NCBI GenBank assembly: GCA_018902385.1
Contig: JABSSW010000004.1
Span: forward strand, 248,001 to 312,000
Reading direction: 5' to 3'
DNA length: 64,000 nt
Origin: Physcia stellaris
Lineage: Eukaryota > Ascomycota > Lecanoromycetes > Caliciales > Physciaceae
A model generated the notes under the pieces. That model had not been told where the DNA came from and ran no database searches. It saw only the letters and a program-made list of their open reading frames with translations. The translations under genes and the position numbers were made by a program. Shown here one piece after another: positions 1 to 64,000 of the stretch. Each line of letters begins with the position of its first letter. Position 1 is the first letter of the stretch.

Positions 1-556
1 GACGGGGTGCTAGCGATCCTTCTGAGTACTTCCTCAGGACTCTTGACCTTTGGAGTAGTCGATATCTACGATGCGAACGAGCGGCTCCAGCTTTGCCCCT
101 TGCCCTACTGGTTCAGAAATTCCGGCCCTGTCACCCTAACAATTGTTTCTTGATTCATCATCTGGAAAATCTGACAGAGGTTGTGACGTACAGATCACAG
201 TTCTTTTCGAGTTCAAAGTCTACTTTACAGTTGTTGACTGTTGATAAGGTAGTCGTGAGCGGAGTTGGTGAGTGGGATAACTAACGCTAATCTTAGTGCT
301 ATCGATAGTAAGGTCCGCACGCTAGAGCCGTTCCTGCATTTACATCACCATTCCCGTCCCAGCCGGGCCAGCCCTGATCTTGCGACTTTACGTTTTCACG
401 CCTTTGGCAATGCTAGAAGGACGTCGCATTGGGTGCAGAAGATCGAGGATCAGGTGAAAAACTAATCACTCGACTTGCAAATCCAGCAACCCTTCATCGA
501 ACCACCCACGAACAGGGGCGCATCCTCTTTCAGAAGCTATTTCACATCGCAGCAAA
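1..556. other. Left-edge region upstream of the photolyase gene
   Basis: No convincing gene. A frame open from base 1 runs about 50 codons on the + strand and could be the 3' tail of a gene cut by the window edge, but it has no recognisable motif. The rest is the presumed promoter and 5' leader of the photolyase gene starting at 557. Confidence 0.4.
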
Positions 557-2784
557 ATGACTGGCAAGCCCAGGGTCATATATTGGTTTAGGACTGATCT
601 TCGCTTGCACGATTCGCCCGCGCTCAAAGCCGCATTAGATCTCAAGCCAGAATGTCTATATCCAGTATGGTGCTGGGATCCACATTATGTCTACCGCGCA
701 AGGGTAGGACCTAACCGATGGCAGTATCTGTGAGCGCAAGATTTTTCCATAGGCGGCCTCTGCTAATTGGTACATTCATCCAGACTTGATTGCCAATCCG
801 ATCTTTCGAAATCAATAACGAAGCTCAATTCCAAATCCAAGCTCTTCGTTGTCCGGGAAGCACCGCAGACGGTTCTGCCGAAGCTCTTCAACGCATGGAA
901 GATATCACATCTAGTCTTCGAGAAAGACACGGACGCTTATGCTCGAGAAAGAGACGAGAAGGTCATGGAGCTGGCGAGAGAGGCTGGTGTGAAGGTCATT
1001 GTCAAAATGGGAAGGACGTTGTATGATCCAGACGAGCTGGTAAAGGCCAATGGAGGAAAGCCCACAATGAGCATTACCCAGGTGGAACATGTACGACGGC
1101 CCATATCTAGGCGTCAGTTGGTCCTACTGACTTTATCTAGGCGGCGAAGAAGCTTGGTGATATACCACGCCCTATTCCAGCCCCTAAATCACTGCCCGAC
1201 CCTGGTGACACCACACTTGACATCCCGCAAGAGCGCCCCTCCCAAGAACCAGACATCAATGCGCCCCAACGCTCCGAGCCCGAAACCTCCTACACCAACC
1301 TCGCCGGTCCAGATGGCACATTCTCCGTCCCAACCTTCTCAGAACTCGGCCTCAAACCCGCCACCACCCCCCACCGCGGCGGCGAAACCCTCGCCCTCTC
1401 AACCCTCGACTCCATAATCGCCAACGAAAGCTACACAGCAACATTCTCCAAACCATCTACCGCACCCACAGCCTTCTCCCCACAATCCACAACCCTCCTC
1501 TCCCCCACCACCACTTCGGCTCCCTCTCCGTCCGCCTCCTCTACTGGCGCGCGCACGACACCATGGAAGCCTACCGCCGCAAAGGCAAACAACCCTCCAC
1601 GATCCCCACCAACCTCCTCGGCCAACTGCTCTTCCGAGACATGTATTTCGGCGCCCAAGCCGCCCTGGGCTACTCCTTCGCGCAAACAGTCGGCAACTCG
1701 CACTGCAGATTCGTGCCCTGGCACCTCCCCTCCACCACCTCCCCCACCAACGGCTTCATCACAGGCAAGTACACCATCACCTCCGCCTTGCACGAAACCT
1801 GGTACCAGCGCTGGAAATACGGCCGCACGGGCTTCCCCTGGATCGACGCCCTGATGCGACAGCTGCGCCGCGAAGGCTGGATCCACCACCTCGGCCGACA
1901 CGCCGTGGCCTGCTTCCTGACGCGGGGCGGCTGCTACATCGACTGGGAGCGCGGGGCGGAGGTCTTCGAGGAGTGGCTCCTGGACCACGAGACGGCGTGC
2001 AACAGCGGCAACTGGCAGTGGCTCGCCTGCGTCGCCTTCTACGCCCAGTTCTACCGCTGCTACAGCCCCGTCGCGTTCCCGAAGAAGACGGACAAGAGCG
2101 GCGCGTTCGTGAGGAGGTATGTTCCTGAATTGGCGCGCTTTCCGGAGAAGTTCATCTATGAGCCGTGGAGGGCGCCGATTGCGGATCAGAAGGCGGCGGG
2201 GTGTTTGGTTAAGGGTGATGGGAGGGGTGAGGGGGAGCTTTGATGGTGAGTTGGGGGAGGGAGGGGGCGGGGGCGGGGGCGGGGGAGCGGGCGGGCGGGG
2301 CGGGGGTGGGAAAGGAGAGGGAGGCATGAAAATCTACCCGAAACCGATGTTTGATTTCAATGCGCGGAGGGGCATCTGTATCGAAGGCGTCAAGAGCGCG
2401 TATCACGTCAACCTGTACGGGGACGATGAGAAGGTCAAGGATGGCTCTTGGCGCGAGCTCTTCCCTGATGGGGCTGAGGGGCCGACGGAGGGGGTGGGGG
2501 TGGGTGGTGGGCTGGTACAAGGGGAGGATGGTGGTGGGCTGGTACAAGGGGCGGATGGTGTCGGGGAAAAAGAGAAACTAGAAGAAGGTGCCTTGAACGA
2601 CGAGGGCGCTCCACCCGACAAAAGCAACAAAAAGCGCGATCTCGGCCTCGATGAAGACGAACGCGAAGCCCGAGCGCTGGGCGGCGAGACCAAGGGCGGG
2701 GATCGGAGCGCGGGGAAGAGGAAGAGGCAGGGGACTTTGGATGGGGCTTTTGCGAGGAGGGGGAAGAGGGGGAAGAAGATGTAG
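557..2784 (+). CDS. (6-4) photolyase / animal-type cryptochrome-like flavoprotein, with one frame break
   Basis: A FAD protein that repairs UV (6-4) photoproducts with light energy, or a related photoreceptor. Exons as I read them are 557-729, 784-1090, 1141-2226 and 2324-2784. The N-terminus has the photolyase alpha/beta opening (VIYWFRTDLRLHDSPAL). The FAD-binding half follows (TGFPWIDALMRQLR, GWIHHLGRH, NSGNWQW, FIYEPWRAP). The paired histidines in GWIHHLGRH are the signature of (6-4) enzymes. The last exon restores the family ending PMFDFNARRGIC. It then adds a tail of about 100 residues with a GGGLVQG duplication and a basic end (KRKRQGTLDGAF) that looks like a nuclear signal plus a PCNA-type motif. 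Frame is lost by one base at the C run 1502-1506, between TTLLSP and HHHFGSLSVR. With one base added the exons give 675 codons. Introns 1 and 2 are 54 and 50 bp. The last (2227-2323) is G-rich and less certain. Confidence 0.85.
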
Positions 2785-3294
2785 CGTAGATGGTTGGGCG
2801 GGATGTTCGAGGATTTTGTAGATAGGAACTTGGATCAGAACTATTCGGTGCGATTGGATGAATATAGTAGAATACAATTTGTAGGATCAATTCGGCATTT
2901 CGAAACGGCTTTGTGAAGCACAGATGGGGCTCAATTTGCGGGAGAAACCATTCTAGTAGATTGACGACAGCAAACCAGAGAGGAGAGAACAGAGAACAGT
3001 TGTCCAGATCGCTTCCATTCGAATCTGCTACCACACTAAGCTAAGTATTCATCCACTCATCTGCAATTAAGTATCCGGCACGTAATATCCATCAGTGATC
3101 CACTCGCCACCGCATCAAGCCATTAATACTAAAGTGTGTCAGAGACAAGTAAGCAGAAAAAGGTTGCATTCCACAAATCCAAGCCCAGCTCACGTTTGAT
3201 CTATGTGAAGCAACAGAAGTCTCGAGGAAAAGAACCGTGCGATGGAGCAAATTCTTCACAACCTCTGAGCTCTTCCATCAACGCCCATGGATCA
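2785..3294. other. Convergent intergenic region
   Basis: Lies between the 3' ends of the photolyase gene (+) and the hydrolase gene (-). I see no gene here, only presumed 3' untranslated sequence of both. Confidence 0.5.
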
Positions 3295-4858
3295 TCAACG
3301 AGGGTCGAGCTTTTGCTGTTTGAGGAAATCCAGCATCACATGGTAAAACGCGGTAGTATTGCGATGCAGATTCATCGCGTGGCCCATGTTCGGCTGGATG
3401 TAGGCTTCGAAGGCCGCTGCTTTCGGGAAGGACCCCTTGGCCCCAGCCGGAACCGATGGGAGGTCGGCGGTCGCGCCAGCTAGACAGTCGCCACCGCAAT
3501 AAATCACGTCTTCGTCTAGACAGGAATTCAGTTGGCGGTTTTAGAATGTCAAGTTGGAGACATGAAAGGAGTGACCTACTACCAGTGATGACTAGGACAG
3601 GACCTTTGAATTCCGGTGCCGTGGCAGGCAAACTACCTAACGTGAGAAACTCCCCAATGGTAGCGGGCATCTTGTGCGCTTCGGAGTACTCGAGCGCGGC
3701 GAGGTCGCTGCCGGCCGGAGCGAAGAAAATCTATCGAGACTTCATGTCAGCATTCACCTACGTGAAAGGATAACAAGCCGACTACTGACGTATTTATTTG
3801 CTTGGATATTGGACCAGGTAACGTATCCATCTGGCAGATTTTCCATATTTGGCTCGGTTGTCCGACCAGAGCTGGCATTGCCGAATCTAGCAGGCTGATT
3901 CAGACTAGCTAGCTCGAGATTCAAGCCAGCAACTGCTGCGCTGGCCCATTTCCCGTTGAACGAGATGCCTGTCATGATGATGCCGTCACTGGCCGCTGGA
4001 TCTGCAGCGACGAGTTCGTATGTAAGAGCCGAGCCGAAAGAATGACCTATTAATTATCAAAATTAGTATGAGTAACAAAGACCCAATTGAAGGCAATCGC
4101 TCTATGAATGCAAGCTGAGGAAGGCCTGCAGTAAGAGCTTCACTCTGTTGCCTACAGGGCAACTACGCAAACTATAATTCCCCCTAATTTCATACATAGT
4201 CGTTCTTGTTGTGGACCAAACAGGGCATTTGATTGTACTTACCAACGTGGACGACCTTATCGAAGCGATAGGGAACGGAGGGAACCGTCCCATCCCGTAG
4301 CATCCTAGTGATTCCCTGAATAGTAGCCATAGTTACCGGTGCTTGAACGACGCGCAGAGGATCGGAAACAGTAGAATTCCCAATGCCAAAACGGTCAATA
4401 GCAAGGGTGCAGAACCTATAGTCGCGAACGGCAGCATCAACGTAGCTATTCTTGAAATTGTCGTACGGTAAATCCCAGTATCTACCTTTGCCGTCAGCGC
4501 ATTTGGATGGATGACGCGCCCAGATAATTGAATCAACTTACGTCTTATCGTAACCAATACCATGAGTGAGAAACTGGACGACGGGTTTCTTTGGCATTGT
4601 CTTTGGAGCACAGAAGACCGCACTGATGTGGGCCGTTCCGACCACCGTGGCATACCCAGCAAGCGACGTGTTAGTGAAATTGCCCGAGGCGCTGGTAAGA
4701 TTAAGAACAAATCGGGTCACGTCGAAGTTATTATGCGGGATAGAAACGCTGAAGATGCCATTTCGTGCATGGATATCAACAGGAATGGTGATACTGGTGC
4801 AACGCTTGGATGCGACAGCATTGAAGAGCGCGAAGACGACTAGAATCAGCTTGTACAT
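3295..4858 (-). CDS. Secreted alpha/beta-hydrolase (lipase/esterase-like)
   Basis: Predicted extracellular serine hydrolase of 393 residues. Minus-strand exons are 4858-4542, 4481-4243, 4046-3790, 3730-3583 and 3515-3295, all joined by GT-AG introns in frame. The chosen start gives a clean signal peptide (MYKLILVVFALFNAVAS). An upstream in-frame ATG exists but would bury it. The oxyanion-hole region reads FLTHGIGYDKTYWDLPYDN. The nucleophile elbow GHSFGS spans the second intron. The acid is probably in DEDVIYCGGDC and the catalytic histidine in NMGHAMN near the C-terminus. Several N-x-S/T sites (NLTS, NFTN, NTS) fit a secreted glycoprotein. The substrate cannot be told from sequence. The large intron (4047-4242, 196 bp) is unusually long for this window. 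Confidence 0.8.
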
Positions 4859-6063
4859 ATTGAAGGTTGTCCAAGGCAAAGAAGAGAACCGCGATAACGA
4901 CTCGGATGATGTTGGCTGTCGGCGCCTTCTGTTGGTGTAGTCCGGTGGGGGAAATAGAAAGAAAAATGGAGGAAAAATGGAGATGAAAAGATGTGACAAA
5001 TACTCAGGGCGATATTGATGCCATGACGATAGGTAGTGTTCCAGGCTAATTTTACTGAGGAATAACCGAGTGGAGTCAACACAGAATGACGAGCCCTGCC
5101 GCCTCTTAGCTGATTCTCAGCTGCAGAGCCACCACTGGTGTTACTGCTGTATGGATGCAAAAAATTTAGAATCTTTCCATACTTGACCTGGGACAATATC
5201 TCAAGGCTGCTTGCCCCAGACACGAAACCACCAGTAGCGAGCTGACATTTGCAGACAACATGCGTCGCCGCCTGATATCTGATCCGGAGTGCAGAGCGCT
5301 GGACATAGATACAGTATTGAGAGAGTGGACCGTCCTGCTGCTGCTGGCGAATTGGCGACAACGGTTTTTAGTTTTCGGGAAGACCTTTCGCAACATCTTT
5401 GGCAGAAAGATGTCTTTTTCTTAAATTGACATTGAGTATTACGATTGAAATAAATTGAAGATTTAACGCTTCTGAAAGCAGATGAGTTCCAATGAATATT
5501 TCGTGGATTTGGTTTCTTGAGGTTATCAGAAGCCCATGAGCCAGCGGTCATGCTACTGTTTGAGGTGTAAAAGGTCTACCAATGGAGGTTCAAGTTTGGA
5601 AATTTGAATGGCTGACCTACCGTCTCCTAGGCAATTTACAGCTTAAACGCGCAACAAGCACATTGAGAAACCAGTCATAGCAGGTATGGATTTGGTTGCT
5701 GCTCTCATTAGCGTCAGCGATACGCATCAGTCCGGATGGTCCTACTTACCAGTACCTAAAGCTTCCGATTACCATAGACGTCTGGACTAGTGGCCACAGA
5801 ACCTTTCGACCTTGGAGAGATAAAGGGAAACACTTCCTGATATTGGGAGAGCAACACTTGAGGTTGACACACCAGAGCAGATATCTGCACCTTTGGGTCG
5901 GACCCGGACCGCGAGGCTCTCAATGTTCCAATCTTCTCTAACCACGAGCCACCTGGACTTCCGGAGAAATCAACTTCTTGACGGAAACGGAGACGTCATT
6001 CGGAATTTGGTGGTTATTGCAAGTTGACCATATCGTACCCAATCTTGATCGAACACTATCTGG
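4859..6063. other. Gene-poor region upstream of the hydrolase
   Basis: No coding sequence that I can support. Open stretches here have no start context, splice support or family motif. The part next to 4858 is the presumed hydrolase promoter. Confidence 0.4.
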
Positions 6064-6489
6064 TCATGTCTTCGAAGTCGCCCTGCGTCTTCTTTCGTCA
6101 CTGTTTTCTCCTTTCGCACTTGCTCTGCTTGCTTTCCTTCCCTGGGGCATGCTCCCTTTCCTCTCGGTCTTTTCCCGAACCTCATCTGCACTTAAGCTTC
6201 GTGTGGGCTGTAGCTCGATATCTTCTCCGCTCTCGCTCCCAACGGGACGCAACTTCTCGTTGACATTCAAGCTCTTGACAATCTCTTGAGCTGTGCGGTT
6301 CTCGATATCTATAGACGTGTCCAGGAATGGTCTGTCGTATATGGAAGTCAAAGTAGGTGCAGCACCAGGAGGCTTCAGTGGTGCATGCTTTGGTGACACA
6401 CGAATAAAGCACATTTCCCCACGTCTTACTCGAAATTTCGGGGCGACTCTAATACTTTCGAGACGGCCTGGGAGAAGACTATTAAGCAA
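6064..6489 (-). CDS. Possible small hypothetical protein
   Basis: An uninterrupted 141-codon frame. The N-terminal half is mixed and basic. The C-terminal half is strongly charged (SADEVREKTERKGSMPQ, ending in RRRRATSKT), a composition that looks like a disordered nuclear or cytosolic protein rather than random sequence. I do not recognise it, it has no domain or signal peptide, and it stands alone in a 2.7 kb gene-poor stretch. It could be an exon of a larger gene or a chance open frame. Confidence 0.3.
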   Translation of the reverse strand: MLNSLLPGRLESIRVAPKFRVRRGEMCFIRVSPKHAPLKPPGAAPTLTSIYDRPFLDTSIDIENRTAQEIVKSLNVNEKLRPVGSESGEDIELQPTRSLSADEVREKTERKGSMPQGRKASRASAKGENSDERRRRATSKT

Positions 6490-7598
6490 GGCTTATGGCT
6501 GATGTGCCAGATGATGAACGCTTCATGGAGGATGGAAGTGGTGCAAGGCGAAATGCATGGAGATCATGCTCGGGGTGAGGTTAAGGGCGAGGTCGGGGGG
6601 TAAGCCCCGTCAGCTGAAGGATGGCAAAAGGTCAGAAGGGTGTGCAATTGCAAGGATTGGATCGACGGCTAGGAGACGCTTCAACCTTGGCACATGGTGG
6701 CACCTTCCTCCCCACATCAGTCTAACCTAACAAAGCTCATCCCACCGAGCAGAAACGACCTCCCCTCCTTCCTTGCTAGACTCTCATTTGGAAGGAGACA
6801 ATTAGGATACAATCACTAGTGCTCAGCCTTGATGCCTTTCACGATGAGCTATAAGCAGCAAATGAGTAGCTGTTCAATCTCACGTCAAATTGAGAAGAAA
6901 GTATGAACTTCCGCCTCCAAGGAGCAGTGGTTAGACCAGATCAAGGCTTATTGACTGGAGATTACATATTGAAATCGAATCTCAGCTACTTCTTTGCTAA
7001 GTTCACCATTCTTGTGCTGCTGTATTGATCTGCTTCTGGAAAGGCACCATCGGATTCAAGGGCGAGGCAAGCGACAACCGATGCTTATTCCATTCAGCTT
7101 TATGATTAATGATAATGATCTGTGTGGTGTAATGTTTATTGAGTGCTGACCATCAGGTATCAGTCACATCACATCAGCGATATTTGTTGTATGCAATCTC
7201 AAGCGAGACGGATTAATAATCCTTCACGTGGATCGGAACCGTAGCGAGACTCATATATTGATTGAGGTGGAGACTTGCAAGATGTAGATTCGTCCTTTCA
7301 TAAGCACCAGGCTTATGTAGGCAGGCTTGTAAGCTGGGTTCCGCAATAATCGCCGCATCCAGGACCAGAAAAAGCAAGGGAGTCCTCCGCAAAACACGAC
7401 CACCACCAGCTGCAACCTGTTCTGTAGATAGGTAACCTCGTACGCCGATGTCGGAACTTCTCGAACAGCATCGCAGATACCGTATACATTACACCAATGC
7501 AAAGGCAATAGCTAATGCCACAAGAAGAAGACCAGATGATTTTGCTCCGACCTCGCAATACATGATGGTTATGCAACCTTAAGGTCCACGAAACTTCC
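6490..7598. other. Intergenic, no gene seen
   Basis: About 1.1 kb, AT-richer than its flanks, with only short scattered open frames. I see no RNA gene or repeat. It includes the 3' flank of the Pro-rich gene ending at 7599. Confidence 0.4.
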
Positions 7599-8417
7599 TC
7601 ATTTCCCCTCCCCAAATCTCTTCCAGACCTCCCCTTCAAGTTCTGACACTTTCTCCCCTGCTTGACTGACAAACTTCTTAGCCATATCCCACAGTCCCTC
7701 GTCTTCGCCAAAGCCAGCATTGCCCCCTACCTTAGGTTCATTATATCCCGGTAAGGTGGGCGATTTTTCAGAGCTGTGATTCGCCGAAGCTTGCTGCTCA
7801 GTGGCAAACCTCGCGTCAGGCGTCATTTCTTGCGCTTGAGGGTTCTGTACGTAGCCGGGTGGATGCTCGAGAGTGTTGGATCGAGATCTTGCATTTGATG
7901 TCGATGCAGCTGACTGTGATTGGGTTGGCAGTGTTGCGGGTGTTGGGAATGAAGGTGTTTGAGTCATGGTCGTTGTCGATGCGGGAGGTATTCCACCGTA
8001 TGCTGGTCCAGGAGGAGGGATGCCCATCTGATGAGGATAGGGCTGTGCAGCCGTTGGCGTAGGCGTGGGTTGCGTCTGGCTCAAGGCGTAGTATGACGGA
8101 GGTTGAGGCTTCTCGCCTGCTTTGGGAGGAGGGGGGATGCTCATTCCTCGGGCACGGCCCGTGGGAGCAGCAGTGGGCGTCGGAGTTGCACCTGGCTGAG
8201 GTGCCGGAGGGCTTTGGTTCGTAGATGATGGCGTGGGCTGGGTGGGCGTTGGAGCGATTGGTCCTGGTCGAGCAGAAGGGTATCCATTGGTGGCAGTGGA
8301 TGATTGGGTTGTTGTCGCGGGAGAGGACGTGCTTGTGGATGACGGGTTGAAGGAGGTTTGAGGTGTGATGGCTGTAGCTTTGATGGGACTCTCAGTATGG
8401 ATCGGTACAGCAGACAT
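7599..8417 (-). CDS. Pro/Ser/Thr-rich conserved fungal protein, function unknown
   Basis: A single-exon 272-residue protein. The first two thirds are low-complexity and disordered (runs rich in P, T, S and Q; motifs such as SIPPPPKAGEKPQPPSYYAL). The C-terminal third is ordered in appearance: LEHPPGYVQNPQAQEMT, then LPGYNE, then an amphipathic helix (LWDMAKKFVSQAGEKVSELE, ending VWKRFGEGK). The C-terminal helix and the HPPGY motif look like a short conserved module of uncharacterised filamentous-fungal proteins. That is my recollection of the pattern, not a search result. No signal peptide or membrane segment. PPSYYAL and LPGY resemble WW/PPxY-type adaptor motifs only loosely. Confidence 0.65.
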   Translation of the reverse strand: MSAVPIHTESPIKATAITPQTSFNPSSTSTSSPATTTQSSTATNGYPSARPGPIAPTPTQPTPSSTNQSPPAPQPGATPTPTAAPTGRARGMSIPPPPKAGEKPQPPSYYALSQTQPTPTPTAAQPYPHQMGIPPPGPAYGGIPPASTTTMTQTPSFPTPATLPTQSQSAASTSNARSRSNTLEHPPGYVQNPQAQEMTPDARFATEQQASANHSSEKSPTLPGYNEPKVGGNAGFGEDEGLWDMAKKFVSQAGEKVSELEGEVWKRFGEGK

Positions 8418-8972
8418 TTTCGAATTATTGCAGGAATATCAAGTTGAGGCTTGAAAAGGTGTCATCTGAATCTCATAACCTAACTAATCGGCACATTGAG
8501 GTTTAAAGTAGCGACAGCTATGTTACGTTCCGGCAAGGGATTGTTCTCTGACAATAACTACGTCATCTGGCATGCTTTGGTGTTTGGCTACGCGTCAACC
8601 AAGCGGTGAAACGCCGTTGTGTCGGGTTGGTTGATACATAAGTTGTCACGTGCTAATCGATCAAAGTAGGGAGAAAACCACCATTTTCATGCGTGATCTC
8701 TGGGCTCCCACGAGTAATGTGACAGACGATTGTGGAACACGCAGAATCAAGCGGAGTGTGACTGCGACTGAATGAGTACATGATAGGAAACATTTGCCAA
8801 ATTGTCTAAAGTACAGCAGCATCGGAAAGGCCCCCTACTGCACCGTCTTATGCATCACCTCTCCAACAAGCCCGCAGCTGCATCTAATTTGTTCTTCGAC
8901 CAAACCTTTTGGAGACCATGACCTTGACCGCCTCGCGACATTATCCTCGAAACCAGTTGTTGAAGAAGCTTT
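8418..8972. other. Intergenic, promoter of the Pro-rich gene
   Basis: Holds the 5' region of the gene starting at 8417 and the 3' flank of the ADP/ATP carrier. No further feature seen. Confidence 0.4.
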
Positions 8973-10578
8973 CTAGCCAGATCCACCTTTAAAGGCCTTG
9001 CCGAACATGAGAAGCTGGACCTGGTCGTAGATGGAGAGCACACCAGCACCAGCGACACCACGGAGAATGTTGGCACCGGCACCCTTGAACAGAGACTTTA
9101 CACCTTCTGCAGCGACAATTTGGCGGGCAGCATCCGCTGATGACTTATATTTGACAGCCTATTGAGCGAAGTTAGTGACCAGCCTTCACTGACTGGATAG
9201 TGAGTTTATGCAGCGTACCTCGCCTGAAGTCATCATCATGCGCCGACGGATAGTGTCCAGAGGGTAAGAAGCGATACCAGCACCAGTAGTGACAGCCCAG
9301 CCAAGGAGGAAAGAAGCCAAGAAGTTACCCTCGAGAGCACCAACGAGGAGGACAGGTTTGATGGAATCGTACATGCCGAAGTACAGACCACGATAGACGA
9401 CAATGCCAAGAACGGAAGGACCGAAACCACGATAAAGACCGGCAACACCATCACTTGCAAGCGTCTTCTTGTAGACATCAACTAGGCCGTTGAATTGACG
9501 GTCACCACCTTTCTTAGCGCTCTTAGCGTCATTGGCAAGACGGGTACGGGCATAGTCCAAGGAGTAGACGAAGAGAAGCGAGGTAGCACCGGCAGCCTAG
9601 ACACAAGTTAATGGACATAGAAGGGACGTGTAGGATTCAAAAGTCACATACACCTCCAGAAGCCAAGTTGCCTGCCATCCATTTCGCATATCCGTCTCGC
9701 TCTTTCTTGTACGCGAACATTGACTTATAAGTGTCGCGGAACGCAAAGTTGAGTGCTTGGGTTGGGAAATAACGGATGACATTGGCAGTATTGCCTCGCC
9801 ATAGCGAGGCAACACCTTCTTGCCGTGCGGTACGACGGAAGCATTCTCCAATGCCATCGTATTTCTTATCCAGACGACCGGACTTTAACATCTCATCCTA
9901 GACGACGAAGAGGTTAGCATTTGATTTAGTCGTGTACAATGAATAATCCCGTAGAGCAGCAGCGGGCTTGAGTGGAGGAATTATCGTGGTATAGGCTTGC
10001 TCTACGAACGAGCTCGCGTAACAGGTTTTCGAAAAGGGGTAAGACTTGTCTAGATAATGGGAGGTTCCGCGGAAATCTGACAGTTAACTGAAGATACTCT
10101 GTAGCTTACCTGATTTTGGATGAGGAGCTTGACACGCTCGATGGGCGCGGCAGCAGTCTTCGAGACAGCGGCAGAGACACCACCCACTGTAGACGACACA
10201 ATTAGCCCCAAGTTATCATGATACTACACCCGGCGACATTGCAACGGATAAAGCCAATGGTCCCAGACAGTGCAGATACTAGGACTGGCGCTTATCGTAT
10301 AGAACGTACTCAGGAAGTCAACTGCGAAGCCCTATGAACACAATTCGTTAGCAAAGGCATTCTTCGAGCAGATGCGCGACCATCAGACAACAATGACCAT
10401 AGGCAGAAGCGGTAGCTGACGGCGCGCCGAAGGTCCATTGGTCGCAACAGAGGAATGGCGAAGCACGAGGTGCTCAGATGTAGCAAGGGTGATATCGTTA
10501 GATTTCAATGAAAAGTTGGAAGCTCACCGGCATGCCCATGAAGGACTTCTTCGACTGGACGACTTCACCTTCAGGCAT
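8973..10578 (-). CDS. aac: Mitochondrial ADP/ATP carrier
   Basis: Inner-membrane antiporter exchanging cytosolic ADP for matrix ATP. Six exons (10578-10528, 10331-10310, 10186-10110, 9897-9652, 9596-9219, 9158-8973) give 319 residues, the usual length. The diagnostic RRRMMM signature is present after the third PLDTIRRR carrier motif. Carrier-repeat motifs are also seen in [13 protein letters not shown] and [12 protein letters not shown]. The N-terminus ([17 protein letters not shown]) leads straight into [20 protein letters not shown], typical of fungal AACs. Two very small early exons (51 and 22 bp) and a 212 bp intron (9898-10109) precede the main body. The stop is TAG after KAFKGGSG. Confidence 0.95.
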
Positions 10579-11010
10579 CTTGGCGGTTGATCTTCTATCT
10601 GTGAAAAAGAGGAGAGGAGGATTGAGGTTGAGTGGAGAGGGTTATGGATGATTGGCAACAACTGTTCGCAGATGTCTGTGTTTAGAGATCGAGGTGGAAG
10701 CAAGAGATTGCTCGGAAAAGGATTTATTGGGCCACGCTAACAAAACCTCTCACGGCCCGGATCTCACCGGTCTTGGCATTCCACGAGATTGTGCCGGGAC
10801 AGATGCCTTATACTTATCACTTAACGCCACAGGATTACTTGATCTGGTCATTGTATATCTACATACATTGCATTGACTGTCAATGAGTGTCACTCTAGAA
10901 GCTTCAACGGACCTGGACTGCTCGCTCTCACAGAGAAGGTGCCCCATATCTAGCTAATAAGATATCGAAGGGATGACGACGGAGTTGTGAGAACATACTT
11001 CTGGGCTACC
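10579..11010. other. Intergenic, promoter of the ADP/ATP carrier
   Basis: Lies upstream of the carrier start and downstream of KRI1. No gene or repeat seen. Confidence 0.4.
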
Positions 11011-13121
11011 TCAATTCACAGCTTTGTTGAGCGCCTGATGCTTTTTCGATCTTTTTCTCCTCTTCTTGCCTTCCTTGATTTCTACAGTGTGATCAAGCTT
11101 AAGCTTCGAATCCTGATTAGCGAGCACGTCTGCGACTTGTTTCTGTGATCCTTGCTCGTTCCCAAAAGTCTCCTTGCGCCATTCGCGCAGTCGAGCCTTC
11201 TTTCCAAGACGTTTCTTATCCTTCTTTTTCTTCTCACTGTCGCGAAAAGTAGCCATTTTCTTCAACCCCGCGTACTGATTGAGTTGGCTATCCGAAGCCA
11301 TAAGAATGTCCCGTGCTGTCATCCCAAATGTCAATGGCGAAGTCTCCCTGTAACGGAAATGCCCCGTCTTCTTGCTCCCTACACCGGCTATCGTGTCTTC
11401 CACCTTGAGCTTCTCATCTATGATCTTCTCGATGACTCGTCGCTCCTTGCGCGATTCCCGTTTTTGCTCCTCCCGCTCACGCTTTGCATCGGCGTTTTTC
11501 TTCTTTTTGGCTTTGATCTTGCCCGTAGAGTTATTTTTATCTTCCTCAACGCTCTGGTCTTGACCTTCGGCTGCGAAGCTGCTGACATCCTCGTCCGAGA
11601 TATCAAAGGGTGGCATTGCTGATTCTTCGTTGGTTTCAAAGTCGGGAACCAAGTCATTGATGTCGATATCGTCATCCCACTTGGGCTTTTTGAGCTTACG
11701 CTTACCGCGACCATCTTCCTGGGCTTCGTCCCCTGACTCACGATCGGCGTAATATTGCTCGCCAAACCGTCTCTTCATCTCTTGCTCCCATCGCGCGTCC
11801 TCCCAACCTTCATTCAACAAAGCTGACCAGTCCTCTTCTTTCAAATCCCTGCCCCTCAGACCGGCTGCCTGCTTGATTTTGCGAACTTTGTCCTCGACTT
11901 CGGCGACTTGGAGTTTTCTAAGACGCGCCTTCTCCTCCTCGCGCTCTAGCTTCTCCATCTCCCTTTTGGCGCGATCGGCATCGCGAGCCTTTTTCCGGCT
12001 ATTTGTCGTCTCTTTCCTGACCGAATACCTTGCAGCAGCGTCTCTAGCATGAGACATAAGCTTCTCGTTGGCGGTTTGGGGGTTCTCAAATCGCATATTG
12101 TAGGCCTCTTCGAAGGCTTCTGCACGTTCTTCATCCTCCTCATCATCGGATTCGAAAGGTTGAAATCGAGACCCAGCTGATGGAAGCCATGCTCTAGCAG
12201 CTAGGAAATTGGAGAGATAAGTATCTGGGTCTTTGTCGGCAATTTCGACATCGAGCTCAACGCGTTTGTTGGTGGAGGCTTGCACTGTGTGCTCTGAATT
12301 TGACGGCTTTCGAATAAGAAAGTTATCGCCACTGTCGCCGTCACCATCCCCTTTTTGCGAGGCAGCTCCATCATCCAGTGAGTCATCTACTGCAGCATGC
12401 ATCTCTTGAACAATGGTAGACCTTAGCTCGTCTTGCTCCTGTGCATAGGTTGTTGGGTGGTCTTCCACCATGTCAGCGTTATCGGCGTCTTCCAACAAAT
12501 TCCGTCGGTGGTAATCGCTCAAAAACATTGGCTTATGGACTGGTCTGCTGGAGGCAGCAATGGCCTTCCCTCCGTCATCTAGGTCTGTATAGAATGTAGC
12601 CTGCTCATCGTAGACCCGAGGGTCCTTATTGCGGATAGCTTTGAGTGTCGCATCTATCTGTGCATCTAAGGCCTCGGAAGCTAGCACACCTTCATCATCC
12701 TCATCTTCAGACTCAGAGGATGAGTCTGTCCCTGGGTCACTGCCATCGTCCTTTGATGCTGCATTTGTGTTCTGACGTGAGACTGCCTGAGTCTTGCCAT
12801 ATTTCTCCTCCACTGCTACGCATTAGCAAGGTCGTTAAACATATGCTTCTTAACGAAAAGCAAGAGCAAAGAAAACGTACATCTGTGAAGTTCCTCGCGC
12901 TTCTTATTGTGCTCGAAGCGTCTTGCAAAGTCCTGATTCACAGTGAAGCCATCAGTAGCAATATCCTCTTCGTCCGTGTTGATCAAGACTCCTCCAGCTG
13001 AGTCGCTGTCATTGTCGGAACTCTCATTGTCCAATAGCAGTTTTGTACGCTTTTGAGTGTGAGAGTTCGGTAAGGAAGTGGCTTTCCTTTTGCGAGGCGA
13101 GTCCCCAATCCCTAGTGACAT
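11011..13121 (-). CDS. KRI1: KRI1-like ribosome biogenesis protein
   Basis: Nucleolar factor needed for 40S subunit assembly with KRR1. Two exons (13121-12881 and 12812-11011) split by a 68 bp intron give 680 residues. Family landmarks are the N-terminal NQDFARRFEHNKKREELHR-LEEKYGK block (the intron splits it), a long acidic/charged middle with coiled coil (EKLEREEEKARLRKLQVAEV), GLRGRDLKEEDWSALLNEGW, and the C-terminal GHFRYRETSPLTFGMT motif. The end is lysine-rich (KEGKKRRKRSKKHQAL), suited to nucleolar targeting. It is divergently oriented to the SIP3-like gene with 345 bp between the start codons. Confidence 0.92.
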
Positions 13122-13466
13122 CTTATTTGAGCATCGACCTAGGTTGATATTGTGAGCAGTCTTCGAATCCTGGAAAACCTAAGGCGGCGAGGACCGTCCA
13201 TACACAATAAATTAGTTTTCAACCCCGTGCGGAAATGCAGCGGAATGACGCGCGTTCGGCACTACCCGGCCCTAAATGCTGCATCATGATCTCGATAAAG
13301 TAAAGTACTAGCCAAGAACAACGAGGTTTCTCCAACTCTGACGATGCTTTTAGAACTATGGAATTTACTTAATTCCCGAGAAGTCTGAGAAGGCATTGCC
13401 TCAGTAACATCTTCGGCACCGGCCAGCTTTGATCATCCCACTATCTGTTCGGTTAGACCCATAAAC
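13122..13466. promoter_or_regulatory. Divergent promoter region KRI1 / SIP3-like
   Basis: A 345 bp gap between two start codons pointing away from each other. It must hold both promoters. I see no clear named motif. Confidence 0.5.
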
Positions 13467-16400
13467 ATGTCCGAAAACCCTTCGCAGCAAACGACCTTGA
13501 TGCAAATAGGGAGGCCAATCAACCTAGTGTATGGGACTCTTTGAACACGTATTGTATATAAAAGCTAACAAACGATTCAAGGCCGGTTGGCTTGAAAGAG
13601 GCTGCACTCGACTCGCCCACCTTCAGATCAAGCTTTACACATTTTGCAGAGCAGCTAGAGCTCGTCGAGAGATGGCTTGAAACCTACGTCAGGTCCGTAT
13701 CAAAGCTTACAAACGAAGTCGGAACACTCGAGTCTTTGGTCAATGTCTTCTTCACGCAGTCGGCGCTTCCACTCAATGTTTCTGAGGCGGTGATCGACCA
13801 TGACTACACTCTGCTCGCAATGAAGAGATATGGCGAGGGAGCTAAAGAGTATTGGACATCCACAATTGCATCTTTAAGGAAGATGGAAGCGAACATGGTC
13901 GAGCCAATACGAAGCTTTCTTCAGAATGATTTGCGCTCATTTAAGGTGTGTCAGTAGCTTGTTCTGTTCGGTGGATGAGAATTTTGAAAACATTCTCTAA
14001 TACCTGAGATATGGTTTAGGAAGCTCGCCGACATCTCGAACAGACGCAAAAGCAGCTCGACAGTCTTCAGGCACGCTACTCAGGCCAAACTAGGTCGAAG
14101 GAGGCTTCATCTCTGAGAGAAGATGCATTTCAGCTTCATGAAGCACGCAAGGCATATCTAAAGGCATCAATGGATTTCAGCGTGGCTGCCCCTCAATTAC
14201 GGATGGTGCTTGACAAGATGCTCGTAAAGGTCTTCTCGGATCAGTGGCGAGATATGCGAGCTCGAGATACTATCAGTGGCTCCAATGGAAGATGGACGAG
14301 CGATATTGAACGAGTTCGAGGCTGGAGTCGCGAGATGGAACTTGGAGAAAAAGGCTTCCGCCAGGATCTATTGAATGCACGGAAGCAGATAGAAGAAAGC
14401 GCAGAAGTTGCGATGCGACCTTCACGGGAACTTGAGGATTATTCTACGCAATCAACATCAATATTCCCTACTGTGAACGACTTACAGGTGCCAGGGCCGC
14501 CAGGCACTAGAGCCGAAAAGCAAGGTTGGTTGAATCTGCGAACGGTCACGGGGAAACCGTCCAGGACCGTCTGGGTCCGGAGGTGGTTCTTCGTCAAGAA
14601 TGGGATCTTCAGTTGGCTTGTGCAGGGCTCACGCTCAGGTGGCGTTGAGGAGAGTGAGAGAATTGGTGTTCTCCTCTGTAGTGTTCGACCAGCTGTAAAT
14701 GAAGATCGCCGCTTCTGCTTCGAGGTAGGTTACAAGTTTCTCCACATGCCGCTACAACTCTGACTATCAATAGGTGAAAACAAAGGACCGTACTCTTATT
14801 GTACAGGCTGAGACACAGCCGGAACTCAGTCACTGGGTAAAGTCCTTCGAAATTGCCAAACAGAAAGCGTTGGAAGACCCCGCAAGCACCGACTCCCCCG
14901 GACTAGACGGTCCACGGGGGCAAGACGCAGCATTTGCCATTATGCCACCAAGCGCTCCAGAGCTAGCAGCAAGTGGTGCCGACTCGGGATTATCTCAGGA
15001 TGATGGTCTTGCTGGCGGCCTTGATAGAAGTGGAACTCTTCCAGTTCCTGGCGGCGAATCCGGTCTCAACCTAGCTTCGAGGAGCAGCTTCGACGTTACG
15101 AGCTCCAGGCGCCCAACAAATGAGGGCGAAAGTGGGCGAGATCATGCTGCTAGGATAATTCAGAAACTGGATCTTCATCGGAAGTCTACTAGTGGTGCTC
15201 AGATGTCTGCAGGGCAAGCTATGCCTTCGAATCCCGCTTCAGGTGGTATAGCAAGTCTCATCGTGAGTACATGCAGTCGCTTTTTCCTTCCCTTCCATCT
15301 TCCTCTCAATGCCATCATTAGCTCTTTATTAGCTTTCATTCACCTCTCAAAATCTTGTCACAATTCAAGATACCTTTGAAAGTTAAAGCTGACTTCAAGA
15401 CAACCAACAGTCTGCTAGTCATAATGTAATGCCCATTGGACCTGGTGTGCCACCTACTCCTGAAACTCCAACGGTTCGAACATCAGCTGGCCCAAACGTC
15501 CGAGAGTTGCCAACAATTAGCCTTGCACCGAATACGCTAGCTGTTCCACCAGCGCCGACGAATCTCAGCTCTATAGCCATTATCCTGGCGGGCGAAAGAG
15601 GAATTGGAATGGGTCGGACTGATGCTACTGGAGGCATGCCTAGTGGGATCATGGCTAATACGTGGGGCAGCTCGAACTGGGGATTCGTTAATAGATTAGA
15701 AAGGGGAGAATTAAAGTCACCCACAGAGATGAGACTGCGAGGCTCGACTCCACCAAGTCCTAGAGCGAGCCCACGGGTCCGTCCTTCTGGCACACCACCA
15801 AAGAGAGTTTTTAGTGGCAACAATGAGACCACAAACTCTTTAGCCACTGACGCTTCTATCACACCAGGGACGTCGCCGTCACATCGCAAAACCATCAGCC
15901 TTGATTCAGATACTCAGAAGCCTGATACATCCACTCAAGAATACCCGAACTATTATCCTTTGCAGCTGAAGACACAAGACGCCCAATTCAGGCTGTTATT
16001 CCCCAATGTCCGCCGAGAAGAAAAAGTTGTCTTGGTGTTCAGAGCGACATGGAACCTGAACGATCAGCAAGAATTCCCAGGGCGGGTATACGTGACGGCA
16101 AAGGAAGTATACTTTTACAGTCACTACCTTGGACTTGTCTTAATTTCCGGCGTTGGCTTGTCCTCGATCATGGAGGTAACATCGGCGCCTGGTAGAGATT
16201 GCGACTTCCTATTTCTACATCTCAAGGACAACAGTACCCAGAATGGTTTCACGCGAATTACGATTAAGACATTCCTTGAACCTCTGAACTTGTTACAAAA
16301 GCGGCTGGACTTCTTGGTGCGAAACGGTAATGCAGCAGAGCCGCTCGATCTTGAATCCATCATGAAATCCCTCATCAAAGTTGAACAAGACGATCCAGCA

Positions 16401-17948
16401 ACAGATCCAGATATGCAGAGCTGGGATGACATTTCACGGGATGCGCTTTACAATGAGACTTCCGCGCGTAGACGGAATGCTTCACGGATGAATCAACGAG
16501 ATCTCCGGGCTGCTGTGCTCGTGGATCGGAATTTGTATCCGAACAGTAATCTCGAAGAAGGCAGAGACGTGATGAAATTCAAACTACCGAGACAACCTGT
16601 CGTCTATGCACCGGCAGGCATGGACCAGGCAGCCGTGGAGAGGGCTTTCGAGATCAGTCCCAAAGCACTATTCCACATACTCTTCGGCGACAAGAGTGTC
16701 GTTTGGCAGTTGCTGTATCACGAACGAAAAGCCCAACATATCAAGCAGACCGCCTGGATCCAGCCCGAGCAAGGCCATCTGCGACGTGAATTCGAGTATC
16801 AAGTCCAGTCCTCCGACACGTTTGGAAGAAGTCGTCAAGCAACCATTAAAGATTACCAAATGATCGACGTCTACAATGACCATCTTTGCTACGTCGTCAC
16901 TTCCCGTACAACCCCATGGCACCTCCCGTCCTCCGACTCCTTTCTCCTCCTCAGCAAAATCTTAATCACCCACGTCGCGAAATCAAAATGCAAGCTCGCC
17001 ATTTACACCAAAGTGGATTGGCTCCAGAATAAGCGCCCGCCAGGCATCTTCCAGAGCCTCATCACCAACCGAGCCCTGCGCGACCTGCAGCTCGACGCGC
17101 TGGACCTCACGGACGTAGTGGCTGAGCAGGTCCGCAAGCTGGGCGCCCAAAGCCGCACTAAAAAGGCGATTCAGATCTTCGGCTCGATCGGGCAGCAGAC
17201 AGAGGCGAGCGAATTCGCGGGCACTGACGCGCCGAGCAGTGTCAGGGTTCGGCGCTCCGTGAAACGCACCAGCATGGCGGTCCTGATGCTCGAGTGCGCG
17301 GCCTCGGTGGTCGAAAGCGTCCTCACGTCTCTGCTGCAGTGGACGTGGGCGGTGCTGAAGTGGATCTGGAAGACCTTCGACGCGAACAGCATCCTCATCG
17401 GGATCCTGGCCCTGAGCATCTGCACCAATATCTTCTTCTCGTCCTGGAACACCGCGCAGTGGTGGCAGGAGCGAAGCGCAGCGAAGTTCATGGCAAGGCT
17501 GGGCGTGGGCCCAGATCCAGTCATGAGTCGCGCGCTCTACCTCCAGGACCTGCATCCTGCTGCCAACTCCATCGAAGAACAGATGGGCGATAATATCTGC
17601 CGTCAAACGTTCGACTCCCTCGTCTCTCCTCCCTCCTCCGACCACGCAATTCCAAACTCATGGGATACCCATACCGCCCGCCGCCTCCACCGCACGCGCC
17701 AAACCCTCGGCACCTACCGGCACGACCTCCTCGTCGCGATGCGCGTGGTCAACCGTATCGAGCGCGAGGTCGTGCACGCGGAGTACGAGGACTGGCTGAT
17801 GGGGGAGAATCGGAGGTGCGGTCTGCTGCGGGAGGCGATTTCGAAGAATCAGACGGAGCGGCTGGGGGGAAGGGTTGAGGAGGTGAGGGAGTGGCAGGGG
17901 ATGTATTGTGAGAGTTGTGGGGTGGAGTGGGGGAGGGTGGGTGCTTGA
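13467..17948 (+). CDS. SIP3/LAM-family BAR-PH-GRAM-VASt protein (ER contact-site sterol transfer)
   Basis: Five exons (13467-13528, 13582-13945, 14020-14724, 14774-15262, 15411-17948) encode 1385 residues, matching fungal SIP3-type proteins. Order: opening RPINLVPVGLKEAALDSPTF and a BAR-like helical region (residues about 20-270); a PH domain near 310-420 (GWLNLRTVTGKPSRTVWVRR); a long disordered Pro/Ser/Thr stretch; a GRAM domain near 720-830 (FRLLFPNVRREEKVVLVFRA, GRVYVTAKEVYFYS); a VASt/StART-like domain near 950-1130 (AFEISPKALFHILFGD); and one hydrophobic segment near 1200 (SILIGILALSICTNIFF). LAM/Ysp proteins in yeast anchor in the ER and move sterols at membrane contacts. A similar role is inferred here. 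The first intron is 53 bp with a GCTAAC branch site and lies just after the conserved NLV. Confidence 0.88.
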
Positions 17949-18152
17949 GAGGAAGGGAGGAGGGAGGGGAGGCGTGCAAAGCAGTGTATAATTTTTTGTT
18001 TGTTCTAGAGTAGAGTGGTTTATGATACCCCGAATGCGTTTCATTGATGGTACATTACTACTACTATTTTGTGTGCGGCGCTTTCTTCGAGTAAGAGTAC
18101 ATGTACTTTATCCTGACAACCATCCCCCGATCACCCCCATTCAAGAAATCAG
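17949..18152. other. Short 3' flank of the SIP3-like gene
   Basis: Presumed 3' untranslated region. Nothing else seen. Confidence 0.4.
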
Positions 18153-18545
18153 ATGATGAACCCCAACGCCCCCCATGTTCCACGATCTCCCCCAAAGAAA
18201 CAGGTTTCACATCATCCCCCCCACTCCAGAATCATTACGAGCCGATCTTCACGGCGCAGTCACTCCATGCATCACAGACCCGCAACGGACCCCAAATACA
18301 AGCCTCCGGGCCCTCATATCATTCTTTTCATCGGAAGGGGCTCACCTCACCGAAGCTGCATGCCTACCGGTTTCGGAAGAGAAAAGCTGATCGGTTACCT
18401 TAATCGTAAGAAGGGTTCCGGATATATGATCCGTGGCGCGGGTCTCGGGATATTCGTCATTGGGTTTGTTTTGGGGTGGGTATGGGGGCGTGTACGTATA
18501 CGTTTGGAAGGATGGGTTACGAGCTGGAAAAAGCAAAAGTGGTGA
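18153..18545 (+). CDS. Possible small single-pass membrane protein
   Basis: A 130-codon frame with a basic, Pro/His/Ser-rich first half. Near the C-terminus there is one glycine-rich hydrophobic segment (GAGLGIFVIGFVLGWVWG) followed by a short basic tail (WKKQKW). The shape is that of a small tail-anchored or single-pass membrane protein. I do not recognise it and there is no family evidence. It may be part of the downstream flank of the SIP3-like gene. Confidence 0.35.
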   Translation: MMNPNAPHVPRSPPKKQVSHHPPHSRIITSRSSRRSHSMHHRPATDPKYKPPGPHIILFIGRGSPHRSCMPTGFGREKLIGYLNRKKGSGYMIRGAGLGIFVIGFVLGWVWGRVRIRLEGWVTSWKKQKW

Positions 18546-18937
18546 GGTAGTTTAACTGATTGAGTGAGATGTGTGTTGTTCTCGCGTTTTGGGGATAGTG
18601 ATATAGCGGGCGTTTTGCGGATTGGAGGTTGGGTTTAGGTGGATGGGTGCGCGTTTTGATTCTATGAGTGAGGAAAGCGAAGGGTGGGGAAGCGATGGGT
18701 TGCGTATTGTAGCTGGGAGATTTAGCTGGGTGATGCGGTTGGTGTGCGGTGCGTCTTGGAGATGACTGCGATGGGATACTTGTACGGGCTTTGGTGAGGC
18801 AAAGAAATGAGAGTAACGAGGATGGTCAATGACATAGTACTCCAGCGTCAGGGAAGGGGATGTGAAGCTAAAACTTTGTGAGATGGAATATGAAATTTCA
18901 TGTCTTCGTTATCATTCATGTGAATCTGTCTAATTAC
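18546..18937. other. Intergenic
   Basis: G/T-rich 3' flanking sequence before the convergent surface-protein gene. No feature seen. Confidence 0.35.
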
Positions 18938-19816
18938 CTAGATCGCGAACCATGCTATATAGCATGCTGCTACGATGGACACATTGACCATTCGCTTGAC
19001 TGTCCAGACGCCATGCGTGTGGACGCTATTTGCTGCGCTTGTACGCTGTGCTGCCGCTGAGCTTGACGAGCCCGCTGCTGCTGATGAGGGAGTAATGCTG
19101 GCAGATGTCACTGATGATATTGATGTTGGTGTTGGGCGTCTTGCAGCCGAGGACCCTGTGGCTGCAGCACCTGACTGCATAGTAGTGTCCATCGTTATTG
19201 CTGAGGTCTGCTTTGTTGTTTCCGACATCATGCCATATCCAGATGAGTCGATAGCCGACGGACTGGACGTTGTCTCTTGTGGTTCGCTTGTTGAAGACGA
19301 GATGGCTGCCCTTGTTCTGGTGACGGATTTGGTCTGACTAGATGTGCTGGTAGCAGAAGTAACCGCGCTTTGCGTCTGGATCTGAGATGATTGAGCCTGG
19401 ATGGATTGGGCATTTGCAGTGGTAGCCACATCTGATCCAGCAGATGTAGTCTGTGCCGAAGCATCACTGCCACCCAGGCGTGCTTTCACACCTTTGGCAT
19501 CCGAGCAGAAGATAGAGCCTATGGTTACTGGCTCCGGGCCCAAAGTTGAAGTTACTGATATTGTGAAGAACTTCCCAAGTGGCTGGGTGCCTCCGTCATC
19601 TTTGAACGCCTGACAGACGACATCGGAGCTACTGATAGGGATGCCCGAGGACGACTGGACGGCTAGGTTCAAGGCTTTAGGGATGGCTATCGATCCCCCT
19701 TCGGTGGCGAGGGTGCCAAAAGGAATGTCGACGGTCCTGGCATCGTCTCCTGAGCTGGATATTCCAAATTTGAGAATCATTTGTCCCGCCCGCGGGACCA
19801 AGTCAAGGCTTGTCAT
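18938..19816 (-). CDS. Ser/Thr-rich cell-surface protein with GPI-type C-terminus
   Basis: A 292-codon frame. The first 115 residues form a globular-looking domain with two cysteines (DVVCQAFKDDGG and IGSIFCSDAKG) and many beta-prone stretches. Then come about 150 residues almost wholly of S, T, A and Q, a classic O-mannosylated stalk. It ends in a hydrophobic C-terminus (VNVSIVAACYIAWFAI) after HTHGVWTVKR, as in GPI-anchored wall proteins. No signal peptide is visible at the ATG used, so either an upstream exon is missing (the true start may lie beyond 19816) or the start is wrong. The family is not recognised. Confidence 0.6.
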   Translation of the reverse strand: MTSLDLVPRAGQMILKFGISSSGDDARTVDIPFGTLATEGGSIAIPKALNLAVQSSSGIPISSSDVVCQAFKDDGGTQPLGKFFTISVTSTLGPEPVTIGSIFCSDAKGVKARLGGSDASAQTTSAGSDVATTANAQSIQAQSSQIQTQSAVTSATSTSSQTKSVTRTRAAISSSTSEPQETTSSPSAIDSSGYGMMSETTKQTSAITMDTTMQSGAAATGSSAARRPTPTSISSVTSASITPSSAAAGSSSSAAAQRTSAANSVHTHGVWTVKRMVNVSIVAACYIAWFAI

Positions 19817-21831
19817 GATGATAGGATGTTAGGACAACCTTGAAGAGATATTTGGTTCCAGACCTAATTAAGGTTTAAATGTAAATGTAGAGAAGGTAAG
19901 GAGAATAAAATATGTAGGGAATAAATGAAACTCGCTTCCACAACGATGAGAGAGTGAGAGAGGAAAGGAGACGGTAACGCCAGCTTCAACTCTGCCTCAA
20001 GACGAAGAATAGATACCAGCCTCTTGGGACCAGCTCCTAATCACATGTTGAGGGACCGAGGTTCACATGATTCTGACTCGTCAGAGGCTTCAAAGCCCTT
20101 GGCGGTTAATGCGAGAAAATAGGTGCTGACCCCATCTGAGTTTCAGGTTGAGCTGGGCGGTAGCCAGCCAAGCGAGCAAAATCTCCGCTCTGTCGAATGC
20201 AGACTGCAGCCAGAAAGGAGACCCTGGCGGCTGAAGAAAAATATAGTGAAGAGGGGCATCTAGACGAAGGAAGATTGCCGTAAAGTCTCGTCCGAGGGGT
20301 CCCCAGTAGTTCATTGACCATGAGTCTGAGGTTAAGTACTTGGCACGTTACAGCGATAGTCGCCGCTGACATTATGAAATGATCAGTAGACTACCTTGGA
20401 GGAGGCGGATGCTAGTCACTGTCGCTCGGCTACAGCTATCTCTGCTGCAGGTACTCGTACACCAGAGCGGCTTGACTTTACTGTGGGGAAGGCCGGCGCA
20501 CACTAATCAAGACGCTGGAAGGGATCATAAAAGTCTGGAAGAATCCACTAGGGGATTTTGGACAATTCAACACGGTGGTGATGAAACGGCAGGTGATGGC
20601 CAGGCGGTAAAATAGAGTAAAGTAGCTTAAGATAGGATCGAAGAAGCACGGCGTCTAGCTGGTGGTAGGACAACCTCTCGACGTGTGGGCTCCGGGATCT
20701 CAATGATACTCTTCACGAATTCACTTCACGGGGATCGAGGCAAGCTGAACACATTGAAGTTGGAAACATGATGACGATGAATAACGGGGGTTTTAAGATG
20801 ATACTGAAGAAGTGCAGGTTCGACAGTGGTGGTTTGATGTGAAGTTGCCTCCCGGCGCCATCCCTTGAGGTGCAGCATCAGACAGGAACCGACAACTCAC
20901 AGCCAATGACAACCCTCCCTGAGAGCAAAGTCCCCTTGCGAGGGCTTGGCGTCACTAGTGGATTAAGTAAGTGGTAGCGTGAAGACAAGCGAGGAATTGA
21001 GACGACTCCTTCTTCAACCATCTTCTGAACTTCTGAGCCCTCCCGAGTTTCACGATGCCACTTTTCCTGCATCATCCCCCTATTCATTCGCCCGCTTAGC
21101 CTCGCAAACCGCTTGGAGGCTCAAGTGAGGAATGCATGAATCTCCAGATGGTCAATGCTCCGGTCGAACGATGGCGAGGCTCTCGTTTCGTCTGCCACCC
21201 AGATCCTCAAGGGCTCGTCCGCATCTCAAACTATCAATCCATACCTGTCGTCAGACATCTCTACGCGCTATATCTACGACTCCTATGTCACTAGACCCGT
21301 CCGGTCAAGGCCGCCTCTCTTCACCCCGAGGAATGTTACACGGAGCGAGCCAGGCATTAGGGAAATCTTCTTTCCGGTCTCATCCCAGCCCTGAAGCCAC
21401 ACCCTCCCTCCCATGTGCTCCCAAACCGCTGTATCAGCGTGTACCGCCAACACCCCACCACGCTAGTCCTGGCCTGGCCGCCATGGACTCTTGCTATATC
21501 TCCTCATGCCTCCTCGATTCTCTTCATGCGTCTAATCTGCATTGCCCACCACGCTCTTTGTACATTCCAGTGATCTTTGCTACATTCGTATTTTTGTCTC
21601 TCACTTTTTTCTGAGCTGGCTCTATCCCCTGCGCTGGGCGCTTCGTAATAATATCTCTCACTGATACCCAGTCATCGTCGTCTCTTGTAAGTGGAATGAA
21701 GGAGGGCTCCCTTGCTTCGACCCAATACGGGCTCACCCAATTCGGGCTCATCACCGAGACAATGGATTCTGGGACCAGCAGCACATGGCTTACTGACCGC
21801 TTATACAGATATCCCACACATTCCTTACAGT
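19817..21831. other. Long divergent intergenic region
   Basis: About 2 kb between a gene reading left and the Rua1-type regulator reading right. Several short open frames are present but none has a motif or splice support. A long promoter and 5' leader is usual for regulators of this type. A missing first exon of the surface protein could lie near 19,830-19,950. Confidence 0.4.
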
Positions 21832-23799
21832 ATGGACGCTCGCACAGCAAGATGGTACGTCATGCTCTTCCCGGCCGGAGCACAGTCCGATGGTTCTGAT
21901 ATTCTATAAGTCTAGGAGTATCCAGTGGCATGCCTATGAACTTCCACCCTCACAGACCCATGGTCCCCGCTCGCTCGCGGTATCACATGCCGCAGCCGCT
22001 TCCACAACTACAAACTGTGCAGCAGCATCAACAACAACGCCCAATGTATACTCAGAGGGCTTCTTCATACGATCCTTACACTGTATCGAGAGAATCAATC
22101 AACAGCACTCGGGCGACTCCCCAGCCACAATATCATCAAAGCTACACACCGATCACGACCTCGCAGAGCCATTTTTATTCAAACAGCATGACACCGACCC
22201 CAAACATGGCATATACCCCTTTGATCACCGATATAGATTCTGCCTACTTCTCCAAGTGTGCAACGCCTGAGAGTACGTTAGCTCCGGACATGTGGGATGA
22301 CGGTCAGCTCTTCCAGCTCGAAATGATTGGACAATATATATACTAACTCATGGGCAGCTTTTAAGATCCATAACAACAACAACAACACCGGGAAACCGTC
22401 CGATTTCGATGAATTCGGACTGGGTCTGGGGCCACTGGGGGACAACTTGTCTGGATCAACCATCAAAGGATCTGAGACTGAGCTCTTCAACTTTCCAGAT
22501 TTCACAAGTCAAGCAGATCCAATGTCGGCTCAGGAAGCATCATCGCCTGATGGACATTCATGGTCAACCCTTTCAGACGCCAGCGGTGGTGTCATCTCAG
22601 ATTTTCCAGATTTCTCTGCCGAAGCAGAATTAGTATGCTTCAACTCTGACTATTCTCTTGGCTTAGATTCGGTCATTCCTTCAATTGAGGAAAATGCATC
22701 CACTATCGTGCAAAATAACGTACAAAAGTCGACAGTGAGCTCGATCGCTAGATCCTCACCAAGCCATCGCTATAGGACATCCCCATATCCTTCGAATCCA
22801 GGACGTAGCAGGAGCTTCACCACTGGCTCCATGTTACAAACACAGCGCGGCTCACCTTTCGCGTACGGTGCACATCAGACGCCGAACTTCGCATCACAGC
22901 ATACATCCCCGTTGTCGAACAATATGTCTGCTTCACAAGCTGCTGATGTCAACACGTTCTTTGATGAAATGAATTTTGATGCGAACTCCACTTTCATGCC
23001 ATCGTCTTTCCAACATTCGCACCCTGAGGTTTCTCACTCCAATTACTCGATCACTGCTGAGCTCGACAGCAATCTCCCTAGTAGCATTACACCCAAGAGC
23101 AAATGCGAACACTCGTTTGCCGGCTCGTCCGAACCTCCAAATCTGTACGGAGCGCTCAGTGAGAGACCTATCTCTCCACCTCCTGAGGATATGAACCCTG
23201 AGAATAAAGATGACACGCCCCGCGTGCAGGAACTTCGCTTTGAAGGTGACTTGTACACGCCAAAGTATGTACGTGGTCACGGCAACAAGCGTGAAGGATG
23301 GTGTGGGATCTGCAAACCAGGTCGATGGCTCGTGCTCAAAAACTCCGCCTTTTGGTACGATAAGAGCTTCACGCACGGCATCAGCGCCGCAACGGGCGCA
23401 CCATTCGAGTCGCCAAGGGAGACGCGACGTATGAAAAGCAATCCCGATGTTTGGGAAGGCCTATGCCATAGCTGTGGAGAGTGGATTGCTTTGATCAGCA
23501 GCAAAAAGAAAGGTACTACGTGGTTCAGGCACGCTTACAAGGTTGGTTCTCTGTCTTTAGCTTCTCATAACCCCCGCTAATAGATGAGGTAGTGTCACAC
23601 GCATCAGAAAGTCAAAGACACGCCCAAGAGACGACGGGAAGTTAGTCACGCGAAAGCCATAAAGGCTGCTCAAAGCGAAGATCTTAAGTGCGAGTCGCGT
23701 GAGGATACACCGTTTTCGCTCGAAATAGCGGCGACGGAAGCAGGGCCCGAGCACCACCAGAGACTTTCATCACTGGAAACCGTGCCAGTCATGCTATAA
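21832..23799 (+). CDS. Rua1-type transcription regulator (C-terminal DUF4451 domain)
   Basis: Four exons (21832-21854, 21926-22272, 22358-23541, 23593-23799) sum exactly to 586 codons. The N-terminal three quarters are disordered and rich in Q, S, P and N. The C-terminal domain is unmistakable: YTPKYVRGHGNKREGWCGIC, KPGRWLVLKNSAFWYDKSFT, HGISAATGAPF, GLCHSCGEWIAL, KKGTTWFRHAYKCHTH. The regularly spaced C/H residues suggest zinc binding. Rua1 in Ustilago regulates ustilagic acid synthesis. The target here is unknown. Intron 2 ends with a textbook TACTAAC branch site at 22341-22347, and the last intron is 51 bp. The first 23 bp exon is an inference. If it is wrong, translation starts at 21930 and the rest is unaffected. 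Confidence 0.8.
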
Positions 23800-24480
23800 G
23801 CAGCTTGTAGATGTCTCCAATTTCATTCTTCGACAAGGCCGATTTCTTTTGTCTACGGCCATGGGCTTTGGCGGCACGGTCCCTTGTCTAATTCATTCTA
23901 GACTTCTCTCGGTCACTCCTTTATTTTCATGATACCACGGCTGATCAAGAATGGTGGGCAGGATAGTTGGCAAGAGGACAGACGATGCATGCATTAATTC
24001 TAGATACTCTACCATGATCTAAGAATGAACGTTAACGGACAGTTGATGATTTCTATACTGCCCAAGCACCTCACCACTGAATTGGCTCTCCAAAGTGAAC
24101 AAACAAGTATTGCGATAGAACGTGCATGATTATGGTCATGCTCCACAGTGATTGCTGGCGACTCATGCGGGAGGCTGATGGAACGTTCTAGAATAGGAGC
24201 AGTGTACCTGAAGGGGTGCCGACGATAATACCCCTGCAGCTTGATCAACACCGCAGTCTGAGTGATTGACATCCCCACAACAGAGTAGCCCGCACACAAG
24301 TTTCTTTTCAGTAACGAAATTGTGACCTTCACTCCCACCTCAGTATCTGGGCAGATTTACAGTCGCTCGACGAGCAGAAACGTGTAGGACTTTGTGAAAG
24401 TAAGGTGCTGAGAACAGTTTTGATGCAGGGATACGCCGACACAGAATCAGTGCTACCCGGTTGCCTCAACCACCTCTCAA
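23800..24480. other. Intergenic between Rua1-type regulator and TPR-DnaJ gene
   Basis: 3' flank of one gene and promoter of the next, both on +. No other feature seen. Confidence 0.4.
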
Positions 24481-26618
24481 ATGGTGTTCCCCAATATTCT
24501 ATCTAAACCATCTAAGAAGAAATCCGAAAGTAGCATTTCCAAAGAGAACAGAAGACCCTCGAACGGATCATCACGGTCTCCTACCAAAAGATCCTCATCA
24601 AGATCTCCCTCTAAGTCCTCCAAGGATAACGAGCAGTTCTTAAACCGAAGAAAAGCTGGGCGGAGTGCTCACCTACAACAGTGGTCAGCGGACACGCACC
24701 CTTTAAACCTGCCACCGGACGAGCGTGAGCGGAGGAGGTCCGCCTTATCTGGCGTCAGTGACCCCCTCTTGCAGATGGACATCGACCGGGAAGGCTCCGC
24801 CATGCCTTCAAGCCCGACAAATAGCACTCCAGGAGTTTTCCAAGAGACAAATGAAGAAGATCATGAAGATAATGTCAACGGCGAAGCAAGTCCTGTACCT
24901 CCACCACATAGTCCCAATCCGACATCATCCCCTCTGCCAAAGCCAGCCATCGACCCCGAAATATGCAAGGCCGTGGGCAACAAGTATTTCAAGGCAAAAG
25001 ACTATCAGAAAGCAATACAGGAATATTCGAAGGGTGAGAGCGAAACTCCAACCCCGCATCCAAACGTGCAAATCTTTCGATTCCGCACGATTGCAGCTGA
25101 TCATTACCAGCTCTTAGTGTCGAGCCCCAGTCGGTCACTTATCTCTCCAATCGTGCCGCCGCTCTGATGTCAGCAAATCAATTTGGAGAGGCGTTAGAGG
25201 ATTCTAAGATGGCCGAGGAACTCGAACCTTCAAATGTCAAAGTCTTACAGCGCTTAGTACGAATATACGTCAGTCTCGGCCGCCCATCAGAAGCGCTTGC
25301 TACTTTAGATCGAATCGCTGCCATTCAGCCAGTGACGGCGCAGGAAAGAGCTTCTGCATCTTCTATGCAATCACACATCGACCAGGCAGCTGCTGCGCTC
25401 CAAGAAGGTACTTCGGGATCAATGGTCATCCACGCTCTCGACATGGCCGAGAGGGGGTTGGGAGCTGGAGTGGAAAGGCCGAGGAGGTGGCAGCTTATGC
25501 GCGGAGAAGCATATCTTAAGATGGGCAACGTGAACGCCCTGGGCGATGCTCAAAGCGTGGCTATGTCGCTACTGAGGAAGAACGATAGAGACCCGGAGGC
25601 TTTGGTTTTGCGAGGTCGAGCACTGTATGGGCAGGGCGACAATGCCAAGGCGTTGCAGCATTTCCGGCAAGCACTCAGTTGTGATCCGGATTTCCGAGAT
25701 GCGGTAAAATACTTGCGAATGGTGCAGAAGCTTGACCGGTTGAAGGAGGAAGGAAATGTCGCCTTCAAGGCAGCTAAGTACCGCCAGGCTGTGGATGTCT
25801 ACGGACAGGCCCTTGAAGTAGATCCATTAAATAAGGGGACCAACTCAAAAATTCTACAAAACAGGGCTGCAGCATCGATAAAGGTATGAACAAGTCAAAG
25901 TCATGGTCTATTTAAAGCAGCGATATACTAATCGTGTGACGTTTGATAGCTGAAAGACCACAAATCCGCCATTGCAGATTGCAACCGCGCGCTTTCACTG
26001 GACCCTACCTACACCAAAGCTCGCAGAACGCTGGCCCGCGCGATGGGCTCATCTGGCGACTGGGAAGCTGCGGTTAAGGAGTTCAAGTCCATAGCTGAGT
26101 CGAACCCATCGGAACCAGGAATATCAAAGGAAATCCGAGACGCGGAGCTCGAGCTTAAGAAGAGCAAGCGAAAGGACTACTACAAGCTCCTCGGCGTCGA
26201 GAAGGATGCCACGGATAACGACATCAAAAAAGCTTATCGTAAACTTGCCATCGTACATCACCCCGACAAGAACCCGGACGATGAGGAAGCCGCGACGAGG
26301 TTCAAGGAAATTGGAGAAGCTTACGAAACGCTTAGCGACAGTGAGAAGCGAGCTCGTTATGACAGCGGTGAAGATCTGATTGACCCGAGCGAGATGTTTG
26401 GTGCTGGAGGCTCACCGTTTGGTGGGGCGGGTGGCATGAACATTAGTCCTGAGATGCTATTCAACATGATGGGCAGCGGGGGAGGGATGGGAGGCGGAGG
26501 CGGGATGCCCGGTTTCTCATTTTCCACCGGAGGCGGTGGTAGTCCCTTCGGAGGCGGCGGTGGACGAAGCAGTCGCAGAGGAGGTGCTGGCGGGTTTCCA
26601 GGTGGATTCAGCTTCTAG
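24481..26618 (+). CDS. TPR and J-domain co-chaperone (DNAJC7/TPR2-like)
   Basis: Three exons (24481-25033, 25111-25883, 25950-26618) encode 664 residues. A disordered Ser/Lys-rich N-terminus of about 150 residues is followed by TPR repeats ([40 protein letters not shown], and further pairs to [16 protein letters not shown]). The C-terminal J domain reads [20 protein letters not shown] with the essential HPD in [13 protein letters not shown] glycine-rich tail ([12 protein letters not shown]) follows. Proteins of this layout bridge Hsp70, which the J domain stimulates, and Hsp90, bound by TPRs. The family has the same architecture from yeasts to animals. A cytosolic site is expected, as there is no targeting signal. 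Confidence 0.9.
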
Positions 26619-27318
26619 AAGCAGTCATGGGCGACTTTAGCCGCCAGCAGACCTGGATTGTATGAGCCTTGGGGTAACATGAGCGTCTAACAGCAGGGCC
26701 AATAAGGCAGGGCCGCGTGCATTGCGCGAGGAGTCCTTGGAGTATTTCGCTAGCACCGAACAGTAGCTGGCATTGGGCATGCATTATAGACGAGTTTAAC
26801 AAAAATTTGCATGAAGTTCAGATATTATGTTGCACGGTTGATCGAGGATATGGAGTTTTCCAGTTACAACGAGGCAGCTTTCCCAGAGTGAATCCTTCTC
26901 CGAATCAACTGAGCGCTGAACAATGTACGACTCCCCAAAACCATGCCTGATTGCTGCTTCATCCAGTAGAAGGTATCAATCCGACTCAGTCGAGCATTGA
27001 GGTAAGACCAATACTTTGGAAGAGCCAAGTTAGCGCGAGGAGACCTTCGACATTGGAAAAGGCACATGAAATAGAATCATTTCATTCTCCTACACTTGAA
27101 CAGGATGAGTATTGCTCGCTTTGAGATGAACCTTGGAGCAGACGAAAAGGATGAGAGTAGGTGGGTTTTAAATGCAGTGAGGAGAAATGGCCGAGGGGCA
27201 CCTTGGAGGTCTAGATCTCCTGCTACGTCAACGGCCAAGAGCAGAGCCTCGGCAGATTGGGCGACTCGAAGGTCCGGACTGTCCTGCGACCAGCTCTTAG
27301 GTACTCAAGGAGCAGATC
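26619..27318. other. Intergenic between TPR-DnaJ gene and Zn2Cys6 regulator
   Basis: 700 bp with no supported gene. The right part is the presumed promoter and leader of the regulator. Confidence 0.4.
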
Positions 27319-30300
27319 ATGGCTTCGTCCGATTCTGGATTCCCATCTCAGGCCGAGTCTCAAATGTACGAGGCCGCCCAGAGTATGTTGGAGCACTCGA
27401 GAGTGCCGCGACCCGCTCTTCCTTCTAGCCTCAATGGCTACGGTCTACCTGAGAATCACCTCGCGCAGCTACAACCCCAGTCTGATTCAGTTGCTCTCGT
27501 ACCCATCTCTCCATATCCCAATGTCAGCTTACCTTTTCAAAACAGTGCGCCCCAACGGAATCAAGACTATGCCTCAACTATCGATGGTGTACTACATTCA
27601 CCGCAAAACCACGGGTCTTCTGATTATCGTTCTCGAAAACTTCCCACCTCCGAGCATTTAGACGGCGGAGGGCATGATCCTAATGCTAGACAACATAGGC
27701 TAAGCGACCCGAGTCGCGGAGGCTATGCATTTGGCAATCACAGTGGGAGTGTAGACGGTTCGGAGCCAAACAGCCCAACGAGTTCACGAGGTCGTACAGC
27801 GCATAGCTCAGAGGTCGGTGCGCCATACAAGCACCGCAGCAGTCATGACGAGCTACGTGAGGATGGTGGGGGTAAAAAAGAGCAGAAGTCCCCAGCTTGG
27901 AAAGAGATGAAGACAAAAGCAGGCAAAGACCGTAAAAGGTTACCACTAGCATGCATCGCTTGCAGAAGGAAGAAAATACGCTGCTCTGGAGAGAAGCCTG
28001 CTTGTAAACACTGTCTGCGATCGCGGATACCCTGTGTCTACAAGGTAACGGCACGGAAGGCTGCGCCTAGGACGGATTATATGGCCATGCTTGACAAACG
28101 ACTTAAACGCATGGAGGATCGGGTCATCAAGATCATTCCCAAGGATGAAAAAGACGAAGCTTCGGCCATCCCGAGAGCAGTCGTCAAACCTCCTCATCCG
28201 GGGACTAATCCCAAGAGCAGTACTGGTAAGAAAAGAGCTGCATGTGAAGCCTTTGGCCTAGATGGGAACGATTGGGCAGAAAGCAAAATAAGTGCACCGC
28301 CTCTTACGGCGGACACAAGCTACAATGAAAAGCTGAATGAGGGTATCGAGAAATTACCATCAAAAGAAATCCAAGAGCATTTATCCGAGGTCTTCTTTGA
28401 CTGCCTATACGGCCAATCATATCACCTTTTACATAAGCCTAGTTATATCAGACGATTACGGCAAGTACCAGGATATGATCGTCTGAGATTCCGCTTAGCT
28501 GACAGGAGCATAGTGCGGGTAAAGTTCCTCCAGTACTTGTTTTGGCAGTTTGTGCGATCTCTGCCCGCTTCTCGACTCATCCAGAGCTGGGGTCGGAGCC
28601 AGCATTCCTCCGTGGGGAGGAGTGGGCTAGTCCGGCCCGAGAAATCGCTCTGAAACGCTACGACGAGCCAAGTATGACAACCCTCACTGTATTTTTAATT
28701 CTTGGTTTACATGAGTTTGGTACCTGCCATGGTGGCCGGAGCTGGATGTTTGGTGGTATGGCTTTACGCATGGCCTATGCATTACAATTGCATCGTGAAC
28801 TAAAATATGACCCTTCAATTCAGACAGATGGCAAGAACACTGAGTTGAGCTGTACTGACCGTGAGATTCGACGACGTACAATGTGGGCTTGTTTCCAGAT
28901 GGATCGCTTCAACTCGTCAGGCACTGAACGACCCGCTTCCGCAAATGAAGAGAATATTAAAATACAGCTTCCAATCAAAGAAAAGTATTTCCAGATGGAC
29001 ATCCCAGGACCAACCGAATTCTTAGACGGGACTGTGCCAAAGGCCGTCGGCTCCAATGACAGCCAAGCCAATGATAACCAGGCCGCAATTGCCAAAGAGA
29101 ACATGGGAGTAGCCGCGTACCTGGTACGTATAATCGCTCTGTGGGGACGACTCGTCAATTACATCAATCAAGGTGGAAGAGAAAGAGATGGACATCCGTT
29201 TTGGGATCCGAAATCCCAGTTTGCTGAGCTCAGGCAGCAGGTCGAAGGGTTCCGGGAATCACTCCCCCCTTTGTTGCAATATACACAGGAAAATCTCAAA
29301 AAGCATGCCGTTGATCGAGTTGCGAATCAATTCCTTGTCATTCACATTGCTTGCAATCAACTCATGCTCTTTCTTCATCGGTTTGCCATCCCAACCGCTC
29401 CTGGTGGGAAAATACCTGAGAAGACTCCGAAGACTTTCGTGGCAGAAGCTCGAACCATAGCAGTCGAAGCAGCAACAAATATTTCCACCTTACTCGACGA
29501 TGCCTTAGAACATCATGTAACCGCCCCTTTCACAGGGTACTGTGCTTTTCTATCAAGTGTAGTTCACGTTTGGGGCGTCTACTCGAAGAGTGCAACGCTT
29601 GAAGCGTCCTCCAAAGCGAACCTAGCCCGCAACGTCAAGTATTTACAAAAATGAAGAAGCATTGGGGCATGTTCCACTTCATAGCACAAAACCTTAAGGA
29701 AATATTTGCACGTCATACAGAAGCCGCCAAAGGATCTGGGTCTGAATGTGCGATCCAGGATGCTTCCGTGTTCCAGTATGGTGACTGGTTCCAAAAGTAT
29801 CCCCACGGTGTCTCGGAAACAGACTACGAAGATCCGGCATCGACGAAGATCAAACAGGAAACCACAAACAATTCCAGCCTCAGCCAACAATCAGATCTTC
29901 AAAGCGTTGAAGAGTTCTTTCATGCCCTATCATCGCCAGCACGTACCGGCCAACAGCGAACAGCCCCCAAGAAGCGTTCACGTAGCGGCAACCAAGCCGA
30001 ACAAGTTGCACCCTTACAACCTCTCAACCTAATCAGCCAACCCAACCTCGCCAACTCACAGCAACACCCCCAGCCTGACCCCAATCAGCCGATGCTCCCC
30101 CTCTCGGCACCCATAGCCCAAAGCCCCGTCTCCTCATCCCCATATACCCCCCAACATCAACAGCAACAACAAAACCTCTACACCCCAACCCAACCCCTCT
30201 TCCCCCAATCCTACGACATGCTCTCCCTCCCGCCCACCGCCAACACAACCCCGTTCCCCCAACCTCTCGACCGCCACCTGCTCTACGGCGGCTACACAGG

Positions 30301-30613
30301 CGCCGACGCCGTCCCTGTCCCCGTCCTCGGCACCAACCCCAACGACCTAGCCAACTCCGCCGCCGCGCTACAAGATCAAAACCAGATGTGGAGCGCTACC
30401 AGCGCGATGGATCTCCAGCAGCAGATGTTGGCTGCCGGGGCCGGCGGGTACGGTGATGCGGGGTTGGGCGCGTGGTTCATGCCGTTTAATATGGAGCCGC
30501 CGATTCAGATGGGCACGCCGGATTTGGGCGGTGAGGGGGATTTTGGGGGCGGGGGCGGGGGTGGGTTTGTGGCGCAGGTGCAGGGCGATCAGGGGATGCA
30601 GGGGCAGCCTTGA
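27319..30613 (+). CDS. Zn2Cys6 fungal transcription factor with fungal_trans domain, one frame break
   Basis: Exons 27319-28464 and 28506-30613. A disordered N-terminus of about 210 residues leads to the binuclear zinc cluster ACIACRRKKIRCSGEKPACK-HC-LRSRIPC, all six cysteines in place, then a basic linker (DYMAMLDKRLKRMEDRVIK). The middle homology region follows (VLAVCAISARFSTHPEL, MAYALQLHREL, RRRTMWACFQMDRFNS). The C-terminus is Q/N/G-rich and probably activating. The intron is only 41 bp. It joins RRLRQ to EHSAGKVPPVLVL and is needed to keep the domain. A single-base frame break lies at the A run 29647-29651, between NVKYLQK and MKKHWGMFHFIA. With one extra base the family-like block is continuous and the length is 1084 residues. 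No specific target pathway can be named. Confidence 0.85.
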
Positions 30614-32123
30614 TTCGATGGGTATGACTGTACATCATGGAGGCGTGTAGCATTGGGGGTGTCTTTGTCGAAGAACTGCGAAGGGCGCTTCTTCTGCAAA
30701 GGGGGGCTGTTGAAGATGGGCATATATATGCTGATTTTTCCAAGGATATACTGGTTCACGGTACATGGTATATAGCCTTGGAGATGGCATATATATAGAC
30801 TGGATGGCATATATATAAATTGGATGGGTTACCGCGGTTTCTGCTCTTTCGTTTGTTGTAGCTCTTCTGAAACTTCTCCGTCTCAATAGGGAAACCAGTG
30901 TGAGAGGGTCTGGGCGGACTGAGACTGGTCAAATCGCCAAATGGTCAAAAGTCAACTGTCCAGGCCCAAATCGGATTGCAAATGCCATCATGACGCTTGA
31001 TTGGATTGTACGATACTAAATTCAAAAGCAAGTCAAAGCCTCTTCATAATTTCTCGAAATCTTCTTATTCCCCTTTTCCCCCCCCTCCTCTCCTTTTTTC
31101 TGTTTCTCCATGTTCTTTTATATCCCATCCCATCCCTCCCTACCCAAAACTCATCAAAACCCAGCCCCCTTCTTCCCTTCCCACACTCCCCCGTCAATCC
31201 CCTTTCATCTCGAAAAAGCTCACCTCCAATCACCCTCTCACCCCCTCCTGCTCATCTCAGACCTTCCAACTCTTTCCCTCGCCTTTTCATATTTCTTTAT
31301 TCTCACTTCTCGCATGCACGTTTGCTGTTACGTGGTATATTTCAGGGGAGATGCGGGGAAGAGGGGGAGAAGAGGGGAGAGGAAGTGGGGAAAGAGGACG
31401 GGAGAGGGGGAGTTTAGATTGAGGATATGGATGGGTATGATGGAATCGTGATGAGATGGGAGTGATGAGGAGGTGAGGAGGTGGATTTGGTGAAGGGGTT
31501 GGGAGGATAGGTTTAAAGAAGGGAGGAAGAGGTGGAGGGGCTGGGGATGGGTGGGGGAAAAGGAAAGAATGAGAGATTTGTTTGATTGAGATGCTTGCTC
31601 TAGTCTTGGTGGAATAGAGTTACTTGGACTCAGTGCATGACGAGAAGAAGACAATTGTGTGTTCTAGACAAACGAGATATGGTTTACTTATTCTTCAAGG
31701 TCCATGCATATGGTTTGATGGGTTTGATCGAGGCTTTTGATGGGATCTCTGATCCTAACTAAGGTAAGGAATTGAGCCCGCCAGCATACAGGACCGATCT
31801 GAAGCTGATCTTCTGTAGAATAGAGAAGAATACTATTCCTAACATCATGGCATATCTTGAAACCTATCCTACAGTCTCAACTCCGGCATCGGAAAGGGGG
31901 TATCATACTTCAGTTTCACCGATCAAACCCAATCCCCCTTCCCCATTCCCTCAAATAATGTTACCAAGCCCCCGCCCTGGCTTCTTAGACACCCACCAAC
32001 TCCACTCAAAGATCCGACTCCACCAAAACACCAAAACACCCTAGCCAACCCACCCATCCCCACTCCTCAAAACCGCACTCCCACTCCACCCCCTAAACCT
32101 CACCACCCCGTCCCCATCCCCCT
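30614..32123. other. Convergent intergenic region with pyrimidine then purine tracts
   Basis: The + strand is C/T-rich over about 31,060-31,300 and switches to G/A-rich over about 31,340-31,570. From about 31,930 to 32,220 it is C-rich again. Open frames here are low-complexity artefacts of this composition. An AT-rich patch with repeated ATATAT lies at 30,720-30,830. No gene. Confidence 0.5.
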
Positions 32124-33578
32124 TCACCCCCTAACCTTCCTCCCCACCCCCTCCCTCCTCTCCTCAACCCTCATTCCCTCCCACTCCACATCCACGCTCC
32201 CACTCACAACCTCTCCCTCCAGCGACCCCTCCCAAGAAGGCGGATAGCTAAGCTCAAAGCCGCCGGAGCGATATTGATAATCGCCATACAGCCTGCGCAT
32301 TGGATCCGTAGCATTAATCAAGGCTGGATGCACGGCGATGGACGTTCGCCCGCTGTTGCTGCTCGTGGAAATATCCGAGCGAGTGGTGTTGTGCCCGTAG
32401 GGGTGCAGTTGCGCGGTGAGGCTCCCCGAGCTGCTGCTCAGAGAAGTGGAGGTGCCGTGCACTAGGCCTACGTCGACGGAACCGCTGCTGGATTTTATGG
32501 TTGTTTGGTAGTTGCGGTCGGGGATGTGGTTGTACGGGGGGGAGGGAGAGGGAAGGGGTGTGTGCGCGGATGGAGCCGGAGGAAGAGTCGATTTGCAGGG
32601 TTGCTGGCTTCGAGGGGGAGGAAGTGGAGGCGTTGTGTAGGGTTAGGGAGATGGAGATGCTGCCTGAGGTGGTGCGCATGGAGAGGAGGTCGTAGAGGGG
32701 GTAGGTGCCTGTTATGGAGCCCGAGGAGAGGTGGATTATGATTTCGCGAGAGGATGTTTTGGGTTGCTCTTCTATTGCGGTAGGCATGGATACCGAGCCA
32801 GCGCCTTGGATAGAAATAGTGGTTGTGCTACTCACTTTATATTCAAGCCCGGGGTGGAAGTTGATAGAGAGCGAGTCGGTTGAGATGTTGAGATTCTCGA
32901 ATATAGCGTCCTTCGCGATATACATGGTAACGTTGATGTAAAGCTCGGCTTCAAGGTTTCCATATCCGTCCGTGTCAAGACAATTGGTGGTGGTCTCGAA
33001 CAGCAAGCTCTCGTTGCTTGGAGTGCTTTTTGAACAAACAGAAAGCCGTGCATCGGAAATGTAACTGTTAATCTCGATCCGAATTTTCGTATTCCACTCT
33101 TCAGCTCCGGGTTTGATATTGATTTCACCCGTGGTGCGAGTCTGGTCAGGTCCCCAAGCTGAGCTTTTGTGAATCAATGAAAAATCAGATGGGATGTCAA
33201 AGATGTAGGCCTGTTGGATTGGTCCAATGGCTTCTATAACAGAGGGCTCGACAGAACCATAGCGCATAGCATGCTCATTAGACGAACTTGGAGCCTGTTA
33301 TGAGGATTAGGAAGTGTAGCGAGATCCATTCGTCAACAAACATCACTTACCGGAGCAAAGGATAGTCTATCGAGGAAACCGAAAATCCAGAGAGACTCCC
33401 ATATTACTATAAATATGATTGCGGGAGAAAGAGCTCTAAGCGCCCGTTTGTAGAAATCTTTGGATGTCATTCGAGCTTTGAACCCTCCCCATCCAGGGAG
33501 CGAGGTAGCATCGATTTCCGACCCATTTCCATGTTCCAAAGGCTTGTCATTTGGTAAAGCTGACACTCTGTCCGCCAT
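32124..33578 (-). CDS. Single-pass membrane protein with SSGS repeats (DUF4097-like beta-solenoid), frame break
   Basis: Two exons (33578-33351, 33294-32124). After a short cytosolic N-terminus comes one membrane segment (AIIFIVIWESLWIFGFL). The long outer part carries repeating S-x-S-G-S-[IV] units (HLSSGSITGTYPLYDLLS, RTTSGSISISL, DSSSGSIRAH, KSSSGSVDV, SSSSGSLTAQL, VVSGSVDV), the pattern of adhesin-like DUF4097 beta-solenoids in fungi. Several N-x-S/T sites suit a glycosylated exterior. The frame breaks by one base at the G run 32536-32542, and removing one base joins the repeats in register (465 residues). A second possible slip at the C run 32127-32131 would extend the end to about 32041. 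That is weaker. Function unknown. A role in surface adhesion or wall interaction is only a guess. Confidence 0.7.
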
Positions 33579-35019
33579 TGCATTAGAGATTGAAACTATT
33601 GCCTTGCGAAAGTGCTCTTGGATTGAACCTAATCTGAGCGGGTTACATCTAGGAAGTGGATGATGCTAGTAGATTGTCTGTCGACGTCCTTTAAGACAAA
33701 GTAGTAGCGAGCTACTGGCAGAAGGCCGTCAAGACCAGCATTAGCCTACCTAATATGCAAAGGTATGAAGTTGAGGACTCTGCTCTTGCAAGGCTGTTGA
33801 CTGTTGTTGGTCGGAGTGACGTCTCTGGTCGTTGCTTTCAACCCCGCAGTCAAAGAAACGTGACCCTGCCATAGATGTAGACATGCCTATGATTAATCTT
33901 TTGCCTGAGGCCAGCGGCCGCCTCTTATGGCGGTGAGATCCACCTGTACGGGGTGCTGGCTACGAACCTGTCTACCTTGCTGTAGCAGAGCCGAAAGATC
34001 TCAAATCGAAATCGTTTCAGTATCAAGTCTGCGTTAGATCGGATTTTCGACGTACATTATCGTTATACTAATCATTTTACGACTCGAATATTTGTATCGA
34101 CATCGTTATTGACGTACATCGTTTTACGCTTTTACGATAATACGTCGATCAGTGTTTTTTTCGACAAAACGACTGTTATTCGCTTTTTCAAATTTCTATG
34201 ATCACACATACGAACAGAACTTGATACGAAACACAGAATACACGAATCATCAAAATACAGATTTTCGACGATTCAGATGGGCGCGACATTCAGGTACCAA
34301 CATGTGAAGAACGGCACTTCATTGGGCCCTCGTCCGATAACAACAGTATGGCGAGTGAGAGAGGGTAGTGTTTATGAGTTGCTACTTTCGAGAGTGATAC
34401 TTCAAGATTTTTCAACAAGACAGGCCATGTATCGTTACTCTATGGGCTGGTGAAGGGTGGAATATAACATTCTGTACATACTTATCTACCTATGCCACCT
34501 ACCTCGTCTATGGCTCCGGCAAGCCGGCCGAGCCTAAATAATAAAACAATACTCTACCCAATTAATCTTTTGCCGGATGGAACCAGTAAGATCTCACTAG
34601 TCGCTTGTTCGAGATACTATACCAATACACTTACTCATTACTCTTACGCTTTCCAATACCAGATAGCCAAAAAGACCTGAGGAGTCTGTTGCGGTTACGT
34701 TATATAACCACGAAGGCACATTAGCAAGAAGAGGATGGACTGAAGTTTATAAACATGACTTCAACCTACTTACGATGACCGGAATATAGACAGTAGAGTC
34801 TTCTAACGTTAAGGGGTATGTAAAATCCAGATGCATCCCAGATATGCAACTCCGTCGCTCAAATGCCATACTAATGCCGAACTTTCTTTCTGCAACACCC
34901 CTCGCAATTTTGATCAGAAGTCCCAATTGAATGGACAACCCGAAATCTTCCGTGATGGCGTTAAGATTTGGGCTAATGCTGGCGTGCATGATATCCACAT
35001 TCCTGAGCGGCCTCCTATA
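33579..35019. other. Intergenic with a CpG-rich, AT-rich tract
   Basis: No supported gene. The part near 33,579 is the presumed promoter of the membrane-protein gene. At about 34,010-34,290 the sequence is AT-rich yet crowded with CG dinucleotides (TCGA, ACGT, TACG), unlike the flanks. 34,300-35,019 shows nothing clear beyond the 3' flank of the next gene. Confidence 0.45.
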
Positions 35020-36695
35020 TCAGCTCCACCCCATCCCTTCCAGAATGCATTTCGACTCGTTTGCTGCCAAGCCGCTGACGCCCAAAGCTCGAACTTGTGT
35101 TCCTCGTCTCAATCGTTGCAGTCCAACCGCAACTTTCCAAGCTTCCTCTTGTGGGAGGATGAAGACATATCGCTTGCCTTCTTGGTCCCGAATGCTGGCC
35201 CGAAGGACATGCAGCTCTTTGGATTGACCGCTCTGTAAAGTTTCACTGTTAGTATTTATTCCCAACGATGATGCATCCAAACAGGAACAGCTTTGCAATG
35301 TGCGATTAGATTAGCAAGACAAATATCTGACTCTTCAGCTGTTGGCGCCTTGGTCGCCACCTTTTTGCCAAAAAGTCCAGAAGCAGCAGCAGCAGATCGC
35401 GATGCAGGATTGGAGCCAGAGCTTGCTCCCAAATGCAGGTGGGGACACCATACCTCTACCAGTTTCAAAGTCCAAGCCTTGACATCCCATTCACGCTGCG
35501 GTACACCCCGTACGTCATCATCAATGAATAGGCCTTCCGTAGTGATTCTCAGTATCAGACCATCGGTCACGGAACCTATGCCGGACACCAATTGCGCAAT
35601 CGGAACCTTCTGAAAGGTATTGTTAAACGAGTACACCGCTTTCAGAACGATTTTGTCAGGATCTTTGCTGCGATAGGGACCTCGATGTGAAGGTGGTGGC
35701 GTGGTTCGACTGGTTGATTGGGAAGGGGCGTAAGAGGACTCGGAGTATATCGAGGAAGCAGTCTTTGGTCCTGACCGTTTTGGTTCGTCGTATGGTCTAT
35801 ATGAGTAAGCATCATCTTCCGTAGCCGTCTTAGCTGTTGGTTGTTGATGCCTTTTGCTGGGTGATGGAGGTCTGGGAGGATCGGGCTTCTTCGGATTGGG
35901 TGGAGGTGCTGCTGCTGCAGCCGCCGCCGCCGCCTGAGCCCTTTCTTTAGCTAATTTCTCGAGTCTCTCTCTTCTCTCCCTTATTTCTCTTTCGCGAGCG
36001 TCTTTCTCTCTTTGCTTCTCCCGTTCCTTCTCCTCCTCTTCTCGTTTCTTTCGTATCTCGTCTAACCTCCGCCGGGCTTCCTCTTTCTTTCTTGTTTCTT
36101 CCCTTGCCTTTTCCCAGCTACCCTTCGCGGCACCCGCGAAGGTAGATCCATTGGTATGCGTGCCAGGATCAGCGGGCCCGCTGTTCGCTCGTTGCCAGGT
36201 TGGTTTGGGAGGAGCCCTAAACTCAGGCCCAGCGCTAGGTTGAGGCTGCGGCTGCGGCTGAGGTTGTGGTTGTGGTTGGGGCTGCGGTTGCGGAGGTGGT
36301 TCTGGAGCGGGATTGCTGCGAGCATGCGTATGAGAAGCACCTCCAGCACCCCCTTCGGTGTGCCCTCCACCTTCTGCTTGCGTCTTGCCCCAGGCCCATG
36401 CTACGACAGCTACCCCCATCATGAGGACGACCACCCCCATACCGCCACTTGCGACCATCGTTGCAATCCAGTCTTTCAGGACGGGGAACACTATTGACCA
36501 GATGGCTACCGCAAGAATTGTGCACGCGACACCAGCGAGGAAACTGTTTCGGTGCGGTTGCAAGGAAGGCAGGTATAGGAAACCGCTACCAGCCGAATGT
36601 GGCGGAATTATGAAGATATCGTAGTTGCCATTTGGAAGACCTCCTCTTTCGCCGGGGTGACTGCCGTGCGGCGGTGGTGGAGGGGGGGCGTTCAT
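35020..36695 (-). CDS. Membrane protein with QP repeat and charged coiled coil, function unknown
   Basis: Two exons (36695-35289, 35232-35020) give 539 residues. Order: Pro-rich start; two hydrophobic segments (SFLAGVACTILAVAIWSIVF and VASGGMGVVVLMMGVAVVAW); a PQPQPQ run; a highly charged coiled coil at about residues 195-255 (KKREEEEKEREKQREKDARE); an alanine run; a Ser/Pro linker; then a folded C-terminal region beginning DKIVLKAVYSFNNTFQKVPI and ending IRDQEGKRYVFILPQEEAWK. The intron (35233-35288) ends at a good TACTAAC/ACAG site, but its donor (GTTCCT) is weak, so the junction is tentative. I do not recognise the family. The layout suggests an ER or organelle membrane anchor with a cytosolic C-terminal domain. 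Confidence 0.65.
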
Positions 36696-37815
36696 TGCCT
36701 GGCCTTTGCTGCACCGGAAGGAGAGAAAAGAAGGATTGTCTGGAGGGTATTGGTTGTATTATCGTGCTGTTGGCGTTTGCGCAGGATCTTGCAACTGACA
36801 AGGCCGCAAGCTATCTTCCACGGATCGGTGCTTCATGTTACCGCTTTCCGTTTGTTGCGCCCTCGATGGTGCTTCGCTTTCGGAAATGATTACGATGTAA
36901 ACATTCCTGAAGTAGCACTTCTTATGGTTGTAGCTTCGAGGATGAGGGCCGGTGGAAGATATGGGTTTGCGGACGAAATGCTGTTGTAGATAAATGATCA
37001 GGATTACTCGGTGTTTAGGTTGGCTTGCAGCCAAAAAACATTCAACACCCACGCCAAGAGATGACGGCTGTTCCCGCACTTGCAAGTTGAAACCACGTGA
37101 AGCGAGGGATCTAAGGCACGAACCCGAGATAATCGATAAATTTTCACGGCTGGATCACAAGATTCAGAGAAGGACGAAGCTTATGGGGATTTATGGAAGG
37201 GATGATCCATGTTTATGATCACGGCAATACCAAATATGCAGTCGCGCCCATGCCCCGGAGTCAGGAGGCATGTTCTGACAGAAGGTGACTGTCATAAATT
37301 GTCATAGGCTCAGCAATCAGCAAATCACGATTTCCAGCTTTCGCAGCCAAGCCTGAGCTGCTCAGGCCGATGATGATTCCCCACCTTCCGAACGAATGAG
37401 ACGGCGAGTCATGCAGAATCCTGGTCGAGCGCGAAGAAACGCAGGAGTCTTTTCTACCCTTTAGGCACAAGTCCTACACACCGCATGCAACTCGCAGTGA
37501 TGATACAATTTTCTCATCCTACTGCCGAATGCCGGCGCGTAAATAACAAGAAAATCGCGACTGTTTAGGGGAAATTGAAGCCTGCCGAGCCTGCACCATG
37601 CACGCTAGCAGCCAGGGCAACGGGCAACGGTTTCCGGCTCTAGTTGGAAATAGGTAAAGCTTGGTACCTTATCTCCGGCGATTTCTCTTGGACTTGGCCA
37701 ATCGGTATCTGCCGATGACGGTGGCTTCACGAGTCATGTGCATAGGGAAATATCGAAAGCAATAGTGCATCAACACCTTGTATTACCTGCGCTTATCATA
37801 CGACAAAGAAAGACC
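36696..37815. promoter_or_regulatory. Divergent intergenic region upstream of ATG29
   Basis: 1.1 kb between two start codons reading outward. Short open frames only. It must contain the promoters of the QP-repeat membrane protein and of ATG29. No named motif recognised. Confidence 0.4.
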
Positions 37816-39345
37816 ATGGCTGCTCCCTCGAATCAGCAAAGTCCAGACGCTCGTGCTCCAAAATCTCAAGAGCAGGTTCCCAGTTTCACTGTTTTCGTTC
37901 GATTACCTTTTCCCCGGGGCGACTTTGTAGATCCACCACCTGTCAGTAGATAGTTTCTTACCGAAGTACATCGTACTCTAGGTCTTACGATAGCTAGGTT
38001 CAGTGGAGTTTTGCAAAAGATACAGCGCTCTGGGATATCATATCCAAAGCCTCGAACGGCAAAGATTTGGATTGTGAGTATATCGTGCTTCCTGATGGTG
38101 TAAGAGACTGATGACCATTTTCAAAAGGGCACGCATTGTTTGTCTTTGGAAACGCTAAATGAAGCCGCTCCGCTAAATGTAATGCTAGAGCTGAGGATTT
38201 CAACGTCACGCTGTCCTTCTTATTACAGCAGGCAGCATGGCTCTACGAAAGACATCTTTCCCAAGTACGGGCCCAGCTGCGAAAGGTCAATCGGCCCGTG
38301 TCTATTGGCACGCCACCAATGCCCAGCTCAGTATCTGGAAGCGGCTTTACTATGACTAGAGGCGGTAGCCATGGTATGACCTCTTCTGGTTATATCGATG
38401 TAGACTCTGATATCAGCAGGTTCCCGTGTGCCATCATCCCTTGCACACCGAAATCGGGAGACTGGTATAATGAGGGATGACGTGGTATCTCCAGATCCTC
38501 CCACCCAGATCAAGGGTAAGAATCAAGGCATTGCTCAGCTCTCAGAGCTGACGCTAACCACTGTTAAAGGCCCCCGCATGTCCCGGACCTCGTCAACGAA
38601 CACTGTGTATCAGATCCAGAAATCATCACCTATTGCAAATCAAATTGCCGAAGTAAACCCAACTGCTATCGAACAAGGTGGCAATGCAAGTCATGATTCC
38701 CACCGCAAGCCCGTTGATACTTCCCCACGACAGCAGAGACAGTCATTCGACCGACCTCGGACCCCATCAGCAAAAGCCCGAGAGTCCAGCTCCTCCTCAT
38801 CAGAATCCGAGTCCGAAGCCGAAGCCCCAATGTCACGCAGCCGACTCTACACACGACGACCGCGTTTCTCAGCTTCCAAAGCACCCTTAAATGCCCTCTC
38901 GGACGCAGACGAAGATTCGGAAGACTCGCCTCCATTCCTACCATTCTCAGACCCGAAAGTCCCCAACAAACCCACCCCTCAAGCCCAAGACCCCAGCGCC
39001 ACATTACGGATCCCGCCCAAAGAGCAAGCCTCCCAGAAACCAGAGACCAAGTCCAAACAGACCTTGAAACCAACCCGAACCGTGAACTCGTCCTCCTCCT
39101 CCGCGCAGTCGCAGCCCGCCCGTTCGCCACAGGTGCCCCTTTCCTCGCTGTCCCCGCGCCAGCGACGGCTGGCGAAGGAGGGCAGTGAAGGGACGCCGAG
39201 CATGGGCAGCAGCTTCAGCGACCTGGACGATGCGAGCGTGACGCAGAGTGCGCTTGAGGAGGCGCTGGCCAATGAGATGACGCACGGCGGTGTGGCGAGT
39301 CGGATGAGTACTATTAGCCAGGCGTTGAGGTCGAGGTATCTCTGA
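37816..39345 (+). CDS. ATG29: Autophagy protein ATG29
   Basis: Scaffold subunit of the Atg17-Atg29-Atg31 complex that starts phagophore assembly. Six exons (37816-37941, 37998-38073, 38128-38137, 38189-38373, 38420-38515, 38570-39345) total 422 residues. The family N-terminus is exact in style: FTVFVRLPFPRGDFVDPPPV-QW, LWDIISKASNGKDLDWHALA, VTLSFLLQQAAWLYERHLSQ. The C-terminus also matches (LSPRQRRLAKEGSEGTPSMG, SSFSDLDDASVTQSALEEAL, RMSTISQALRSRYL). The middle is Ser/Pro-rich and disordered. Exon 3 is a 10 bp micro-exon (GGCACGCATT) coding the conserved W-H-A-L junction. Skipping it would create an immediate TAG. All introns are GT-AG and 46-56 bp. Confidence 0.93.
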
Positions 39346-40322
39346 TTCATTCACTAGCCTTAGGTCTCAACATTCCCTATGCATTCGTCTCTGATATTCT
39401 ATGCTCTCCTACAGCCTAATAATATCGTGCAATTGGCCCCGAACGTTCGAGAAGCGTGAAGGTGAAGATTACTCAGACCCAGTCTTTGGACCTGGCATAA
39501 GGAGGGAATATGAATCCGTTCAACCTTTCCGAAGCAGTACCACATCAAGCCCACTAGATACAGAGATGACAACCCATGATATATCCGCCTTTACGCCTCT
39601 GCTGTTCCATGCAAAGGTACACGGGTATGTACGCCTGAAGCCATGTAATGTAGATGGGTCGATATCTAGCGCCAGGGATGGGGCGGGATGATGGAAATTA
39701 AGACATTTGTTTAATCGGGCTTTGCCTCGTTATTGAGATTCCGTTGCTTGGGGTGTATAATCTTCGTTGATGCTCTGGCCATGCACCATGTGGGACCATT
39801 TTTTTTTTTTTTTCGAGAAACACGAGGGACGCCTAGAAGAAGTTGGTCTTTGCTGTGGGTATGCGGAGATAAGGGTTGAGGCAAGGGGTAGATGGAGATG
39901 GCGATGGAGAAGAGGATAGAGATGGCTAGTGGCTAGGATGAGGTGATCGAAAAGTAGATCAGCGAAAGATAAGATACTTCAACTAAGTAGATTCATATAG
40001 CCCCCTAGATTCGATAAAATACCCATACTACCTACCAGAGCTTACGGTCCTGCATATCCAGAGTGAAATAGCAGATAGACAGGTTTTTATCTTTTCATCT
40101 TCGCATATATTGCTTCCGTGCTCGCTACCGCGCCATTCCCCCGATGCTTTGGATATCCCAGATTCCTACTAATCGGTGCCGTAATCATCATAGCAGTGCT
40201 CAACCTCCGTCCGTATGCGCCAGACGCCACCATCGCTTTGGTATCCCATCAGCTGGAAAATAACTCAGACATCCGCAGCCGACCGAGAAGAGAGTTTTCA
40301 TCGCAGTAGAAAGAAACCTGGT
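39346..40322. other. Convergent intergenic region
   Basis: 3' flanks of ATG29 (+) and the MAPKK gene (-). A 15-base T run lies at 39799-39813. No gene. Confidence 0.45.
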
Positions 40323-41986
40323 TCATTCTTTCCAACCCCAAACCTTGGCCAGGAAGTGTTGCATGTTGACCCTCTTGCCCTTCATCTCCACGATCCATGG
40401 GTGTTCGAGCATTCGCCAAGGGGTCGCGCGTCGAGAGGGTTCTTTCTCCAGACTATGATTCGCGGATGGTCAGTAACTCCCATTGTTGTCAAGAAAACCG
40501 ATCTAATGACTCACCAGCACTCGATGAAGTATTTGAAATTCTCCCCCCATTTGATCCCGTTACCCTGCGTATCGACCTCGTCCTTCAATTTGGGGATGGG
40601 CTGTCGGACGATATAAGTCAGAAGGTCGATGAGACCTGCCTTCGGTTGCATCTCGCTCCCATCTGCCGGGAATGGAAATCGATGTTGTGCGACTTCCAGT
40701 AATGTCACGCCCAACGACCATACATCGGAGGTGATGGTATATGATTGTCCCGTGATCCGTTCAGGCGCCATGTAATACGAAGTACCTATGAAGGTATTCG
40801 CATCTCCTTTGGTACCGAATTCTCCAGAGACTCCGAAGTCGCACAGCTTCACTTGTCCGTTGCGGCAGAGCAGGATGTTTGACGGCTTGATATCACGATG
40901 TATGATTTTTCGTCCGTGTAAATACGTGAGCCCATTGAGTACCCCTTCGGCGACTTTGCCAAGGACTTTCTCGCCTGTCCGGCCTCCTAGCTTTTTGACT
41001 TCCTTGTAGACGCCATCCAGCGATCCGCCTTCGCAGAACTCCATTGCTATGCTGATAGTGCCGCTTATGTCGTCGAATTGGCCATAGTACCTGCATATGT
41101 GCTCACTGGCACACTCTTTGTTGAAAGCCAATTCTCGCTTGATTTGCTTTTTGACATCAGGATTTGGGTCGGTGGTTATGATCTAGGGAAGTCGTCAGGC
41201 ACATTCGTCAGTCTATAATGAGATAGTTACCTTCAATGCAAACTCGGTTTTTCCTTTCTTGAGCCTGCATCTCGTAACTGCACCACCAGCACCTTCACCC
41301 AGACTTCCAATTTCAATGATCTGCTTCTGTTCGCTCGCGGCTTTCCATCCGTCGTCATCCAGATCTTCTACATCCAAGTCACGGCCCATCTCCAAACTGA
41401 GCTTCTCGAGATCAGGTAGTACATGATTACTGCTCTCTCGTTCCATCGCAGTGCTACCAAGATCGGTGGAATAAACCGAGCTTATGGCGGAAGCAGGATC
41501 TGGCGTGCCAGCCGGTTGCCGCGAGCCTACGGTGGAGAAGCCGGAGGATGAAGCTGATGTAGGCCCACTGGTCCTTCCATCAACCATGGTGAAACTGTCC
41601 GATCGCGAATGCCCGCTAGCATCACTGACTCCCCCAGCTGAGCTCATGAGAGGCTGTGGAGATGGTCGGCCGTTTGCAAGGGATGGCCCTTCTTGTGGTG
41701 TAGTATTGCTTCCCATAGGGGTTGCCAATTGTAGTCGCGGGGGAGTGGGTCGCGAGGAAGGTCGGGGTGGTTGCGTTAAGGGTGCGAGATCTGGAACAGA
41801 GCTGTTGCCGGCAACAGGTTTCTGGCTAGGTGATGGAGGTATAGCAAGTCCAAGACGGGGTGTTCTGGCACCACCACCGCCGCCACGACTTCCACCCGGG
41901 ATTGGTGGCCGCAGGAGAGGCGCTGGGGAAGACATTGCTTTGGACCTTTCAATCTCGTCGGGCTGCAGGCTGGGATCGGCAGACAT
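40323..41986 (-). CDS. mkk2: MAP kinase kinase of the cell-wall-integrity pathway (MKK1/MKK2 type)
   Basis: Dual-specificity kinase that activates the Slt2/MpkA MAP kinase downstream of PKC and Bck1. Three exons (41986-41231, 41182-40452 interrupted by an intron at 40453-40514, then 40452-40323) leave all kinase motifs in frame. The disordered N-terminus has [14 protein letters not shown] and a Ser/Pro-rich region typical of fungal Mkk proteins. The kinase domain shows the Gly-rich loop [19 protein letters not shown], the lysine in EFALK, the catalytic loop [16 protein letters not shown] in [20 protein letters not shown], and [20 protein letters not shown]. The C-terminus has [20 protein letters not shown] and ends VWGWKE, as in filamentous-fungal orthologues. 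The activation-loop S/T residues are present, so the kinase should be activatable. Confidence 0.93.
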
Positions 41987-42895
41987 GACGGAATGTTTGA
42001 GAAGAGCACAGTTGAAGACCAGGATAATGATTCAAATGGTTGTTTGGCTCCTTGAGGTTGATGGGATTTGGCTTGTCCGGTTCGACAAGGTAATTACAGG
42101 AATGAATGTATGACAGTCACCACAGTCCAAGGATGTCGCGAGTCCAGCTTGCGACAATAAATATATACCTAGCTTAGCAATCTTGAATATTCCAGTACCA
42201 AGTCCTGCTGGCTGCCGGCAAAGATTCTCCAGAATCCTGACGAGTATGTCGAGTCACCGAGCTGCAGCTAGAAGCTTTCTTAGCCCGTTATTAGCCAATC
42301 GGTTTGTTTCGCCCGAGAAGGAGCGAGAAAGCCACGAGGGAGATGTTCGTGGACGTCTAGGTTCAATTGTGAATATGCAAGTCTTTACGGAACGAGCGAA
42401 GGTAGATTAGGAGAGGAGTTTTTAGTCGAAGGATGATAGTCGCCGCGTGGTAGCACATGTCAACTTTTGGTTACCTACTCCATACACTAGAACTAGCGCA
42501 TCTGTATCATAGTGTTTCGGGAAGCGCCGTCATCAAACACGACCACAGACCTTCATTATGATCATTCGGATCACCGCTGATCTTGTCGAATATATGCAGT
42601 GGCGGTCGCCTTCCATTGTGCTTTCGCTGCTCGGCCAAGTCTGCATACCTTACTCACTTCGCACGATCCGGGTGCTTGCCTAACCACTATAAAGAAGATT
42701 CACAGCCAGATGCCTGAGGCCACGAGTATCCGCTCTTGATGCTTCCAAGCTCATTTCATGTTTTTGGCGAGTCCATGACTACAAGTTGCGCTGGATTAAT
42801 CCTAGTTTTACACGAGCAGGATATCTCTTTCTAAGACACTTCCCCTGCTTGAAACTTCTTACATCTCTACTCGGAGCTTCTTACTCAAATCTGCC
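41987..42895. other. Divergent intergenic region
   Basis: About 900 bp between the MAPKK start (-) and the next small gene (+). Presumed promoters. No supported gene. Confidence 0.4.
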
Positions 42896-43329
42896 ATGAC
42901 GACTCAAGAACCGCTCCTCAAACGCATTATTTTCCGACTCAAAGTGACTGATACAAGCGAGACCGATGATCCTTTATACATTGTCAATGCCTATCTTTCT
43001 CAAAGCAAACTAGCTTTGAACAAAGATTATCTCTCTCCACATTACATACACATACAACCGCAGGAAGGTCGCCGTTATCACCTCATTCTAGACATGAACC
43101 ATGCGGAAGCGCCCTCCGATATCAAGATTCAAGATATACATCACGAAATGTATGGAGTACGCCTGCATGAAAACGACGAACCGTGAGTTCATGTTGATCA
43201 AATCGAATCTTAATACACTAATCTGTCATCAGCGTTTTCGTGCCACTCGAGGGAATGTATTTGACGCATGCACGACACTATTCTAGGCGCTACTGGTGGG
43301 GTGCTGACAAGCATGGCGAAGCGCCGTAA
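42896..43329 (+). CDS. Small uncharacterised protein
   Basis: Two exons (42896-43182, 43233-43329) with a clean 50 bp GT-AG intron give 127 residues. The sequence begins MTTQEPLLKRIIFRLKVTDT and looks like a small folded alpha/beta protein, with alternating hydrophobic strands such as YIHIQPQEGRRYHLILDM. It ends with an aromatic, basic stretch (THARHYSRRYWWGADKHGEA). No signal peptide, membrane segment or known motif. The good splice junction supports a real gene, but I cannot name a family. Confidence 0.55.
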
Positions 43330-43733
43330 TATCTTCTTGAATCATTCGCGTCTCTTGGAAGAAAGATTTCTCTCTCCTATCATTGGTTGGAAAGTAGATA
43401 TGTATAATCATTATAAGACCAGATTGTCGCTTGAGTATTTCCCTGTAAATTGGTCTTATCTGCCACAGGATGAGCTCTCGAAATCCTCGTAGAGGGTTTG
43501 AATTGAAGCAACCCTATCCTCAAGCGAGGCCTGCTTCTACGTTCACCCTTTTTGCTTGCCCGAATCATCTCCTTGGCTCTTACAAAAGTTCAGTTGCTTC
43601 GCATCTTCCAATCCCCATCCGTTTAGCAGCTCCCATTCCTAAGCAGATTCTATTCCATTAGGAGAATCAGAGTGGTTCTTTGCGGTCAATATTAGCACAC
43701 GTCATTCGGGATCGCAGCTCTCAACCTGCCACC

Positions 43734-44443
43734 ATGCAGCTTTGCACCTTATCTCTCCCTTGTTTGACCTTCCTCCTAATGGCACAAAACGCGATTGCAG
43801 TGCCAGTGGCGTTTGAGCGAGGTGCAACAGCCCCGTTAGACGGTATAGTCTCGATGCCGCCATGTGTTCAGGGTCACAATGGGACTGAGTCGTATGAAAT
43901 AGGCATCGGCACTATCGTCTTAGACGTGAACCTCGATAAGAGGTCTCCAGGTCAGTTGGTTGAATCTGTGTTTTCTCCAAATGATGCTTGTGCTCAAATT
44001 CAATAGAAATTGTCAACATCATGGGCCACTCCCGTGCAGGCCAGATTACGCACGATGTCTCCCACTATTTTCAGCCGGCAACCCCAAAGCAACGCTTAGT
44101 ACACCATATGAATACCTCGAAAGCCCTTACGAATCCTACGCTTGAGCAGATCATGATTTCGGACCATCCTCCGTTTATAAAGAGGGACGAAGACTTGGTT
44201 ACTGCAGTGGCCAAAGGAATTCCTGTCCCTTCAGAGGCAACAACAAATAATGGGAACGACTTCGTGGACTTTGTCCGCGTTGTTTCGCGAATCCTGGGTC
44301 GCCCTTTCCAGCGGAATGATGATGGCGTTGCTAGAGGATATCCTTTCCGCGAAGGTGATTCTGGCTTGCTCGTAGGCTCACAGGATGATCCAGCGATTCG
44401 CCGTTTATCGCCAAGAGCATTACACGCTAAAGAGCATGCATGA
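43734..44443 (+). CDS. Small predicted secreted protein
   Basis: Two exons (43734-43950, 44007-44443) give 217 residues. The N-terminus is a good signal peptide (MQLCTLSLPCLTFLLMAQNA, cleaving near AIAVP), and the start has a favourable CACC context. A dibasic LDKR site near residue 70 could be cut by a Kex2-type protease. The mature part is hydrophilic and almost cysteine-free (one Cys in MPPCVQG), with NGT and NTS glycosylation sites. No enzyme motif seen. It is a candidate secreted or effector-like protein by size and signal only. Confidence 0.6.
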
Positions 44444-45480
44444 AATCCAAAGCTGAGTATCCTGTATCATCGATCTCCGAGCTGGTCCGGACCGTACGAT
44501 TCATCGGATGTCTGAAAGGACGGAAACTCAATCGAAAAGGGTGTTCTACTTCACATCTGGAAGATATTGATAAGGTATTGTCTAGTCAAAGGTCGGCGAT
44601 GGTCCCGAAGTCGTCTTATTCAGCTAACTCTGCGCTACAGTATCTCCCGGGCTTCTGCTACTCGTTTTGGGATTGCATCAGCTCTTACCTCGAAGAAGAA
44701 TGGCACCTGGCTTTTCATTTCAGCTCAGTGCAAAGGGATTGAGCGTCGTAAAGACTTTGGCTCTTCGTGATGCGATAGGGTTTTGGCATGTCCCAGCTCC
44801 CTAAATAGGAGTCACGAGTCTAGCGGACCTAATTCAATATACTTAAGTCTGATGCACTCTGGCTCATTGTTCCTTAGTACGGAGTACGATTGTTACATAT
44901 ATTGGTCGTTCAGTCTAACAATGGGAGGGCTGATAACTCTACAAGGAAATCCATTCCTCATGCAGAACTCAATTCTTGCTCTTCGTCAGCATTGACCCGT
45001 CGAGTACTGACTGACTCGGAGTTATGAATGGACGAGACAACATCATGCTAGCTTGCAAGCCATGGAATGGCTCTTTAGAGTTTAGACCTTACTACTGGTA
45101 TGTACGACCTTAGGTGCTAAGAGGCTAGCTACAGGAAATGGCCGTGCCTCAAATTATCTTATTCGCGCGCTACTAAATTCACATCTAGCCGTATGCGCCA
45201 TCCCCATCTCCGGTATTCGAGTTGTCAAGCAATGATATTTCTCCATAGAAAACCCGTCCTGGCATCCACAACGACTGACTTGTTCGCAACTGACTCACCT
45301 CTGCATTCCTGCAGTCGGAGGAGCGCAGTAAATAATTCCTGCGACCTGCCGTACCTGCCTTTGCCGGCATTTCAGCCACGTACGAGCATTACCGCACAGG
45401 CCAGCAGCGCACGGATGCCGTCTTCCATTTGGTCTGCTGAACAAGCGCACGGAGTAAACCGAGTTGCTTCTGCTCATACA
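44444..45480. other. Intergenic, no gene seen
   Basis: Only short open frames. I see no repeat or RNA gene. Together with the next entry this forms a 1.8 kb gene-poor gap before the Pth11-like gene. Confidence 0.35.
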
Positions 45481-46089
45481 TTAAATAGCGATTGGTCCGT
45501 CTACAATTGGATGAGAATGGGATTTTTCGGTATCCAGTAGCTGTTGCATTTGCAAGTATTTGGTAATCGAAGTTCTGCGTGCAGTAGGATATTGGATTAT
45601 TATCGAAGTCAATGGTCCAATCGTTGGCTCTGGCTCAGTCTGCGAGGTTGTTCTTCCTGCCGCCGCGGATATGGATGAAGATATCTTAATTTGACCTTGG
45701 CCCCCTCGGTCCCTGTTGCCCCTGCAAGGCACGAGACTGTGTGCTTGATCAGCTTCTAGGATATCTTCCGCATCTGCATATCCATGGCTGCAGAACTCGG
45801 TGCAATTAACCGCCAAGTATTCCCTTTCCGTCCAGTGTTTCCATGACATGGAGACCCACACAAATGCAGATGATGTGGATAGCTCCAGCATCCTTTCTAT
45901 CTCAGATACATAAGAAGTCTCGATAGTTGAGATACTATACTCTAATTTTTTCATTTCTGTATAGAATATGAGCGCAATGGCAAATGCAACAGCACAAACG
46001 CAGGCTGCACTTGCGCTTTTACCCCAGTGTATAGTCAGTTGACGGCGTCCTATCCTCTGAAGTATCCTGACATATAAATCGAACAGCAA
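45481..46089 (-). CDS. Doubtful hypothetical membrane protein
   Basis: A 202-codon frame with one hydrophobic segment (ASAACVCAVAFAIALIFYT) near residues 25-45, a following stretch with paired cysteines (NCTEFCSHGY) and a low-complexity C-terminus. Its length is above chance, but no family motif or splice support backs it. It could be a young or decaying gene, or a chance frame. Confidence 0.25.
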   Translation of the reverse strand: MLFDLYVRILQRIGRRQLTIHWGKSASAACVCAVAFAIALIFYTEMKKLEYSISTIETSYVSEIERMLELSTSSAFVWVSMSWKHWTEREYLAVNCTEFCSHGYADAEDILEADQAHSLVPCRGNRDRGGQGQIKISSSISAAAGRTTSQTEPEPTIGPLTSIIIQYPTARRTSITKYLQMQQLLDTEKSHSHPIVDGPIAI

Positions 46090-46271
46090 GCTCCGGCTTT
46101 GCAGGCTATCGCCGCAAGCAATTGTGGGCTCGACATTCCATGCATTTGCCAGAATGATGGATTTCTTACAGCCCTACAAGGTGCTGTTCTCATAGAATGC
46201 AAATCGACTGATCAAAACAGTGAGTATAGCACCAACTATGTCGGTCTGAGAACAGTCTGACATGATTCCCC

Positions 46272-47753
46272 ATGGTAGCTGCTATGTCTATGGCCAAGGA
46301 GCTCTGTACCACTGCGTTGCCTTCCTTGAATGACAACCAGACTACATTAGTCGTCTCGTCTCTTTCTGTCATAATGACCTTCATGGTTCTCTCTGTCATA
46401 CTTCGGCTCGTGTCAAGATATGTCTCTTCGGCGAGGTTTGGAGCTGACGACTATTGCATTGTCGGGGCTATGGTTAGTCATTTGATCATCCAACCTTCCT
46501 TCACCTGGCGGCCTGCGAACGAAAGCTGACCGTAACCTAGGTCACCACTCTTGCGCTGAGTACGACGAGCTTACTGGGTAAGTCTCGACTAGTTTGAGGT
46601 TGTCCGCAAATCATGTGGAATTACTTGTCTTATGAACCCGCAGAGCTTCGTTATGGCCTAGGAAGGCACATGATAACGCTAAACTTCGAGGATATAATTT
46701 CTTTCACCAAAGGTTATTGGGCTATCCAAATCATGTTCCCAATAACCATGAGTTTCATGAAGATTTCGATGCTCTTTCTCTACCGCCGAATATTCCCTTC
46801 TACACTCTTTAATATTCTTCTGTACATCATTGGCGGCATAGTCGTGGCTTGGGGGCTTGCCAGTGTTCTTTCGATCATATTCATCTGCCATCCAGTACAG
46901 TACTTCTGGGATAAGACCATCCCTGGCGGATATTGCGGTAACGATTTCGGAATCTTGTATGGTGTCGCTGGCCCAAACATCGCTACGGATCTCGCTGTTT
47001 TGATAATGCCATTACCAGTATTATGGAAACTACAAATGCCGCTGTAAGTACATCATATCATGGCTGATGTAGAGCCGTGTCTTGTACAGCTTAGAAATCG
47101 GAAGAGCCTCAGCTAACAAGAGTTAATTTTCAGGGGGCGCAAAATCGCAGTCACATCGATCTTCATGCTAGGAAGCTTGTGAGTCCCCCGTGCACGAACA
47201 AGACTGCCGTTTCCCCGGCCTTGGCTGAACCTCTATCTCCACATAGCGTTTGCGTTGCATCATTCATCCGCCTTCCATTCCTCGCCGAGATCAAGCAAAG
47301 CGACATAACCTGTAAGCAGTCCGCATCCCCCCAACCACGCTCATCGAGGCTGACGGTAGACTCCAGGGAACATCGTCAAAGCCGCGATCTGGATAAACGT
47401 CGAGTGCAACATCGGCATCGTCTGCTCCAACCTCCCTCTCCTCCGCCCCGTCATCAACGCCGCCTTCCCCCTCCGTCCGCAGCGCCATCTCCAAGTCCAC
47501 GCCCAGCTTCTTCTCGAGCCCCAAGAAGCGCTCTTCGTCGTACAGGCTCTCGGACGAGGAAGACAAGTTCGCGGCCATGGTTCGTCCCGGCACGAGCGAT
47601 AAGCGGACCGTGAGGGCGAAGATTGAACCTGTTGCTCCGAGGCGCACGCACAGTAATTGGTTTTCTGTGACGGCGAGTTTTGATGATGAGGGCGATGAGG
47701 AGATGATGCCTGTTAATAGGCCCCAGCAGCGGACTTTTGGAGGATCGGGATGA
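46272..47753 (+). CDS. Pth11-like / fungal rhodopsin-domain 7TM protein, one frame break
   Basis: Plasma-membrane receptor-like protein of the large fungal family that includes PTH11. Exons are 46272-46472, 46541-46577, 46644-47043, 47134-47178, 47247-47311 and 47367-47753. Typical features are seven hydrophobic segments, SARFGADDYCIVGAM, ELRYGLGRHMITL, MKISMLFLYRRIFPS, FICHPVQYFWDK, NDFGILYGVAGPNIATDLAV, GRKIAVTSIFMLGSFVCVAS and WINVECNIGIVCSNLPLLRP. The C-terminal cytosolic tail is Ser/Lys-rich (SFFSSPKKRSSSYRLSDEED). The frame breaks by one base at the C run 47467-47471. Removing one base joins VINAAFP to SVRSAISKSTPS and gives 377 residues. An N-terminal CFEM domain is absent. Ligand unknown. 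Confidence 0.8.
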
Positions 47754-50006
47754 TGTGTACCTAGTTTGAATTCGATTGGATCGATTTTCTTGGATAGAGG
47801 ACCTTCCGTTGGATGGAGACATAAAGTAATTTGAAAAAGCATTTAATGCAAGCCGCGGATTGGCAAATGGATTGGAAAATGATCTTTGCAAACCTATTCG
47901 CGTCTCACGACGAGTATTTGCACATTCCAAACTACTCTATTCGGATGATCAAACTGTGTTCTTGGGTGTTACCTGCCACGAATCCGAATCCGAAGCCACG
48001 ACTTCCCTTTCATTTTTCACACTTCAATGCCCTTCAAATAGCAGAGAGAGAAGAGAACACGGAAAGATCCAAACAGTAGACGACCAAGAGAGCTTCACAT
48101 GCCACTCTTCCCCCTCCCCTCCAGAAAGATAAATCCCGCAAACAATTCCAACCATCCATGACCATCACCGATGCTCGCTCCAGCAGGGGGGTTGCACACT
48201 AGAAGCTTCACGTCTCGGTAGTCTACCAGACGGGAGCCGTTACCAAATCCCCTTCTGGTCAACAATGTAGGTGAAGTGTAGAGAGAAAGGTTTCACGTAG
48301 GCCTGCTTCATTGAGGCTTTTTGGGATCCTGTTTTTTTTTGGGGGATTGGGGCGGGTTTTAAAAGCGGATGGACACTTAATTTTTTTACTCTTAAATCTT
48401 TTTTTTTAGGTGAGGATAAAGTAGGGGTGAGATAGGGGTAGGGATATATCCAAAGCGGGTTTCCAAGTAAGCGAAAGGGGAAGGGGAAGGGGAAGGGGAA
48501 GGGAAGGGGAAGGGGAAGGGAAGGGGAAGGGGAAGGGGAAGGGAAAGGGGAAGGGAAAGGGGAAGGGTTGTGAAGGTAGCTTTGAAAGAGGAGGCTGCGG
48601 TAGGTACCTAACTTTGTGGCTGCTGCCAGAAAATGTGATGGCTCTTGGTCTTTATCATAGGCTTGAGTGGCTGGGACGTCTTGGGTCTTCCAGTTAGGCA
48701 AGCTTTTCGGAACGCCCGTACATGGTTTGGCTCTGTAGGTCGTTTGAGCGGACGGTAGAATACCGATGTTTGAATAGAGGCAATATGATGAACTATCCAC
48801 ATCACTAGCACAACGTGTAGCAGTTGCAACGCACTGGGAATTGGCTCGCACCAGGACAGAATTCATTGCTCTCGAGCTTGCTTCAGTAATTTACCGTGTT
48901 GCCGAGCCTTTTGAGCACTCATTGGCCCTTCGGCTCGATCAATAACCCCAACCTAGCGGGCCTATCGTGAAGAGCTAGGAGCCCATGAGCATCTCAATTC
49001 CATCTCTGCCATCTACTCCCTCACGACTGGTTTTCCGTGTTCGCGGGGCCCCTGCTATTCTTCGGCACACCAGTCTGGAAGCCGTTCTTGAATCTCCGCG
49101 GGACTTCCTTCATGTATCGCATGCGGCCGGTTCCGGTGGTCTTTCTTCGCTTGGCTTTCATACCCCAGTTGTCTGTTAGAAGTGGATGTTAGTCCACCGT
49201 CACCCATATGGAGTACCAGGCGTAAGGGCCCCACGAGAAGGGGAGGGGAGTTGGGTGGCGTACATTGTCGGATCTTAGCAGCGGGGTATCCGCATGATGA
49301 GCAGGTGTGCTTTTGGATGTGAAGGGAGCGACGACCTGATTCCAGGAGTAATTGGTCAGCTTCTCTGCAGATTGAGTTTCACGGAGGGTTGTAAGATGGT
49401 GACTCGTTGGGAAGGGCGAGAAGCGTACCGCATCGTCTACAAAGTGTGTGGGACTTGTTATGGCGTTTGCCAAAGGACGATGTACCCTTCGCTATTGCAA
49501 CTTGTCAGCGTTCCGCTCGAAGGTTGCTGTTGTAGAGCTAGCCGTGCTCGAGGCAGGAATGGACGTACTCATCGTGGCTCAGGGTGTCTGAACGAAGGTT
49601 TAGTCAGTATCTGTAGTTTTTGCTCCGTTCAATGAAGTGATGTGAGCACTCACCCTTTATATCGTGAAGTCGTAATTATCCGGAATAAACGTCGCGGAGG
49701 TGTATTGTCGTTCGAACCTCGCTTATGTCTGTGGGGAGCTAAGCCCTTAGCGCACACTATTTGGGACTAGTGTCAAATATACTTCACTCCAATTTTTGTG
49801 TATCGAGTGCATCTTGTCTTGAGCACGCTGTTCTTGCGCCTCTTATTGACCTTACATTAGAGAACCTGTGAGACACTTGTTAAATCATGGAGCTGTCAGA
49901 TCCGAGCCCCGTCGAAAGCTTCTCGCAAAGCATCCATACAGTCCGAGCCGTCCTGACTACCATGCACCAGGCACACATGCGCATACTATCTTACTGAACA
50001 TTGAAG
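47754..50006. other. Long intergenic region with a purine microsatellite
   Basis: About 2.25 kb with no supported gene. Near 48,330-48,410 there are runs of T and G. The imperfect AAGGGG/AAGGG repeat at 48476-48566 is listed separately. The right end is the presumed ELP6 promoter. Confidence 0.45.
48476..48566. repeat. Imperfect (GGGGAA)n / (GGGAA)n purine tandem repeat
   Basis: About 90 bp of alternating GGGGAA and GGGAA units on the + strand, entirely purine. It gives rise to a meaningless low-complexity P/F/L/S frame on the opposite strand. Such tracts can form triplex or G-rich structures and slip readily. No association with a gene is evident. Confidence 0.85.
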
Positions 50007-50823
50007 ATGCCTTCGCAATCTCCAATTCCACCTCTGTTATCAACACACTTTGCCGTACCACCGGAGTCTTCCTTAACCATCCTTACCTCCGTCCTGGGCG
50101 CCTCCTCCAATTGGCTCCTTCAGCGCTACCTTTACTCCGCGCTCACATCTCGCAAAGACACAGATGCAAGCGATATCATTGAAAAAGAGGTCAAGGTTGT
50201 GCTCGTAAGCTGGCTGCGAGACTTGACATTCTGGAAAGAAGGGACCAAGAGATTGGGAATCGACCTCAGCAAGTCGTTCCGCTTTACATTCATTGATGGT
50301 TTAGGCACTAGTCTTGGGCTCGGCAGCGGAGCCATTGAGGATGTGGAGAAAGCGGTCATTGGTGCGGTTTCGAAGGAGGACGGATCAAGGGCGCTCGTCG
50401 TGCTTGACGGGATAGACTTCTTGCTTGCGGCGACGGAGACTTCTGTGGGAGAGGTTTTGGATTTCGTTGGGGAATTGCGCGAGGTAGGATGTTTCTGGGC
50501 TTCATGAAATCATACCAAGACGCTTACGACAAAGCACGTAGCACGCAACGATCATCATTACTCTCTCGGCTGACGCTCCTTTGATCCATGCCCGTCACAC
50601 GCCCCTTGAGGTCAATCATGCATCCCTCGTCATGAGCCTTGCTCACCAAGCCCGCCTGATACTGAGCGTACGAGAGCTGGATACTGGCGTTGCTCGGGAT
50701 GTGAGCGGTGTACTGAGGATAGGGAATGGGGGCGCTGAGGGGGAAGAAGGGGTAGAGGGAGGGGAGCTGCTGTACTTCATTGCAGGAGACGGTGGTGTAA
50801 GGGTGTTTGAGAGGGGCGCCTAA
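50007..50823 (+). CDS. ELP6: Elongator complex protein 6
   Basis: Subunit of the RecA-like Elp4-Elp5-Elp6 ring of Elongator, which modifies wobble uridines of tRNA. Two exons (50007-50483, 50542-50823) with a 58 bp intron give 252 residues. Recognised by PPESSLTILTSVLGASSNWL at the N-terminus, then LVSWLRDLTFWKEGTKRLGI, ALVVLDGIDFLLAATE, and after the intron TIIITLSADAPLIHARHTPL, LAHQARLILSVRELDTGVAR and LLYFIAGDGGVRVFERG. Like other Elp6 proteins it has a RecA-type fold with no obvious Walker A P-loop. The start was chosen at MPSQSPIPPLL, where similarity to the family begins. Confidence 0.88.
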
Positions 50824-51300
50824 CTTTTGATGGATGGTGCTTTGATAGAGATCCAATTCAGGTGGTGAAGCCGTCCAGCTGTCAGATCATTGAACGGTCA
50901 GGTTCCGAGATGGCCTAACTCTAGATTTAATTGTCGCAGTCACAACGGCTTGGTTGCTGAATTATTTGGTTTTAGAAGTTAGAGTCGCCCATCACTCAAG
51001 CCATCCAGTGTAGTCACAATAATACTCGAGGCTTTTTTGCAAAATCAAATTAGATTCCCTTGCGAAATGATACCTATCGTACAAGCCTCCCAGCACCCCA
51101 GATCAAAGCTTTTGTCTGCATTGGAGAACAACCTCTTTCAAACATAATTATAACCTTTTCGCGCGACTCCATGCTCTCGTGACTAGAGACCCCGACGCCA
51201 TGCATGTGCAACACGGAAGACGAAGTGAAAGAACCAATTGCGTGATGTAGGCTTGCGTACCAGAAAGCGAAGAAGATGACCAACTTTCAGAAACAAAGCC
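50824..51300. other. Convergent intergenic region
   Basis: 3' flanks of ELP6 (+) and the coiled-coil protein gene (-). No feature seen. Confidence 0.4.
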
Positions 51301-52497
51301 TTACTTCGACTTCTTCGAAGCCTCCTTCGCTAGGTCTTGGGCCTCGCCAAGCTTCCGCTGCAGTACGGCTTGGATCTCCTCGTACGTGCTCTTCGCAATC
51401 TTTTGCGCATCTTCTCCGTTTTCCTGAGCGATCTGCTGCAGCTGCGATAGTTTCGGGAGGATTTCGCTTCCACCGGGCACCATCTTCAGGTAAGATTCCA
51501 GTCCACCTCCACCGCCTCCAGCTTGCTTAGCCTTATCAGCGGTGCTCTTGATGTATTTTTCAAGATCCTCTGTGCTGCCTGATTGCACAGCGTCTTTTAT
51601 CTTCTCATAAAGCTCCTTGACATTGCCCTTCTTAAGATCGCTAGCGTTCTTCTCAATCAACTCCTTGACCTTGGGAGATTTATCAAGGTACGGTTTCGCT
51701 TGCTCCATACCCTGATCCCAGACCTTATTTCCGAGCTCCTGGATCTTCTTCATCTTGTCTTGGACTAAAGACTGGATTTTGGGTATGCTTGAGGCGCTGA
51801 ATCCTTCCTTCATTATGCCCCGGATCTGATCCCAAGTTTCGTCCACCTGTTTCTTTGCTTCTGGTCCATAATTTTCGCCTAGCTGCTTGAGTTGATCCAA
51901 GTTACCTCCCACTTTCTCTTTCAGAGTCGGGTGGTTATCTATGATCTCCTGGGCCGAATCTCCAGCAAGTTCCCCAAGTTTCTTGAGGTGCTTCTGCAAA
52001 ATCTCCCAGGCTTGCTGTGCCGTTTCAAAGCTCACTCCCTTGTCTGAAACATTCCTGAGATCGTTGTAGGCATCCTTCACAATCTGGTCCACCTCACCCG
52101 AGTGTTTCTGCTGAATGGCGTCGATGTCATTGAAAGCACTGTCGACGTAGGACTTGGCTCCAGGAATGAAGCCAACGTACGAAGTCGCAGTTTGTCGAAA
52201 CCATTGCAGAGCTTCATTGGGTTCTGGTGTTGATTTCTTGAATTGTTCCTTGTATTTGGTGAAGGAAGCAGACGTCTCACGGGCCGTGTTGACCAAGGTT
52301 TTGGCTCCAGAGAAGTGGTAATAGCTGTAACCGCCTAAGAATACTAGACCACCACCGACTAGGCCGCCGACGATGCCTTGACTGACACTGCTGTTCGAGG
52401 CAGCCGAGCTTGACGATTCTGAGCGCAATTGGCGGAGAAAAGGGTTGACGCGTACGTTGCGAGCCGTCCTCGTGACCGCTTTGGAGGAAATCATCAT
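51301..52497 (-). CDS. Mitochondrial-type helical repeat (apolipoprotein-like) protein
   Basis: A single-exon 398-residue protein. The N-terminus is rich in R, S and A without acids (SKAVTRTARNVRVNPFLRQL), a likely mitochondrial presequence. A Gly-rich hydrophobic segment follows (GIVGGLVGGGLVFLGGYSYY). The rest is a long series of amphipathic helices with 11/22-residue periodicity (for example KIQELGNKVWDQGMEQAKPY and LYEKIKDAVQSGSTEDLEKY), interrupted by a GGGGGG linker. The layout, one inner-membrane anchor and extended helices, resembles fungal proteins of uncertain function related in style to MICOS or apolipoprotein-like factors. No catalytic motif. Two adjacent ATGs (MMIS) are both possible starts. 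Confidence 0.65.
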   Translation of the reverse strand: MMISSKAVTRTARNVRVNPFLRQLRSESSSSAASNSSVSQGIVGGLVGGGLVFLGGYSYYHFSGAKTLVNTARETSASFTKYKEQFKKSTPEPNEALQWFRQTATSYVGFIPGAKSYVDSAFNDIDAIQQKHSGEVDQIVKDAYNDLRNVSDKGVSFETAQQAWEILQKHLKKLGELAGDSAQEIIDNHPTLKEKVGGNLDQLKQLGENYGPEAKKQVDETWDQIRGIMKEGFSASSIPKIQSLVQDKMKKIQELGNKVWDQGMEQAKPYLDKSPKVKELIEKNASDLKKGNVKELYEKIKDAVQSGSTEDLEKYIKSTADKAKQAGGGGGGLESYLKMVPGGSEILPKLSQLQQIAQENGEDAQKIAKSTYEEIQAVLQRKLGEAQDLAKEASKKSK

Positions 52498-53038
52498 GAC
52501 TTTTCTTCTAGGGTAAATTCACTGAAGTACAGCAGGGGTAGTCGTGGACCAAAAGTTTCTGTAAAGGATCGACCTTGGACCGGGCAGAAATTCACATGTC
52601 TCGGGACCTTGCAGTGGCCCGAGTGGTACGTCATTGGCAAGATCGCGGGGTAAAATGCTTCTTCAGCTGAAACACAGTCAATTCAAATGATTTCGAAGTT
52701 GCGACTGAGTGGTTCAAGTCATTCACCTGGGAATGGAAAATCTGAAGCAGTGATGTTATCATCTTGACTTGATCTACCCAATTGAAAATCCCCCCTTTGA
52801 ATTGGCAGGCCAAACTGGATTCCTCCCCAATTGGACTATGTAGAATGAATTGATCGGGCAAATCGACGAAACGTTTATGTCTTCTAACCTTCGAACATAA
52901 AGTGCGTGATTTGACGTTGCAATTTTGTGCAAAGAACACAGTCCGTGGCTGTCGCCACTTCCCGTTATCTTGTTGTTACTCACGCTTATGCGTGCGGTCA
53001 AGTGATAGAAAAGACGGTTTCTCATCGTTCCATCTTTC
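52498..53038. other. Intergenic between coiled-coil gene and carX
   Basis: Promoter of the coiled-coil gene and 3' flank of carX, both on the minus strand. No other feature seen. Confidence 0.4.
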
Positions 53039-55125
53039 CTAATTCAAGCAAGACTGTATGGCATGTCGGATGCTCAACCACAGTCTCCATGCAGGAGAGG
53101 TCTTCTGCGCCTCTTTCTCCAACGGTGGAACGCTTCTGAATCGTGTTGCTGGCCTCTGGTTTAGGATTTGCTCTTCTGAGAACCAATTGCCATGTAGACC
53201 GTACGGGACTCTTTGCGGCAGATAGACTTTGGCAACAACCTCAGCCATCGTTTTGGCGTCAATGACCCAAAGCTCGCTCCTGGCGCTCTCTAGGCACTCA
53301 CCACCTTGGTCCAGTTGGCTTTCGTCGAAAACGTAGCTTAGAAGCCAGCCATCGTCCTCGCTGCTGCCGTTGGAACGTGGCACGAATCGGGATTCCTGTG
53401 CGTACCAACCAGGAGGCATTTTGAATACCTTGATAGGGTCTTCTGGATCTCGACTGGCGACTATTTCCGACATTTCTCTATTATCTACGCAACCGGTGAT
53501 TTGGTTTGGCGTATTGGATTTGCCCCTTTGAATCAGTGTCTCGACATCGACCTTGACGAGGGAGTCAATCTTAACAGCCCGGCCAAGAGCGGCTCCAAAC
53601 GACGACCCTTCGACAGAACAACCGTACACGTATTTGGCGGCACTCATGGACTGTGCCTCATTCAAGGTTGGAAATTCAAACGAAACCGCGCATAACGCCC
53701 ACTGATTTAAGATGATGTTTGAAACCTCACCAGACCCCGATTTGTTCAGGCTTTGTTCGGAACTTAATTGAAACTCGTAATAGTAGAGGCGGCATTGCTC
53801 CTCTTCCTTTTCGTACTTTGAAGTAGTATCAGTAGGGATAGGAGCAGCTAAGTCACCTGCACTGAAGACAAGTGAGGCAGATGTCAGCCTACAAGCTAAC
53901 ATATTAAGAGTTTCATGTTGCATATTTGATCTAGGGTCTCGATGAGAAGTGTTCCATGAATTGGCGGTGTGAAAGATACAGCAGGGGTTTGTCTCAAACC
54001 AACGAACGTTATTTGGTTGATAACGAGGAAATATACCGAAGCGTGATACGCCGTTTGGATCGTAAGCCACTACTGGTTTGTTCTTCGCCAAATTGAGAGG
54101 GTCCAGCGATAATGGTAAATCCATGATGATGGTGTGGGTACGGGACACCCCGAAATCGTGCATCATTTTTGCCGAATGCATTCCAGCAACAGGCGCATTT
54201 AGAACTTCAGCTCCACCAACACTTAAGGCCCCCGCACATTCTTTCCGGGTTGGAGGGATGACTGAGTACTGAACATAGGGAGGAGCAAATGTTGAGTGAT
54301 AGAGCAAAAGCTCGGATGTTTGAGGGTCGACTCTAGGCTGGTGAAGGTCCGTCAACATCATGTAAAATCAATAATACTTCAGCATTACCTACATGAGCAG
54401 TGGTCCATTCTTTGAAGAAGCTGAGCAGTCCCTCGCCCCCAAATCCAGGTTCCTCGATTATCCCAGCTTCTCCCTCACAGTTCGTACCTGTGTACCAGCC
54501 AATCGTTTCGAGCCCCGGAAGAGCTATACGCATGGGCGGGCCGCTTTCACACGTGGCCAAGGCTCTTCCATCATGATATAGGAATGCGGTGTTCGCAACG
54601 CTGATCCTTTTGATAGCTTGTACGGAGCCAGGTAAGTGGGAAAGTACCACGAGAATGAATGCTCGGAGTATCCGTAAAGTTATAGTAATCAGAGAGCTGA
54701 GCGGATTCACCAAGGTGGTTATACTGGGTAGAATTGGCGTTTTCAACGAAGACGAAGTTATCGAGGCAATGTAGACGTCCGTGAGCACATACTGGTTGAC
54801 GAATTCTGGCCGAACGTTCCCTTCTCACCATGCCGCGAGAATGCGACTCCACTGAGCATACCATCGCCATCGAACCAGTGGGCATCGCGCTCCAGAGACC
54901 CGTTGATAAGCGGATTCCCCCCATTGCGCACATATTGGCCTCCCGCAAGCTCTTCAGGAAGGGTGCCAGAATACTCGCAAGGTGTCAAGGGCTGGACGCG
55001 GTGGATGGGCGCAAAGTTACCCGAGAGATACCTAGATTGAGAGAATCAGTAAGGCAGCCTGAAGACCTTCTGATTCAGGATAGGACTGACGGGTGTGGAC
55101 TATCTCGTGTTTTTCTGCTTGGCAT
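53039..55125 (-). CDS. carX: Carotenoid cleavage oxygenase CarX (retinal-forming), one frame break
   Basis: Non-haem iron dioxygenase that in Fusarium splits beta-carotene into two retinals. Exons are 55125-55091, 55031-54393 and 54337-53039. The start MPSRKTRDSPHPYLSGNFAP fits the family N-terminus. Landmarks are GGQYVRNGGNP, DAHWFDGDGMLSGVAF, NQYVLTDVY, ISVANTAFLYHDGRALATCE and YGLHGNWFS. The four likely iron ligands are visible in TTAHPRV, KMMHDFGVSRTH, CCIFHTANSW and YGLHG. The first intron is 59 bp and the second 55 bp. The frame is lost by one base between GVAFSRHGEKG and EFVNQYVL, near the CCC at 54819-54821 (GGG in the sense strand). One added base gives 657 residues and the same spacing I recall for Fusarium CarX. 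It sits head-to-head with carRA. Similarity to CarX is stronger than to the torulene-cleaving CarT/CAO-2, from memory. Confidence 0.88.
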
Positions 55126-55805
55126 TCTCACTCACCAGCTGGTAGATGTCGTTGGTCGATTGATTAATCCAGTGGGGGACCGATCAAGTGCCGACAATGC
55201 TACATATCAAAACGATTTACGGAGTATTGAGTGCATTATGGACAATTGTTCTGAGGCGCCGGAAGATGCACAACGGATTCACGCCTCTCGATCACTGGAC
55301 TCGACTTGGGTTGACAGCTTGACATGTGATAAAAGACCCGCGCGTGCCGGGTGGAGATAACAAAAATTAATACTCCTTAAATGACGCAGCAGACTGCGGC
55401 TGCATTTCCCCTCATTCGAGATCCAACAGCGAGTGCAGTTCGAGAACGACAGGGGTTCTGCGGGAGCTTTGATCTGCAAAGAGTCTGGTGGCGGTGCTGC
55501 TTTGTGTGAAGGATCCTGCAGCGTACCTATTACGTCGGCCCTGACGGCATCAGAGTAAATTACATACATGAAGCTATCCAAATAGCAACACCACGTGGGG
55601 TCACCTCAATTGCTCTTCCAAGCTCTGTTCTCAGTATTTGTATACTGACACCAATATTTAAAATCTGAATTCCCCCTCGTAACCACAAATTACAGAGATT
55701 TGCCAAGTCGACGCCCCTAATTAGCTTTCCCCGCTTTCCCAGCCAAGTTCTTTTCACCCAGGGACATGCTCCGCAAAGTCTCCTCGTGCTGGTGAAGCTC
55801 AAGCA
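55126..55805. promoter_or_regulatory. Bidirectional promoter between carX and carRA
   Basis: 680 bp between two outward-reading start codons of the same pathway. In relatives these genes are co-induced by light through White Collar and repressed by CarS. Several GATC and CGAT cores occur (for example near 55180 and 55211), which resemble GATA-type sites but are too short to be decisive. Confidence 0.6.
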
Positions 55806-57657
55806 ATGGGATATGAGTATGCGTTGGTGTAAGTCATCGCTCCACATGTAGTTCAATGCTTCTGACAGCTTTGATAGCCACCTACTGTACACGATCCCTC
55901 CAGCCATACTATTATCCGCCTGCTACTACCCACTTGGTACCAGAATCGATGTTTACAAAATCCTTTTTCTGATAACCGTGAGCGACCAAAGTGATCAGAA
56001 GCTTTGACATACTAAAGACCGTCAGATCGCCGTCGTATCAACCACACCTTGGGATTCATATCTCATTCGGGAAAAAATATGGACATACCCCGAGAACGTC
56101 ATTGTTGGACCAACTCTGTTCAAAATTCCGCTGGAAGAGGTCTTCTTCTTCATAATCCAGACATACAACACCTCTCTTCTTTATCTCATCCTTAGCAAGC
56201 CTACATTCCACCCTGTATACCTGCGAGGTCGGAGATTGCTCTACGATGCCAGACGGTTACGGCTGTGGAGGTGGCTCGGGACCTTGGCAATCGTGACTGC
56301 GATATGCATGGGAGCTGTTTTGGTCAAGAGACGTACTGACGGCCTGTATATGGGCCTGATCTTGGTCTGGGCCGGTCCATTCGTTTTGCTCCTCTGGACC
56401 CTGGCGCATCAATTCATCCTGGGGCTTCCTCTATCGAACACATTTGCTCCAATCGTCCTGCCGACTTTTTACCTCTGGATAGTTGACACAGTAGCCTTGC
56501 GACGGGGAACTTGGGTCATTGAAGCGGGTACCAAAGTTGGTATCCAGCTCTGGCATGGTCTAGAAATCGAGGAGGCCCTTTTTTTTCTCCTGACCAATGT
56601 CCTCATTGTTTTTGGGCTCATTGCCTTCGATAATGCTCTGGCCATCCTAGAAAGTTTCCCCTCAATATTTCCAAGGCTTCCGGTACTGCCTTCGCCATGG
56701 CTTCTGATCAAAGCACTCCTCACACCAGTCCAAGCCTACGACGACGACCGCATTGAAGGCTTGCAGCAAGCATTGGCCCGGCTGAGAATGAAAAGCAGGA
56801 GCTTCTATCTTGCGAGCGGCGTATTCTCGGGCCGCTTACGGATCGATCTTATACTGCTTTATTCCTTCTGTCGTGTTGCAGATGACCTTGTCGACGAGGC
56901 TCAGTCACCAGATAAGGCAAGAGACTGGATTGTTAAGCTTGTACGGTACCTCGACATCTCTTATGGCGAAAAGCCCTCCTCAGTGTCTGGGTATGTGCTC
57001 GAGACATTTCCACCTTTTGCTCAACCTGCCTTGCTTCTGTTACCCACTGCGTACCTTACCTCGAAGCCACTTTACGACCTGTTGAAAGGGTTCGAGACGG
57101 ATCTTAATTTTACATCTTCGGACGACCCTTTCCCCATTCGTGATGAAGAAACGTTGATGACCTATGGATCTCGTGTTGCTGGCACTGTGGCAGAGCTGTG
57201 CATACAGCTGGCTTATTATCACGCTTTCGATATCTCTACAACCGATGAGATCCAACGGACAGTCTTTGCCGGAGGCAGAATGGGAATCGCTCTACAATAC
57301 ATCAATATCGCTCGGGACATATCTGTGGACGCCACAAACGCCCGTGTTTACATCCCAACCACGTGGCTCAAAGACCACGGTTCAGGGCCAGAGCACGTAT
57401 TGAAGGATTCTAGCGGCTTACTGGTCGAAACAATGCGGCAGCGCCTACTCGATAGCGCCATGCATATCTATGGCGAATCCAGAGGAGCGATTGATTATTT
57501 ACCTGCCGAAGCGCGAGCTCCAATGCGAGTCGCTGTAGAGAGTTACGTCGAGATAGGGAGGGTACTTCGGAAACCAGGCTACAGAATCAAAGCTGGCAGG
57601 GCAACCGTCCCAAAGCTGAGGAGACTGCGGGTCGCGTGGAGAGCATTGAACATGTAG
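55806..57657 (+). CDS. carRA: Bifunctional lycopene cyclase / phytoene synthase
   Basis: Two-domain enzyme. The N-terminal half is a membrane lycopene/carotene cyclase and the C-terminal half condenses two geranylgeranyl diphosphates to phytoene. Three exons (55806-55828, 55869-55977, 56026-57657) encode 587 residues, close to Fusarium CarRA and Neurospora AL-2. The start MGYEYALV is exactly where the family begins. The first intron is only 40 bp. Cyclase repeats include IAVVSTTPWDSYLIREKIWT and PLEEVFFFIIQTYNTSLLYL, with the second copy at GTWVIEAGTKVG and LEIEEALFFLLTN. The synthase domain has RSFYLASGVF, the first Asp-rich motif in RVADDLVDEAQ, and the second in NIARDISVDATNARVYIP. Synthase active-site acids are intact. 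It is divergent from carX and 377 bp upstream of carB. Confidence 0.95.
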
Positions 57658-58034
57658 AATGGAGCTTTGGACTGGCGTACATAGGGACTGGATGGAAAAC
57701 ATTGCTTAGTCTTTTCATGATACCATTCTGTTGATGGCTGCTCATGCCTGTGGTATAAGTACTGTAAATAAGGGGGAAGTCGATTAATCAGAAAGATATT
57801 GATAAGTGTGTGCACGGTGTGACTCGCCAGCTTACGAGCTTATCAACCATCATGGATAATGCTTACCAATCCCCCGGCCTCATGTCTTCACAACAAAGGA
57901 TTTAGCTGTCTAACCCTAATTCGTGAAGATAAATTCGTCATCGCTCCGTTCACTTTTCGTTCATCTGTGGAGCCTTCAACATAGGTACCTTAATCATGTA
58001 ACAATTTCAAAGACAACTCTTCGCAACTGCGAAT
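57658..58034. promoter_or_regulatory. carRA-carB intergenic region
   Basis: 377 bp holding the carRA 3' end and the carB promoter. No distinct element recognised. Confidence 0.4.
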
Positions 58035-59823
58035 ATGGGGGAGAAGGCAGGTCAGAAGACGGCCATCGTCGTGGGTCAGTATTCTCTTCCCCACTTTCTG
58101 AACGTGCACTGACTGATCATTCGGTAGGTGCCGGCGCTGGAGGAGTCGCTACAGCAGCTCGGCTTGCAAGAGCTGGCTTTCAAGTGACCGTATTCGAGAA
58201 GAATGCCTTTACGGGTGGCCGCTGCTCCCTCATACATCATGAAGGCTACGTGTGTAGGCCACCTCTCCCAACAATTGCCTTGGCTGACCACGGAATCAGC
58301 GCTTTGATCAAGGTCCATCGCTACTTTTACTACCAGGACTTTTCCATGAGGCCTTTGCCGATCTCGGTACTACACTCCTGGCTGAAGGGGTGGAGCTGAT
58401 GAAGTGTGAACCCAACTACAACCTGTGGTTTGGAGATGGCGAATCCTTCGAACTATCTACCGATATCGCCCGGATGAAGACTGAGGTAGAGAAGTGGGAA
58501 GGTAAGGATGGCTTCGAACGATATTTGGGATTCCTGCAGGAAGCACATCGACATTATGAGATCAGTGTTTCTCATGTACTGACCAAAAACTTCACCTCTA
58601 TCCTGTCAATGGCCCGCCCTTCCTTTCTCCGCCATCTGTTCCCATTGCACCCTTTCGAAAGCATATACTCAAGAGCATCAAAGTACTTCTGGACCGAGCG
58701 TTTGCGCCGAGTCTTCACTTTCGGGAGCATGTATATGGGAATGTCTCCTTTTGATGCTCCAGGCACTTACTCGTTACTACAATACACCGAGCTAGCTGAA
58801 GGCATTTGGTACCCTAAAGGCGGGTTTCACAAGGTGATCGAGGCTCTTGTGCAAATTGGCGAACGCTTAGGTGTCACATATAAATTGTCTACACCAGTGG
58901 CCTCCATTCAACTTGACAGCAATCTCAAGCGAGCCATAGGAGTCGTCCTTACAAATGGCCAGACGCTGTCTGCGGATGTGGTCATAGTCAATGCAGATCT
59001 GGTATACGCATACAACAATCTTCTACCCACATCACTGCAGGCCAAATCTCTGAAGAAGAGAATTGCAAGCTGCAGTTCCATATCATTCTACTGGGCAATG
59101 AGTCGAAAGGTACCGGAATTGACGACGCATAACATCTTCCTCGCAGACGACTATCGCGAATCATTCGACAACATATTCAAGAAACAATCGATACCGCGAG
59201 AGCCATCTTTCTACGTCAATGTTCCGTCCAGAATCGATAGCACGGCCGCACCTGAGGGTACTGATGCAATCGTTGTCTTGGTACCCGTCGGCCATATGCT
59301 CGACGAGTCTGAGGGCCAAGGACTGGACATGCACAGCAAGCAGGACTGGGAAGGGATGGTGACTAAAGCACGCGAGACAGTCTTCTCCACGATCGAAAAA
59401 CGCACTGGTGCCAAAGACTTACAGCAAGCGCTTGTGAAGGAGATAAGCAACACGCCTCAAACTTGGAAGGATACCTTCAATCTTGACAAGGGTGCCATCC
59501 TGGGGCTCAGCCACAGCTTCTTCAATGTATTATCCTTCCGACCTTCGACTAAACATCCAACTATCGACAAACTACACTTTGTTGGAGCATCAACACATCC
59601 GGGGACCGGGGTCCCGGTATGTCTTGCGGGCAGCAAGATTACCAGTGAGCAAGTACTTGAGGATTTCGGAATGGCAAAACCCTGGAAAGACACATCGAGG
59701 AGTCAAACTCGGATTGTGAGCGACATCGACCAAGCGCAGGTGTTGCCTCTGCTCTCCAACTTTCATATCGCCATCGTGGTCTTCCTCCTGTTGTTGGCTG
59801 TAACCGTCTATCCGAGGCTTTGA
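58035..59823 (+). CDS. carB: Phytoene desaturase
   Basis: FAD-dependent desaturase that introduces the four to five double bonds turning phytoene into lycopene and further products. Three exons (58035-58074, 58128-58249, 58300-59823) give 561 residues. The Rossmann motif AIVVGAGAGGVATAARLARA is split by intron 1. After it come NAFTGGRCSLIHHEGYRFDQ (split by intron 2) and GPSLLLLPGLFHEAFADLGT. Further CrtI-type blocks are MGMSPFDAPGTYSLLQYTEL, GIWYPKGGFHKVIEALVQIG, and the C-terminal LHFVGASTHPGTGVPVCLAG. A hydrophobic C-terminal segment (IAIVVFLLLLAVTVYP) anchors it in the membrane, as in AL-1/CarB. Intact, no anomaly. It works with CarRA to supply beta-carotene for CarX. Confidence 0.95.
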
Positions 59824-61235
59824 AAGGAATAGGTGAAGGTGTATGGCTATGACAAACAAGGTCGACGTGTAATCCCCTCGCTCTCGAGCTGCAGATGGGA
59901 ATTTTGTAAATGGTCATGTAATTTGCAATACATAGAGCAGTTCCGTGTAGTTTAACTAGGGCTGGCATAGCAATGTGCTCCAATGCATCAATTGCTCTAC
60001 CGCCAACCCTTGGAGAATCCAGTTCATGTCCCTTTCCCCACCATCCCCAAGTTAGACATGACCCTTCAGAGCGATAATTCAAGTTGTTCTTTACTACTAA
60101 GGCAGGACAGCCAGAATCTCATGCAATGACAAAGCGTCCTATATTTCCAGCCTGTCTTTCGAAGGTCACAAGACAAGTTGTCGGCGCGTGATTTTAAGGA
60201 CGGAGCCAACAGCGCGCCGTTCCAGACCAGCCTTAACTATTCTGCCAAGATGCAATGCAATGCTTGATTTGACGACAGCGCAGGCGTCCAATGAAAGACT
60301 CGGCCAGGTTGATCATCCGGTCAAGTTCATGCAATTCGTGCATGATCAGAAAGCAGCGGAAGAGGGGTCTTACTCTTCTCGATCTAGTTGGGAGAGAAAT
60401 TTAAATGAGCTAAGCATCTTGAAATTGCTTCGATTGGCTGCAACGTTCATGTTGATAGAAAGATACCTTGCTGTCTTAGCAGCGAGTGTGTCGAGCTCAT
60501 TTTCTTCTTTCCAGCCTTTCTGCGATGATTTGGTGAGGTACGAGTGACAATGGGCGTCGGGGATAGGTCGGGTCGGTCGGATGGTCCTAGCTTTGTTACA
60601 TCAAGTATGGCATTTGCAAATTCCATGTTGGGAGAGCTCCAGCTCTATCTGGGGTGCAGCGATGATATGATATCATTGGTCGGAACTGTCACACCTTTAA
60701 CGTTTTCCGATCACGCTTGTGACCATCGCGCTAGCAAGCTAGAGCTTGGACTATTCTCCTTCCGCCTTCCAGCTTGCTTCTCTGCTGTCAACGGTAAAGA
60801 CGGGAGTCGCTCCCAAAGTTAATTTTTGAATGACAGGAGAGTGGAAAGTTCCCTTGGTGATGTCACGGACAGCGGTATATCAATATACCCTGCAGCAGAT
60901 AGGAACTTTTGGAGCTTATCATGTACCGGACTTCCACGGGCGATGACATCTGAACATTTTGCCCCAGTCGGAGGGGTCTGTTATCCCCACGCCGTCTTCT
61001 ACCTTATGCAGATTGATTACGAAGAGCAAAGCCTTAGGTGACTGGTAGCGCTAGGGCGACGGCCAGGGAAATGACTGGAATGAGGTGATGTAATCTACTG
61101 CACCACGTCACTCTGCCGACTCAAATACAAACAACCAGTCCGACCTCACCGTCTCCCTCCCATCTAATCCACCTGTGACTCTCCTCAACATCAGAACCGT
61201 CAATACTGAGCAACACATTGCTTCAACTGATCAAG
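59824..61235. other. carB-carO intergenic region
   Basis: 1.4 kb with only short open frames of no recognisable content. Presumed carB terminator and a comparatively long carO promoter. Confidence 0.45.
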
Positions 61236-62325
61236 ATGGGTTTGTTCTCACGAGCAAACGATGCGCTGCTCCATAATCCCTCTACCGTCAACGGAGCTAC
61301 TGCTGATATCACTATCACCACTCATGGCTCCGACTGGTATTGGGTATGTTGGACAGAAATCCTCCTGAGTCTTCAGAAGACTGACTCTTTACAGGCCGTC
61401 TGCGCCGTGATGACCGTTTCCACCTTCGTCTTCATCGGCCTTTCGTTCACCAAGCCTCGTACCCACCGCATCTTCCACTACATCACAGCCTTGATCACCA
61501 TGGTGGCCGCGATCGCCTATTTCACCATGGGCTCCAACCTCGGTTTCACTCCGATTGCAGTCGAGTTCCCTAGGAGCAACCCACGCGTCCACGGCACTTA
61601 CCGCTCGATCTTCTACGTACGCTACATTGACTGGTAGGCCTCTGCTATCCTACCTCGTATCTAGTAAAGCTAATCCAATAATCTAGGGTTATTACCACTC
61701 CCCTGCTACTGTTGGACTTGCTCCTGACTGCGGGTTTGCCATGGCCCACTATTCTCTACACTCTCCTCATTGATGAGATAATGATTATCACTGGATTAGT
61801 CGGCGCCCTTGTCGTGTCTAATTATAAGGTAAGTTCCACGAGACGAGCAACCCTCTTTGTTCTTCAGAATCCGACAACTGACGTATGTCTTTATAGTGGG
61901 GCTATTACGTCTTCGGCAACGCAGCACTCTTCGTCGTCGCATGGACCGTCACCTGGACAGCGCGCAAGCACGCCGCCGCACTTGGCTCCGACGTCTCAAG
62001 GGTCTACCTGATCTGCGGTGTCCTCACCATCTTCCTCTGGTTCCTCTACCCTATCGCGTGGGGTATCTGCGAAGGTGGCAACGTCATCGCGCCGGACTCC
62101 GAGGCTGTCTTCTACGGCATTCTCGACCTCTTCGCTAAGCCAGTCTTCGGCGCCCTTTTGCTTTGGGGTCATCGCAACATTGACCCGGGACGTCTCGGTC
62201 TTCACATCCGTGATTACGATGAGGACCCAGCCATCCATGGCGGTGTCCACTCGGGCGCGTACCGTGAGAAGAATAACCTGTCCGAGCCTGGATCCAATGG
62301 TACCGATGCTGCTCACACTGCCTGA
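61236..62325 (+). CDS. carO: Microbial-type opsin CarO (retinal-binding proton pump type)
   Basis: Seven-helix retinylidene membrane protein. Exons are 61236-61343, 61395-61633, 61687-61828 and 61898-62325, the introns falling cleanly within conserved helices. Helix C reads RYIDWVITTPLLLLDLLLTA. It keeps the Asp in YIDW (counterion, like bacteriorhodopsin D85) and the Asp in LLLDL (proton donor, like D96), the pattern of a light-driven pump rather than a NOP-1-like sensor. Helix G has the retinal Schiff-base lysine in DLFAKPVFGALLLWGHR. Other marks are RVHGTYRSIFYVRY and FLWFLYPIAWGICEGG. The retinal would come from CarX in the same cluster. Intact. Its last residues are hydrophilic (NLSEPGSNGTDAAHTA). 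Confidence 0.95.
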
Positions 62326-64000
62326 TTGGCGCTCGACATTGCTGTGTCACGGTGGCTGGAATAGTATTCTGCCGTGCCCGTGGATATGACACTTGACCGT
62401 GCTCACTCAAGTATGATTCAACTGCTTAGGTTTTGTATTTTAGCAAGCGTCCGGTCGACATAGTGGACAGATTGGTTGGAAGAGTGGAATACCCCAAGCT
62501 TGCATGTCTACGAAGTGTATCTAATGAATTGAATTCTACTCCTGCCTGTTTCGTGAACGTCGTGCTGTGCACGAAAAAGTCTCCACTTCTCCATCTTATA
62601 CGCTATAGATACTGACTGTTGCCTATCGACATACCTGTCCAGTTGAAGACCTTGTCGCTCTCTATGTAGAGATGTGGGGTTTTCTCATGCACTTGTTCAA
62701 GAGGTAGAGTAGTAAACCACCTCCCTCCCTCCCCTACTCTCATAATATTACCGGATTTCCAATCAATGTGGAACAGCCCTTACTAACCCCCACACTGTAT
62801 GTACGGAAGGTATTCCCTCGGGTATTTGGTGTTCTACCAACCTTCTCTCTTCCCTCCCCTTCCCATCCTCCCTCCAACAATTCCCCAATATACCTGCTCT
62901 AACCCCGCCCCCACCTCCCTACAAATCACCTCTAAGTAAATCAATCTCTTTCTAGAATCTTCCTTTTCTTATTTTTTTGCTCTCTTGGACTATATTGCAT
63001 TCAATTTTTATAAGCCTTTATTTTTCCATGAGATGCAAAGATGTTGTTTACAGCATAGGCTTTTAAATAGCAGTGGATATTCACTCAGCTTTTGGCGAGG
63101 AGAGTACGAACGCTGCTTGTGAGATTTCCATCTTGTCTGGTTGGGGGAGCGATGTGGAGAAGATGTGGACGGAAGAGAGAATTCCCCCTCCACCCCAGCT
63201 CCCAAGCCCACGATTCCTTTGGCAAGGTCCGCAGGGGGCGTAAATACCATCTCTCCATCTCATATCTCATATCTCAAATCTTCTATCGCGAGCGAGAGAG
63301 AGTCTGAGCTTGCCTCACGATCTCACCTCAACTATCATCCCCTTACATACAGACCTTGCGTTCCATTCGTTCCTTGCTTGTTGCGCTAGGTCGATCTTCC
63401 GACCCCGCCTCGGATCATGGATGAGTTTGATGGTATAGGAAGGTTTTCTAGCGGAGCTGGGTGATTGTTGGGAAGGGGGCGGGAGGGGCGGGGTGGTGGT
63501 TGGGCGGTTGGGAGTAGGGTCTGGGCTGTGAGGGAGTGGAGTGCTCAGCTGAGAGGGGGTTTTCGGAGGGAAGGGGGAGTGTCTGGGCTGTGAGGGGGAG
63601 GGAGGGTATGCTCCTGTTCCTGGGAGTGTGCTGAAGATGTCACCATTACCCATACACCATCATCAGAGCCCATTGGTTTAGACAGAATGAGGTCTAGTCG
63701 ATAGAGGTTCCGTAGAGAAGCTGGAGTAGGAATTTGAGAGTGGTACACGGTTGAACTATTTCTCGGTTCTGGTGCCTTGGAATACTTTCTACAACCCAGG
63801 AGAAAGGGGGTTTATCGAGGATCTTCTTGGAAAGCGGAGGGACACGGGACCGGGGCATTGCTACCTACTTGAATCTGTGCCTTTTTGGATCTCTTGGGGC
63901 GACGGTTGATTGTTGACATCAGAACTTGACTTGAAATGCGAACATGGAATCCCCGCGGTTGGCGATTGCTTCGATCCGTGCATTGTGTGCGTGCCTCGTG
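62326..64000. other. Right-edge region
   Basis: Includes the carO 3' flank and C/T-rich stretches at about 62,830-62,930. A 112-codon minus-strand frame at 63315-63653 is Pro/Ser-rich, then charged (LAQQARNEWNARSVCKGMIV). It could be an exon of a gene but has no family evidence. G-rich repeats of GTGAGGGGGAG type lie at 63,520-63,605. Confidence 0.4.

What the first reader, a model, noticed from the sequence alone, without database searches (positions are those of the whole stretch)
53039..62325. Complete retinal-opsin carotenoid cluster: carX, carRA, carB, carO
All four genes for making retinal and the opsin that uses it lie together within 9.3 kb, in the order and divergent arrangement known from Fusarium-like fungi. 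Key residues are intact: the synthase Asp motifs, the four His of CarX, and the opsin lysine and both pump aspartates. This is the most coherent functional system in the window. It is not novel in itself, but its spread in other ascomycete classes is worth recording.
Basis: partly seen in the sequence, partly recalled or inferred. Interest (0 to 1): 0.75.

Follow-up and report, generated by a model that had tools for sequence, protein, structure and literature searches.

The report
Known fungal retinal-opsin gene cluster
Four neighbouring fungal genes for making the pigment retinal and a light-driven proton pump that uses it are really here, in an arrangement already described in many fungi; one of them, carX, has a one-base break in its reading frame that is most likely a sequencing error.

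Summary
The four genes are there in the stated order: carX on the minus strand, then carRA, carB and carO on the plus strand. CarRA (584 aa), CarB (561 aa) and CarO (305 aa) read cleanly once seven GT-AG introns of 48-68 nt are removed, and their key residues are present. The opsin has the residues of a CarO-like proton pump.

'Complete' does not hold for carX as sequenced. Two consecutive pieces match RPE65 profile positions 1-60 and 64-145; they are contiguous in the DNA but in different frames, with no room for an intron of ordinary length. All four histidines lie downstream of the break.

A photolyase-like gene at the other end of the window has the same kind of one-base break in a homopolymer, and a zinc-cluster regulator possibly another. 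An assembly indel is the best reading; a decayed carX is weaker.

The cluster and its spread across ascomycete classes are published. CarX versus CarT could not be tested by phylogeny. Verdict: an ordinary, known system with a sequence-quality flag on carX.

The parts
55091..55125 (-). carX exon 1 (inferred; 59-nt intron GTCAGT..CTAG follows)
   Evidence: reading frame and splice sites only; no homology test of this short exon
54393..55031 (-). carX exon 2, holding the one-base frame break at about 54819-54824 and, at its end, the first histidine
   Evidence: piece A (54761-55030) = RPE65 profile 1-60, E 6.1e-15; piece B (54393-54824) = profile 64-145, E 7.3e-13; different frames
53039..54337 (-). 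carX exon 3 with three histidines and the stop (55-nt intron GTAGGT..CCAG precedes)
   Evidence: RPE65 profile 155-469, E 5.4e-78; residue alignment to plant carotenoid 9,10-dioxygenase 9luz
55126..55805 (.). gap between the divergent starts of carX and carRA, the likely shared promoter region
   Evidence: gene models; one TCGATC, not enriched
55806..57657 (+). carRA, bifunctional lycopene cyclase/phytoene synthase, 584 aa, exons 55806-55828, 55878-55977, 56026-57657
   Evidence: spliced frame without stop; CarR_dom_SF two stretches; SQS_PSY; DDLVD codon 56881, DISVD codon 57316
58035..59823 (+). carB, phytoene desaturase, 561 aa, exons 58035-58074, 58128-58249, 58300-59823
   Evidence: spliced frame without internal stop; crtI_fam 6.4e-109, above its cut-off
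61236..62325 (+). carO, CarO-like rhodopsin, 305 aa, exons 61236-61343, 61395-61633, 61687-61828, 61897-62325
   Evidence: spliced frame without internal stop; 7bmh Leptosphaeria rhodopsin E 1.5e-44; Asp115, Asp126, Glu146, Glu222, Glu232, Asp240, Lys244

Best explanation
This is an ordinary ascomycete retinal-opsin cluster. CarRA makes phytoene from GGPP and cyclises the desaturated carotene, CarB desaturates phytoene, and together they supply beta-carotene (and probably torulene). CarX cleaves beta-carotene in the middle to give retinal. CarO binds retinal through Lys244 and works as a green-light-driven proton pump, with Asp115 as acceptor and Asp126 as donor. Shown here: gene identities, order, strands, clean frames of three genes, key residues. 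Inferred from the named families: the reactions, the pumping and the light induction. The frame break in carX is most likely an assembly indel, so the living fungus probably has a working carX; that last step is inference.
For: Family hits and order; spliced frames; opsin alignment with both pump aspartates and the lysine. CarX pieces cover profile positions 1-60, 64-145 and 155-469 of 469. The oxygenase is far closer to plant carotenoid dioxygenase 9luz (2.3e-34) than to Neurospora CAO-1 (2.2e-8). For the indel reading: a second conserved gene, photolyase-like, has a one-base break at a run of five C, contiguous on solved 6-4 photolyase 3fy4 (chain residues 192-263 then 261-474).
Against: carX does not read through as sequenced. 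No reads or second copy of this locus were available. Eight of the 11 gene models that I looked at showed no break, so the window is not uniformly error-ridden. GATCGA-type light motifs are not enriched. CarX exon 3 reaches only sub-cut-off NCBIfam matches, to bacterial apocarotenoid and lignostilbene dioxygenases.
Confidence: 0.82

Rival explanations
1. carX is a young pseudogene. The fungus keeps carotenoid genes and the opsin but no longer makes its own retinal, perhaps within a wider loss of light biology that also broke the photolyase-like gene.
For: The one-base break in carX is upstream of all four histidines, and the second gene with a homology-supported break is also light-related.
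Against: The rest of carX is undamaged over exon 3, the four histidines are kept, carRA, carB and carO are clean, the breaks lie in or beside short homopolymers, and a possible third one is in a gene with no evident light role.
Confidence: 0.09
2. The break is an extremely short 23-nt intron (GTGAGA..CCAG) that restores the frame.
For: It is the cheapest of 70 frame-restoring candidates of 20-199 nt, costing 9 nt of profile-matched sequence.
Against: The nine introns modelled in this cluster are 48-68 nt, and introns in 226 Fusarium core genes are 42-529 nt (PMC5677156, passages). It would remove residues that match the RPE65 profile. The photolyase-like break has no such candidate: the best of 117 costs 63 nt.
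Confidence: 0.03
3. The oxygenase is not a retinal-forming CarX but a torulene cleaver like CarT/CAO-2, so the cluster would make neurosporaxanthin precursors.
For: No fungal CarX or CarT sequence could be compared, so this is untested by phylogeny.
Against: Its place, divergent from carRA and linked to an opsin gene, is that of carX, while carT is unlinked in Fusarium.
Confidence: 0.04

Closest known systems
Fusarium fujikuroi car cluster (carX-carRA-carB-carO, FFUJ_11801 to FFUJ_11804)
   Same: Same four gene kinds in the same order, with carX divergent from carRA (PMC5715946 passages; locus tags in PMC5561558 passages)
   Different: carX here has a one-base frame break as sequenced; the organism is unidentified and no sequence comparison with Fusarium could be made
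Botrytis cinerea cluster bcphs1, bcphd1, bccao1, bop2, and the four-gene cluster of Sclerotinia sclerotiorum
   Same: Same gene kinds; the Botrytis paper says it is organised as in F. fujikuroi and is light-induced (PMC3886904 passages; PMC6941272 passages)
Aureobasidium pullulans ApOps1 and ApOps2 (CarO-like rhodopsins)
   Same: Both pump aspartates, the lysine, Glu at the BR-G116 position and a Glu-Glu-Asp release group (PMC8591190 section 13; residues here)
   Different: Sequences not held, so identity was not measured
Leptosphaeria rhodopsin, 7bmh (LR-like pump)
   Same: Best solved relative, E 1.5e-44; both pump aspartates and the lysine align
   Different: It has Leu where this opsin has Glu146, and Asp where this one has Glu222

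Membership tests
Ascomycete car (retinal-opsin) cluster | carX, carRA, carB and carO adjacent, carX divergent from carRA | tested here: met
   Families and positions; the arrangement in Fusarium from PMC5715946
Ascomycete car (retinal-opsin) cluster | all four genes with an open reading frame | tested here: not met
   3 of 4 open; carX broken by one base as sequenced, judged a likely assembly error
Ascomycete car (retinal-opsin) cluster | co-induction by light | not testable with these tools
   no expression data; GATCGA-type motifs not enriched
CarX (retinal-forming oxygenase) | RPE65-family fold with four iron-ligand histidines | tested here: met
   profile positions 1-60, 64-145, 155-469 in separate pieces; three histidines align with 9luz, the first lies at the exon 2 end; that these are the ligands is recalled
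CarX (retinal-forming oxygenase) | groups with CarX rather than CarT/CAO-2 in a tree | not testable with these tools
   no fungal CarX or CarT sequence found in the collections; CAO-1 is distant
CarO-like rhodopsin | retinal lysine and Asp at both acceptor and donor positions | tested here: met
   Lys244, Asp115, Asp126 aligned with 7bmh
CarO-like rhodopsin | Glu at BR-G116 position and Glu-Glu-Asp release group, as in ApOps1/2 | tested here: met
   Glu146, Glu222, Glu232, Asp240 against the residues named in PMC8591190; mapping to BR numbers is by recall of BR, differences from LR by alignment
CarO-like rhodopsin | clusters with CarO in a tree | not testable with these tools
   no CarO-like sequence held
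Fungal CarRA/AL-2 fusion | two CarR cyclase repeats fused to a phytoene synthase with both Asp motifs | tested here: met
   TIGR03462 two stretches, SQS_PSY, DDLVD and DISVD
CrtI/AL-1-type phytoene desaturase (CarB) | crtI family match above cut-off | tested here: met
   TIGR02734 364.9 bits against a cut-off of 238.1

The most novel reading that the evidence does not exclude
The one-base break in carX is real: this fungus keeps an intact light-driven pump gene beside a dead retinal synthase, so its CarO must run on retinal from elsewhere or serve without chromophore, while a photolyase-like gene about 53 kb away has decayed too.
Probability: 0.08. Interest if true: 0.4.

Novelty: already known. 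Interest (0 to 1): 0.12.

Why it matters
Mainly annotation. A gene caller may well split or truncate carX here, and someone could then report that this fungus cannot make retinal. If the break were real, the fungus would be a natural test of whether CarO-type opsins work without their own retinal supply. The spread of the cluster across ascomycete classes is already in print.

Tried and rejected
Own-genome search for further opsins: no genome is held. CarRA against viral contigs, in hope of any fungal comparator: no relative; genome contigs was not scanned, and no scan of metagenome contigs was allowed. Codon-usage frame scan of the whole window for further breaks: too noisy, it also marked antisense and probably non-coding stretches, so I counted nothing from it. 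Light motifs: one TCGATC in the carX/carRA gap and one upstream of carO, none upstream of carB, against 20 per orientation in 64 kb, so no support. Introns across the carX break: of 70 frame-restoring candidates of 20-199 nt, those of 40 nt or more cost at least 33 nt of profile-matched sequence and were rejected; the 23-nt one is kept as a rival. The same enumeration finds the real carO intron 2 at zero cost. A programmed frameshift was set aside because I saw no classical slippery heptamer, judged by eye. The CarX biochemistry paper PMC1865656 is not held. A search for papers holding carotenoid oxygenase, opsin, pseudogene, fungi, retinal and Fusarium together listed 2. I saw passages of PMC5133782, where the one pseudogene passage is about plants; PMC9920419 I saw only in listings. 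I make no claim that a fungal carX pseudogene is unreported.

Full report
What is there. The region holds four genes in the order carX (minus), carRA, carB, carO (all plus). A Pfam scan of seven pieces gave RPE65, SQS_PSY, NAD-binding/amine oxidase or Bac_rhodopsin in 6 of the 7; the seventh was a wrong-frame stretch inside carX. NCBIfam gave two CarR lycopene-cyclase stretches in CarRA and crtI_fam above its cut-off in CarB. Of the four proteins in that scan, carX exon 3 reached only matches far below cut-off and the last carO exon none. Spliced models are carRA 584 aa (introns 49 and 48 nt), carB 561 aa (53 and 50 nt) and carO 305 aa (51, 53 and 68 nt), all GT-AG and without internal stop. 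Chance is no explanation at these E-values.

Key residues. CarRA has both Asp motifs (codons 56881 and 57316) and paired glutamates in each cyclase repeat; CarB has its dinucleotide-binding glycines (the meaning of these motifs is recalled). CarO has Lys244, Asp115 and Asp126, aligned with Leptosphaeria rhodopsin 7bmh (E 1.5e-44; coordinates), and Glu146, Glu222, Glu232 and Asp240. For Aureobasidium, the two CarO-like opsins have Glu at the BR-G116 position and two Glu plus one Asp in the release group, whereas the LR-like one has Val there and one Glu plus two Asp (PMC8591190, section 13 read). Leptosphaeria rhodopsin has Leu and Asp in the columns of Glu146 and Glu222. The mapping to BR numbers is mine, by recall of BR. 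The opsin is best called CarO-like; no tree could be made.

carX. Exon 3 (54337-53039) holds three of the four histidines; the first is the last codon of exon 2 (54395-54393). Exon 1 is inferred at 55125-55091 from frame and splice sites alone. Exon 2 does not read through: its first part and its second part lie in different frames. Tested apart, piece A matches RPE65 profile positions 1-60 (its residues 6-70, ending at window 54821), piece B matches 64-145 (from its residue 7, window 54806), and exon 3 matches 155-469. The profile is nearly continuous and the DNA is continuous, but the frame changes by one base near 54824-54819, beside a short G run. As written, that frame meets a stop at 54760-54758, before all four histidines. 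Of 70 candidate introns of 20-199 nt that would restore the frame, one of 23 nt costs 9 nt of matched sequence and the rest cost 32 nt or more. [quoted passage not shown]

Error or decay. I looked at 11 gene models for like breaks: carX, carRA, carB, carO, a photolyase-like gene, a zinc-cluster regulator, a TPR-DnaJ gene, a kinase, a Kri1 gene, a VASt gene and a Rua1_C gene. They come from Pfam scans of 30 further open frames, chosen from the 55 listed at 150 codons or more. Two breaks are supported by homology. One is carX. The other is in the photolyase-like gene at about 557-2784: piece A aligns to 6-4 photolyase 3fy4 up to chain residue 263 and piece B from residue 261, in a different frame, at a run of five C; the cheapest of 117 candidate introns there costs 63 nt. 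A third, in the zinc-cluster regulator near 29650 at a run of five A, rests on overlapping open frames and on a C-terminal motif that I recall; it was not tested by homology. The other eight showed none. Three of these are spliced models; five were judged by eye from three-frame translations or single open frames, and partly only over parts of the gene. Open frames were picked because they are open, so the number of breaks may be understated. One-base breaks at homopolymers in unrelated genes fit residual long-read assembly errors (start of the PMC8812927 abstract in the listing; PMC12007338 abstract). How this window was sequenced is not known to me. I put the assembly indel well ahead of a pseudogene but cannot prove it. 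Against it: both homology-supported breaks are in light-related genes, which a real loss of light biology would also give.

Identity of the oxygenase. Its best solved relative is a plant carotenoid 9,10-dioxygenase, 9luz (2.3e-34); Neurospora CAO-1 (5u8x; a resveratrol cleaver according to PMC5133782, passages) is distant (2.2e-8). CarX against CarT/CAO-2 could not be settled by sequence. Its place is that of carX; carT is unlinked in Fusarium.

Regulation. GATCGA-type motifs are not enriched in the three gaps. Light induction remains an inference from the known clusters.

Known or new. The Fusarium cluster and its logic are described in PMC5715946 (passages). PMC5796164 says that in 8 of the 11 species of its figure 3b the carO counterpart is clustered with orthologues of the car genes, and places CarO-like opsins in Eurotiomycetes, Dothideomycetes, Helotiales and, among Sordariomycetes, Hypocreales and Glomerellales (passages). 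[quoted passage not shown] PMC5561558 reports it in Zymoseptoria tritici and names Botryotinia fuckeliana, L. maculans and C. heterostrophus (passages). PMC3886904 reports light-induced expression of the Botrytis cluster (passages). The organism of this window is not identified.

Verdict. A real, ordinary, known cluster. What a user of this sequence should know is the frame break in carX.

Noticed in passing
557-2784 (+): Photolyase-like gene of the 6-4 photolyase/animal-type cryptochrome group (FAD_binding_7 4.9e-61) with a one-base frame break at a run of five C near 1505-1512, contiguous on 3fy4.
   Followed up: yes
2243-2330 (+): G-rich stretch where the photolyase-like frame ends and its apparent C-terminal part continues in another frame; intron or second break not resolved.
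   Followed up: no
27301-30613 (+): Zn2Cys6 regulator (Zn_clus 3.7e-10, Fungal_trans 1.1e-24) with a possible one-base frame break near 29650 at a run of five A; not tested by homology.
   Followed up: partly
51301-52518 (-): 405-codon open frame just beyond the carX end of the cluster, with no Pfam match at E 0.001; a conserved neighbour could help to identify the organism.
   Followed up: no
59824-61235: The carB-carO gap is 1.4 kb, much longer than the carRA-carB gap, and holds a 148-codon open frame (60101-60547, stop to stop) whose coding status was not tested.
   Followed up: no
3278-5116 (-): Several exon-like pieces with a GHSFGS motif that look like an alpha/beta hydrolase by recall; one piece, 4541-5116, had only a weak sub-cut-off Pfam match to a GPCR family.
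   Followed up: no
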